This document shows positions 1 to 45,867 of a DNA stretch of 45,867 bases, piece after piece. The notes below the pieces were generated by a model. The model had not been told where the DNA came from and did not search any database. It worked only from the letters and a program-made list of their open reading frames with translations. The DNA is from Alicyclobacillus sp. Lineage in GTDB: Bacteria; Bacillota; Bacilli; Alicyclobacillales; Alicyclobacillaceae. Within the stretch, counting starts at the first letter, position 1. Each line of letters begins with the position of its first letter. The stretch is taken from NCBI RefSeq assembly GCF_023511815.1, contig NZ_JAIMAV010000014.1, positions 1 through 45,867 on the forward strand, given 5' to 3'. The translations under genes and the position numbers were made by a program.

Positions 1-570
1 GAAAGAAACAGGGCGGCGGAGGAAGTCCGGATGCGGCTGAAGAATAAAATCAACAAGCTGGAGGATTCCCTGGCTCAATCCCTGATGCCGAAGCAAGGAT
101 TTACAAAGCCCCCAAAGAATTTAAAGCCGGGAGACAGCGTGCTGATAGTCAACCTGAACCAGAAAGGGACTGTAATTTCTCCCCCGGATAAGGACGGGGA
201 AGCAATCATACAGGCGGGCATCATGAAAATCAACGTTCATGTTACGAACCTCAAGCTTGTTGACGAGCAGAAAAAAGAAATTCAAAAGGTCGGGATGGGA
301 AAGATCGGGGTTTCCAAATCAAAAAGCATTTCTGCCGAAGTGGACTTGAGAGGCTTAACACTTGACGAGGCTGTTGAAAACGTGGATAAATACCTGGATG
401 ACGCGAGTATAGCCGGCCTAAGCGAGGTGACAATCATCCACGGAAAGGGAACCGGAATTTTAAGAAGCGGTATTCATCAATTCTTAAAATCCAATGCCCA
501 TGTAAAATCCTTCCGGCTGGGTAAATACGGAGAAGGTGAATCGGGTGTAACGGTCGTAGAGTTGAAGTAG
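1..570 (+). CDS. mutS2: MutS2 family protein, C-terminal part (5' end outside window)
   Basis: The reading frame is open from base 1, so this is the last 189 residues of a longer protein. It ends in an Smr domain with a DLRG motif (visible residues 115-118) and HGKGTGILR (147-155), preceded by a small beta-rich segment and a Lys/Glu-rich helix, which is the usual C-terminal layout of MutS2. MutS2 acts on branched DNA or on collided ribosomes, and the Smr domain is its nuclease or RNA-binding part. Base composition is clearly AT-richer than everything after about base 1000. The B. subtilis synteny seen in the rest of the window would place nusA-ylxR-infB here, so this gene probably belongs to another genome region or another organism. 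Confidence 0.9.
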   Translation, partial: ERNRAAEEVRMRLKNKINKLEDSLAQSLMPKQGFTKPPKNLKPGDSVLIVNLNQKGTVISPPDKDGEAIIQAGIMKINVHVTNLKLVDEQKKEIQKVGMGKIGVSKSKSISAEVDLRGLTLDEAVENVDKYLDDASIAGLSEVTIIHGKGTGILRSGIHQFLKSNAHVKSFRLGKYGEGESGVTVVELK

Positions 571-599
571 TTGACAATGTTTAAACCATAAATTAGAAT
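571..599 (+). promoter_or_regulatory. SigA-type promoter upstream of the typA-like start
   Basis: TTGACA at 571-576 and TAGAAT at 594-599 are 17 bases apart, in an AT-rich gap directly after the mutS2 stop. An AAGGAGAG ribosome binding site follows at 633-640 before the GTG at 647. The match is good, but the segment has the foreign base composition of the mutS2 end. Confidence 0.6.
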
Positions 600-646
600 A
601 GTTATGTTCATAGTAGCGTTTTTATTAAATATTAAGGAGAGTTTTT

Positions 647-2164
647 GTGGAGCATTTAAGGGAAGATATTCGAAATATAGCAATTATCGCGCACGTTGAC
701 CACGGGAAAACAACGCTTCTTGATGCGATCCGCCACTCCAAGGTGACGGAGCAGGAAGCGGGAGGCATTACCCAGCATATTGGCGCTTACCAAGTCACCG
801 TCAACGACAAAAAAATTACGTTCCTTGATACACCGGGGCACGAAGCGTTTACGACGATGCGGGCGCGCGGTGCGCAAGTAACCGACATTGTCATTCTTGT
901 CGTCGCGGCTGATGACGGGGTCATGCCGCAGACGGTCGAGGCGATCAACCACGCCAAGGCGGCGAACGTGCCGATCATCGTGGCGGTCAACAAGATTGAC
1001 AAGCCGGACGCCAACCCGGACCGGGTCAAGCAGGAGCTGACGCAGTACGGCCTGGTCACCGAGGAGTGGGGCGGCGATACGGTCTTCGTCAACATCTCCG
1101 CGCTCAAGCAGGAGGGTCTCGATCAGCTGCTCGAGATGGTCCTTTTGGTCGCCGACCTGCAGGAGCTGAAGGCCAATCCCAAGGCGCGTCCGCGCGGCAC
1201 GGTGATTGAGGCGAAGTTGGACCGCGGGCGCGGTCCGGTCGCGACGGTCCTGGTGCAGAACGGCACCCTGAAAGTCGGCGACATCGTGGTCGCCGGCACC
1301 ACCTACGGGCGCGTGCGGGCCATGACCAACGATCTCGGCAAGCGGATCAAGGAGGCGGGTCCGTCCACCCCGGTGGAGATCCAGGGGTTGGGCGAGGTGC
1401 CGAGCGCGGGCGACCTGTTCGTGGTGTATGACGATGAGCGCGCCGCACGTCAGTTGGTGCAAAAGCGCGCCAACCGCGAGAAGGCGGAGCAGATGCAGAC
1501 GACGGCGCGCGTCACGCTGGATGACCTGTATCGCCAGATCCAGGAGGGCAACGTCAAGGAACTGAACGTCATCGTCAAGGCGGACGTCCAGGGGTCGGTG
1601 GAGGCCATCGTGGGTTCCATCGAGAAGATTGACGTGGCCGGTGTCCGGGTGAAGGTGATCCACCGCGGTGTGGGCGCCATCACGGAGTCGGACGTGGCGC
1701 TGGCGAACGCCTCCAACGCCATCATCATCGGATTCCAGGTGCGGCCGGACGCCAACGCCGCGCGCGCCGCGGAGGAGCAGAAGGTCGACATCCGGCTGTA
1801 CCGCGTGATCTACGACGTGACCGCGGAGCTGGAGTCCGCCATGAAGGGCCTGCTCGAACCCGAATTCAAAGAGGTGGTGTTGGGTCACGCGGAGGTGCGC
1901 CAGGTGTTCCACATCTCCAAGGTGGGCACCGTCGCGGGTTGCTATGTGACGGACGGCAAGCTGACGCGAGACGCGGAGTGCCGCCTGGTCCGCAACGGCG
2001 TCGTGGTCTACGAAGGGAAGCTGGACTCCCTGAAGCGGTTCAAGGACGACGTCCGGGAGGTCGCGAGCGGCTTCGAGTGCGGCCTGACGCTGGAGCGTTT
2101 CAACGACATCAAGGTCGGCGACGTCATCGAGGCATTTAAAATGGAGGCCGTCAAGCCAGAATAA
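647..2164 (+). CDS. infB: Translation initiation factor IF-2, apparently chimeric: TypA/BipA-like start joined to the IF-2 G domain
   Basis: From about residue 25 the 505-residue product is IF-2: a G domain with HVDHGKTT (16-23, shared), DTPGHE (61-66) and an NKID motif, then the domain II, III and IV (fMet-tRNA binding) regions to a normal C-terminus. IF-2 delivers initiator tRNA to the 30S subunit and hydrolyses GTP on subunit joining. The first 20 or so residues, with REDIRN followed by [10 protein letters not shown], match the start of TypA/BipA rather than IF-2, which reads [11 protein letters not shown] at this point. The usual long IF-2 N-terminal region, roughly 200 residues or more, is absent. 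The GTG start has a good AAGGAGAG site, but that belongs to the typA-like segment. The natural infB start is therefore probably not in this window. rbfA follows after 53 bases, as in many Bacillota, without ylxP. Confidence 0.85.
690..735. other. Probable chimeric junction at the GTPase P-loop
   Basis: Upstream of this stretch the protein reads as TypA/BipA and the DNA is AT-rich. Downstream it reads as IF-2. The two families share almost the same residues ([11 protein letters not shown]) exactly here, so a short shared nucleotide stretch could have joined two unrelated contigs. A true recombination product would also break here. The sequence alone cannot separate the two, but loss of the IF-2 N-terminus and of the nusA-ylxR synteny favours an assembly artefact. 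Confidence 0.7.
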
Positions 2165-2217
2165 GGTCGATTCGACCAGTACCGCAGCCCCTTCGGGGGC
2201 CGCGAGGGGGGAAGGGT

Positions 2218-2601
2218 ATGTCCCGCATCCGCGCCCAGCGCGTGGCGGAGCAGATGAAAAAGGAGATCGCCGCGCTGATGCGCACCGAGTTGAAGGACCC
2301 GCGCATCGGGTTCGCGACCGTCACGCGCGTCGTGGTGGCCGGAGATCTGCAGCACGCCAAGGTCTTCGTCAGCGTCCTCGGAGACGACCAGGCCAAGCGG
2401 GGGACGATGGACGCGTTGAATCGCGCCGCGGGGTTTCTCCGTGGAGAGGTCGCCAGGCGGTTGCACATGCGCATCGCCCCGGAGCTGGTCTTTCGGCTGG
2501 ATGAGTCCGGCGAGTACAGCGCGCACATCGAGACGGTCCTGCGGGAGCTTCACGGGTCGGCCGGCGGGAACGACGCGAATGCACAGGAGCGGCGGTCATG
2601 A
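2218..2601 (+). CDS. rbfA: Ribosome-binding factor A
   Basis: This 127-residue product has the size and sequence of RbfA, a KH-fold protein needed for late 30S maturation and 16S rRNA 5' end processing. It starts with an Arg-rich helix (SRIRAQRVAEQMKKE), followed by the LKDPRIGF motif and a beta strand with the AKVFVS pattern typical of the family. The ATG at 2218 has a purine-rich GGGGGGAAGGG site just before it. Two small perfect hairpins (2165-2177, and 2187-2200 with a TTCG loop) lie in the 53-base gap after infB, with no T tract. The stop overlaps the start of the next gene by four bases (ATGA), so rbfA, the DHH gene and truB form one translationally coupled run. Confidence 0.97.
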   Translation: MSRIRAQRVAEQMKKEIAALMRTELKDPRIGFATVTRVVVAGDLQHAKVFVSVLGDDQAKRGTMDALNRAAGFLRGEVARRLHMRIAPELVFRLDESGEYSAHIETVLRELHGSAGGNDANAQERRS

Positions 2602-3617
2602 ACGGGGGCGGCCTGTGGACGGGTTGGCAACCGGCGCCCCGCCGCCCCGATGAATTGGCGCGCGTGGCCGAACAGTTGCGCGACGGGGACGACTGGTTGA
2701 TTGTGACGCACGAGCGGCCGGACGGAGACGCCGTGGGAAGCGCGCTGGCGATGGCTCACGTGCTCGAGGCGCTCGGGAAATCCTGGCGATTCGCGGTCGA
2801 GGAACCGCTGCCGAAGCGGTTCTCGTACCTGCCCTTGTTCTCTCGCGCCTATCCGATTTCGGACGCGGTGGATCGCCAGTTTCAGCACGTGGTCGCGGTC
2901 GATTGCGCGGACCGCGGCCGGTTCGAGAAGATGTGGGGGTACATCGCCGACAACGCCCGGGTGGTCAACATCGATCACCATCAGACCAACCCCCGCTACG
3001 GAACCGCCTGGATGGTCGACGCGGACGCGGCCGCGACCTGTGAACTCGTCTACCATGTGGTGCGCGCCCTCGACATTCCGCTCGGGGTGGACCTCGCGAC
3101 GTGTCTGTACACCGGGATTCTGACCGACACCGGGGGATTCGCGCTGCCCAACACCACCAGGGAGGTGCACCAGATCGCCGCCGAGCTGGTGGCATCCGGA
3201 GTGAAGCCCTACGATGTGGCGGAGCCGGCGTTGGAATCCCGCACCTGGGCCCAGATGCGCCTGATTCAGATGGCGCTCAACAACCTCACCGTGTCCGAGG
3301 ACGGCCGGTACGCCATCCTGTACGTCACCGAGGGAATGCTGGAGGGGGCCGGATGCACGGACGACGACACGCAGGTGCTGGTCAACTTCCCGCGCAGCAT
3401 CGACACCGTGGAGGTGGGCGCCCTGTTCCGCGAGATCGGCGGCGGACGCGTGAAGGTGTCCCTGCGTTCGAAGCGCACGGTGGACGTGGCGCGCATCGCG
3501 CAGCACTGGGGGGGCGGCGGTCACATCCGGGCCGCGGCGTGTGTGCTGACGTGCGACCTTCCGGATGCCATCGATCAGGTGTGCGCCCGCATCGAGGAGG
3601 CCCTGGCGGAGGCGTGA
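2598..3617 (+). CDS. nrnA: DHH/DHHA1 phosphoesterase, NrnA-type (oligoribonuclease / pAp phosphatase)
   Basis: The 339-residue product has the DHH-family motifs in order: HERPDGDAVGS (38-48), VDCAD (101-105) and NIDHHQTN (124-131), and a C-terminal DHHA1 domain with the glycine-rich GGGGHIRAA near residue 305. These residues bind the two metal ions. NrnA-type enzymes degrade 2-5 nt RNA fragments and dephosphorylate 3'-phosphoadenosine 5'-phosphate in the cytoplasm. The gene sits between rbfA and truB, a common location for this family in Gram-positive bacteria outside B. subtilis. The ATG start overlaps the rbfA stop and the stop overlaps the truB GTG start. Specific substrate preference cannot be read from sequence. 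Confidence 0.93.
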   Translation: MNGGGLWTGWQPAPRRPDELARVAEQLRDGDDWLIVTHERPDGDAVGSALAMAHVLEALGKSWRFAVEEPLPKRFSYLPLFSRAYPISDAVDRQFQHVVAVDCADRGRFEKMWGYIADNARVVNIDHHQTNPRYGTAWMVDADAAATCELVYHVVRALDIPLGVDLATCLYTGILTDTGGFALPNTTREVHQIAAELVASGVKPYDVAEPALESRTWAQMRLIQMALNNLTVSEDGRYAILYVTEGMLEGAGCTDDDTQVLVNFPRSIDTVEVGALFREIGGGRVKVSLRSKRTVDVARIAQHWGGGGHIRAAACVLTCDLPDAIDQVCARIEEALAEA

Positions 3618-4534
3618 AGGCACTGGGAACGGCGCCGAGCGGTGTCCTGATTGTGGATAAGCCCAGCGGGATGACCTCGCACGATGTGGTGGCGACGGTC
3701 CGGAAGGTGCTCGGCACGCGCCGGGTTGGACATGCCGGCACGCTCGATCCGGACGTCACCGGGGTGCTGGTGGTCTGCGTCGGCGAGGCCACGCGGCTCG
3801 TCGAGTACGCGTCGGCTGACGAGAAGGCGTACGAGGGTGTGATCGCGTTCGGGCGGTCGACGGACACGGACGACGCACAGGGGCGGGTGACGGCCGAGGC
3901 GGACGCGAGCGGCCTGGACGAAGCCCGGGTGCGGGAGGCGGCGTCCACCTTCCAGGGCGAGATGGATCAGACCGTGCCCCTGTACGCGGCGGTGCGCGTG
4001 GGCGGACGGCGGCTGTACGAGTACGCCCGCAGCGGCGAGCCGGTGGAGGCCCCCACGCGGCGGATCACCATTCACCGGTTGGACGTGTTGTGGTTTCATC
4101 CCGGTGTCCTGGCGGAGGCGGGGTTTCGCGTGCGGTGTTCGAAAGGCACGTACGTGCGGGCCCTGTGCCGTGATTGGGGTCGGCGGGTCGGCGTGCCGGC
4201 CCACATGCGGGCACTCCGCCGAATTGCCTCGGGGCCGTTTCGCGCCGAGGAGGCCGTCCCCCTGGAGGTCTGGCGCAAAAGCGCGGATCCCGCGTCGTAT
4301 CTGTTGCCGCCGGTCGAGCTGTTGCGCCCATGGCCGCGCGTGTGCGTTTCGGAGGACGAGGCGGACCGGCTCGCGAACGGGCAAATGCTCCCGACGCCCG
4401 CCCGGCTTTCGCCCGGACAACTGGCGGCGTGCGTGACCCAGGACGGGGTCCTGGTTGCGGTCGTGAAGTACGAGCGGGGTCCCCGGTCCGGCCGCCTGCG
4501 GCCGATGAAAGTCTTCTGGAAGAAGGAACGATAG
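3614..4534 (+). CDS. truB: tRNA pseudouridine(55) synthase TruB
   Basis: The 306-residue product begins KALGTAPSGVLIVDKP, the usual TruB opening, and contains GTLDPDVTG with catalytic Asp45. TruB converts U55 of the T-loop to pseudouridine in most tRNAs. A second conserved region, GTYVRAL, lies near residue 180, and a C-terminal extension of about 75 residues is consistent with a PUA-like tail. The GTG at 3614 overlaps the upstream stop (GTGA). The frame is open further upstream, but those residues resemble no TruB. ribF follows after three bases. Confidence 0.97.
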   Translation: MKALGTAPSGVLIVDKPSGMTSHDVVATVRKVLGTRRVGHAGTLDPDVTGVLVVCVGEATRLVEYASADEKAYEGVIAFGRSTDTDDAQGRVTAEADASGLDEARVREAASTFQGEMDQTVPLYAAVRVGGRRLYEYARSGEPVEAPTRRITIHRLDVLWFHPGVLAEAGFRVRCSKGTYVRALCRDWGRRVGVPAHMRALRRIASGPFRAEEAVPLEVWRKSADPASYLLPPVELLRPWPRVCVSEDEADRLANGQMLPTPARLSPGQLAACVTQDGVLVAVVKYERGPRSGRLRPMKVFWKKER

Positions 4535-4537
4535 CGT

Positions 4538-5479
4538 ATGGAGTGCATCGAGGTCACGGGACGGCCACCCGAGAGTGAACGCGAACAGGTGCTGGCCATC
4601 GGGAAGTTCGACGGCATCCACATCGGCCATCAGGCGATTCTGCGGGAGGCTCTGCGCCACCGCAACGGGGCCCTGCTGTCCGTGATGAGCATCTGGCCGC
4701 ACCCGGCGTGGGTGTTCGCGAGAAAGCCGGGGTACGACAGAAGCCTGACGCCGCTTCCGGAAAAGGTGCGGATTCTCGCGGGATTCGGGGTCCAGCGGCT
4801 GTACGATGTCCGCTTCTCCCAGGAGTATGCGAGGACGCCGGCCGAGGCGTTCGTGCGGGAGCACCTCGGCCGCCTGCGTCTGAATCGGGTCGTGGTCGGG
4901 TTCGATTTTCACTTCGGTCAGGGTGGGCGGGCGGACGCGTCGGAGCTGACGCGGCTGTGCGCTGAGATGGGAGTGCCGGTGAGCGTCGTCGAGCCGGTGG
5001 AAGCGGGCGGCGTCAAGGTGAGCAGCTCCCGCATCCGTGAGCTTCTGGGAAGCGGCCTGGTGGAGGCGGCGGAAGGCCTGCTCGGGCGTCCGTACACGGT
5101 GACCGGCACGGTGGTGCACGGGGATGCTGTGGGACGAACCATCGGGTTCCCGACCGCCAACCTCGGGGGCCTGGACGAGTATGTCCTGCCGGCGCCCGGG
5201 GTGTATGCGGTCACGGTCGAGATCCTTGGGACCCAGCCCGACGCGGGCAACTGGTTCGGCGTGCTGAATGCCGGCTTTCGGCCGACCGTCGACGGGCGGC
5301 AATACCGGATGGAGGTCCACCTGCTGGATTACAGCGGCGATCTCTACGGCCGCACCCTCCGGGTGTCGTTCCTGCGCCGGGTCCGGGATGAGATGCGCTT
5401 TCCCGGCCTCGAGGCCCTGCGGGATCAGATTGCGCGCGACGTGGCCTTCGCCAGGCGGATGCTCGGCCTGTCCGAGTGA
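4538..5479 (+). CDS. ribF: Bifunctional riboflavin kinase / FAD synthetase
   Basis: The 313-residue product has the two domains of RibF/RibC. The N-terminal nucleotidyltransferase has GKFDGIHIGHQ (22-32) and a conserved GFDFHFGQGGR segment. The C-terminal flavokinase domain has the GDAVGRTIGFPTAN motif, which binds ATP and Mg. It phosphorylates riboflavin to FMN and adenylates FMN to FAD. The gene is the last of the rbfA-nrnA-truB-ribF run, and a promoter for rpsO follows. Length and motif spacing are normal. Confidence 0.97.
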   Translation: MECIEVTGRPPESEREQVLAIGKFDGIHIGHQAILREALRHRNGALLSVMSIWPHPAWVFARKPGYDRSLTPLPEKVRILAGFGVQRLYDVRFSQEYARTPAEAFVREHLGRLRLNRVVVGFDFHFGQGGRADASELTRLCAEMGVPVSVVEPVEAGGVKVSSSRIRELLGSGLVEAAEGLLGRPYTVTGTVVHGDAVGRTIGFPTANLGGLDEYVLPAPGVYAVTVEILGTQPDAGNWFGVLNAGFRPTVDGRQYRMEVHLLDYSGDLYGRTLRVSFLRRVRDEMRFPGLEALRDQIARDVAFARRMLGLSE

Positions 5480-5577
5480 CGACCCACGGCGGGCCCCGGC
5501 ATGCGGGGACCTCTTCGGGGCCGCCGACGGGGGGCGAGTGACCGTTGGCCGGTTGCGGTTGCGCCGGCGGTCTCGCG

Positions 5578-5605
5578 TTGCGCGTAACGCGGCGTGTGCT
5601 ATAAT
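5578..5605 (+). promoter_or_regulatory. SigA-type promoter of rpsO with extended -10
   Basis: TTGCGC (5578-5583) and a perfect TATAAT (5600-5605) are 16 bases apart, and TG precedes the -10 by one base (5597-5598). Transcription would start near 5612, giving a leader of about 115 nt before rpsO. Confidence 0.75.
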
Positions 5606-5611
5606 GGATAG

Positions 5612-5728
5612 GTCCCACGACAACGAAGCGGCGGAAGGCGACGGGGACTCAACTGCTTCGTGGATGCGCGTTTCCTCCAACGGCATCTCCGTGGCAGGGA
5701 TCGCTTCGAGGATGAGGAGGATACCCTT
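5612..5728 (+). promoter_or_regulatory. rpsO mRNA leader, possible S15 autoregulatory element
   Basis: In this ~115-nt leader the segment 5655-5663 can pair with either of two upstream segments: GCTTCGT (5655-5661) with ACGAAGC (5623-5629), or TCGTGG (5658-5663) with CCACGA (5615-5620). The pairings are mutually exclusive. S15 represses its own mRNA in several bacterial groups through leader structures of differing design. Assignment here rests only on position and the alternative pairing. Confidence 0.35.
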
Positions 5729-5995
5729 TTGCTGACCAACGATGACAAGAAGCAGATTGTCGAGAAGTACCGCCTGCACGAGTCGGACACCGGTTCTCCG
5801 GAAGTGCAGATCGCCATTTTGACGGAGCGGATCAACCAGCTGACCGAGCACTTCCGCGTCCACAAGAAGGACCATCACTCCAAGCGCGGTCTGTACAAGA
5901 TGATTGGCCGCCGCGCCCACCTGTTGAACTATCTGCGCAAGAAGGACGTCAACCGGTACCGTCAATTGATCCAGTCGCTGGGTCTTCGGAAATGA
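5729..5995 (+). CDS. rpsO: 30S ribosomal protein S15
   Basis: The 88-residue product carries the S15 signature [12 protein letters not shown] and the basic HKKDHHS segment that contacts 16S rRNA helix 22. The TTG at 5729 is chosen because GAGGAGG at 5714-5720 lies 8 bases upstream and the protein then has normal S15 length. The frame is open further upstream, but those codons lie in the structured leader and encode nothing S15-like. It is expressed from its own promoter and followed at once by a strong terminator. Confidence 0.96.
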
Positions 5996-5996
5996 C

Positions 5997-6020
5997 AGCG
6001 GGCTTCGGCCCGCTTCTTTT
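5997..6020 (+). terminator. Rho-independent terminator after rpsO
   Basis: Seven-base stem AGCGGGC (5997-6003) / GCCCGCT (6008-6014) with a TTCG tetraloop, followed by TCTTTT. It begins three bases after the rpsO stop. Confidence 0.85.
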
Positions 6021-6108
6021 ACATTCCGCGCCCGCGGAACCTGGACGGCGACGGGCTGCCTGGGGGACATCGACGCGGATGGCGGTTCGCCGGGCCGGGC
6101 GGACTCAC

Positions 6109-6139
6109 TTGCGGCGCGCAGGGAAACCATATACATAAT
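6109..6139 (+). promoter_or_regulatory. Candidate pnp promoter
   Basis: A TTGCGG (6109-6114) precedes an AT-rich stretch containing TATACA (6130-6135, spacing 15) and CATAAT (6134-6139, spacing 19). Neither spacing is ideal. A promoter is expected here because a strong terminator separates rpsO from pnp. Confidence 0.35.
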
Positions 6140-6207
6140 GGAATGGACAGTATGGAATGCGTTGGCTCACGACCGCCGGGGGTCAACAGAGGAGGATGCA
6201 GGTACGG

Positions 6208-8430
6208 ATGTACAAACGACACGAGTTCATGGTGGCCGGCCGACCCATGGTGTTGGAGACCGGCAAGCTCGCCAAACAAGCCACCGCCGCCGTCAACGTG
6301 CGTTACGGCGACACCGTGGTGCTGGCGACGGTGACCGCATCGAAAGAGCCGAAGGAGCTCGACTTTTTCCCGCTCACGGTCAACTACGAAGAGCGGTTCT
6401 ACGCGGTCGGCAAGATCCCGGGCGGTTTCATCAAGCGGGAGGGGCGACCCAGCGAGAAGGCGGTGCTGGCCTCGCGGTTGATTGACCGACCGATTCGCCC
6501 GCTGTTCCCGGACGGGTTCCGCAACGAGGTGCAGGTCGTCGACCTGGTGATGTCGGTGGATCAGGACTGCGCGCCGGAGATCGCGGCGATGATCGGCACC
6601 TCGGCGGCGCTGACCATCTCCGACATCCCGTTCGCCGGGCCCATCGCCGGCGTGATCGTCGGGAGGGTGGATGGCGAGTTCATCATCAATCCGACGGTTG
6701 CGCAGGCGGAGCGAAGCGAGATGCATCTGGTGGTGGCTGGCACGAAGGACGCCATCGTCATGGTCGAGGCGGGCGCCAACGAGGTCCCGGAGGCCATCAT
6801 GCTGGAGGCCATCCTGTTCGGGCACGAGACGGTGAAACAGATCATTCGGGAGATTGAGGTGTTCGCGCAGGACGTGGCGCAGCCCAAGCGCGAGGTGGTG
6901 CTGCACACGGTCGATCCCGAGCTCAACCAGGCCATCCGGGCGTACGCGACGGAGAAGATCAAGGCGGCGGTGCGCAACCCGGACAAGCAGGCGCGCGAGG
7001 CGGCCGTCGATGCGGTCGGCGCCGAGGTGCATGAGGCGTTCGCCGAGCAGTATCCGGAGCGCGACAAGGAGATTGACGAGATCCTGCACGACATTCTGAA
7101 GGAGGAGGTCCGCTCCGCCATCCTGTACGAGGGGATCCGGCCGGACGGACGGCGGCTGGACGAGATTCGGCCGATCTCCTGCGAGGTCGGGCTCCTTCCC
7201 CGCGCGCACGGGTCGGGTCTGTTCACGCGCGGGCAGACGCAGGCCCTGTCGGTGTGCACCCTGGGGGCGCTGGGCGACGAACAGATCCTGGATGGTCTCG
7301 ATCTCGAGGAGTCCAACCGGTACATGCATCACTACAACTTCCCGCCGTTCAGCGTGGGCGAGGCGCGGCCGTTGCGCGCGCCCAGCCGGCGCGACATCGG
7401 GCACGGGGCGCTGGGTGAACGCGCGCTCGATCCGGTGATCCCGCCGCCGGATGAGTTCCCGTACGCCATCCGGGTCGTGTCCGAGATCCTGGAGTCCAAC
7501 GGATCGACCTCGCAGGCGAGCATCTGCGGCAGCACAATGGCGCTCATGGACGCCGGGGTGCCCATCAAGGCGCCGGTGGCGGGAATCGCCATGGGGTTGG
7601 TCAAAGAGGGGGACCAGGTGGCCATCCTGACCGACATTCAGGGGCTGGAGGACCACCTGGGCGACATGGACTTCAAGGTGGCCGGCACGGCGCGCGGGGT
7701 GACCGCGCTGCAGATGGACATCAAGATTGCCGGAATTGACCGGGAGATCCTGGAGCGGGCGCTGACCCAGGCGCACGAGGGCCGGATGTTCATTCTCGGG
7801 AAGATGGCGGAGGCCATCGCGGCGCCGCGCCCGGATCTGTCCAGGTTCGCCCCACGCGTGGTGGCCATTCACATCCACCCGGACAAGATCCGCGATGTCA
7901 TCGGCCCCGGCGGCCGCGTGATCAACAAGATCATCGAGGAGACGGGGGTCAAAATCGACATCGAACAGGACGGGACGGTGTACATCTCCAGCCCGGACAA
8001 GGCCGGGCTCGAGGCGGCCAAGCAGCACATCCTGAACATCACGCGCGAGGTCGAGGTCGGCAAGACATACCTCGGCAAGGTGACCCGCGTCGAGAAGTAC
8101 GGGGCGTTCGTCGAGGTGCTTCCGGGCAAGGAGGGCCTCGTGCACGTGTCGCAGCTGGACGTGGGCCGGGTCGCGAAGGTCGAGGACGTCTGTCAGGTGG
8201 GCGATCAGATCATGGTCAAGGTCACCGAGATCGACAACCAGGGGCGCATCAACCTCTCGCGCAAGGAGGCGTTGCGCGAGAGCGGCCAGGCGGAGGCCAA
8301 GCCGGAACGGACGGACCGGCCGGGCACCCACGATCGCCCCGCGGCGGGGCAGGACCGCAGGCCCGGCAATCGTCCGGGGCCGCGGCAGGACGTCAAACCG
8401 CGCCCGGGAGCGCGCACGGGGCTTCGCTGA
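6208..8430 (+). CDS. pnp: Polyribonucleotide nucleotidyltransferase (PNPase)
   Basis: The 740-residue product is a full-length PNPase, the phosphate-dependent 3'-5' exoribonuclease of the RNA degradosome. It has two RNase PH domains (HEFMVAGRP opening, [17 protein letters not shown], later [17 protein letters not shown] and DMDFKVAGT), a KH domain with [11 protein letters not shown] and an S1 domain from [16 protein letters not shown] Pro/Arg/Gly-rich tail of about 40 residues follows. The ATG at 6208 gives the usual start. An in-frame ATG at 6196 directly abuts the AGAGGAGG site and is less likely. In the second PH domain, where I recall the family as mostly reading GETGPMRGPGRRE, this protein has [13 protein letters not shown]. 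Confidence 0.97.
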
Positions 8431-8441
8431 TTCACTCCTCC

Positions 8442-8474
8442 ATCCTTCCTGCACCAACGCAGGAAGGATTTTTT
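8442..8474 (+). terminator. Rho-independent terminator after pnp
   Basis: Perfect 11-base stem ATCCTTCCTGC (8442-8452) / GCAGGAAGGAT (8459-8469), six-base loop, then a run of T. It lies 11 bases past the pnp stop. Confidence 0.93.
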
Positions 8475-8528
8475 GTCGGTTTGGGGCACGCTACCGATGG
8501 CAAAGCACTGTTACGGGGAGTGATGAGG

Positions 8529-9473
8529 ATGCGCCTGGCCCTGTTGTCGCTGGCGCTGGTGGCCATCGCCGCTTCACCCAGGCCGTTGTCCGGGCTGGTG
8601 GCGGTGGCCTCGCCGCACACCCAGACGCAATCGGTGGCGGAACAGTTGACCCGGGTGGCGGAGACGCTCAACCAGCCGCCTGTGGATGCGCGGGTGGATC
8701 GCGTGTGGCACGCGATTCCGGGCCTGTCCGGGTGGGTGCTGGACGTGGCCCAGAGCGAGCGGGACACCCTCGCGGCGTCGGACGGCATGCTGCATCTGGT
8801 GTGGCGGAGCGCTCCACCGGATCGCCGGCTGGCCGACCTGCCGCCCGAGCCCATCTACCGCGGCCCCAAGGAGGAGAAGGCCGTCAGCCTGATGTTCAAC
8901 GTTTCCTGGGGCGAGTCGTACGTGCCCTCCATCCTCGACACGCTCCGCCGCGCCGGGGTGAGGGCGACGTTCTTTCTCGACGGGGCCTGGGTGGAGAAGC
9001 ATCCGGACCTGGCGAAGCGGATTGCCGCGGAGGGACACGCCATCGGCAGCCACGGGCGGGGCCATCCGGATTTTCGCCGTCTGTCCGCCGATGCCCAGGC
9101 GCGAAATCTTGTGAGCACGAACGAAACGCTTCAACATACGCTGGGGACGACGACGGATCTGTTCGCACCGCCCGCCGGCAGTTTTGACGCCAGGACGGTG
9201 GAGACGGCGCGGCGTCTCGGGATGTACACCATTCTGTGGACGGCGGACACGATTGACTGGAGACGGCCACCCGCATCGGTCATCGTGGACCGCGTGCGCC
9301 GCGGGCTGGAACCGGGCGCGCTGATCCTGATGCACCCGACAGAGCAGACCGCCGAAGCGCTGCCGGCCATCCTGAAGCTGCTGGATGAGCGCGGGTATCA
9401 GGTCAAAACGGTGGAGGCGGTCGTGCACGAGCAACGCGCGTTGGCACCGCCGAACGCGATGCAGCGGATGTGA
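8529..9473 (+). CDS. ylxY: YlxY-type polysaccharide deacetylase-like protein, probably catalytically impaired
   Basis: The 314-residue product has an N-terminal signal segment (MRLALLSLALVAIAA) and a NodB fold, as in sporulation protein YlxY between pnp and mlpA in B. subtilis. The later NodB motifs are recognisable: ATFFLDGAWV, GSHGRGHPDF and LMHPT. The first motif, normally TFDDG with the catalytic and metal-binding Asp pair, reads LMFNVSWG. Both Asp are gone, as I recall for YlxY proteins generally, so normal deacetylase chemistry is unlikely. ATG 8529 is preferred over ATG 8523 because GGGGAG (8515-8520) is 8 bases upstream. Exported, probably cell-wall associated. Confidence 0.88.
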   Translation: MRLALLSLALVAIAASPRPLSGLVAVASPHTQTQSVAEQLTRVAETLNQPPVDARVDRVWHAIPGLSGWVLDVAQSERDTLAASDGMLHLVWRSAPPDRRLADLPPEPIYRGPKEEKAVSLMFNVSWGESYVPSILDTLRRAGVRATFFLDGAWVEKHPDLAKRIAAEGHAIGSHGRGHPDFRRLSADAQARNLVSTNETLQHTLGTTTDLFAPPAGSFDARTVETARRLGMYTILWTADTIDWRRPPASVIVDRVRRGLEPGALILMHPTEQTAEALPAILKLLDERGYQVKTVEAVVHEQRALAPPNAMQRM

Positions 9474-9476
9474 GCC

Positions 9477-9506
9477 TTGAGCGGGGTGCCCGTGGTTTGA
9501 TATAGT
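9477..9506 (+). promoter_or_regulatory. SigA-type promoter before mlpA
   Basis: TTGAGC (9477-9482) and TATAGT (9501-9506) are 18 bases apart, and TG at 9498-9499 makes an extended -10. It starts three bases after the ylxY stop. Confidence 0.6.
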
Positions 9507-9566
9507 GAACTCGCTCGTACACCCGGGCGACGGATCGGGTGTGCGCTCGGCGGGGAGGACTGGGAG

Positions 9567-10820
9567 ATGGCGTACAGGACCAGGCTGGAAAACGGGATCC
9601 GGATTGTGGGTGAGGAGATCCCGACCATGCGGTCGGTCAGCATCGGGTTGTGGATCGGGACCGGATCGAGGTATGAAAATCCGAGCAACAACGGCATCAG
9701 CCATTTTTTGGAGCATCTCCTGTTCAAGGGAACCAAGCGGTACACGGCGCGAGAGCTGGCCGAGGTGTTCGACGGGATCGGCGGGCAGGTGAACGCGTTC
9801 ACCTCCAAGGAGTACACGTGCTTTTACGCCAAGGTGCTCGACGAGCACTACGAGACGGCCGTCGACACGCTGGCCGACATGCTGTTGAATTCGCAGTTCG
9901 CGCCGGACGAGATGGAGAAGGAAAAGAAGGTCGTGATAGAAGAGATTCGGATGTACGAGGACACCCCGGACGAACTGGTGATGGACCTTCTCGCCTCCGG
10001 GGTGTACGGGTCGCATCCGCTCGGCTACACCATTCTCGGCACGGAGCAGAATCTTCTGTCCTTTTCGCGGGCAGACATCCAGCAGTACGTGGGCAGGCAT
10101 TACACGCCGGACAACATCGTGATCGCCGTGGCCGGCAACGTGCCGCAGACTCGGGCCGTCGAGGCGGTGGAGCGGTTTTTCGGGGAGGGGTTCTCGCCGC
10201 TTGCCCGGGAGGATGGCGCGGGTCTTTTGCCCCCAGGGTTCGCCAGGGATGTCCACGTTCGGGCAAAGGACACCGAACAGGTGCACGTCTGCCTGGCGGT
10301 CCCCGGCCTGCCGATTGGCGATCCGCGCCTGTACGCGCTGGTGTTGCTCAACAACGCGCTCGGCAACTCGCCCAGTTCACGCCTGTTTCAGGAGATCCGC
10401 GAGGAGCGCGGGCTGGCCTACTCCGTCTTCTCCTTCCACTCCGCGTACCGGGATTGCGGCATGTTCGGCGTGTACGCCGGCACGTCCCCCGAGACCGTCG
10501 GAGAGGTGCTGGCGCTCGTCCGGGACATCTGCGGGGATCTGGCCAAGACCGGTCTCACCGAGGAGGAACTGCGGAAGGGGAAGGAACAGGTCAAGGGCTC
10601 GATGATGCTGAGCCTCGAGAGCACCAGCAGCCGCATGAGCCGGCTGGGCAAGAACGAACTGTTGCTCGGGCGGGAGATCACGCTGGACGAGACGCTGGAG
10701 GGGATCCGGCGCGTGACGGTGGAGGACGTCCGCCAGGTGGCGCAGGAGATCCTGCAGCAGAAGTTCGCCATCGCCGCGGTGGGACCGGTGGATGGCGCGT
10801 TGCTGGAGCGGTATCAATGA
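9567..10820 (+). CDS. mlpA: M16 family zinc protease (MlpA/YmxG)
   Basis: The 417-residue product belongs to the pitrilysin/processing-peptidase family M16. The inverted zinc motif HFLEH is at residues 46-50, and a downstream Glu-rich helix (KKVVIEEIRMYEDTP) supplies the third ligand. The C-terminal half contains the ARSGL-like region of the family (EERGLAYSVFSFHSAY). It is the MlpA/YmxG position between ylxY and the dipicolinate operon. In B. subtilis this protease influences extracellular protease expression. A GAGGACTGGGAG sequence precedes the ATG. The stop overlaps the dut start by four bases, so the two are coupled. Confidence 0.95.
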   Translation: MAYRTRLENGIRIVGEEIPTMRSVSIGLWIGTGSRYENPSNNGISHFLEHLLFKGTKRYTARELAEVFDGIGGQVNAFTSKEYTCFYAKVLDEHYETAVDTLADMLLNSQFAPDEMEKEKKVVIEEIRMYEDTPDELVMDLLASGVYGSHPLGYTILGTEQNLLSFSRADIQQYVGRHYTPDNIVIAVAGNVPQTRAVEAVERFFGEGFSPLAREDGAGLLPPGFARDVHVRAKDTEQVHVCLAVPGLPIGDPRLYALVLLNNALGNSPSSRLFQEIREERGLAYSVFSFHSAYRDCGMFGVYAGTSPETVGEVLALVRDICGDLAKTGLTEEELRKGKEQVKGSMMLSLESTSSRMSRLGKNELLLGREITLDETLEGIRRVTVEDVRQVAQEILQQKFAIAAVGPVDGALLERYQ

Positions 10821-11329
10821 GCGGTCGCAACGCCGGCGGAAGCGGGATGCCGGATCTCGAACGGGCGTCGGAGCCCGGTTGCATCGAGGTTCGCTACCGC
10901 GTGGTCTCGCCATTGTTTCAACCCTCGAACCTGCCTCGGTATGCCACCGAGGGGGCGGCCGGGATGGACCTGCACGCCTGCATTCCCGAGCCCTGGGAAC
11001 TCGGACCGGGCTGCCGGGTGCGGGTCCCGACCGGCATCGCCCTCGAGTTTCCCCACCGCGGCGTCGTGGGCCTGGTGTACGCACGGAGCGGGCTGGCCTG
11101 GCGCCACGGCATCGGGCTGCCGAACGGCGTCGGCGTGATCGACAGCGATTACACGGGCGAGATTCAGGTTTTGCTCACCAATTTCTCCGATGCGCCCTAC
11201 ATCATCGAACCGGGGGCGCGCATCGCGCAGCTGGTGTTCGCGCCGGTGTTCGTCGCCAGGTTGCTGGAGACGGACCACATTGCGCCGACCGCACGCGGCG
11301 CGCGCGGTTTCGGCTCGACGGGCGTGTGA
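10817..11329 (+). CDS. dut: dUTP diphosphatase
   Basis: The 170-residue product has the trimeric dUTPase motifs in order: GAAGMDLHA (motif I), YARSGLAWRHG (II), GVIDSDYTGEIQV (III), GARIAQLVF (IV) and the C-terminal ARGARGFGSTG (V) that closes over the active site. It hydrolyses dUTP to dUMP and pyrophosphate, keeping uracil out of DNA and supplying dUMP for thymidylate. About 20 residues of non-conserved leader precede the fold. The ATG overlaps the mlpA stop (ATGA). In B. subtilis this spot holds ymxH instead. A terminator follows. Confidence 0.97.
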   Translation: MSGRNAGGSGMPDLERASEPGCIEVRYRVVSPLFQPSNLPRYATEGAAGMDLHACIPEPWELGPGCRVRVPTGIALEFPHRGVVGLVYARSGLAWRHGIGLPNGVGVIDSDYTGEIQVLLTNFSDAPYIIEPGARIAQLVFAPVFVARLLETDHIAPTARGARGFGSTGV

Positions 11330-11364
11330 CGGGTTTCGCGACAAACATCAGACCGCTCATCACC

Positions 11365-11392
11365 GCACCGGGGGTTCCCCCGGTGCTTTTTT
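11365..11392 (+). terminator. Rho-independent terminator after dut
   Basis: GC-rich stem GCACCGGGG / CCCCGGTGC (11365-11373 / 11378-11386) with a four-base loop, followed by six T. It separates dut from the dipicolinate operon. Confidence 0.93.
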
Positions 11393-11426
11393 GCTGCCCG
11401 CGCTCGGGTGCCGCGGCGTCCGGTTG

Positions 11427-11455
11427 CACCTGGGCATTCGCGGATACATACATTA
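11427..11455 (+). promoter_or_regulatory. SigK-type mother-cell promoter of the dipicolinate synthase operon
   Basis: CACC at 11427-11430 and CATACATTA at 11447-11455 are 16 bases apart. This fits the SigK pattern (mACm, ~16, CATAnnnTA) at every specified position. spoVFA/spoVFB are known SigK genes in B. subtilis, and the start codon is 35 bases downstream. Confidence 0.75.
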
Positions 11456-11489
11456 CACCGACCAAACGGCGATGGGAGGAGACGGACCG

Positions 11490-12374
11490 ATGCTCACAGG
11501 CCGCAAGCTGGTGTTCGTCGGCGGCGACGCGCGGATGATTGAAGTCGTCGCGCAGGCGACCGAGTTGGACGCGAGCGCCACGCTGATTGGCTTCGACCAC
11601 CTTCAGCGGACATTCGTCGAGACGGTCAAGGCGCAACCTCACCCCGATGTGTTCGCGGACGCGGATGCGGTGGTGCTGCCGATCGCCGGGATGGAGGACG
11701 ACGGGCGCGTCGATTCCAAGTTCAGCGACACCCCGATCCGCCTGACGACCGAGCACTTCGCGGCGCTGCGACCGGGCACGTTCGTGTTCTCCGGCATCGG
11801 GCGTCCGACCCTGGAGCAGTGGTGCGACACGTACCAACTGCGCCTGGTCAAATTGATGGAACTCGATGAGGTCGCGATTTTGAATTCCATCCCGACCGCG
11901 GAGGGCGCCATCGCCCTGGCCATGCAGCACACCGACATCACCATCCACGGCTCGCGGATCGCGGTGCTCGGCTTCGGCCGCTGCGGCGTGACCCTGGCGC
12001 GAACCCTCGACGCGCTGGGCGCCCGCGTGCGCGTGGCGGCCCGCAATCCGGCGCACGTGGCGCGCATTCGCGAGATGGGGCTTCTGCCCGTGGACATCCG
12101 GCACCTGGCGGAACACCTGACCGATGTGGACGTGATCTTCAACACGGTCCCCGACCTCATCCTGACGGCGGCCGTCCTGGCGCACGTCCCGAAGGAGTGC
12201 GTGATCATCGACATCGCGTCCAAGCCCGGCGGGACCGACTTTCGGTACGCGGAGCGCCGGGGCATGAAGGCCATCTTGGCGCCGAGCCTGCCCGGATTGG
12301 TCGCGCCGAAGACCGCGGGCCGCATCATCGCGGACACCCTGTGCCGGATTCTCGCCACGGGCGAGGATGGATGA
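11490..12374 (+). CDS. spoVFA: Dipicolinate synthase subunit A
   Basis: The 294-residue product corresponds to DpaA/SpoVFA, which with subunit B oxidises dihydrodipicolinate to dipicolinic acid in the mother cell during sporulation. A Rossmann-type dinucleotide site, AVLGFGRCGVTLARTL, lies in the second half after an ITIHGSR lead-in. The N-terminal part carries a DAVVLPIAGMEDDG segment typical of the family. A GGGAGGAG site precedes the ATG, which follows a SigK-type promoter. spoVFB follows after 30 bases. Neighbouring asd, dapG and dapA supply the substrate pathway. Confidence 0.96.
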   Translation: MLTGRKLVFVGGDARMIEVVAQATELDASATLIGFDHLQRTFVETVKAQPHPDVFADADAVVLPIAGMEDDGRVDSKFSDTPIRLTTEHFAALRPGTFVFSGIGRPTLEQWCDTYQLRLVKLMELDEVAILNSIPTAEGAIALAMQHTDITIHGSRIAVLGFGRCGVTLARTLDALGARVRVAARNPAHVARIREMGLLPVDIRHLAEHLTDVDVIFNTVPDLILTAAVLAHVPKECVIIDIASKPGGTDFRYAERRGMKAILAPSLPGLVAPKTAGRIIADTLCRILATGEDG

Positions 12375-12404
12375 TCGGCATCAACTCGACGGGGAGGAGA
12401 AGAC

Positions 12405-13007
12405 ATGGAACTGAAGGGCAGGACCATCGGGTTTGCCGTGACGGGGTCTCACTGCACGTACGAAGAGGTGTTCCCGGAGATCAAGCGCCTGGTCGACATG
12501 GGCGTGAACGTGGTTCCCATTTTTTCCAATACGGTGCTGGAGGTCAGCACCCGCTTCGGGGAGGCGGGCGAGTGGGCTCGGAAGATTGAGGAGGTCTGCG
12601 GCACCCGGGCCATCACGAGCATTCCGGAGGCGGAACCCCTGGGGCCATCCAAGCGCCTCGACTGCCTCGTGATCGCCCCCTGCACCGGCAACACGCTGAG
12701 CCGTCTGGCCAACGCGGCCACCGACTCCGCGGTGCTGATGGCGGCCAAGGCGACCATGCGCAACGATCGGCCCGTCGTCATCGCCATCTCCACGAACGAC
12801 GGACTGGGGCTCAACCTGTTCAACATCGCCAAGTTAATCAATATGAAAAATATTTTCTTCGTTCCGTTTGGGCAGGATGCGCCCCATGTTAAAATGAATT
12901 CACTGGTTTCCCTGATGTCCCTCATCCCTGCGACGTGCGAGGCGGCATTGGAGAAACGCCAGCTGCAACCGCTCCTGATTGAGCGGTGGCGGGAGGCGCG
13001 CCCATGA
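12405..13007 (+). CDS. spoVFB: Dipicolinate synthase subunit B (flavoprotein)
   Basis: The 200-residue product is a flavoprotein of the UbiX/PpcDC fold with the DpaB pattern: FAVTGSHCTYEEV near the start, VPIFSNTV, and APCTGNTLSRLANAATDSAVLMAAKA in the FMN-binding region. It partners SpoVFA in dipicolinate synthesis. A GGGGAGGAG sequence precedes the ATG. A short AT-rich stretch near 12835-12895 contrasts with its surroundings, but the protein is continuous and of normal length. Confidence 0.96.
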   Translation: MELKGRTIGFAVTGSHCTYEEVFPEIKRLVDMGVNVVPIFSNTVLEVSTRFGEAGEWARKIEEVCGTRAITSIPEAEPLGPSKRLDCLVIAPCTGNTLSRLANAATDSAVLMAAKATMRNDRPVVIAISTNDGLGLNLFNIAKLINMKNIFFVPFGQDAPHVKMNSLVSLMSLIPATCEAALEKRQLQPLLIERWREARP

Positions 13008-13043
13008 GGCGCCTTGGAACTGACCAGTGAAGGAGAACTGCGC

Positions 13044-14066
13044 ATGCAAAAGAAAGACCGATACAACGTGGCGGTGCTCGGCGCCACCGGTGCCGTGGGA
13101 CGGGCGATGCTCGAGACGCTCGAGAGGCGGTCGTTCCCCGTCGGGGAACTCCGGCTGTTGGCCTCCCCTCGTTCCGCCGGGCAAACCCTGACGTTTCGCG
13201 GTGAGGCCTATTCCGTGCAGGCGGCGGAGGAGGCGGCCTTTGAAGGGATGGACATCGCGCTGTTCAGCGCCGGCGCCGCGGCCAGCCAGACCTTCGCGCC
13301 TCTGGCAGTGCGCCGGGGGGCCGTGGTGATTGACAACAGCAGCGCGTTCCGGATGCACGAGGACGTGCCGTTGGTCGTCCCGGAGGTCAACCCGCATGCG
13401 GCCGCTTTGCACCGGGGCATCATCGCCAACCCGAACTGCTCCACCATTCAGTTGGTGGTGGCCTTGGCGCCGCTCGTCGAGTTCGGCCTCGAACACGTCA
13501 CCGTCTCGACCTATCAGGCGGTCAGCGGCATGGGGCAGAAGGCCATCGACGCGCTGATGTTGGAGACGGAGAACCGGGACCCGCAGCACACCACGCTGTT
13601 TCCGGTGGCGAGCCAGGCGGAGCATCACCGGATGGCGTTCAACGTGCTGCCGCAGTGTGACGTCTTTCTCGACAATGATTACACCAAAGAAGAGATGAAG
13701 CTCGTCAACGAATCCCGCAAGATCCTGGAGCTGCCCGACCTGCGGGTGAGCCCGACGGCGGTTCGGGTGCCGGTCGTCTATGGCCACTCGGAGGCGGTCC
13801 GGGTCCGGTTCTCCCGCCCGGTGCGCGCCGAGGAGGTGCGCGAACGCCTGCAGGGGGCGCCCGGGGTGGTGGTGGTGGACGATCCCGCCAGCGCCAGGTA
13901 CCCCCATCCCCTGATGGCGGCGGGAACCGGAGAGACCTATGTCGGCCGCATTCGCCAGGACCTGGGGGACGACCATGCGGTGCTGATGTTCGTCGTCGCC
14001 GACAACCTGCTCAAGGGGGCGGCCTGGAACGCGGTGCAGATTGCCGAACTGCTCATCCAGGGCTGA
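13044..14066 (+). CDS. asd: Aspartate-semialdehyde dehydrogenase
   Basis: The 340-residue product has the N-terminal NADP-binding loop VAVLGATGAVGRAML and the catalytic cysteine in NPNCSTIQ (Cys132). It reduces aspartyl-4-phosphate to the semialdehyde, the branch point for lysine, diaminopimelate, dipicolinate, methionine and threonine. ATG 13044 is chosen because AAGGAG (13030-13035) is 8 bases upstream. The gene lies 36 bases after spoVFB and just before the aspartokinase, as in B. subtilis. Confidence 0.97.
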   Translation: MQKKDRYNVAVLGATGAVGRAMLETLERRSFPVGELRLLASPRSAGQTLTFRGEAYSVQAAEEAAFEGMDIALFSAGAAASQTFAPLAVRRGAVVIDNSSAFRMHEDVPLVVPEVNPHAAALHRGIIANPNCSTIQLVVALAPLVEFGLEHVTVSTYQAVSGMGQKAIDALMLETENRDPQHTTLFPVASQAEHHRMAFNVLPQCDVFLDNDYTKEEMKLVNESRKILELPDLRVSPTAVRVPVVYGHSEAVRVRFSRPVRAEEVRERLQGAPGVVVVDDPASARYPHPLMAAGTGETYVGRIRQDLGDDHAVLMFVVADNLLKGAAWNAVQIAELLIQG

Positions 14067-14128
14067 CGCCCGCCGGATGGAGTGGAACGCGTCGCTGGGC
14101 CGGGGCAGCGAAGCCTGGAGGGAGAGCC

Positions 14129-15331
14129 ATGAGGATACTGGTGCAGAAGTTTGGGGGAACCTCCGTCGCATCCCGGGAGAGCCGGTTGGCAGCCGCCGGG
14201 CACGTCGAACGTGCACTTTCGGACGGGTACCGGGTCGTCGTCGTGGTCTCGGCGATGGGGCGAAAGGGCGATCCGTACGCCACCGACACGCTCTTGGGAA
14301 CCGTGGATGAGGCGGACGCGGTGGCCAAGCGGGATCTCGACATCCTGATGTCCTGCGGGGAGACCATCTCGGCCGTCGTGTTCGCCAGCCTGCTGCGGGC
14401 GCGCGGCCATGAGGTCGCCGTCCTGACCGGCGGCCAGGCGGGGATCATCACCAACAACCAGTACGGAGACGCCCGCATTCTGGAGGTGCGCCCGGATCGC
14501 ATCCTGGAATTGCTGGAACGGGGAGCGGTGGTGGTCGTCACCGGCTTCCAGGGGGTGACGCTCGACGGAGACGTGACGACCCTCGGTCGCGGCGGCAGCG
14601 ACACGACCGCCACGGCGCTGGGGGTGGCGCTCGGCGCGGAGTATGTCGACATCTTCACCGACGTCGACGGGATCATGACCGCCGACCCGCGGATTGTCGA
14701 GGACGCCCGGCGCTTGCGGCGCGTCACGTACACCGAGATCTGCAATCTGGCGTACCAGGGGGCCAAGGTGATCCATCCGCGGGCCGTCGAGATCGCCATG
14801 CAGAAGAATGTGCCCATCCGCGTTCGCAGCACGCATTCCCAGGACGAGGGGACCCTGGTGACCAGCGCCACGACCGCGCTGGAGTCGGGGGCCCTGCGCG
14901 AACGGTTTGTCACGGGCGTGACACAGGCCCATCCCTTCACGCAGCTGGTGATGGATGGTTCCGGCCTTCCGTACGGAAGAATATTCGAGGAAACCGCCCG
15001 CCGGGGCATCAGTCTGGATTTCATCTACGTGAGCCCGGATCGCATTGCGTACACGGTGCCGGGCAGGGACGCGTCCCTGGCGGTGGACATCGTCCGGTCG
15101 CACGGGGTGGAGCCGCGGGTGGTGCCGGATTGTGCGAGGGTTGCGGTGGTCGGCGCCGGGATCGCCGGGGTTCCCGGGATCATGGCGAAGATCACCGGGG
15201 CACTGGCGTCGGAGGGGGTCGAGATCCTGCAGTCGGCCGACTCCCACACCACCATCTGGTGCCTGGTGCACCTCTCGGACATGGAGCGCGCGGTGCGGGC
15301 GCTGCACAACGCATTTGAACTCGGTCAGTGA
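14129..15331 (+). CDS. dapG: Aspartokinase I (DapG-type)
   Basis: The 400-residue product opens with VQKFGGTSVA, the aspartokinase signature. It contains a TTLGRGGSDTTA motif for ATP/aspartate binding and ends in two ACT-like regions (from about residue 265) that bind the feedback regulator. It phosphorylates aspartate as the first step to lysine, diaminopimelate and dipicolinate. In B. subtilis the DapG isozyme, encoded at this position, is inhibited by meso-diaminopimelate. The same control is likely here by orthology but is not visible in the sequence. A GGAGGGAG site precedes the ATG. Confidence 0.95.
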   Translation: MRILVQKFGGTSVASRESRLAAAGHVERALSDGYRVVVVVSAMGRKGDPYATDTLLGTVDEADAVAKRDLDILMSCGETISAVVFASLLRARGHEVAVLTGGQAGIITNNQYGDARILEVRPDRILELLERGAVVVVTGFQGVTLDGDVTTLGRGGSDTTATALGVALGAEYVDIFTDVDGIMTADPRIVEDARRLRRVTYTEICNLAYQGAKVIHPRAVEIAMQKNVPIRVRSTHSQDEGTLVTSATTALESGALRERFVTGVTQAHPFTQLVMDGSGLPYGRIFEETARRGISLDFIYVSPDRIAYTVPGRDASLAVDIVRSHGVEPRVVPDCARVAVVGAGIAGVPGIMAKITGALASEGVEILQSADSHTTIWCLVHLSDMERAVRALHNAFELGQ

Positions 15332-15344
15332 GGGGGCGCTGAAG

Positions 15345-16226
15345 TTGGACTTCGGCAGACTGGTCACGGCCATGGCGACGCCGTTTCAACGGGACGGGTC
15401 GCTCGACGAGGCCGGGCTGAAGATACTGGTGGACCACCTGATTTCGACGGGGACGACGGCCCTGCTCGCGTGCGGCACAACGGGGGAATCCCCGACGCTC
15501 AGCCACGCGGAGAAGCTGCGCGTGTTTGAGCTGACGCTGCGGGCGGCGGACGGCCGCGTGCCGGTCATCGCGGGAACCGGGGGCAACAACACGGCGGATT
15601 CCGTGGCGCTCAGCCGCGAGGCGCAGGCGCTCGGCGTGCAGGGATTGCTGCTGGTCTCTCCGTATTACAACCGGCCGACGCAGGACGGGTTGTACGCGCA
15701 CTTTCGGACGGTGGCGGAAGCGGTGGATCTCCCCGTCATGCTGTACAACATCCCGTCGCGCACCGGGGTGAACATCGAGGTCGAGACACTGCTCCGCCTG
15801 GCCGAGGTGCCGAACATCACCTCCGTCAAGGAGGCGAGTGGCAACTTTTCGCAGATCCTGCGGCTCGCGGCGGAAAAGCCGGATGATCTCATCCTGTACA
15901 GCGGGGACGACAAGTTCACCCTGCCGATGATGGCCGTCGGCGGCTACGGGGTGGTCAGCGTGGCCTCCCATGTGGTGGGCGCGGAGATGCGCCGGATGAT
16001 GGACGCCTTTGTCGAGGGGGACGTCGCCACGGCCCGTGACTGGGCCAATCGGCTGTTGCCGATCTTCGACGCGCTGTTCCTCGTCACCAGCCCCGCGCCG
16101 CTCAAGGCGGCCCTGTCCCTGCTGGGCCTGCCCGGCGGCGGCCTGCGACTGCCCTTGGTCGACGCCCCTGAACGGGTGGTCGACGTGTTGCGCAGGGAGC
16201 TGACGAGGCTCGGCAAGTTGTCCTGA
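15345..16226 (+). CDS. dapA: 4-hydroxy-tetrahydrodipicolinate synthase
   Basis: The 293-residue product is a DapA TIM barrel with GTTGESPTLSHAEK, the substrate loop SPYYNRPTQ and the Schiff-base lysine in TSVKEASG (Lys162). It condenses pyruvate with aspartate semialdehyde. Its product feeds both diaminopimelate and, through SpoVFA/B upstream, dipicolinate. The TTG at 15345 is chosen from GAGGGGG at 15330-15336, 8 bases upstream. The frame continues upstream into dapG but shows no conserved residues there. A terminator ends the operon. Confidence 0.96.
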   Translation: MDFGRLVTAMATPFQRDGSLDEAGLKILVDHLISTGTTALLACGTTGESPTLSHAEKLRVFELTLRAADGRVPVIAGTGGNNTADSVALSREAQALGVQGLLLVSPYYNRPTQDGLYAHFRTVAEAVDLPVMLYNIPSRTGVNIEVETLLRLAEVPNITSVKEASGNFSQILRLAAEKPDDLILYSGDDKFTLPMMAVGGYGVVSVASHVVGAEMRRMMDAFVEGDVATARDWANRLLPIFDALFLVTSPAPLKAALSLLGLPGGGLRLPLVDAPERVVDVLRRELTRLGKLS

Positions 16227-16305
16227 CGGGGTCACGCGCGCCGGCGGTCCCAGGGTCCACCCGGCGACACGAGGCCCGGTTCGTCCATCGTCGGTTTTTG
16301 GCTTC

Positions 16306-16337
16306 GGACAGCGGGAGGATCACCGCTGTCCTTTTTT
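16306..16337 (+). terminator. Rho-independent terminator after dapA
   Basis: Nine-base perfect stem GGACAGCGG (16306-16314) / CCGCTGTCC (16323-16331), eight-base loop, then six T. Confidence 0.92.
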
Positions 16338-16371
16338 GTGCACATCGGACCGTCCGGTCGGTCCGAGCGAG

Positions 16372-16400
16372 TTGTGGGATGCGCCATCCGGGAGTATAAT
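16372..16400 (+). promoter_or_regulatory. SigA-type promoter of ribonuclease J gene
   Basis: TTGTGG (16372-16377) and TATAAT (16395-16400) are 17 bases apart. Transcription would start near 16407, giving a ~240-nt leader. Confidence 0.75.
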
Positions 16401-16534
16401 AGAAGCACAGTGACGGGTGCGGCTTGATACCAAACATCGGTCATCATCGCTCGATTGCGTGAACGGGACAATCCGCGTGCTCTCGCCGAGTGGAGACGGT
16501 TTGAGACGCGGACACATACGTCTGGGATTCGCGC

Positions 16535-16568
16535 AAAAGCCAAAAGAGTCTCTTTTTTTGGCTTTTTT
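16535..16568 (+). terminator. Terminator-like hairpin inside the rnj leader (possible attenuator)
   Basis: AAAAGCCAAAAGA (16535-16547) can pair with the T-rich segment at 16554-16566, centred on GCC/GGC, and further T follow. It lies between the promoter and the gene, so it could end transcription early or act as a cleavage site. The stem is AU-rich apart from three GC pairs and one GU pair, so its strength is uncertain. Confidence 0.45.
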
Positions 16569-16650
16569 GAGGCGTCGCAGCGACGTCATTGTAACGATTT
16601 GGACAGGCGGTACAGCGCAACGGCGCCGTGTGCCGAACGGAGGTGCAAAT

Positions 16651-18309
16651 TTGGCCAGAGGAAAACCGAAACTCTCCATCATCCCGCTGGGAGGCGTCGG
16701 CGAAATCGGTAAGAACATGACGGCCTACCGGTACGGGGAAGACATCATTGTGGTCGACGCGGGTCTCAAATTTCCTGAGGAAGAAATGCTTGGAATTGAC
16801 GCGGTGATTCCGGACATCGCCTACCTGGTGGAACACCGGGACAAGGTCCGTGCCATCTTTCTGACGCACGGTCACGAGGACCACATCGGCGGATTGCCGT
16901 ATGTCCTCAAAAGCATCAATGTCCCGGTGTACGGGACCCGGTTGACCCTGGGATTGGTGGAGAACAAGCTGCGCGAGCACGGGTTGGCGGATTCCGTCAA
17001 GCTCAACCGGATGGACGGGAACAGCCACGTCCGCGTGGGCGCGTTCGAAGTGTCGTTCTTTTACAACAACCACAGCATTCCGGACACGGGCGGCTTTGCC
17101 ATCAAGACGCCGGAGGGCCTGGTGGTGCACACCGGGGACTTCAAATTCGATCACACACCCGTCGACGGGAGGCCGGCCGATCTGCACAAATTGGCGGCCT
17201 ACGGCGACCAGGGGGTTCTCGCCCTGGTGGCGGACAGCACCAACGCGGAACGAGAGGGGTTCACCCCCTCGGAGCGGACCGTCGGCCGTGTGATTGACGA
17301 CATCGTCGCCCAGGCGCCCGGCCGGGTGATTCTGGCGACCTTTGCGTCGAACATCCACCGCATGCAGCAGGTGATTGAGGCCGCCGAGCGGCACGGGCGC
17401 AAAGTCGCGGTGGTCGGCCGGAGCATGGTGAACAACATCCACATCGCGGTGCAGCTGGGGTACCTTCATGTCCGCCCCGGCACGATGGTCGACATCGACG
17501 ACATCGGCAAGATGGCCCCGGAGAAAGTGGTCGTGCTCTGCACCGGCAGTCAGGGTGAACCGATGTCCGCCCTGACGCGCATGGCGCGCGGCGCGCACCG
17601 CAAGATTGACATCATCCCCGGGGACACGGTGGTGCTGGCCAGTTCGCCCATTCCGGGCAACGAGAAGTATGTGGCGCGGACCATCGATCAACTGTTTCGA
17701 GCCGGCGCCAACGTGATCTACCGCGGCGTGCACGTCTCCGGGCACGGGAGCCAGGAGGAGCTCAAACTGATGCTCAATCTGACGCGCCCGAAGTACTTCT
17801 TCCCGGTGCACGGCGAGTACCGCATGCAGCGGACGCACGCGCGGCTGGCCATGGACGTGGGGGTTCCGGAGGAGAACATCTTTGTGCTCGATCTCGGCGA
17901 CGTGGTGGAGATTGAGAATGGCGTCGCGCGCCTCGGCGCGAAGGTGACGGCGGGCACGGTGATGATCGACGGCCTCGGTGTCGGGGATGTGGGGAACATC
18001 GTCCTGCGGGATCGAAAGTTGCTGTCCCAGGACGGCATTCTGGTCGTCGTCGTCACGCTCTCCAAGGAGACGGGCCAGGTGCTCTCCGGTCCCGACATCA
18101 TCTCGCGCGGGTTCGTCTACGTCCGCGAGTCGGAGGCGTTGCTTGATGAGGCGACGCGGTTGGTGGAGTCGACGCTCACGCGCATGGTGGCGGACAACAT
18201 CAGCGAATGGTCGTCGCTGAAGACCGCGGTCCGCGATGCGCTGGGCCGGTTCCTGTTCGACCAAACCCGCCGCCGCCCGATGATCCTGCCCATCATCATG
18301 GAGGCGTGA
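16651..18309 (+). CDS. rnj: Ribonuclease J
   Basis: The 552-residue product is a full RNase J: beta-lactamase domain with THGHEDH (72-78), beta-CASP insertion, and the C-terminal dimerisation region. RNase J is a 5'-3' exoribonuclease and endoribonuclease central to mRNA decay and rRNA maturation. The locus is that of B. subtilis rnjB (RNase J2), yet the metal motif is the complete HxHxDH, so this copy should be active. TTG 16651 is preferred because GGAGGT lies at 16639-16644, six bases upstream, and the protein then starts with a standard KPKLSIIPLGGVGEIG. The residues encoded upstream in frame cross the leader hairpin and are not conserved. Confidence 0.95.
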   Translation: MARGKPKLSIIPLGGVGEIGKNMTAYRYGEDIIVVDAGLKFPEEEMLGIDAVIPDIAYLVEHRDKVRAIFLTHGHEDHIGGLPYVLKSINVPVYGTRLTLGLVENKLREHGLADSVKLNRMDGNSHVRVGAFEVSFFYNNHSIPDTGGFAIKTPEGLVVHTGDFKFDHTPVDGRPADLHKLAAYGDQGVLALVADSTNAEREGFTPSERTVGRVIDDIVAQAPGRVILATFASNIHRMQQVIEAAERHGRKVAVVGRSMVNNIHIAVQLGYLHVRPGTMVDIDDIGKMAPEKVVVLCTGSQGEPMSALTRMARGAHRKIDIIPGDTVVLASSPIPGNEKYVARTIDQLFRAGANVIYRGVHVSGHGSQEELKLMLNLTRPKYFFPVHGEYRMQRTHARLAMDVGVPEENIFVLDLGDVVEIENGVARLGAKVTAGTVMIDGLGVGDVGNIVLRDRKLLSQDGILVVVVTLSKETGQVLSGPDIISRGFVYVRESEALLDEATRLVESTLTRMVADNISEWSSLKTAVRDALGRFLFDQTRRRPMILPIIMEA

Positions 18310-18345
18310 CCCTCCGCCGCAGTCGGCGGCGGTCCGCCGTCCGCC

Positions 18346-18371
18346 AGGCCCCGGATTCCCGGGGCCTTTTT
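18346..18371 (+). terminator. Rho-independent terminator after rnj
   Basis: Stem GGCCCCGG (18347-18354) / CCGGGGCC (18359-18366) with an ATTC loop, followed by five T. Confidence 0.9.
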
Positions 18372-18376
18372 GCGAT

Positions 18377-18514
18377 GCATCGGGATGTCCGCCGGAGCAT
18401 CGGTACGTCTCTTGATGCATCGGCGCGCCCTTCGGCGCATCCGGATGTCCGCTGGCACATCGGGATGTCCCTCGGCGCGTCGGATGTTCCCGGCGCATCG
18501 GAGCGGTCCGGGCC
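18377..18514. repeat. Tandem array of about seven imperfect 20-bp repeats
   Basis: Units starting with GCATC (or ACATC/GCGTC) recur at 18377, 18397, 18417, 18437, 18457, 18477 and 18495. Spacing is exactly 20 bases except for one 18-base unit. The best-preserved units resemble GCATCGGGATGTCCGCTGGC, and an eighth partial unit starts at 18515. Each good unit contains the inverted repeat CATC-GG-GATG. A 20-base period cannot preserve a reading frame, so the array is not coding. It lies between the rnj terminator and the tepA start. Function unknown. Confidence 0.85.
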
Positions 18515-18614
18515 GCATGCCCGGCGGAAGATGGTCCCATACTAGACGAGAGACCTGACAACACTGTCTTCGCCCCGTCGCCGCACCCGGGCGAAGACCA
18601 CGGAGGAAATGCCG

Positions 18615-19343
18615 ATGCCAAACGAAGAGACCCAGACCCCCGACGCCCCGGTGCCCGCCCCGCCGAGCGTCGCCGGCAATGTTGAGTCCCTCGGCCAGAC
18701 GAACCCCGTCCAGGCCGATTCCAACGTGTACTGCCTGACCATCATCGGACAGGTCGAGGGGCACATGGCCCTGCCGCCGCAGAACAAGACGACCAAGTAC
18801 GAACACGTCATTCCGCAGCTGGTGGCGGTCGAGCAGAATGACCGCATTGAAGGCCTCTTGATTGTGCTCAACACCGTGGGAGGGGATGTGGAGGCCGGCC
18901 TGGCCATCGCGGAGATGGTCGCGAGCCTGAGCAAACCGACCGTCTCCCTGGTGCTGGGCGGCGGTCACAGCATCGGCGTGCCGATTGCGGTGAGCGCGGA
19001 CTACTCGTTCATCGCGGAGACGGCCTCGATGACCATCCACCCGATTCGCCTGACCGGGATGGTCATCGGGGTGCCGCAGTCGTTCGAATACCTCGAGCGC
19101 ATGCAGGAGCGGGTCACGCGCTTCGTGGTGGAGCACTCTCACATCTCGGAGGAGAAGTTCCGCGAACTGATGCTCAACACCGGCGAGATGGCGCGTGACA
19201 TCGGGACGACGGTGGTCGGCCGGGACGCCGTGCGCTATGGGTTGATCGACGAGGTGGGCGGACTGGGTCAGGCGATGAAAAAGCTGTCGGAGCTCATCGA
19301 TCGGCGGCGCGGCGCGGCCCCGGTGGAGCGGGTGGTCCAATGA
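18615..19343 (+). CDS. tepA: TepA/YmfB, ClpP-like translocation-enhancing peptidase
   Basis: The 242-residue product has the ClpP/crotonase-like serine peptidase fold: [16 protein letters not shown], catalytic Ser119 in GGHSIGVP and His142 in MTIHPIR. B. subtilis TepA has been linked to protein export and spore-specific proteolysis, and it occupies this place between rnj and ylzJ. ATG 18615 is preferred over ATG 18609, which directly abuts the GGAGGA site at 18602-18607. About 35 poorly conserved Pro-rich residues precede the fold. The stop overlaps ylzJ by four bases. Confidence 0.93.
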
Positions 19344-19561
19344 GCACCCTGTGGACCATCGTGCCGCCCGAGGTGCTGTTCGCCGCATCCGGCGGTGCGG
19401 TGGAGACGGAGGAGATTGAGATCGGCGGGGCGAGAATGGTCGTGACGCCGCTGGGCCGCGGGCAGGCCCGGGTCGAGCGGCTGATCAGCCCAGACCCGCA
19501 GCACTACCTGCGGCCGGACTGGCAACCCGGGGCGGTCATCCCCTACCCGCCCCGCGGCTGA
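19340..19561 (+). CDS. ylzJ: YlzJ-like small protein
   Basis: This 73-residue product begins with [12 protein letters not shown] and ends with the conserved motif GAVIPYP, as in the YlzJ-like family that always follows tepA in spore-formers. No signal peptide or membrane segment is seen. The ATG overlaps the tepA stop (ATGA), so the two are co-translated. The biochemical role is not known. Confidence 0.85.
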
Positions 19562-19631
19562 GCGCGGGATACCCGCCCGCGTTGCTCGCGCGTCCGCCGT
19601 GGCCGGGGCCGAGCGGCCGGGGCGGTCCGGT

Positions 19632-19669
19632 GACGCCCCTCCCTCGCCGGGACGCCCCTCCCTGACCGG
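19632..19669. repeat. Direct 19-bp tandem duplication
   Basis: GACGCCCCTCCCTCGCCGG (19632-19650) is followed immediately by GACGCCCCTCCCTGACCGG, differing at two bases. It lies in the 213-base non-coding gap between ylzJ and spoIIIE, where nothing else was recognised. Confidence 0.75.
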
Positions 19670-19774
19670 GGCGCCGGAACGGGGATGGACGTGCCTCCGG
19701 ATCGCCCGCACCGGTTTGCGCCTCGGGCGGCGGTGCGGCAGGAAACCGAGGGCCGGACCGCGAATTGATGGGGC

Positions 19775-22171
19775 ATGGGAAAAAATCAGCATCAGAAGCG
19801 CGTGTTGGAATTCGAACTGTTGGGGATGGGGTTGTTGACCCTGAGCGCCCTCGCCCTGGGCCGGCTCGGCCTGGTGGGGCGTTACCTCGATGTGGCCTTC
19901 ATCTATTTGGCGGGGTCGTGGAGTTTCCTCGTCCCCGTCTTCCTCGGGTATGCCGCCATCTACATGATGATCCACCGGACGCCGTTTCCCTGGCATTTCC
20001 GGCACATGGGGTTGCTGATCCTGTTCATCGTGTGGTTGACCGCGATGGAGTTCGATCTGTACCAGAGCGTCGCCGCCCTGTACCCGGAACACCAGGTGCC
20101 CATCTGGCAGGTGACGCTGAACGCCGTCGATGAGATGCGCGACGTCGTCCTGGGCCGGCCCGGCGTTCCGGCCGCGGCGGTTCAGGCCGGCGGGGGACTG
20201 GTCGGCGCCGCCGTGTTCGCCGTGTGCCACCGGCTGTTCTCCGATCTGGGCACCGTCCTCGTGCTGAGCGTGGGCGGGCTGGTCGGGGCCGCACTGGTCA
20301 CCCAGCGGTCCCTGGTCGCCGACCTGCAGAAGGGGACGCGCTGGATGGAGCGGCGGCTCGAGGGCCTGTGGAGGGGAACGAAGCAGTACATCGACGTGCT
20401 GTTCGGTCCCGATCCCGAGGAGCGGCGAAAAGCGGATCCGGAGCCGGTGGCCCCGGCGCGGCGCGGCCGCCGGAAACCCGAGCTGATTGTCGACGGCGAG
20501 GTGGTCGAGTCCACTGCCAAGGAGGCGCGGGAGGCGCCGGAGGAGCGGCCCATCGTTCGCGATTTTCACGCCCAGTGGCGCCGCTCGGACGCGGACGCGG
20601 GCGAAGTCACCGTGGAACAGGTCGGCAACCAACTGATTGCCCGGTACCCGGACCGGCTGACGCCGGTGAAACCCGATCCGCCCCGGCACGCCGCGGACGC
20701 CTATCCGGTGGGGGCCCCCGTGCACGACGAGCGATACCAGCTGCCGCCGCTGCGCATCTTCACCCCGCCCTCGGCCCCGAAGGGAGAATTCGACCATCGT
20801 GAGGCGCAGGAGAACGCCAGGAAGCTGGAGGCGACGTTTGAGAGCTTCGGCGTTCAGGCCAGGGTGCTTGAGATCAGCCGCGGTCCCGCCGTCACCCGCT
20901 ATGAGATCCAGCCGGCCGTCGGGGTCAAGGTGTCCCGCATCCTCAGCCTGTCGGATGACATCGCCCTCGCGCTGGCCGCCCGGGACATCCGGATCGAGGC
21001 CCCGGTGCCGGGCAAGCCCGTGATCGGCATCGAGGTGCCCAACGACGAGATCTCCATCGTCACCCTGCGCGAGGTGCTCGAATCGCCGGAGTTTCAGGAG
21101 GAGGAGACCAAGCTGGCGCTCGCGCTGGGGCGCGACATCTCGGGGGCGCCCATCGTCGGCAACCTGCAGAAGATGCCGCACCTCTTGGTCGCCGGTGCCA
21201 CCGGATCGGGCAAGAGCGTGTGCATCAACGGGATCATCGCGTCCATCCTGGTCAAGGCAAAACCGCACGAGGTCAAGTTTTTGATGATTGACCCGAAGAT
21301 GGTCGAGCTCAGCGGGTACAACGGCATTCCGCATCTGATGGCGCCGGTGGTGACGGACGCGCGTAAGGCGGCGTACGCGCTCAAGCGCGTCGTCGAGGAG
21401 ATGGAGAACCGCTACCGGCTGTTCGCGGAGCGCGGCGCCCGCGACCTCGAGCGGTACAACCAGATGCTGCGCGCGGACGGCGAGGACGCCCTGCCCTACA
21501 TCGTGGTCATCATCGACGAATTGGCGGACTTGATGATGGTCGCCCCGGGCGAGGTGGAGGACGCCATCTGCCGGATTGCGCAGATGGCGCGCGCCGCCGG
21601 GATCCACCTGATTGTCGCCACCCAGCGGCCGTCCGTCGATGTGATCACGGGCGTGATCAAGGCCAACATCCCGAGCCGCATCGCGTTTGCGGTCTCGTCG
21701 ATGGCGGACTCCCGCACCATCCTCGACGGGGGCGGGGCGGAGAAGCTCCTCGGCCGCGGCGACATGCTGTATCTCCCAGTGGGGGCGTCGAAGCCCGTTC
21801 GCGTGCAGGGGGCGTATGTTTCCGAGACCGAGATCGAGCAGTTGGTGGAGTACGTGAAATCCCAGCAGCAGGTCGTCTACACCGTCGACCTGAACCACGA
21901 GGGGGAGTCGGCGGAGGACGGTGCGGCGGACGACCTCGACGAGCTGTTCTTCGACGCGGTGGATCTGGTCGTCGACACGGGTCAGGCGTCTGTCTCGATG
22001 ATCCAGCGCCGGTTTCGCGTGGGTTATTCCCGGGCGGCACGCATCGTCGATCAGATGGAACAGCGCGGGCTGGTCGGTCCCTTTGAGGGCAGCAAACCGC
22101 GGGAGGTCCTCATCTCTGCGGAGGAGTGGCAACGGTTGAAGGAGGGTTGGCGCGGCACTCGCTCCCAGTGA
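19775..22171 (+). CDS. spoIIIE: FtsK/SpoIIIE family DNA translocase
   Basis: The 798-residue product has about four N-terminal membrane segments (roughly residues 10-165), a charged linker, and the translocase motor with Walker A GATGSGKS (474-481) and a Walker [15 protein letters not shown]-terminal winged-helix gamma domain ([24 protein letters not shown]) reads DNA polarity sequences. In spore-formers this ATPase pumps the chromosome into the forespore and clears DNA from division septa. It follows tepA-ylzJ as in B. subtilis. The ATG at 19775 has only a weak GATGGGG ahead of it. A further GTG/TTG start upstream cannot be excluded, but conserved sequence begins near here. Confidence 0.95.
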
Positions 22172-22178
22172 ATCGGAC

Positions 22179-22208
22179 GTCATGTTGTCCGCCCCGTGCA
22201 CATACGCT
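22179..22208 (+). promoter_or_regulatory. Possible SigE-type sporulation promoter
   Basis: GTCATGTT (22179-22186) and CATACGCT (22201-22208) are 14 bases apart and each differs by one base from the SigE-type elements kmATATT and CATACAnT. It is placed 29 bases before the start of the secreted protein gene. The match is suggestive only. Confidence 0.35.
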
Positions 22209-22237
22209 GTACCAGTCTGTCCGAGGAGTCGATGGCC

Positions 22238-22843
22238 ATGAGGAGACTGGCGTGGGCCCAACCGATCTCGGCCTGGATCTGGGTGGGCGTGTTGGCCGCG
22301 GTGTACGGGGTGTCGGCGAGCGCGTTGGCGGAGGAGACCGGACTGAGTCCGGACGCGGGGAGCGCCCGGGCGGCCCTGGGGGCGCCGGCGACCTACGGAT
22401 CGGATGTGCCGGACCAGGTGGTTCAGACGGTGGCAGCCTCCGTCGGAACCGTGACGGGTCTGGACGAGTTGGTGGTGCTGCCGAATCAGGCGGGCGGGTA
22501 CACGGTGTCGGCGGAGGTGGAGCTCGGCATCGATGCGGCGGACGCCGCGGTCGCCAATCCCATGATGGAGCGGCTGTCGCAGACGTTCTTCCAGCGCGTC
22601 TATGGCTGCGGCGCGAATGTGACCGACGCGCAGCTGTATTTTATGGCGGGCGGGCAATTGGTCGGGGGCGCCGATCTCGGGCGCGACGCGTACCGCCGGC
22701 TGGATGTCTCGGCGCTCACGGCGCCCGACGCCTTCCTGCAGGCGGTGCAGGCCCTGCCGGTGCGCACGGGGGAAGGCGCCGACGACAGCTGGGTTCAGTG
22801 GATGACGCTGCCGCCGGATGGCCAGGGCGGGGACGGGGCGTGA
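22238..22843 (+). CDS. Secreted protein of unknown function
   Basis: The 201-residue product begins with a clear signal peptide: MRRLAWAQ, a hydrophobic core, and a likely cleavage site after SALA (residue 31). The mature part is acidic and Ala/Gly/Val-rich with no motif I recognise. It contains one Cys and a repeated beta-like pattern (GGYTVSAEVELGI). ATG 22238 is chosen because CGAGGAG lies 9 bases upstream; ATG 22232 is too close. A SigE-like promoter lies just before it and spoIIIE just upstream, so a sporulation role is possible but unproven. The next gene is convergent. Confidence 0.65.
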   Translation: MRRLAWAQPISAWIWVGVLAAVYGVSASALAEETGLSPDAGSARAALGAPATYGSDVPDQVVQTVAASVGTVTGLDELVVLPNQAGGYTVSAEVELGIDAADAAVANPMMERLSQTFFQRVYGCGANVTDAQLYFMAGGQLVGGADLGRDAYRRLDVSALTAPDAFLQAVQALPVRTGEGADDSWVQWMTLPPDGQGGDGA

Positions 22844-22960
22844 CGCGAGTCGTGGTGCACGGGTGAAGCGAATCGCCTGTGCGACGGTCTGAGGCGGATG
22901 CGACGGCCCGAGGCGAGTGGACGCAGGCATCGCAGGCTCCCCGCCGCGGCCCAAACAAGC

Positions 22961-22986
22961 AGGGACAACGGTCCTCCGTTGTCCCT
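22961..22986 (-). terminator. Hairpin terminator between convergent genes
   Basis: Perfect 11-base stem AGGGACAACGG / CCGTTGTCCCT with a TCCT loop. It begins six bases beyond the stop of the minus-strand gene and is followed on that strand by a partly T-rich GCTTGTTT. It may also serve the + strand gene, though no T tract is present in that direction. Confidence 0.65.
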
Positions 22987-22992
22987 GTTCCT

Positions 22993-23334
22993 TCAACGCC
23001 GGCGCGGCGTTGCAATCATATACGCCTGAACGTAGCGAATGTCCGCCCGGCGAACCTCGCGCATCAGCGCCCGGACAATCGGTTCGTGGCCGGTGCGCAT
23101 CAGCGTCTCCACGATGGTGCTCGTGGTGAACGGCTCGTCCACGGACTCCGCCACCTCGGGATTTTCGGCCAGGTGGTCCAACCAGCGGTCATCGTATCGG
23201 TCACCCCGGCGACGCTCGTATGCGCGCCGGTAGAGATCCCGCACCGTGAAGGGAAGTTCGAGGGTGCGCAGGTAAAAGTCGAGTTGATACAGCGCCTTTG
23301 CGACCGACAGGTGCTCTCCGCTCAGATTTCTCAT
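22993..23334 (-). CDS. Hypothetical protein, the only minus-strand gene
   Basis: The ATG at 23334 gives a 113-residue product with no signal peptide or membrane segment, many Arg and Glu residues, and probable helices throughout. It begins MRNLSGEHLSVAKALYQLDF and ends with an RRR tail. I do not recognise the family. The gene is supported by a SigA-type promoter (23357-23385), a GAGGGGTGGG ribosome binding site next to the start, and a hairpin terminator right after the stop. The upstream in-frame codons to 23697 overlap the divergent lipoprotein gene and are rejected. It is divergent from that gene. Confidence 0.72.
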   Translation of the reverse strand: MRNLSGEHLSVAKALYQLDFYLRTLELPFTVRDLYRRAYERRRGDRYDDRWLDHLAENPEVAESVDEPFTTSTIVETLMRTGHEPIVRALMREVRRADIRYVQAYMIATPRRR

Positions 23335-23356
23335 CGGTTTCCCACCCCTCGTCGCT

Positions 23357-23385
23357 ATTATCTGTGGTTTCAGGGGGAAAGGCAA
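23357..23385 (-). promoter_or_regulatory. SigA-type promoter of the minus-strand hypothetical gene
   Basis: On the minus strand TTGCCT (23385-23380) and GATAAT (23362-23357) are 17 bases apart. Transcription would start about 15 bases before the start codon. Confidence 0.55.
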
Positions 23386-23405
23386 GTCCGTTCGGTACGA
23401 GTCCA

Positions 23406-23414
23406 TGATACAAT
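23406..23414 (+). promoter_or_regulatory. Extended -10 promoter of the lipoprotein gene
   Basis: TGATACAAT forms an extended -10 element, with no good -35 at the normal distance. It lies 54 bases before the start codon and back to back with the minus-strand promoter, so the two genes share a short divergent control region. Confidence 0.45.
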
Positions 23415-23467
23415 AGGAAAAACGCGGGGCGAAAAGCGCCGAAAATATGCAATGAGGAGACCGGATT

Positions 23468-24574
23468 TTGTTGCGACGAGAGAACTTTCTCCGGTGGGTG
23501 CCCGCACTCACCGCGTGTTTTGCCATGTCCGCATGCGGTGCGCCAAATCTGGCCGAGATGCGTCCGCAGCACGCCAAGGCCACCGCGGAGGTTCTGGTCG
23601 TCGGGACGCCGCCGGGGTGGACGGACGACGCGGTGAAAGGCATCGAAGAAGTGGCGGGGGTTGTCACACAGGTGCGCCGGGTCTCGTCTGCATCCATGGG
23701 ACAGGTTCTTGATCAGAAGGTCCAGGGGTCACATCCCGGGCTGCTGGTCGTGGTGGACGCGAACGGGTCGCCGACCGCCATCCGCGCTTGGGCTTCCTCA
23801 CACCCGAATATACGCTTGGAATGGGTCGGCGGGATGCCCTCGGCGGGTGCGTCCGCGGACGTGCCGGGGGTCCGCCGGGTCACGGTCCAGCCCGTAGCCG
23901 CCGCGTACTGCCTCGGCTGGGGGGCGGGGCAACTGGCCGCCGCGGCGTCGGCATGGGTGCCGACGGTCGGTTGGCTGGAGGGTTCCGGGAGCTTGCCTGC
24001 CTCCGTCATTCAAGCCGCACTGGCCGGGCTGTACTCCGGAAATCCGACCGTTCAGCTGCGCCCGGTCACCCTCGCGCCGCCGGGCGCGGCCGGGCAGTCG
24101 GGGGATGGCGGCGCGAGCGCTCTCGCGGGCGGGGTGGCGGGCGGGGCGCCGCCCGCCGGGACGAATCCACAGTCGGCCGGCGCGCCGCTGCCGAAGGTGG
24201 TGTTGACCGCACGGGAACTGACGCCGGCGGAGTGGGCCTTGGTGCGGGCCGAGGGGGTGACCGTCATCTCGTTGTGCCCGCAGCCGGCGGGGACCGGCGG
24301 GATTGGCGCCCCCGCTCTCCCGGGCCCTGGGGTGGTCGCGGACGACCTCCGTCTGTTCGCCGCCGGGCGGTGGCAGGCCGGGTGGCACGCGGTGGATGCG
24401 GGTTCGCTGACCCAGTGGCATTCGATCCCGATGCCGGATGCCCTCCGGGCGTCCCTCGACAGCCTGGAGCTCGCGCTGCAGGGGGGCACGATTCAGCCAT
24501 CCACCGTATGGAATCAGATGCCCGCCGACATCCGGACCCAGTGGGGGGCCGTGGCGGGCGGCGGGATCGCATGA
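23468..24574 (+). CDS. Predicted lipoprotein, possibly BMP-family (Med-like)
   Basis: The 368-residue product starts with a basic, then hydrophobic segment ending in a lipobox-like MSAC, with lipidation expected at Cys23. The mature part has alternating strands and helices resembling a periplasmic-binding-protein fold (AEVLVVGTPPGWTD, GLLVVVDANGSP, VPTVGWLEGSGSL), like BMP-family lipoproteins such as Med. That assignment is tentative. A low-complexity Gly/Ala/Pro-rich segment around residues 198-235 interrupts the second half. TTG 23468 is chosen because TGAGGAG lies 8 bases upstream. It is divergent from the minus-strand hypothetical gene and just upstream of ymfK. Confidence 0.7.
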   Translation: MLRRENFLRWVPALTACFAMSACGAPNLAEMRPQHAKATAEVLVVGTPPGWTDDAVKGIEEVAGVVTQVRRVSSASMGQVLDQKVQGSHPGLLVVVDANGSPTAIRAWASSHPNIRLEWVGGMPSAGASADVPGVRRVTVQPVAAAYCLGWGAGQLAAAASAWVPTVGWLEGSGSLPASVIQAALAGLYSGNPTVQLRPVTLAPPGAAGQSGDGGASALAGGVAGGAPPAGTNPQSAGAPLPKVVLTARELTPAEWALVRAEGVTVISLCPQPAGTGGIGAPALPGPGVVADDLRLFAAGRWQAGWHAVDAGSLTQWHSIPMPDALRASLDSLELALQGGTIQPSTVWNQMPADIRTQWGAVAGGGIA

Positions 24575-24616
24575 TCTCGTCACGGGTTGGCAAGCTATTG
24601 GAAAGGGGCGATGCCA

Positions 24617-25414
24617 TTGGTTCCGGAGGCAGACGGGCAGCCGAGCATCGAGGTGTATTTTCAGTATCACATCAAGCGGGATCGCCCAGGGTTATTGGGG
24701 GATATCGCGTCGCTGTTGGGGATGCTCGGCTTCAACATCCTTCAGCTGGGCGGTGTCTCGGAATACGGCCGAGGGTTTCTTCTGCGCACGCAGCGGCCCG
24801 AGAGCATCGAGGTGCTGCGCACGATGTTGCAGGTGATGGAGGATGTGGACCTGACCGTGTTGCGCACACCCACCCTGCGGGATCGCATCGCGCTGCGGCA
24901 CGGCCGGATCATCGAGCGCAGCGACACGGAGGCGCGTACATACCGGTTCATTCGCGATGAGCTGGGCATCCTGGTGGACTTTCTCGGCGAACTGTTGAAA
25001 CGGCCCGGGCGCCAGGTGATTGGGGTGCGCGGGCAGCCGCGAGTGGGAAAGACGGAATCCATCGTGGCCGCCAGCGTGTACGCCAACAAGCGCTGGACGT
25101 TCATCTCGTCCACCCTGCTGCGCCAGACCATGCTGCGCGAGCTCGGTCACGACGAGCTGATGTCCGACCAGTTCGTCTACATCATCGACGGTGCGGTATC
25201 CACCCTGCGTGGGGATGAGCGGCACCTGTCGCTGGTCAATGAGGTGATGGGCCTGCCCGCGCCCATCGTCATTGAACATCCGGACATCTTCGTCCGTCAC
25301 TCGCATTACGGATGGAACGTGTTCGATCTGCTGATAGAACTGCGCCGCGATCCGGACGAGGCGATTCAGTACGAGGCGTACGAGCAGGAGGCGGCCCGGT
25401 GGAACGGTGAGTGA
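24617..25414 (+). CDS. ymfK: YmfK family protein (DUF3388), ACT-like plus ATPase-like
   Basis: The product of about 265 residues has an N-terminal ACT-like region (KRDRPGLLGDIASLLGML) and a central P-loop-like GQPRVGKTES (139-148). It matches the YmfK family found between spoIIIE and rodZ in spore-forming Bacilli. The conserved PRVGKTES suggests nucleotide binding, but no biochemical role is established that I know of. TTG 24617 is preferred because GAAAGGGG (24601-24608) is 8 bases upstream. The ATG at 24611 is only two bases from that site, and a TTG at 24587 is also in frame. rodZ follows after 32 bases. Confidence 0.87.
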   Translation: MVPEADGQPSIEVYFQYHIKRDRPGLLGDIASLLGMLGFNILQLGGVSEYGRGFLLRTQRPESIEVLRTMLQVMEDVDLTVLRTPTLRDRIALRHGRIIERSDTEARTYRFIRDELGILVDFLGELLKRPGRQVIGVRGQPRVGKTESIVAASVYANKRWTFISSTLLRQTMLRELGHDELMSDQFVYIIDGAVSTLRGDERHLSLVNEVMGLPAPIVIEHPDIFVRHSHYGWNVFDLLIELRRDPDEAIQYEAYEQEAARWNGE

Positions 25415-25446
25415 TCCAGCTTAGGGAAGGAAGAGGAGGGGTGCAC

Positions 25447-26646
25447 ATGCGCGATTTGCGAACCTTGGGCGACCGGCTGCGCGAGCAGCGCCTGCGCCAG
25501 GGGATGGATCTCGACACGCTGCAGGCGGTGACCAAGATCCGCAAACGCTACCTGGAGGCCATTGAGGCGGGAGATTGGAGCGTTCTTCCGGGGGACGTGT
25601 ACGCGCGCGGATTTGTCCGCAGTTACGCCGAGGCGGTGGGCTTGGACGGTCGTGCGCTATTGGAAGCGTACGTGGACGGCCTCCCGCCGCATCCGGGGAT
25701 GCCGGAGGCGCGGTCGGATCGCGATGAAGGAAATCCGCTCGCCCCGGTAAGCGGGGATCGGGAGGCGCCGGAGGCCGAGCCCTCGGCGGGGCCGGCGACG
25801 GGCGGATTTCGGTTCACCCGAGAGGCGGATTCGGAGCGGACGACCGCACTCGACCCCTTGGGTGCCGCCTCAGCGTCCGGAGCGGTCGATCCGGTCGCAG
25901 ATCGCGCGCCGCGCTCGGACCGAATCGGGGAGCGGGCGGCATCGGAGGACCGTGACCCGGTGGCGCCCCGGCGATCGTCCCGGTCCACACCGAGCCCGCG
26001 GCGGGCGCCCGAGCGGCCGGCGCGGGTTCGCGGTCGGCGCGAACCTTCGGGTCTCGGATGGAACGCGGCGGGCCAGGTGGTGGCGGTGGTCGCCGTCCTG
26101 GCGGTGCTGGCCGGCGCCTGGTGGTACCTCGAGAAACCCGGTCGAACGGGCGCCGCGCAGGCCAACGCGACGGCCCCGGGTTCGGCCCTCGGGGGGAACG
26201 TGACGGCGGCGGGCCAGACGGCGAATGCGCAGCAGGCGGGGGGGAACGTCACCAACGCGGCCGGCAACGCCACCCCGACTGGCAACTCCACCACCCCGGC
26301 GAACAGCACCGGTGCGGCGCCCGGCGGATCCGCGGAATTCCGGGTGGTCAGCCAGTCGTTCAGCAACCATCGCCAGACGTATCTGGTCAGCACCACCGGG
26401 CCGATTGTCGCACAGTTGACGGCCGCCAACGGCGCGTGCTGGGTCCGCGCGACGGTGGACGGCAAGGTGGTGGACCCGAGCGACACCATCCCGGTCGGAC
26501 AGTCCCGAACCTGGCAGGGGAATGACGAGATCCGCATCCGCATCGGCTTTGTCCCCGGGGTGACGCTGACGCTGAACGGGCAATCCGTGACGCTGCCCGA
26601 CACGAAGGACGCCATCGACGTCGTCGTCACCCGGGCGCAGGGCTGA
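25447..26646 (+). CDS. rodZ: RodZ-type cell-shape protein (HTH, one membrane segment, DUF4115)
   Basis: The 399-residue product has an N-terminal Cro/C1-type helix-turn-helix domain (about 1-75, LGDRLREQRLRQGMDLDTLQ), a long charged cytoplasmic linker, one membrane segment near residues 209-229, an external Asn/Thr/Ala-rich linker with repeated GNVT/GNAT-like units, and a C-terminal DUF4115 beta domain. RodZ links the MreB cytoskeleton to the elongation machinery. B. subtilis YmfM is the orthologue at this position. ATG 25447 is chosen because AGGAGG lies 8 bases upstream. Confidence 0.93.
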   Translation: MRDLRTLGDRLREQRLRQGMDLDTLQAVTKIRKRYLEAIEAGDWSVLPGDVYARGFVRSYAEAVGLDGRALLEAYVDGLPPHPGMPEARSDRDEGNPLAPVSGDREAPEAEPSAGPATGGFRFTREADSERTTALDPLGAASASGAVDPVADRAPRSDRIGERAASEDRDPVAPRRSSRSTPSPRRAPERPARVRGRREPSGLGWNAAGQVVAVVAVLAVLAGAWWYLEKPGRTGAAQANATAPGSALGGNVTAAGQTANAQQAGGNVTNAAGNATPTGNSTTPANSTGAAPGGSAEFRVVSQSFSNHRQTYLVSTTGPIVAQLTAANGACWVRATVDGKVVDPSDTIPVGQSRTWQGNDEIRIRIGFVPGVTLTLNGQSVTLPDTKDAIDVVVTRAQG

Positions 26647-26679
26647 CGCGACACACCAATCGGAGGAGGAGAGTCTCTG

Positions 26680-27177
26680 GTGGCCAAGGACAGCTCGTTC
26701 GACATCGTGTCCGAGGTGGACCTGCAGGAGGTCCAGAACGCGGTGCAGCAGGCGCTGAAGGAGATCTCGACGCGGTTCGACTTCAAAGGGAGCAAAAGCG
26801 AGATTGAGTTCGACGGCAAGGGGACCATCACGCTCCTGTCGGACGACGAATACAAGCTGAACGCCCTTCGGGACGTGTTGGAGTCAAAACTGATCAAGCG
26901 CGGCGTCTCGTTGAAGGCGCTGCGCCCGGGCAAGGTGGAGCCGGCCGCGGGCGGGACGGTGCGCCAGGCGGTGCGGTTGCAGCAGGGGATCGAACAGGAC
27001 GTGGCCAAGCAGATCACGAAGCTCGTCAAGGACACCAAGTTAAAGGTGCAGGTGACCATCCAGGGGGACCAGCTGCGCGTGTCCGGGAAGAGCCGGGACG
27101 ACCTGCAGGCGGTGATCCGCACGTTGCGCGAGGCGGACCTGCCGGTGCCGCTGCAGTTCACGAACTACCGCGGTTGA
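26680..27177 (+). CDS. yajQ: YajQ family nucleotide-binding protein
   Basis: The 165-residue product matches YajQ from end to end: [19 protein letters not shown] at the start, [19 protein letters not shown], and the [10 protein letters not shown] segment before the second ferredoxin-like domain. YajQ-type proteins bind nucleotides, including cyclic di-GMP in Xanthomonas, and RNA. The role in Bacillota is not settled. The GTG start has GGAGGAGGAGAG upstream. It sits between rodZ and pgsA, which differs slightly from B. subtilis. Confidence 0.95.
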
Positions 27178-27209
27178 TGTTGCGGACAACCGGGTGGGGC
27201 GGCCAAACT

Positions 27210-27239
27210 TTGACATGGCTTTTTTGCCTGCGCTATACT
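27210..27239 (+). promoter_or_regulatory. SigA-type promoter before pgsA
   Basis: A perfect TTGACA (27210-27215) and TATACT (27234-27239) are 18 bases apart. The leader to pgsA is about 78 nt. It probably drives pgsA, cinA and possibly the helicase gene. Confidence 0.75.
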
Positions 27240-27323
27240 GTGGGAGACTTCGGGATCGGCCGGACCGGATGACGCGTCCAACTGCGAATCTCCGATCTCT
27301 TCGCCGAATGAGGAGTGTTTTCA

Positions 27324-27902
27324 TTGAATCTGGCTAACCGGATCACGCTAGCCAGAATTTTCTTGGTCCCCGTGGTGGTCTTCACCCTCCTGATCCGGTT
27401 CAATTTTTGGACCGTCACCATCAACCACCGGACGACCACGGGCAGCGAGATGATCGCCGCGCTGGTGTTCATCATCGCCGCCACCACCGACGGCTTGGAC
27501 GGATACATTGCGCGCAAACGCAAGCTCGTCACCAACTTCGGAAAATTTCTCGATCCGTTGGCCGACAAGCTGCTCATCTCCGCAGTTTTGATCAGCCTCG
27601 TGGAGATGCAGCGCCTGTCGGCCTGGGTCGCCATTCTGATCATCAGCCGCGAGTTCGCCGTCACCGGCCTGCGGTTGGTTGCGGCGGCGGAGGGCATTGT
27701 CATCGCCGCCAGCCGTCTGGCCAAGTGGAAGACCGCGACGCAGGTGGTCGCGATGGTGGCCCTGATCATCAACAACTTCCCCTTCTCCGTCGTCGGATTT
27801 CCCTTCGACACGTTGGCGGTGTACGCCATGGTGCTCATGACCCTCGTGTCGGGGGTCGATTATTTCATCAAGAACAAACACGTGATTCAGACGGACGCCT
27901 GA
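27324..27902 (+). CDS. pgsA: CDP-diacylglycerol-glycerol-3-phosphate 3-phosphatidyltransferase
   Basis: The 192-residue membrane protein has a complete CDP-alcohol phosphatidyltransferase signature (D-x2-D-G-x2-A-R-x8-G-x3-D-x3-D) between Asp56 and Asp81 and several hydrophobic segments. It makes phosphatidylglycerol phosphate, the first committed step to phosphatidylglycerol and cardiolipin. The TTG at 27324 is chosen because ATGAGGAG at 27308-27315 is well placed. The GTG at 27315 overlaps that site and is rejected. cinA follows after 22 bases. Confidence 0.96.
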   Translation: MNLANRITLARIFLVPVVVFTLLIRFNFWTVTINHRTTTGSEMIAALVFIIAATTDGLDGYIARKRKLVTNFGKFLDPLADKLLISAVLISLVEMQRLSAWVAILIISREFAVTGLRLVAAAEGIVIAASRLAKWKTATQVVAMVALIINNFPFSVVGFPFDTLAVYAMVLMTLVSGVDYFIKNKHVIQTDA

Positions 27903-27924
27903 GCGTCCCCGAGAGGTGTGTGCG

Positions 27925-29196
27925 ATGAGCCAGACATGCCGCGGAGAACACCTGGCCGTCGGGACGGAGATCCTGCTCGGCCAGATCGCCAACAGCCATG
28001 CTCGCACGGTGTCGTTGGAGTTCGCGAACAACGGCTTTTTTATTTATCACCACAGCGCCGTCGGCGACAACCTGGGGCGGATTGTCGAGGCGTTTCGCGT
28101 GGCGGCGGCGCGATCGAACGTGGTGGTCGTCACCGGCGGGTTGGGGCCGACGGCGGATGACCTGACGAAGGAGGCGCTGGCGCAGTTCCTCGGCCGAACC
28201 CTGTGGCTGTCCGAGGAGGCCCTGCGCCAGATTGAGGCGTATTTCCAGGCCCGAAAGCGCAAAATGCCAGATGAAAACCGCAAACAGGCCCTCTGCATCG
28301 AAGGCGGCGAGCTGATGGACAATCCGAACGGCACGGCGCCGGGGGTGTACGTGGAGGCGGACGGAGTGCATTACTTCCTGCTGCCGGGCCCGCCGCTGGA
28401 AATGGTCCCGATGCTGCGCAACCACGTCCTGCCGCGGTTGCGCCGGCTGTTTCCGCATGAGCAGGTGCTGGTCTCCAGGGTGCTTCACCTGTGCGGCATC
28501 GGTGAATCCGACGTCGACGAGCAGATCCCGCAGTGGCTGGCGCAGGCCAATCCGACCGTCGCACCGCTGGCGGGCGAGGGCGAGATGCTGTTGCGCATCA
28601 CCGCGCGGGCCGAGGACGAAGACCGGGCGCGCGCGCTCATCGCGCCGGTGGAGGCGGACCTGCGGCGGCGGTTCTCTCCGTACATCTACGGCGTCGACGA
28701 CGAGACCCTGGCGTCGGCGGTGGGCCGGTGCCTCACGGCGGCCGGGCAGACGCTGGCCGTGGCGGAAAGTTGCACCGGGGGCGGGCTTTCCTCTATGATC
28801 ACGGGAGTGCCCGGCAGCTCGGCGTACTTTCTGGGGGGCGTGGTGGCGTACGACAACCGCGTGAAGTCCAGTGTGCTCGGCGTCCCGGAATCGACGCTGA
28901 CGGTGCACGGCGCGGTCTCGGAGGAGACGGCGCGGGCGATGGCGGAAGGCGTGCGAAACGCCCTCGGCTCCGATTGGGGTCTGGCCACCACCGGGATCGC
29001 CGGACCGGGCGGCGGGACCCCGGAAAAACCGGTGGGACTGGTCTATGTGGCGGTGGCCGGTGCGAAGGAGACGCGCGTGTTCCGCCTGCAGCTGCGCGGG
29101 TCCCGCGAGCAGATTCGGCTTCGCGCCGCGAAGCAAGTGCTGTGGCGGCTGTGGCAGGCCCTGGCCGGTACCGCGCAGCCCCATGGGGGCAACTGA
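27925..29196 (+). CDS. cinA: CinA family competence/damage-inducible protein (NMN deamidase domain)
   Basis: The 423-residue product has an N-terminal MoCF-like domain (AVGTEILLGQI, VVVTGGLGPTADD) and a C-terminal CinA domain (AESCTGGGLSSMITGVPGSS, TTGIAGPGGGTPEKPVG). The C-terminal domain of this family deamidates nicotinamide mononucleotide, and the N-terminal domain acts on ADP-ribose in studied members. The gene lies upstream of recA as in many Gram-positive bacteria, here separated from it by a helicase gene. ATG 27925 is supported by GAGAGG 8 bases upstream. Confidence 0.96.
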   Translation: MSQTCRGEHLAVGTEILLGQIANSHARTVSLEFANNGFFIYHHSAVGDNLGRIVEAFRVAAARSNVVVVTGGLGPTADDLTKEALAQFLGRTLWLSEEALRQIEAYFQARKRKMPDENRKQALCIEGGELMDNPNGTAPGVYVEADGVHYFLLPGPPLEMVPMLRNHVLPRLRRLFPHEQVLVSRVLHLCGIGESDVDEQIPQWLAQANPTVAPLAGEGEMLLRITARAEDEDRARALIAPVEADLRRRFSPYIYGVDDETLASAVGRCLTAAGQTLAVAESCTGGGLSSMITGVPGSSAYFLGGVVAYDNRVKSSVLGVPESTLTVHGAVSEETARAMAEGVRNALGSDWGLATTGIAGPGGGTPEKPVGLVYVAVAGAKETRVFRLQLRGSREQIRLRAAKQVLWRLWQALAGTAQPHGGN

Positions 29197-30792
<1,596 letters not shown>

Positions 30793-30835
30793 GCCAGCCT
30801 TCGGGCGAATCGCCCGGTGACCCGACGCGGACAGA

Positions 30836-30865
30836 CGCGCCCTTCTCTCCGAAGGGCGCGTTTTT
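30836..30865 (+). terminator. Rho-independent terminator after the helicase gene
   Basis: Perfect 10-base stem CGCGCCCTTC (30836-30845) / GAAGGGCGCG (30851-30860), five-base loop, then five T. Confidence 0.94.
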
Positions 30866-30877
30866 CTGTCGGCGGGG

Positions 30878-30891
30878 CGAACGTATGTTTG
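30878..30891 (+). promoter_or_regulatory. LexA/DinR box on the recA promoter
   Basis: CGAACGTATGTTTG fits the Gram-positive SOS box CGAACRNRYGTTYG/C at every fixed position. Its right end overlaps the recA -35 element, so bound LexA would block RNA polymerase. Confidence 0.85.
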
Positions 30892-30916
30892 CATGAATCT
30901 CTGAAACTGATACAAT
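30888..30916 (+). promoter_or_regulatory. recA promoter (SigA type)
   Basis: TTTGCA (30888-30893) and TACAAT (30911-30916) are 17 bases apart, with TG at 30908-30909 making an extended -10. The leader to recA is about 130 nt. Confidence 0.75.
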
Positions 30917-31055
30917 AGAAAGCAGGAATGCGGACGGGCCATCACGAATCCCATGGCTCAGGCGAGGGTGGACCCCTTCGGCGCCCTGGCTCCGCACGGC
31001 GGGTGCCCGAGGGGGCACGGCGCAGAGGAAATGAATCCTGACGAGGATGGTGCAC

Positions 31056-32102
31056 ATGAACGATCGACGCGCGGCTTTGGATTCAGCGCTCAAACAGATT
31101 GAGAAACAGTTTGGGAAGGGTGCGGTGATGCGCCTCGGGGAAGCGTCCGCCAGCATGAACATCGAGACCGTGCCGAGTGGCTCGTTGGCGCTGGACATCG
31201 CACTGGGGACGGGCGGGTATCCGCGGGGCCGGATCATTGAGATCTACGGTCCGGAGTCCTCGGGCAAGACGACCGTCGCCCTGCACGCGGTGGCGGAGGT
31301 GCAGCGCCGCGGCGGCCAGGCGGCGTTCATCGATGCGGAGCACGCGTTGGATCCGGTGTACGCCGCGAAGCTCGGGGTCAACACGGACGAACTGCTGATC
31401 TCGCAACCGGACACGGGCGAACAGGCGCTCGAGATCGCCGAGGCGCTGGTCCGCAGCGGAGCGGTGGAGATCATCGTGATTGACTCCGTCGCGGCCCTGG
31501 TCCCGAAGAGCGAGCTGGAGGGCGACATGGGGGATTCCCACGTCGGGCTGCAGGCGCGGCTGATGTCACAGGCGCTGCGGAAATTGGCGGGCGCCATCTC
31601 GAAGTCGAAGACCATCGCGATTTTCATCAACCAGATCCGCGAGAAAGTCGGCGTGATGTTCGGCAATCCCGAGACGACGACCGGCGGGCGGGCGCTCAAG
31701 TTCTACTCGACCATCCGCCTGGAGGTCCGGCGCACGGAGGCGCTCAAACAGGGCAACGAGGTGGTCGGAAACCGCGCCAAGATCCGCGTCGTGAAAAACA
31801 AGGTGGCGCCGCCGTTCAAGACCGCGGATGTGGACATCATGTTCGGCGAGGGGATCTCGCGCGAGGGCAGCATGATTGACATCGGCACCGAGATCGACGT
31901 CATTCAGAAGAGCGGGGCCTGGTACTCGTACGGCGAGGAACGCCTCGGCCAGGGCCGCGAGAACGCGAAGCAGTACCTCAAGGAACACCCCGAGTTGGCC
32001 GATGAGATTGAACAGAAGATCCGCGAGGCGTTCCAGCTCGGAGCGACCTGGAAAGCGGAGACGCCGGCGGTCTCGGACGAGGATGCGTTTGACTTTGAGT
32101 GA
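31056..32102 (+). CDS. recA: Recombinase RecA
   Basis: The 348-residue product is a complete RecA: Walker [10 protein letters not shown] (65-73), [12 protein letters not shown], the L1/L2 region with [17 protein letters not shown], and an acidic C-terminal tail ending DEDAFDFE. It forms filaments on single-stranded DNA, pairs homologous strands and triggers LexA self-cleavage. ATG 31056 is chosen because GAGG (31043-31046) is nine bases upstream. An in-frame ATG at 31047 abuts it. The LexA box and promoter upstream predict SOS control. recX overlaps the 3' end. Confidence 0.98.
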
Positions 32103-32745
32103 TGCGCGCATCGTCGACCGAATCGAGGAGGTCGCCGGCCGGGCGAACTGGGTCCGCGTCGTGTTTGCGGACGGGGACGCCATGGAGGTGCCCCTCGGTG
32201 CCTGGGTCGATGCCGGCGCGCGCGTGGGCGGCGCCCTCCATCCGTCGGTGGAGGTGGTCCTGGCCCGGGCGGCGGCCGTCGAGCGGGCGAAGGACGCCGC
32301 ACGCGCGTATCTGCGGGCGCGTCCGCGAACGCGCGCGCAGGTCCTCGCGCATCTGGCCAGGCGTCGGGTGGACGAGGCGGTGGCGCGGGAGGCGGTTGAG
32401 GCGCTGGAGGAAGCGGGGGTGCTCGACGACGCCGCCTACGCACAGCTTTACACGGAGACGCAGGGACAACGCATGAGCCGCCGCGAGCTGACGTGGCGCC
32501 TGCGCCGAAGCGGCGTGGCCCGGGCGGATGTCGACGCGGCGCTGGCGGACGGGCCGGAGGGGCGGGCGCGTGAACGGGCGGCCGCCCTGCGGGTGGCGCG
32601 GGCGTACATGCGAAAGCACGCGTCCAAACCGGAGGGGTTGCGGGAACGCCTGGGGGCGCACCTGCAACGAAAGGGATTTCCGGTGCCTCTGATCCTCGAG
32701 ATCTTGCGTGAATTCGACCTCGGCGGGGACGAACCGTTTTCTTGA
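32089..32745 (+). CDS. recX: Regulatory protein RecX
   Basis: The product of about 218 residues is RecX-like. It consists of helical repeats with the family patterns [14 protein letters not shown] and [14 protein letters not shown], directly downstream of recA. RecX binds in the groove of RecA filaments and restrains them. The start is inside the recA 3' end: TTG 32089 sits six bases from GAGG at 32079-32082, while ATG 32083 directly abuts it. Both give similar proteins. Co-transcription with recA puts it under the same SOS control. It ends inside the promoter of rny. Confidence 0.9.
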
Positions 32746-32771
32746 CAATCATTGCCGCACAAAGATACAAT
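32742..32771 (+). promoter_or_regulatory. SigA-type promoter of rny
   Basis: Perfect TTGACA (32742-32747), overlapping the recX stop, and TACAAT (32766-32771), 18 bases apart. The leader to rny is about 90 nt. Confidence 0.8.
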
Positions 32772-32866
32772 GGAATTGCGTATCATTTACGGCCTCTAGC
32801 TCGAAGGCGTTTGACCTGCCCTGATCGCCACAGCGTCAAGGGTGAGAGCAAGGAGGCAGTTTCATT

Positions 32867-34408
32867 ATGCAGGCCTTTGCATGGCTATGGATTGCCTTGG
32901 TGGCGCTGTTGGCCGGGTTCGGCGCCGGGTATTGGGTCCGGCGTCAGGTGGCCGAGTCGAAAGTCGGCGCCGCGGAGGCAAGAGCGTTACAGATTTTGGA
33001 GTCGGCGCAAAGGGACATCGAGGCGAAGCAGAAAGAGGCGCTGTTGGAGGCCAAGGAGGAAGCGCACCGCATCCGTCAGGAGGCGGAGCGCGAACTGAAG
33101 GAACGTCGGGCGGAGATTCAGAAGTTGGAGAAGCGCATCCTGCAGAAGGAGGAAGCGCTGGACCGCAAGTTGGAGTCGCTTGAGCGAAAGTCGGACAGCC
33201 TGCGCGAGGCGGAGCGGCGCATGGAGGAACGCCAGGCCGAGGTGGAGGCGCTGTATCAGCGCCAGGTCGAGGAGCTGGAGCGCATCTCCGGGCTCACGCA
33301 GGAGGCGGCGCGGCAGCTGATCCTCTCCCAGGTGGAGCAGGAGAGCCGGCATGACGCCGCGGTTCTGATGAAGGAGATTGAGCAGCAGGCCCGCCTGGAG
33401 GCAGAGAAGAAGGCGCGGGACATCATCGCGACGGCCATTCAACGGTGCGCCGCGGATCACACCTCCGAGATCACCGTCTCCGTGGTCAATCTGCCGAACG
33501 ACGAGATGAAGGGCCGCATCATCGGCCGTGAGGGCCGGAACATCCGGACGCTGGAGACGCTGACCGGGATCGACCTGATCATCGACGACACGCCGGAGGC
33601 CGTCATCCTCTCGGGCTTCGACCCGATTCGGCGCGAGATCGCCCGGGTGGCCCTGGAGCGGTTGGTCGCCGACGGACGGATTCATCCGGCGCGCATCGAG
33701 GAGATGGTGGAGAAGTCCCGCCGGGAGATTGACGAACTGGTCCGCGAAGAGGGTGAGCGGGCCGCGTTCGAGGCGGGCGTCCACGGGATGCATCCGGATC
33801 TGGTCAAACTGGTCGGCCGGCTGAAATTCCGGACCAGTTACGGGCAGAACGTGTTGAAACATTCCGTGGAGGTCGCTCAGCTGGCCGGGCTGATGGCCGC
33901 GGAACTGGGATTGGACGTCAACCTGGCGCGGCGCGGCGGGCTGTTGCACGACATCGGCAAGGCCGTCACCCACGAGGTGGAGGGCTCCCATGTCGAGATC
34001 GGCGTGGATCTGGCGAAGCGTTACAAGGAGCATCCGGTGGTGATCAACGCCATCGCGGCGCACCACGGAGACGTGGAGTTCTCCTCTCCGGTGTCGGTGT
34101 TGGTCGCGGCGGCGGACGCGATTTCCGCGGCGCGCCCCGGGGCTCGGCGGGAGACGCTCGATATCTACATGAAGCGCTTGGAGCGGCTCGAGTCCATCGC
34201 GGAATCCTTCGACGGAGTCGAGAAGTGCTACGCCATTCAGGCCGGCCGAGAAATTCGCATCATGGTCAGGCCGGATCTGGTGGACGATGCGGAATCGGTT
34301 CGGCTGGCGAAGCAGATCTCGAAGAAGATTGAAAAGGAATTGGATTACCCTGGCCAGATCAAGGTCACTGTCATTCGAGAAACGAGAGCCGTGGAATACG
34401 CAAAATAG
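32867..34408 (+). CDS. rny: Ribonuclease Y
   Basis: The 513-residue product has one N-terminal membrane segment (about 1-23), a long Glu/Arg/Lys-rich coiled coil, a KH domain ([17 protein letters not shown]) and an HD domain with LLHDIGKA (catalytic His361-Asp362). RNase Y is the membrane-anchored endoribonuclease that starts decay of most mRNAs in B. subtilis. The ATG follows AAGGAGG with spacing 10. It lies after recA-recX and before ymdB, as in B. subtilis. A terminator overlaps the stop codon. Confidence 0.97.
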
Positions 34409-34435
34409 AGTAGCCGTCGGGCTACTCTATTTTTT
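34405..34435 (+). terminator. Terminator overlapping the rny stop codon
   Basis: Perfect 11-base stem ATAGAGTAGCC (34405-34415) / GGCTACTCTAT (34420-34430), GTCG loop, then T. The left arm includes the rny TAG stop, so terminating ribosomes would cover it and may tune readthrough into ymdB, which has no obvious promoter of its own. Confidence 0.88.
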
Positions 34436-34462
34436 CCTGCGCGGCGGGGCGGAGGGGCGAAG

Positions 34463-35245
34463 GTGAGGGTACTTTTTATCGGAGACATCGTCGGACGGCC
34501 GGGCCAGGATTATGTGCGCGAGGTGCTGCCCGGTTTGTTGCGCGCCCGGCGGATTGATCTCGTGATCGCCAACGGGGAGAACGCCACCAACGGGCGCGGC
34601 ATCAACCGGCTCGCGTGCGAGGCGCTCTACGATGCGGGCGTCGAGATCATCACCCTGGGCAACCACACCTGGGACCAGAAGGATACGCCCGCGCTCCTGG
34701 AGGAGGATTTGCGCATCGTTCGCCCCGCCAACTTTCCGGAGGGGACCCCGGGGCGCGGACACACCGTGTGCCGGGTGGCCGGCAGGCCGTTTCTCGTCAT
34801 CAACCTGATGGGGAGGACGTTTTTGAGCCAGCTCGATTGTCCGTTCCGCGAAGTGGATCGCATCCTCGGTGAACACCCCGACATCCGCCACATCCTGGTG
34901 GACATGCACGCGGAGACGACCTCGGAGAAGCTGGCGATGGGCTGGCACCTGGACGGGCGCGTCTCGGCCGTGGTGGGAACGCACACGCACGTGCCGACAT
35001 CGGATGAACGGGTCCTGCCGAACGGGACGGCGTACATCACCGACGTCGGGATGGTCGGGCCGAGGAACGGCATCCTCGGCATGGACCGGCATCGGGTGAT
35101 CCGGAAAATGCGGACGCAGATGCCGGTCAAATTCGAGGTGGCGAGCGGGGCCCGCCAGTTCTGCGCCGTCGAAATTGAGTTGGACGACGAGACCGGGCGG
35201 GCGACGGGCATCGAGCGGATCTTTCTGTGCGAAACCGGGGAATGA
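34463..35245 (+). CDS. ymdB: YmdB family metallophosphoesterase
   Basis: The 260-residue product has the two-metal phosphoesterase motifs GDIVGRPG (Asp8), NGENATNGRG, TLGNHTWDQKD and GTHTHVPTSDE of the YmdB family. B. subtilis YmdB hydrolyses 2',3'-cAMP and controls biofilm versus motility expression. It also influences RNase Y, whose gene lies directly upstream here too. The GTG start follows GGCGGAGGGGCGAAG. spoVS follows after a SigH-type promoter. Confidence 0.95.
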   Translation: MRVLFIGDIVGRPGQDYVREVLPGLLRARRIDLVIANGENATNGRGINRLACEALYDAGVEIITLGNHTWDQKDTPALLEEDLRIVRPANFPEGTPGRGHTVCRVAGRPFLVINLMGRTFLSQLDCPFREVDRILGEHPDIRHILVDMHAETTSEKLAMGWHLDGRVSAVVGTHTHVPTSDERVLPNGTAYITDVGMVGPRNGILGMDRHRVIRKMRTQMPVKFEVASGARQFCAVEIELDDETGRATGIERIFLCETGE

Positions 35246-35268
35246 GTTCGGTTCCGGGTGGCCTTCGC

Positions 35269-35297
35269 GAAGGAATAATCGGGGGGGCGGCGAATAT
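35269..35297 (+). promoter_or_regulatory. SigH-type promoter of spoVS
   Basis: GAAGGAATA (35269-35277) fits the SigH -35 pattern RnAGGAwWW, and GGCGAATAT (35289-35297) fits the -10 pattern RnnGAATww, separated by 11 bases. spoVS is SigH-dependent in B. subtilis, and the start codon lies 53 bases downstream. Confidence 0.7.
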
Positions 35298-35350
35298 CGA
35301 TATAGTGTGCTAGTCCAGTCCCGAGGTGTATTCAAGGAGGTTGCCCGAGC

Positions 35351-35611
35351 GTGGACGTCTTAAAGGTTTCCGCAAAATCGAATCCGAACTCCGTGGCGGG
35401 GGCCCTCGCGGGGGTGCTGCGTGAACACGGCACCGCAGAGATCCAGGCCATCGGAGCCGGAGCACTGAACCAGGCGGTCAAGGCTGTCGCCATCGCGCGC
35501 GGGTTCGTGGCCCCGAGCGGGGTTGACCTGATCTGCGTCCCCGCCTTCACGGACATCGTCATCGACGGGCAGGAGCGCACCGCCATCAAGCTGATTGTCG
35601 AACCTCGGTGA
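35351..35611 (+). CDS. spoVS: Stage V sporulation protein S
   Basis: The 86-residue product matches SpoVS along its full length (DVLKVSAKSNPNSVAGALAG, GAGALNQAVKAVAIARG). It is an Alba-like small protein whose mutants block spore coat and septum development. The GTG start has AAGGAGG at 35334-35340. It has its own SigH-type promoter. The downstream dipeptidase gene follows after 27 bases. Confidence 0.97.
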   Translation: MDVLKVSAKSNPNSVAGALAGVLREHGTAEIQAIGAGALNQAVKAVAIARGFVAPSGVDLICVPAFTDIVIDGQERTAIKLIVEPR

Positions 35612-35638
35612 CTTTGTTCGGCGGAGAGGAGCGATGTC

Positions 35639-36586
35639 GTGAGCGCGCATCGAGTGGCGGACGCCCACGTGGATGTCCTGTGGCGCATGCTGGAGGAGGG
35701 CGCCGCCTTTTATGGAGATTCGGAATTGCGGGCGAGTTATGATCGGCTGCGGCGGGGCGGGGTGGGCACGCAGGTGTTCGCCCTGTTCGTCATGCCCAAT
35801 CGGTCGAGCACGGAGCAGCTGGAAAAGGTCCTGGCGTGTGTGGACCTGTTCTACCGCCGGGTGGTGTCGGACGGATTGGTGATGCCGGTGCGCTCGGCCG
35901 AGGAGCTCCGGCAGGTGCGCGCCCGGGGCGCGCTCGCCGGCCTTTTATCGCTGGAGGGTGGCGGTTGCCTGCGCGGTCAGCCGTCGCTCCTGCGGGTGCT
36001 GTTCGATCTCGGCGTGCGCGGCGTGGGCCTCACCTGGAATCACGCCAACGAACTGGCGGACGGCTGCCGGGAGCCGCGCGGCGCGGGACTGACCGACGCG
36101 GGACGGCGGGTGGTGCGGGAGATGGCCCGCCTCGGAATGTGGCTCGACCTGGCGCATCTGTCCGACGCCGGGATGGCGGACGCGCTGCGCGTGACCGACG
36201 GTCCCGTGATGGCCTCGCACGCCAACGCCCGCGCCGTGTTTGAGGACGGGCGGAACCTTCCCGACGAGGTGATCCGCGAGATCATCGCGCGACGGGGTTG
36301 GATGGGACTGGTCTTTGAAGCCAGCTTTGTCGGACCGGTCACGGAGGCCAGCGCACAGGATGTGTTCCGCCACCTGGATCACGTCCTGAATTTGGGCGGC
36401 GAGGACTGCGTGGGGTTTGGCTCCGACTTTGACGGGGCGTCCCACCCGCTCCCCGGGCTGTCGGACGCCTCCGACTACGCCGCCTTTGCCGACGCGTTGG
36501 TGGACCGCTACGGCCGGGACCTTGCCGAGAAGATCCTGTGGAAGAATTTTGAGCGCTTCCTGCTCGAGGCGCTGCCGGAACGCTGA
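35639..36586 (+). CDS. Membrane dipeptidase (peptidase family M19)
   Basis: The 315-residue product is a renal-dipeptidase-like TIM-barrel hydrolase. Zinc ligands are visible in DAHVD (His10, Asp12), LEGGG (Glu) and the later histidine in SHANARAV. GFGSDFDG is conserved near the C-terminus. Family members cleave dipeptides, often with a D-residue at the C-terminal side. No signal peptide is present, so it is probably cytoplasmic. GTG 35639 is set by AGGAG seven bases upstream. Its place after spoVS recalls dipeptidases near this locus in other spore-formers. A terminator follows. Confidence 0.93.
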   Translation: MSAHRVADAHVDVLWRMLEEGAAFYGDSELRASYDRLRRGGVGTQVFALFVMPNRSSTEQLEKVLACVDLFYRRVVSDGLVMPVRSAEELRQVRARGALAGLLSLEGGGCLRGQPSLLRVLFDLGVRGVGLTWNHANELADGCREPRGAGLTDAGRRVVREMARLGMWLDLAHLSDAGMADALRVTDGPVMASHANARAVFEDGRNLPDEVIREIIARRGWMGLVFEASFVGPVTEASAQDVFRHLDHVLNLGGEDCVGFGSDFDGASHPLPGLSDASDYAAFADALVDRYGRDLAEKILWKNFERFLLEALPER

Positions 36587-36634
36587 GGCACGGAGAGCGG
36601 GTGCGCTGAAGTCGGTGTACGGACGTGTTTCGCG

Positions 36635-36660
36635 AGCCCCCCATCGGGGGGCTTTTTATT
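36635..36660 (+). terminator. Rho-independent terminator after the dipeptidase gene
   Basis: Eight-base stem AGCCCCCC (36635-36642) / GGGGGGCT (36646-36653), three-base loop, then a T-rich tail. Confidence 0.9.
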
Positions 36661-36909
36661 TTTTGCGTGTGAATCTGCGGCGAGGTGGTGAAGCCCCTTC
36701 GGACGAGCCCGATTCTGGGTGATGGCCCGCGGGCGAATGACACCGTCGGTGGGCGATGCATACGATGTGGCGAGGTGCGCGGGCTGGGCGCACCGGCCTG
36801 TGGCGCTGGAACCAGCGGCAGGGTCCCCGCATACGGATGCATCACATCGGGCCTGGGCGAAGGCGCGAGGGACATCGCCCGGACCGAGAAGGAGAGAGGA
36901 GGTTGGCGC
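36661..36909 (+). other. cotE upstream region with weak sporulation promoter candidate
   Basis: With the preceding terminator this leaves 323 bases without a gene (36587-36909). CATACGATG at 36759-36767 resembles a mother-cell (SigE/SigK) -10. CACC at 36741-36744 could be a SigK -35, but the spacing of 14 is short. B. subtilis cotE has mother-cell promoters. The frame of cotE is open back to 36685 without conserved residues. Nothing else was recognised. Confidence 0.3.
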
Positions 36910-37452
36910 ATGGTGCTCTCTGGCAAGGACCTCAGCTACCGCGAGATCGTCGCCAACGCCGTCGTCGGACGCGGGAGCAAGTATTCGCAGACGACGTACA
37001 CCATTCGCCCTGCGAATCGACCCACCACCATCGGTGGTTGCTGGATCATGAACCACACGTACGACGCGGAGCTGGTCGGCGACTACGTCGAGGTGCACGG
37101 CCGCTTTGACATCAACGTGTGGTACTCGTACAACGGCAACTCCGAGACGGCCGTCGCCAAGGACACGGTGTCCTATGTGGAGCAGATTGCGCTGCGTGAC
37201 CTGGACACGACCGCGGACCGCGACAGCCGGGAGGTGCACGTCAAGGTGGTTCAGAATCCCAACTGCCTTGACGCCACGGTCACCGGCAACGGTTCCGAGA
37301 TCCTGGTGCGCTGCGAAAAGGAGCTCGCCGTGGAGGTGGTGGGCCGCACCAAGCTGTGTGTCGTGACGTGCGAGCTGGCTGAGAAGAAAGAAGAGGATTT
37401 CCTTGAGGACGACGAAGAGATGCTCGAGGAAGTGGACGTCGAGGATCGGTGA
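36910..37452 (+). CDS. cotE: Outer spore coat morphogenetic protein CotE
   Basis: The 180-residue product matches CotE in length and sequence (YREIVANAVVGRGSKYSQTTYTI near the start, GCWIMNHTYDAELVGD, DINVWYSYN). It ends in a strongly acidic tail rich in Glu and Asp from about residue 158. CotE builds the layer on which the outer spore coat assembles in the mother cell. ATG 36910 follows AGGAGG by seven bases. It lies before miaB-ricA-mutS as in B. subtilis, but four ligase-like genes are inserted between. The acidic tail is a conceivable carboxylate acceptor for those ligases, which is only a hypothesis. Confidence 0.95.
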   Translation: MVLSGKDLSYREIVANAVVGRGSKYSQTTYTIRPANRPTTIGGCWIMNHTYDAELVGDYVEVHGRFDINVWYSYNGNSETAVAKDTVSYVEQIALRDLDTTADRDSREVHVKVVQNPNCLDATVTGNGSEILVRCEKELAVEVVGRTKLCVVTCELAEKKEEDFLEDDEEMLEEVDVEDR

Positions 37453-37500
37453 CGGGCCCGACCGGCGGGCCGTGCCGGCCGGTCACCGGGCCGGTCCTTC

Positions 37501-37524
37501 AGGGGGCGGAAACGCCCCTTTTTT
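37501..37524 (+). terminator. Rho-independent terminator after cotE
   Basis: Six GC pairs GGGGCG / CGCCCC (37503-37508 / 37513-37518) plus a GU and an AT pair, GAAA tetraloop, then a T run. It lies 48 bases after cotE and before the ligase cassette. Confidence 0.82.
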
Positions 37525-37567
37525 GTTCCACACCGGCGGATTCGCGGAGGAGGCGGCGAAGGACTGG

Positions 37568-38722
37568 GTGCGCCTGGGGCTGTATGCCAGCTTGGAACCG
37601 AACGTCGTGCGGCCGTTCGGGGAACAGACGCGGATGTTCGCCGATCTGTGGCGAATCGGGCAGGGCCTCGGGGTGGAGGTCGTCGTCCTCGTCCCCGGAT
37701 ATGCCCGCACGGGCCGGGGCTACCTGTACGATCACGCCGCCGACCGGTGGCGGCCGGACTCGGTCCCGCTGCCTTCCGTGGTCTATCGCCGCTCCGGCTC
37801 GTTTCGGGCGCCCGCGGCCTTGGTGCGGGAGGACCTCGCCCTGTTCCACCGCCGCGGCGTCCTGCACACGCTGCCGCGGGCGGTGAGCAACAAATGGACG
37901 TTCTACCGGTTGCTCACCGCGGATGCCGCGCTGCAGCGGTATGTCCCCTGGTCTCGGCTCGCCAGCGGGCCGCAGGACGTGTATCGCGCGCTCCTCGAGG
38001 TGTCCGATGTGTATGTGAAGCCGCTCGGCGGGGCGCAGGGGATCTCGGTCTATCGCCTGCGGTGGAAGGGAGCCGAAGGGGAGGCGCGCTGGGAGGAGCG
38101 GATCGTGCCGCGGAGAACGGAGCGCATCACCCAGAGGTTCCAACCATTCACCCGGCTGCAGCTGCGGCGCTTCCGGACGCCGGCGGAGTTTCGGGCGTTC
38201 TGGGGGACCACCAAATTGGGACGTTGTCTGGTGCAGGAGACCGTCGAGCTGCCGCGCACGCGGGATGGACGGCCGTTCGATTTCCGCTGGTTGATCCAGT
38301 ACGCCGACGAAGCGCGGGTGCTGGCCCGTGTGGCGCGCGTCGGAAGACCCGAGGCCGTGACCACGAACATCCACACCGGCGGCCAGGCGGTGCCGGCCGA
38401 CACCGCCCTGCGCGGGGCCGGCATTCCGCACCCGGACGGCCTTCTCGGCCAGCTGGACGCGGTGGCGCTTCTGGTCGCGGACAGACTCCGCCGAAAGTAC
38501 GGTCCGTACGCGGAGGTGGGCGTGGATCTCGCGCTTCGCCCCGATCTCACGCCGGTCGTGTTCGAGGTCAATCCCACGCCCGGTAGGCGGATGCTGAGAT
38601 CGCTCGAGCGGCATGTCCGGGAGCTGTCACTGGAGACGCTGATTGAATATGCTATCAGGGCGACGAGGGTCCAATCACCCGGTACAACGCGGAAAGGGGA
38701 ATCCACCGATGAAGGATGGTGA
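37568..38722 (+). CDS. YheC/YheD family ATP-grasp protein 1 (spore coat-associated)
   Basis: The 384-residue product has the YheC/YheD plan: an N-terminal PFGEQTRMF segment, then an ATP-grasp domain with YVKPLGGAQG (149-158), RPFDFRWLIQ (235-244), NIHTGG (267-272), GVDLAL (318-323) and FEVNPTPG (332-339). Lys, Asp, Glu and Asn for ATP and Mg are all present, so it should form an acyl-phosphate and an amide or similar bond. YheC/YheD are described as coat-associated in B. subtilis, with unknown substrate. GTG 37568 is the best guess; TTG 37523 is an alternative but lies in the cotE terminator tail. The 3' end overlaps the next gene by 14 bases. Confidence 0.85.
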   Translation: MRLGLYASLEPNVVRPFGEQTRMFADLWRIGQGLGVEVVVLVPGYARTGRGYLYDHAADRWRPDSVPLPSVVYRRSGSFRAPAALVREDLALFHRRGVLHTLPRAVSNKWTFYRLLTADAALQRYVPWSRLASGPQDVYRALLEVSDVYVKPLGGAQGISVYRLRWKGAEGEARWEERIVPRRTERITQRFQPFTRLQLRRFRTPAEFRAFWGTTKLGRCLVQETVELPRTRDGRPFDFRWLIQYADEARVLARVARVGRPEAVTTNIHTGGQAVPADTALRGAGIPHPDGLLGQLDAVALLVADRLRRKYGPYAEVGVDLALRPDLTPVVFEVNPTPGRRMLRSLERHVRELSLETLIEYAIRATRVQSPGTTRKGESTDEGW

Positions 38723-40085
38723 CCAGATCCTCATTTCGGTATTCCCACACCCCGAGCGGTTGATCCGACTCCATCCTTCCCACGGCCCACTCCTTTCCAC
38801 CCGTTCCGGCCAGTCTCTGTCCGTCATCTGCGGGCTTCGGCGCACCGACGCGTCCGTCTGGTTCGATCCCGCTGTTCCCCCGAACCGGGTCTTTGTGAGC
38901 AGCGGGGTCTCCCGGAGCGTCCTGCTCGGCCTGCCCGTGGAAACGGTGAACGCCCACCTTCAGGAGGGCACGGTGCACGTGGGTCCCACCATCGGGATCC
39001 TGTGCAATCCCGTGTGGAACGAGAAACGACACACCCTGCGTTGGACAAAGCAGGTCCCCGCGCTGGAGAAGCTGGTTCAAGCCGGGCAGCGCCTGGGTGC
39101 CTTCGTATACGTGTTCGGCATTCAGGACGTGGATTTCAATCGGGGGACCGTTCTCGGCTACGTGTTTCGCAACGGCGCGTGGCGGCCCGCTCAACTGCCG
39201 CTGCCGGATTCGATCTACGACCAGGTGGTGTCCCGGCGGTTGGAGCGGGACAAGAAGTATCAGGCCAAACGGGCGAGATTGAGCAAAATGTACGCCAACC
39301 GCATCTTCAACGACGGCTTCTTCGACAAATGGAAGGTGCACGAGTGGCTCTGGCAGGACCGTCAAACCCGGAATCTGGTCCCGTATTCGGAACGATTCAC
39401 GACGGAGGGCCAGGCCATCGCGTTTATAAAACGGCATGCCGTCACTTTCATCAAACCGGTGCACGGCAGCCTTGGGGTCGGCATCGTCCGGGTCACCCGG
39501 GAGGCGGATGGTTCGTACCGTTACGAGGTTCGCCACCGCACCGGGCGGACCCAGAACCGTGCCGCCACCGCGGAGGCGGTGGTGGAAGCGCTCCGGCGCC
39601 GGTTGCGCCAATCCCCGCATCTGTTGCAGCAGGGCATTCCGGTGGCGCGTTACCGGGAGCGGCCGTTCGACATCCGGATCGTCCTGCAGAGGGACGGATC
39701 CGGGGAGTGGAAGCGGACGAAGATGTTCGCCCGGGTGGCCAGGTCTGGGGAATTCACCGCGAACCTCGCCAGCGGGGGCGAGGCGCTGCCCGTCGACGCG
39801 GTGCTCCGTGAGGCGTTTTCGGCCCCGGAGCGCCGGCGCCGGGCCAGGCGTCTCATCCGCAGAGCCGCTTCCCTGGTCGCCGCCGCGATCGAACAGCAGT
39901 GCGGAAAGCCATTGGGCGAACTGGGGGTGGATCTGGCCGTCGACGAATCCGGATCGGTTTGGGTCCTTGAGGTGAATTCCAAGCCCTGGAAAGCGTCTTC
40001 CACCGACAAAGGGCGGCAGGACCTGGTGGACCTGTCCTTCCTCCGCCCGATGGAGTACGCCATCCGGCTGGCTCAAGAGCGCTAG
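38709..40085 (+). CDS. YheC/YheD family ATP-grasp protein 2
   Basis: The 458-residue product has an extra N-terminal domain of about 92 residues before the GPTIGILCNP segment that starts the pre-ATP-grasp region, as in YheD. The ATP-grasp motifs are intact: FIKPVHGSLGVGI (247-259), RPFDIRIVLQ (318-327), NLASGG (352-357), GVDLAV (406-411) and LEVNSKPW (420-427). ATG 38709 follows GGAAAGGGGA and overlaps the previous gene, so the two are translationally coupled. The linker near residues 175-200 is strongly basic. It is predicted to be a cytoplasmic ligase of the mother cell, and its substrate is unknown. Confidence 0.88.
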   Translation: MKDGDQILISVFPHPERLIRLHPSHGPLLSTRSGQSLSVICGLRRTDASVWFDPAVPPNRVFVSSGVSRSVLLGLPVETVNAHLQEGTVHVGPTIGILCNPVWNEKRHTLRWTKQVPALEKLVQAGQRLGAFVYVFGIQDVDFNRGTVLGYVFRNGAWRPAQLPLPDSIYDQVVSRRLERDKKYQAKRARLSKMYANRIFNDGFFDKWKVHEWLWQDRQTRNLVPYSERFTTEGQAIAFIKRHAVTFIKPVHGSLGVGIVRVTREADGSYRYEVRHRTGRTQNRAATAEAVVEALRRRLRQSPHLLQQGIPVARYRERPFDIRIVLQRDGSGEWKRTKMFARVARSGEFTANLASGGEALPVDAVLREAFSAPERRRRARRLIRRAASLVAAAIEQQCGKPLGELGVDLAVDESGSVWVLEVNSKPWKASSTDKGRQDLVDLSFLRPMEYAIRLAQER

Positions 40086-40111
40086 TCGCCGGCAGGAAAG
40101 GAGCGTTGGCA

Positions 40112-41572
40112 ATGGCCTACTATCTGCTGCACGCCGGGCAGCCGTCCGCCCAACGACTGGTGCGCCGGGTCGCGCGGCTGCGCGAGTACACGTCCGTCTC
40201 CGCGGTCAACGCGGGGGACGCGGTGATCCGCTGGGGGGATTCGGCGGAGTCAGACCCCCCCATCGGCCGGGTGCTCAACCCGCAGAACGCGGTGGTGCGG
40301 ACACGGTCAAGACCGGCGATGGCGAGGTTCCTGCGGCGCGTCGGAATTCGGGTGTACAGCCGCGACAAGTCGAACGAGAACACGACGCTTCTGCGTCAGT
40401 ATCGGATTCCGGTGTTCGATCTCAAACCGCTGGCCTGTTTCCGTTCGGACCGGGCGCCGGTTTGGCTCAATCAACGTCTCCAACAGGTTCAATCCTCGTT
40501 TCGGGAGGTCCCGTTGGACGAGGAAAAGGTCACCGCGCGCGTTTTGCAGTTGGCATGCCGAGCGCTGCACGCCCTCGGGCTGGATCACGGCATGGTCAGC
40601 ATCGGCATGGCGCCCAAGGGCGTCCTGTACGTGATCGACGTGACGCCGGCTCCGGTCCTGCGCGGGCGGCTGTTGGATCTGTTCGGCCAGGCCGTCGAAC
40701 AGTACATCGAGCGCGAGGAACAACCGGCCGCCGTGCAAGGGAATGTGCTGCTCGGGACGGACGTGGAGCTGATGTTGCGCAATGCCGCAGGCAAGATGGT
40801 CCTGGCCAGCCGGTTCTTTTCGCGCAAGGGCCGTGTCGGCTGCGACGACCGCAGCGTACAGTTCGACGGGCAGCGGCTGCCGCTGATGGAGCTGCGCCCG
40901 GACCCGGACGCGGACCCGTTGCGATTGGTCGCCAATCTCCGGGCGGTGATGGTCGAGGCCTCATCGCGCATCGGGGTGCCCGGGATTCAGTGGGTGGCGG
41001 GCAGCATGCCGTTTCGGCCGTATTGCACCGGGGGGCACATCCATTTTTCAAACGTGGCCTTCTCCAGTCACTTTGTGCGCGTCCTCGACAACTACCTGGG
41101 GTTGCCGCTGATGATGGTCGAGGACCCGAGGACGAGCCGGTTGCGCAGGCCGCGCTACGGATTTCTGGGAGACATTCGCCACAAGGACCACGGTGGGTTT
41201 GAATACCGGACCCCGGCCAGCTTCGTCGTCAGTCCGGAGGTGACCACGGCCGCCTTTTGCATCGCCCATCTGCTGGCCCATCATCACCGGGAACTGCCGG
41301 TGTTCGACCTTTATGAAGAAAACCTTCAGCTGGCTTTCTACCAAGCCCGCAAGGAGGTTTTGCTGCCGATTGTGGAGCGCAACTACGCCATCCTGCAGAA
41401 GGTGCCCGGATTCGACCGGTACCGGGAACAGATTCAACCGCTGTTCGACATGATCTTTTCCGGACGGATCTGGGATGAGTCGGTGGACGTTCGCACCGCG
41501 TGGGGCATCCCCGCAAGGCGGCGGCAGGCGGCCGGCAGGGCGGGCGGGCAGCGTTCTCTGGCCAATGCGTGA
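40112..41572 (+). CDS. Amidoligase (COOH-NH2 ligase type 2) fused to a degenerate ATP-grasp remnant
   Basis: The 486-residue product has two parts. Residues 1-200 look like a shrunken ATP-grasp: the final core reads VSIGM...VIDVT (162-178), where intact neighbours have VDLAL...FEVN, and the Lys/Gly-rich ATP loop is missing. Residues 213-400 match the glutamine-synthetase-fold amidoligase family (Pfam COOH-NH2 ligase type 2): GTDVEL (215-220), ELRPDP (260-265), GGHIHFS (307-313) and GFEYRTPAS (362-370). The GS-fold part probably carries the activity, joining a carboxylate to an amine. ATG 40112 follows AGGAAAGGAG with 8 bases. The C-terminal 25 residues are basic. Confidence 0.85.
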   Translation: MAYYLLHAGQPSAQRLVRRVARLREYTSVSAVNAGDAVIRWGDSAESDPPIGRVLNPQNAVVRTRSRPAMARFLRRVGIRVYSRDKSNENTTLLRQYRIPVFDLKPLACFRSDRAPVWLNQRLQQVQSSFREVPLDEEKVTARVLQLACRALHALGLDHGMVSIGMAPKGVLYVIDVTPAPVLRGRLLDLFGQAVEQYIEREEQPAAVQGNVLLGTDVELMLRNAAGKMVLASRFFSRKGRVGCDDRSVQFDGQRLPLMELRPDPDADPLRLVANLRAVMVEASSRIGVPGIQWVAGSMPFRPYCTGGHIHFSNVAFSSHFVRVLDNYLGLPLMMVEDPRTSRLRRPRYGFLGDIRHKDHGGFEYRTPASFVVSPEVTTAAFCIAHLLAHHHRELPVFDLYEENLQLAFYQARKEVLLPIVERNYAILQKVPGFDRYREQIQPLFDMIFSGRIWDESVDVRTAWGIPARRRQAAGRAGGQRSLANA

Positions 41573-41620
41573 CGGGATGCGGCGCCGAGGACACCGACGC
41601 CAAGACGGGAGGTTGACGAC

Positions 41621-42895
41621 GTGAGGACAGCGACGAACGGAGAGCTCATCTGGGTGCACGCCGACGGGCGAGTGCGGGTGGCGCTTCACGTGCCATCGCT
41701 CACCAAACTTCGCACCGCGCCCCAAACCGCCCGCGTGGCCGGGGTGTGGGTTCCGGTGATGCACAGGGTGCCCCCGCGGGGGGTGTTGTACCGGCACCCC
41801 GTTCGGGTCGTGGAACGCGACGGCGAATGGACGGCCGGTCCGGTGTTCGCCATCCTGGCGGCGGCCGGAGGACACCCGTTTCGCGGCGATCGCGCGGATT
41901 TCCGGGCCATCACGGCGGCCGGCCGCGCCCGGCGTGCGTTCGTCTATGTCCTCCCGACCGACGGGATTCGTGAGGGCGGTTGGTGGAAGGGATTTGTCCG
42001 GATTGGCCCCGGCCGTTGGCTGGCCCTGCCCTGTCCGGCGCCGCAGGCGGTGTACAATCGGATCCCCAACCGCAAGCTGGAGCGGCTTCCCGTATCTCAG
42101 CGCGCCAAGCAGATGCTGTCCGAACAGGGGATTCCGATGTTCAACCCGGGGTACTTCGACAAGGCGGTGATCTATGAGATCATCCAACGCGCCGGATTGA
42201 GCCGGTACCTCCCGGAGTCCGCCACCGATCTTGACGCGGCGACCCTCCACCAGATGCTCCAGCGCCATGACGCGGTGTATTTGAAACCGGTCGGTGGCAG
42301 CATCGGCCACGGCATCCTGCGCATCGACCGCCAGGGCAGGGGATTTCGCGTCGCGGTGCTGAAGCATCGGCGCTGCGAGGTCCACCTGGCCGCCGGCTGG
42401 CCCCAGGCCTGGCGCCTGGTGTGCCGCCATCGCCTGCGCAGCCGGTACGTGGTGCAGGCGGCGGTGCCGCTCATCCGGCATCAGGGGCATCCGTGTGATT
42501 TTCGTGTGCTGTTGCAGAAACGCGACGGGGCGTGGGAGGTCGTCGGCAAAGGGGTGCGCGTGGCGGGGCGCAACGCCATCACCACCCATGTGCCCAACGG
42601 TGGCCACATCGCCCGTGCGGCGGAGGTGCTCGAGGAGGTGTTCGGCGAGCAAGGGGACGACGTTCATCAGTCGGTGGATGAGATGGCCCTCCAGTGCGCC
42701 CGTGCCATCGACGCACACTACGCCCACCGGCTCGGCGAGATGTCGATGGATATCGGGGTGGACGCGGATGGACACCCTTGGTTTTTCGAAGCCAACGCGA
42801 AGCCCATGAAATTTGACGAGCCGGAGATCCGGCAACGGTCCCTGGCGGGTGTCCTGGACCAGCTCGAGGCGCTGGCCCGGCGGGAAGCCCGGTAG
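41621..42895 (+). CDS. YheC/YheD family ATP-grasp protein 3
   Basis: The 424-residue product has an N-terminal domain of about 100 residues, then an ATP-grasp with YLKPVGGSIGHGI (220-232), HPCDFRVLLQ (290-299), VPNGGH (324-329), SMDIGV (375-380) and FFEANAKPM (388-396). The metal- and ATP-binding residues are present. It is closer in layout to protein 2 than to protein 1. The GTG start follows a GGGAGG site. It is the last gene of the cassette before miaB. There are 48 bases after the amidoligase gene and no terminator between them, so joint transcription is likely. Confidence 0.87.
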   Translation: MRTATNGELIWVHADGRVRVALHVPSLTKLRTAPQTARVAGVWVPVMHRVPPRGVLYRHPVRVVERDGEWTAGPVFAILAAAGGHPFRGDRADFRAITAAGRARRAFVYVLPTDGIREGGWWKGFVRIGPGRWLALPCPAPQAVYNRIPNRKLERLPVSQRAKQMLSEQGIPMFNPGYFDKAVIYEIIQRAGLSRYLPESATDLDAATLHQMLQRHDAVYLKPVGGSIGHGILRIDRQGRGFRVAVLKHRRCEVHLAAGWPQAWRLVCRHRLRSRYVVQAAVPLIRHQGHPCDFRVLLQKRDGAWEVVGKGVRVAGRNAITTHVPNGGHIARAAEVLEEVFGEQGDDVHQSVDEMALQCARAIDAHYAHRLGEMSMDIGVDADGHPWFFEANAKPMKFDEPEIRQRSLAGVLDQLEALARREAR

Positions 42896-42987
42896 GACCG
42901 GGACTCGGGACAAGCCCCTCCCATCCCCATCCAACGGCGCCGTGACTGCAAGTGTGGTATGATGATCGGTAGGCGATCGCCCACTCT

Positions 42988-43011
42988 CCGGCCTTGGGAA
43001 GTCAAGGCCGG
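42988..43011 (+). promoter_or_regulatory. Hairpin in the leader region of miaB
   Basis: Stem CCGGCCTT (42988-42995) / AAGGCCGG (43004-43011) with an eight-base loop, 37 bases before miaB and without a T tract. A TGGTATGAT at 42956-42964 could be an extended -10 for miaB upstream of it. Either a weak end signal of the ligase cassette or a leader structure. Confidence 0.35.
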
Positions 43012-43048
43012 GTTTCGATAGAAAGCGTGCGGGTCAGGAGGTGTGAAG

Positions 43049-44542
43049 ATGGAGAACTTGATCCATAAACTGCGGGAAGGGCGGCTTCGGCCCGGCGAAG
43101 GCATCACCTTTGGCACGCACCGCCCGAATCCGGTGGAGCGCGTGCGTTTCGACGTGCGGGCGCTCACAGAGGGATGCCAGATCGGCCGCAAGGCGTCCGG
43201 GGAACCCTACCGGTTCGTCATCAAGACGTACGGTTGTCAGATGAACGAACACGACACGGAGATGATGGCGGGCCTTCTGTCCGCCATGGGCTACGAACCG
43301 GCGGAAGCGGACGAGCAGGCCGATCTCATTCTTTTCAACACGTGCGCCGTCCGCGAGAACGCGGAGGACAAGGTGTTCGGCGAGGTTGGGCGCATTCGGC
43401 CGCTCAAAGCCCGGAATCCGGAACTGTTGATCGGTCTGTGCGGCTGCATGGCCCAGGAGGAGGGTGTCCAGAAGATGGTTCTGGACAAGTTCCCCTGGAT
43501 TGATCTGGTGTTCGGCACGCACAACATCCACCGGCTTCCGCAGTTGGTCCTGCGCGCCCGGCAGAGCCAGGACACCGTTCTGGAGGTGTGGGACCGGGCG
43601 GCCGTCACGGTGGAGGACATCCCGAAACTGCGCCAGGATCGGGTCCGGGCGTGGATCAACGTCCAGTACGGGTGCAACAAGTTCTGCACCTATTGCATCG
43701 TGCCGTACACGCGCGGCCGGGAGCGCAGCCGCCTGCCGGAGGACATCGTGGAGGAGGTCCGGTCCCTCGCGGCCTCGGGCGTCCGGGAGGTGACGCTGCT
43801 CGGCCAAAACGTCAACGACTACGGGGTCGATCTCGGCGATATCACCTTCGCCCGACTGCTCCGGCGCGTCAACGAGGTTCCGGGGTTGGAGCGCATTCGC
43901 TTCACGACGTCCAACCCGTGGAATTTCACGGACGAGCTCATCCAGGCGATCGCGGAGTGCGACAAGGTGGTCGAGCACATCCACCTGCCCGTGCAGTCCG
44001 GGAACAATCAGATCCTGAAGCGGATGAACCGGAGCCACACGCGGGAGTTCTACCTGGCCCTGGTGGACAAGATCCGCGCGGCCATCCCGGATGTGTCTCT
44101 GACCACCGACATCATCGTCGGGTTCCCGGGTGAGACCGAGGCGCAGTTCGAGGACACCCTGCGCCTGGTGCAGGAGGTCGAGTTCGACAACGCCTTCACC
44201 TTCATCTATTCTCCGCGCGAACACACGCCCGCCGCGGGTTGGGCGGACGATGTCAGCCTCGCGGAGAAAAAGGAGCGCCTGAAGCGATTGAACGAGCTGC
44301 AGGCGGCCATCAGCCTGCGCAAGAACCTGGCCCTCGCCGGGAAGACCGTGGAGGTGCTGGTCGAGGGGCGGAGCAAGACGAATCCCGACGTATTGGCGGG
44401 CCGCACGCGTTCCAACAAACTGGTCCTGTTCCCGGGGCCCGCGGCGTTGACCGGTCAGCTTGTCCAGGTGCGCATCGAGCAACCCCAGTCCTGGACGCTG
44501 CGCGGGCAGCGGTTGGAGGCGGCGGAGGAGGCGCTGGCATGA
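43049..44542 (+). CDS. miaB: tRNA-2-methylthio-N6-dimethylallyladenosine synthase
   Basis: The 497-residue product has the three methylthiotransferase parts: an N-terminal domain with KTYGCQMNEHDTE and two further conserved Cys (FNTCAV, CGCMAQ), a radical SAM domain with CNKFCTYC (Cys209, 213, 216), and a C-terminal TRAM domain. It adds a methylthio group to i6A37 of tRNAs. ATG 43049 is set by AGGAGG seven bases upstream. The stop overlaps the ricA start by four bases, as in B. subtilis ymcB-ymcA. Confidence 0.97.
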   Translation: MENLIHKLREGRLRPGEGITFGTHRPNPVERVRFDVRALTEGCQIGRKASGEPYRFVIKTYGCQMNEHDTEMMAGLLSAMGYEPAEADEQADLILFNTCAVRENAEDKVFGEVGRIRPLKARNPELLIGLCGCMAQEEGVQKMVLDKFPWIDLVFGTHNIHRLPQLVLRARQSQDTVLEVWDRAAVTVEDIPKLRQDRVRAWINVQYGCNKFCTYCIVPYTRGRERSRLPEDIVEEVRSLAASGVREVTLLGQNVNDYGVDLGDITFARLLRRVNEVPGLERIRFTTSNPWNFTDELIQAIAECDKVVEHIHLPVQSGNNQILKRMNRSHTREFYLALVDKIRAAIPDVSLTTDIIVGFPGETEAQFEDTLRLVQEVEFDNAFTFIYSPREHTPAAGWADDVSLAEKKERLKRLNELQAAISLRKNLALAGKTVEVLVEGRSKTNPDVLAGRTRSNKLVLFPGPAALTGQLVQVRIEQPQSWTLRGQRLEAAEEALA

Positions 44543-44964
44543 ACCGGGACGCCCTGCTGAAAAAAGCCGACGCGATTGCCGAGATGATTGGCCGGTCGGA
44601 CGTCGCGCTTCGATTCTGGCAGGCCCGGGACAAGATGGCGCAGCATCGGCGCGCCCAGGAGTTGTTTGAGACACTCAAGCTGAAGACCAACCATCGCATC
44701 GGCCTGCAGGAGGCGTATCCGGCGGACCACCCGCGGGTCCAGAAGCTCAGTTCGGAGATCCGGGAGCTCGAACAGACCCTGTACGAGATCCCGGTCGCCA
44801 TGCAGTACAAGGAGGCGCAGGCGGAATTGAACGAACTGATGCAGGGTGTGATCCACCTGTTGCTCGGCCGGTTGTCCGACCGGTTGCCGGTGGAACTGGG
44901 CCCGCGCCTGGGGTGCGGGCACGGGCCGGATGGGAATGGGTGCAACTGCGGGGAGCGCGATTGA
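44539..44964 (+). CDS. ricA: RicA/YmcA family regulator of RNA processing and sporulation
   Basis: The 141-residue helical product matches YmcA (ALLKKADAIAEMIGRSD at the start). It ends with three cysteines (126, 135, 137) near the C-terminus, in the position where RicA helps bind [4Fe-4S] clusters in the RicA-RicF-RicT complex. That complex affects RNase Y cleavage and Spo0A phosphorylation. The ATG overlaps the miaB stop. RNase Y, its partner, is encoded about 10 kb upstream. A long imperfect inverted repeat (44970-44976 with 45019-45025, plus inner arms) follows, without a T tract. Confidence 0.94.
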   Translation: MNRDALLKKADAIAEMIGRSDVALRFWQARDKMAQHRRAQELFETLKLKTNHRIGLQEAYPADHPRVQKLSSEIRELEQTLYEIPVAMQYKEAQAELNELMQGVIHLLLGRLSDRLPVELGPRLGCGHGPDGNGCNCGERD

Positions 44965-45102
44965 GCGAGGCCACAGCGGGTGGGCCGAACGGGCGGTGGA
45001 CCGTCGTTCGGGCAGCCCCTGTGGCCCGCCTGTCTATTCGTGGTATTCTTGGCACATTGGACAAGCGGTCGGCCACGGCGCCGCGGGACGGGAGGATGCG
45101 AC

Positions 45103-45867
45103 GTGTCTCTGACGCCGATGATGAAGCAGTACCTGGAGACGAAGGCGCAGCATCCGGATGCGCTGCTGATGTTTCGGCTCGGCGATTTTTACGAGCTGTT
45201 CATGGACGACGCCGTCACGGCGGCGCGGGCGCTGGACATCACGCTGACCGGGCGGGACGCCGGCAGTCATGGCCGGGTGCCGATGTGCGGAGTGCCGTAC
45301 CACGCCGCGGACCAGTACATCGCCCGGTTGATTGAACAGGGGTATTCGGTGGCCATCTGCGAACAGATGGAAGATCCGAAACTCGCCAAGGGTCTGGTGC
45401 GGCGGGAGGTGGTGCGGGTCATCACGCCGGGCACCCTGGTGCAGGACGGGGAGGCCGCACCGCGCCATCTCGCCGCTCTCCTCCAGCGGTCAGGCCGGTG
45501 GGGGTGCGCCGTGATCGACCTGTCGACGGGTGAGGTGTGGTCTGGCGAGCTTCCGACCGCGGAGGCGGTGTTGGACGTGCTGGATCAGTGGGAGCCGCGC
45601 GAGCTGCTGGTCTACGAGGCGCAGGCGGCTGACGAGGGGTTGGAACCGGTGGTGTCGTGGGCCGCGGCGCGCCGGGTGCGCCTCACGCTTCGGCCAGAAC
45701 CGCGCCGGGCGGAGGCGGTGCAGACCGAGCGGGTGTGTGAGCAGTACCGGACGCCGACGCTCGTCCCGCTCGATCTCGACGAGCGCCCACGCGCCGCCGA
45801 AGCCCTCGGCTTTGCGCTGGCCTATGTCCGGGAGACGCAGCGGCAGCTGGTGGCGCATCTGCGCACG
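45103..45867 (+). CDS. mutS: DNA mismatch repair protein MutS, N-terminal part (3' end outside window)
   Basis: The 255 visible residues are the mismatch-binding domain I and the connector of MutS. The [11 protein letters not shown] segment contains the Phe-x-Glu mismatch reader (DFYELF), and PMCGVPYHA and [13 protein letters not shown] follow. MutS recognises mispairs and recruits MutL. The GTG start has GGAGG seven bases upstream. The frame is open at the window edge. The position after ricA matches B. subtilis. Confidence 0.97.

Follow-up and report, generated by a model that had tools for sequence, protein, structure and literature searches.

In 2009, Iyer et al. reportedly surveyed amidoligases containing ATP-grasp, GS-like and GNAT domains; they are said to have defined the families and to have predicted linked ligases as well as functions in the spore wall or capsule. 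A later paper refers to that work when it mentions ATP-grasp genes linked to COOH-NH2 ligase genes (PMC4431377). Among the described systems, YheC and YheD of Bacillus subtilis (PF14398) are of the same family as three of the enzymes considered here. Both are enzymes associated with the coat that have no known substrate (PMC7911427), and their genes are controlled by sigma-E and SpoIIID (PMC517825). On the spore, YheD makes up a shell; it is held at the spore surface and associates strongly with itself, and in a two-hybrid assay it bound no coat protein except itself (PMC7911427). A literature search for cotE linked with a COOH-NH2 ligase or with YheC/D found nothing, most subscription papers being outside its scope.

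Here, we analyze a stretch of 45,867 nucleotides from Alicyclobacillus sp., hereafter the window, in which four ligase-like genes (A to D) follow cotE. We propose, with a probability of roughly 0.6, that they belong to an ancient spore-coat amide-ligation module, in which mother-cell ligases would modify or cross-link a component of the coat. The features of the locus are the following:

36739-36766, + strand: upstream of cotE, a promoter-like, sigma-E/K-like motif that reads GACA - 16 nt - CATACGAT.
36910-37452, + strand: cotE, outer-coat morphogenetic protein of 180 aa with an acidic tail; start ATG; PF10628, 2.1e-58.
37501-37526, + strand: terminator-like hairpin and T run, between cotE and A.
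37568-38722, + strand: gene A, YheC/D-type ATP-grasp, own clade; start GTG; PF14398, 142.6 bits, 1.8e-41.
38709-40085, + strand: gene B, YheC/D-type ATP-grasp, own clade; start ATG; PF14398, 249.6 bits, 3.7e-74.
40112-41572, + strand: gene C, COOH-NH2 ligase with a seemingly degenerate ATP-grasp in front; start ATG; PF14395, 329.8 bits, 1.2e-98.
40112-40720, + strand: front half of C, predicted shortened RimK-like ATP-grasp fold, residues 3-205.
40739-41506, + strand: back half of C, predicted GS-fold ligase domain, residues 212-467.
41621-42895, + strand: gene D, YheC/D-type ATP-grasp; start GTG; PF14398, 214.7 bits, 1.7e-63.

The reading frames and the Pfam matches confirm the arrangement given in the original prediction, that is, three YheC/D-type genes and one COOH-NH2 ligase gene in the same direction, directly 3' of cotE. 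In these frames A and B overlap by 14 bases, the gap between B and C is of 26 bases and that between C and D of 48 bases, and miaB comes next after D (TIGR01574, 559.7 bits). This last match stems from the NCBIfam search, in which CotE, A, C and D had no match and B scored far below the cut-offs. When compared with A. macrosporangiidus, the dN/dS ratios are 0.22 for A, 0.14 for B, 0.14 for C and 0.21 for D, and on such sequence comparisons the four genes are under purifying selection.

A, B and D all score above the curated PF14398 cut-off of 26.8 bits. Their ATP-grasp motifs had been described as intact, and they are: the E-x-N pair can be read in the three window proteins alike, and the catalytic-type residues are conserved among relatives. 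In particular, E423 and N425 of B (numbered from codon 38703) and E390 and N392 of D are invariant in 18 rows each, while in A, N335 is invariant and its Glu is variable. Within the ATP-grasp core, Lys, Arg, Asp, Glu and Asn residues are likewise invariant in the 18 rows of B and the 18 rows of D, and largely so in A. The copies had also been called divergent. A and B each form one clade in the tree and are old, separate subtypes. A search of solved structures by sequence found no relative of B.

In the case of C, PF14395 is matched over its full length (1-254 of 254 model positions). The structure of C was predicted with a pLDDT of 90.4, its residues being numbered from codon 40106. On this model, the protein combines a RimK-like ATP-grasp, shortened and degenerate, with a YbdK/PafA-like ligase domain. 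The front half of the model superposes on RimK 5zk6 (Z 16.5, 191 aligned, rmsd 3.3) and the back half on 1tt4 (Z 17.1, 238 aligned, rmsd 3.0); searched by sequence, the solved structures gave one weak partial match to C (E 0.057). The matches of the front half to the subtype profiles are weak (probability 75 for A, 55 for B and 1 for D), so the ATP-grasp claim is carried by the fold match; a model of the front half folded alone without alignment (pLDDT 37.2) was left unused. This half does not pass as an active ATP-grasp, since it is about 90 residues shorter than RimK and D-x-T replaces E-x-N, a replacement read from a profile alignment with a weak match (probability 55). Its motif residues seem to have been lost. 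There are 38 invariant columns of C in 35 diverse sequences, of which 37 are in the back half; D219, E221, E262, R264, H311, H313, R358, E366 and R368 are among the invariant residues.

One could then consider YheC/D and C as mainly structural or scaffold proteins of the coat, in which the enzyme folds would be relics. The apparent loss of motif residues in the front half of C, weak as that profile match is, would suit this, as would the faster evolution of A and D compared to miaB and cotE and the self-association and shell of B. subtilis YheD (PMC7911427). However, the invariant core residues of B and D, largely kept in A, and the 37 columns kept in the back half of C argue against it and make it improbable. 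We consider that the four enzymes probably form amide bonds.

CotE itself matches PF10628 with 197.2 bits, for a cut-off of 25. The CATACGAT motif is found upstream of cotE in 23 of the 42 testable loci of the taxonomic order, against 0.5% of shuffles; this sporulation-type motif supports the original interpretation. A strict sigma-E consensus hardly exceeds shuffles at this place, and in the 160 nt after cotE, CATACGAT was found in 0 of 56 loci. As for the hairpin, the window alone is unremarkable, with six sites of this type against 5.3 +- 2.7 in shuffles, but among 52 loci of the order, 29 have a hairpin in this position, against 4.4% of shuffles. A plain cotE operon is therefore doubtful. 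The acidic tail of CotE was also considered as a marker of the ligase and rejected: with a rough tail cut, the acidic share is 0.46 for the 123 rows having C and 0.45 for the 26 rows labelled as lacking it, two of which (L097 and L104) have C elsewhere in the genome. Separately, cotE is broken by a recombinase element in four Alicyclobacillus genomes.

It had been proposed to search related genomes for the same gene order beside cotE. This order, cotE-A-B-C-D on one strand, is present in 55 of the 57 ligase-bearing loci of the taxonomic order (the four with a broken cotE included), which is more than chance. The two exceptions are contig ends, L048 being without cotE and L065 stopping inside C; irregular among the 55 are L049 and L055, with a split and a short D, respectively, and L018, in which C is made of two overlapping frames. 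More widely, 79 of the 80 named loci have C downstream of cotE. In the Paenibacillus and Brevibacillus loci that were examined, C comes after cotE as well. In a class survey of 398 genomes, C is found in 203, all of which have CotE and YheC/D, while it is carried by none of the 129 genomes without CotE, and 66 genomes have CotE without C, these counts sharing one tree and not being independent. The last group means that coats can be built without C. Outside the class, YheC/D is present in all 23 genomes with C, and is near or fused to C in 18 of the 20 loci that were read, and the CotE model is unmatched in 8 of the 23. A fusion of the C and YheC/D domains occurs in two genomes (L100 and L245).

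These 8 genomes, as well as the hairpin that often parts cotE from the enzymes, would suit an incidental neighbourhood, the block standing beside cotE by inherited gene order and acting in another process. Yet the order around cotE varies, with miaB upstream or downstream depending on the lineage, and C stays beside cotE; together with its absence from class genomes lacking CotE, this makes such a coincidence highly improbable. Both the association of the enzymes with cotE and their association with one another, as put forward in the original prediction, are deeply conserved. The other part of that interpretation, an insertion between cotE and miaB, is the wrong way round. It assumed that B. 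subtilis, in which presumably no such genes follow cotE (as loci without C, L105-L108, also suggest), is the original state, and the wider comparison speaks against this, as other classes of the phylum also carry the block, whole or in part. An insertion into a B. subtilis-like locus is therefore rejected, and it is simpler to assume that Bacillaceae-type genomes lost or relocated the block. From its recurrence in distant spore-formers, the block seems to be an old element of how the spore coat is built.

In the amide-ligation module that we favor, the sporulating mother cell would make CotE and four ATP-dependent ligases, the latter in smaller amounts or from a start of their own. A, B and D would be expected to activate a carboxylate to an acyl-phosphate and then to join it to an amine, and C to perform the same kind of reaction through its GS-fold active site, its ATP-grasp half probably serving for substrate binding only. 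By forming amide bonds, the four enzymes would together modify or cross-link some component of the coat, for which CotE would serve as a scaffold or, as a candidate only, as the acceptor. The timing is suggested by the sporulation-type motif before cotE, the chemistry by fold and family, and the target by the neighbourhood and by the coat location of B. subtilis YheD.

The product might instead be a small soluble peptide or polyamide, either a metabolite or a capsule-like precursor, that is laid later into coat or cortex, no protein being modified and cotE being merely a co-regulated neighbour. Indeed, small-molecule ligases (YbdK, glutamate-cysteine ligase, LysX/ArgX) are among the structural neighbours of C, several distinct ATP-grasp subtypes would suit successive additions, and C keeps the company of YheC/D where CotE is not found. 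We nevertheless hold this to be rather unlikely, considering how tightly the structural gene cotE accompanies C, the lack of any transporter, carrier or amino-acid gene within the block of the window, and the retention of YheD on the B. subtilis spore surface (PMC7911427).

A bolder version of the coat-ligation module has C and the YheC/D ligases weld the ancestral coat: they would attach isopeptide or peptide links to CotE, with Lys84 or the acidic tail as candidate acceptor, and so fix the outer coat, and Bacillaceae-type lineages would have lost C once they relied on SpoVID encasement. It would fit with the SpoVID model, which passes its cut-off in all 24 chosen genomes without C and in none of the 52 with C, and with Lys84, which is present in 116 of the 132 CotE rows whose genomes have C and in 0 of the 24 whose genomes lack it. 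Both contrasts are confounded by kinship, as the CotE tree shows only two changes of state of C. With only two independent pairs behind it, Lys84 was dropped as proof of an acceptor. We regard this version as quite unlikely.

The conserved set thus consists of CotE, YheC/D subtypes and one GS-fold ligase; it is found in many spore-formers, and the ligase is missing from the B. subtilis model. It provides a short list of genes for deletion and a clear assay, namely amide-linked changes of the coat in Paenibacillus, Brevibacillus and Alicyclobacillus. This points to B. subtilis as a reduced model of how coats are made, and to further coat chemistry to be found in its relatives.

Considering the known systems, RimK, ArgX/LysX and graspetide ligases such as PsnB resemble the front half of C by fold and A, B and D by family. 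Unlike RimK, this front half is shortened and, by the same weak profile match, seems to lack the E-x-N pair; unlike a graspetide (RiPP) cluster, the block has no precursor peptide gene beside its ATP-grasp genes, as gaps of -14, 26 and 48 bases between the enzymes leave no room for one. The back half of C resembles YbdK 1r8g (Z 16.5, 241 aligned, rmsd 3.2), PafA 4bjr (Z 15.2, 249 aligned, rmsd 3.5) and Dop 4b0r (Z 15.2, 243 aligned, rmsd 3.6) at a low identity of 11-17%, the likeness to PafA and Dop being one of fold only. It also matches the whole model of the phage phiEco32-like COOH-NH2 ligase type 2 (PF14395), but C is chromosomal, adds the degenerate ATP-grasp half, and adjoins cotE and YheC/D genes. 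Finally, the free-standing tandem YheC/D copies of other genomes sit beside or among the subtype groups and, in contrast to B. subtilis, which has no PF14395 match, the YheC/D genes of the window flank a COOH-NH2 ligase gene beside cotE.

In the window, the gene of the outer-coat morphogenetic protein CotE (PF10628) is followed by A, B and D, which encode YheC/D-type ATP-grasp proteins (PF14398), and by C, which encodes a COOH-NH2 ligase (PF14395):

36910-42895, + strand: cotE, A, B, C and D, five genes in one direction, then miaB
start GTG 37568, + strand: A, PF14398 at 142.6 bits (cut-off 26.8)
start ATG 38709, + strand: B, PF14398 at 249.6 bits (cut-off 26.8)
start ATG 40112, + strand: C, PF14395 at 329.8 bits over the whole model (cut-off 25)
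start GTG 41621, + strand: D, PF14398 at 214.7 bits (cut-off 26.8)

When the frames were re-read, the coordinates, the 14-base overlap and the gaps of 26 and 48 bases given by the original prediction proved exact. The nearest named relative by C in a scan of the genome collection, from which records of the window's own genome were possibly excluded, is A. macrosporangiidus (78%). Against this species, dN/dS is 0.22 for A, 0.14 for B, 0.14 for C, 0.21 for D, 0.03 for cotE and 0.08 for miaB, and purifying selection acts on all four enzyme genes.

The four-gene order beside cotE, looked for in homologous genomes as had been proposed, was found on a single strand in 55 of the 57 loci of the Alicyclobacillales, the remaining two (L048, L065) being interrupted by contig ends. 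Among these 55 loci, L049 has a split D and L055 a short one, C forms two overlapping frames in L018, and cotE carries an inserted element in four (L019, L022, L023, L029); a second D is present in 15 of the 16 loci of the order's second family. PF14395 and CotE are each found in 57 of the 59 genomes of the order, the same 57 in both cases, and the two genomes without them have a completeness of 65% and 73%.

For the class, the genome collection was scanned with an alignment of C and the best 80 of 542 relatives were kept, which are top matches, partly from the same genomes as the other loci, and not an even sample. cotE precedes C on the same strand in 79 of these best 80, and L116 stops at a contig end. 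In 48 of the 80, C is separated from cotE (or the contig end) by ATP-grasp genes (Alicyclobacillus, Tumebacillus, Kyrpidia, Ferroacidibacillus, Sulfoacidibacillus, unnamed bins and one bin labelled Thermincola), and in the other 32 no such gene intervenes (Paenibacillus, Brevibacillus, Thermoactinomyces and kin, Ammoniphilus, others). The even sample is a class search of 398 genomes, in which C was found in 203, CotE in 269 and YheC/D in 262. All 203 genomes with C have both CotE and YheC/D, 66 have CotE without C, and the 129 without CotE all lack C. Because the genomes share one tree, the evidence is weaker than the Fisher p of 3e-55 suggests. The cotE-C linkage is not universal: genome G190 carries both C and cotE on one contig but at a great distance from each other (L079, L104), and G394 possesses C, yet none was found near cotE (L097).

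In a phylum-wide set of 199 genomes, C was found in 26, 23 of them outside the class. YheC/D is present in 23 of these 23 and CotE in 15, so that C accompanies YheC/D more steadily than CotE. In the 20 outside-class loci read, from 17 of the 23 genomes, YheC/D is near or fused to C in 18 and cotE is present in 11, on the opposite strand in two; in L243, L252, L255 and L257, cotE, four ATP-grasp genes and C come consecutively. The block is old. B. subtilis, the control of the profile search, gave no PF14395 match, and the idea of a cassette inserted between cotE and miaB has to be turned around: loss or relocation in B. subtilis would fit the data better, since outside the class C keeps YheC/D and often cotE. 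With a best E of 4e-44, the CotE matches found beyond the class extend the survey of Galperin et al. 2012, which saw no CotE in clostridia (PMC3533761). CotE-family genes outside the class adjoin the same enzymes (L253, L262, L250, L243, L252 and others), and they are paired in genomes G428, G474, G512, G545, G574 and G598.

YheC/D and C have ligase folds that form amide bonds. In B. subtilis, YheD self-associates into a shell on the spore and bound none of the other proteins tested (PMC7911427), and yheC and yheD belong to the sigma-E regulon and are raised by SpoIIID (PMC517825). The folds, the shell and the regulon together favour a reading of A-D as mother-cell ligases acting at the coat. 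These ligases may modify a protein or, alternatively, make a small polyamide. As the sole non-enzyme of the block, CotE is a candidate acceptor; against this, there is no CotE match in 8 of the 23 outside-class genomes with C, and the CotE tail is acidic both with and without C. Lys84 of CotE (37159-37161) is present in 116 of the 132 rows whose genomes have C and missing from all 24 rows whose genomes lack it, a pattern explainable by kinship alone because the state of C changes only twice on the tree. A shared pathway of the enzymes is argued for by fusions of C with YheC/D in two genomes, one a single frame of 906 aa (L100, 6347-9064) with PF14395 at 219-468 and PF14398 at 659-898, the other a single frame of 940 aa (L245).

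In a quick tree of 115 rows, made without bootstrap, with many rows of odd composition and rows below 330 aa dropped, A forms one clade (18 rows, SH-aLRT 94), B forms another (18 rows, SH-aLRT 82) and the Alicyclobacillaceae D groups with D2 of other lineages (98*). Beside or among these groups fall the tandem, free-standing YheC/D copies of eight genomes. The tree supports A, B and D as old, separate subtypes, which would imply separate tasks. The window's own genome has four extra YheC/D copies outside the block (two on C77, and one each on C152 and C111), on long branches outside the three groups.

The predicted model of C (pLDDT 90.4, pTM 0.90; residues counted from codon 40106) has two halves. 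The back half (212-467) matches 1tt4 (Z 17.1, 238 aligned, rmsd 3.0), YbdK 1r8g (Z 16.5, 241 aligned, rmsd 3.2) and PafA 4bjr (Z 15.2, 249 aligned, rmsd 3.5), and it is read as a predicted active ligase, since 35 diverse sequences share 38 invariant columns and 37 of these fall in or beside it. The front half (3-205) matches RimK 5zk6 (Z 16.5, 191 aligned, rmsd 3.3), whose chain has 291 residues, so that about 90 are absent from C; a weak profile alignment (probability 55) places its end over that of B, where its D-x-T faces the E-x-N of B. On this model, the front half is probably a degenerate ATP-grasp serving substrate binding.

Upstream of cotE, in counts where related sequences enter many times, 23 of the order's 42 testable loci have the promoter-like motif CATACGAT, which resembles sigma-E/K promoters and turns up in 0.5% of shuffles; 14 of 56 loci had been dropped as their start was not found by the search pattern. 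An AC box lies 15-19 nt ahead of it in 21 of the 23, and the motif occurs in 0 of 56 loci within 160 nt after cotE. With a looser sigma-K pattern all 39 regions reach 8 of 10, as do 26% of shuffles, and the sigma-E consensus scores only slightly above shuffles (10.2 against 9.8 of 15). Of 52 loci of the order, 29 have a terminator-like hairpin after cotE; so do 22 of the 32 named loci in which C immediately follows cotE, and 16 of 24 labelled as without C (shuffles 1-4%). Such a hairpin would fit much CotE and little enzyme through read-through, or separate starts.

Among 76 chosen genomes (32 taken as block-bearing, of which G095, G097, G107 and G226 by family only, 20 with cotE-C and 24 without C), the SpoVID model TIGR02907 scores above its cut-off in all 24 that lack C and in none of the 52 that have it. 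Weaker, at times full-length matches occur in several genomes with only cotE-C, and among the matches listed those of block-bearing genomes are mostly to the LysM end. This model was presumably built on Bacillus-like proteins, so that part of the contrast is divergence; kinship and model bias may both contribute to it in these 76 genomes. According to Galperin et al. 2012, A. acidocaldarius and K. tusciae are without SafA and 'SpoIVD', which we take to mean SpoVID (PMC3533761).

In L019, L022, L023 and L029, an element of about 3-5 kb interrupts cotE at one site (the TKLC codons), and the split-cotE genomes include those of L123 (A. suci) and L124 (A. fastidiosus). In 4 of 4 loci the lost 3' end of cotE is found beyond the element, and in L029 the joined flanks give the full CotE frame. 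In L124, L029 and L019, the three loci covered by a Pfam scan, a large serine recombinase stands at the element's left end. The element resembles those already known to interrupt sigK or gerE; neither cotE nor Alicyclobacillus is mentioned in the gerE paper, and a literature search on an intervening element in Alicyclobacillus cotE returned nothing relevant.

As to the block itself, a 2009 study reportedly predicted the ligase families and a spore-wall role, and no description of a cotE-ligase-YheC/D block was found in the literature searched. What this analysis adds is the depth and order of the block, its strict co-occurrence across the 398 class genomes and the two fusions, together with the putative degenerate ATP-grasp in C and the predicted hairpin after cotE.
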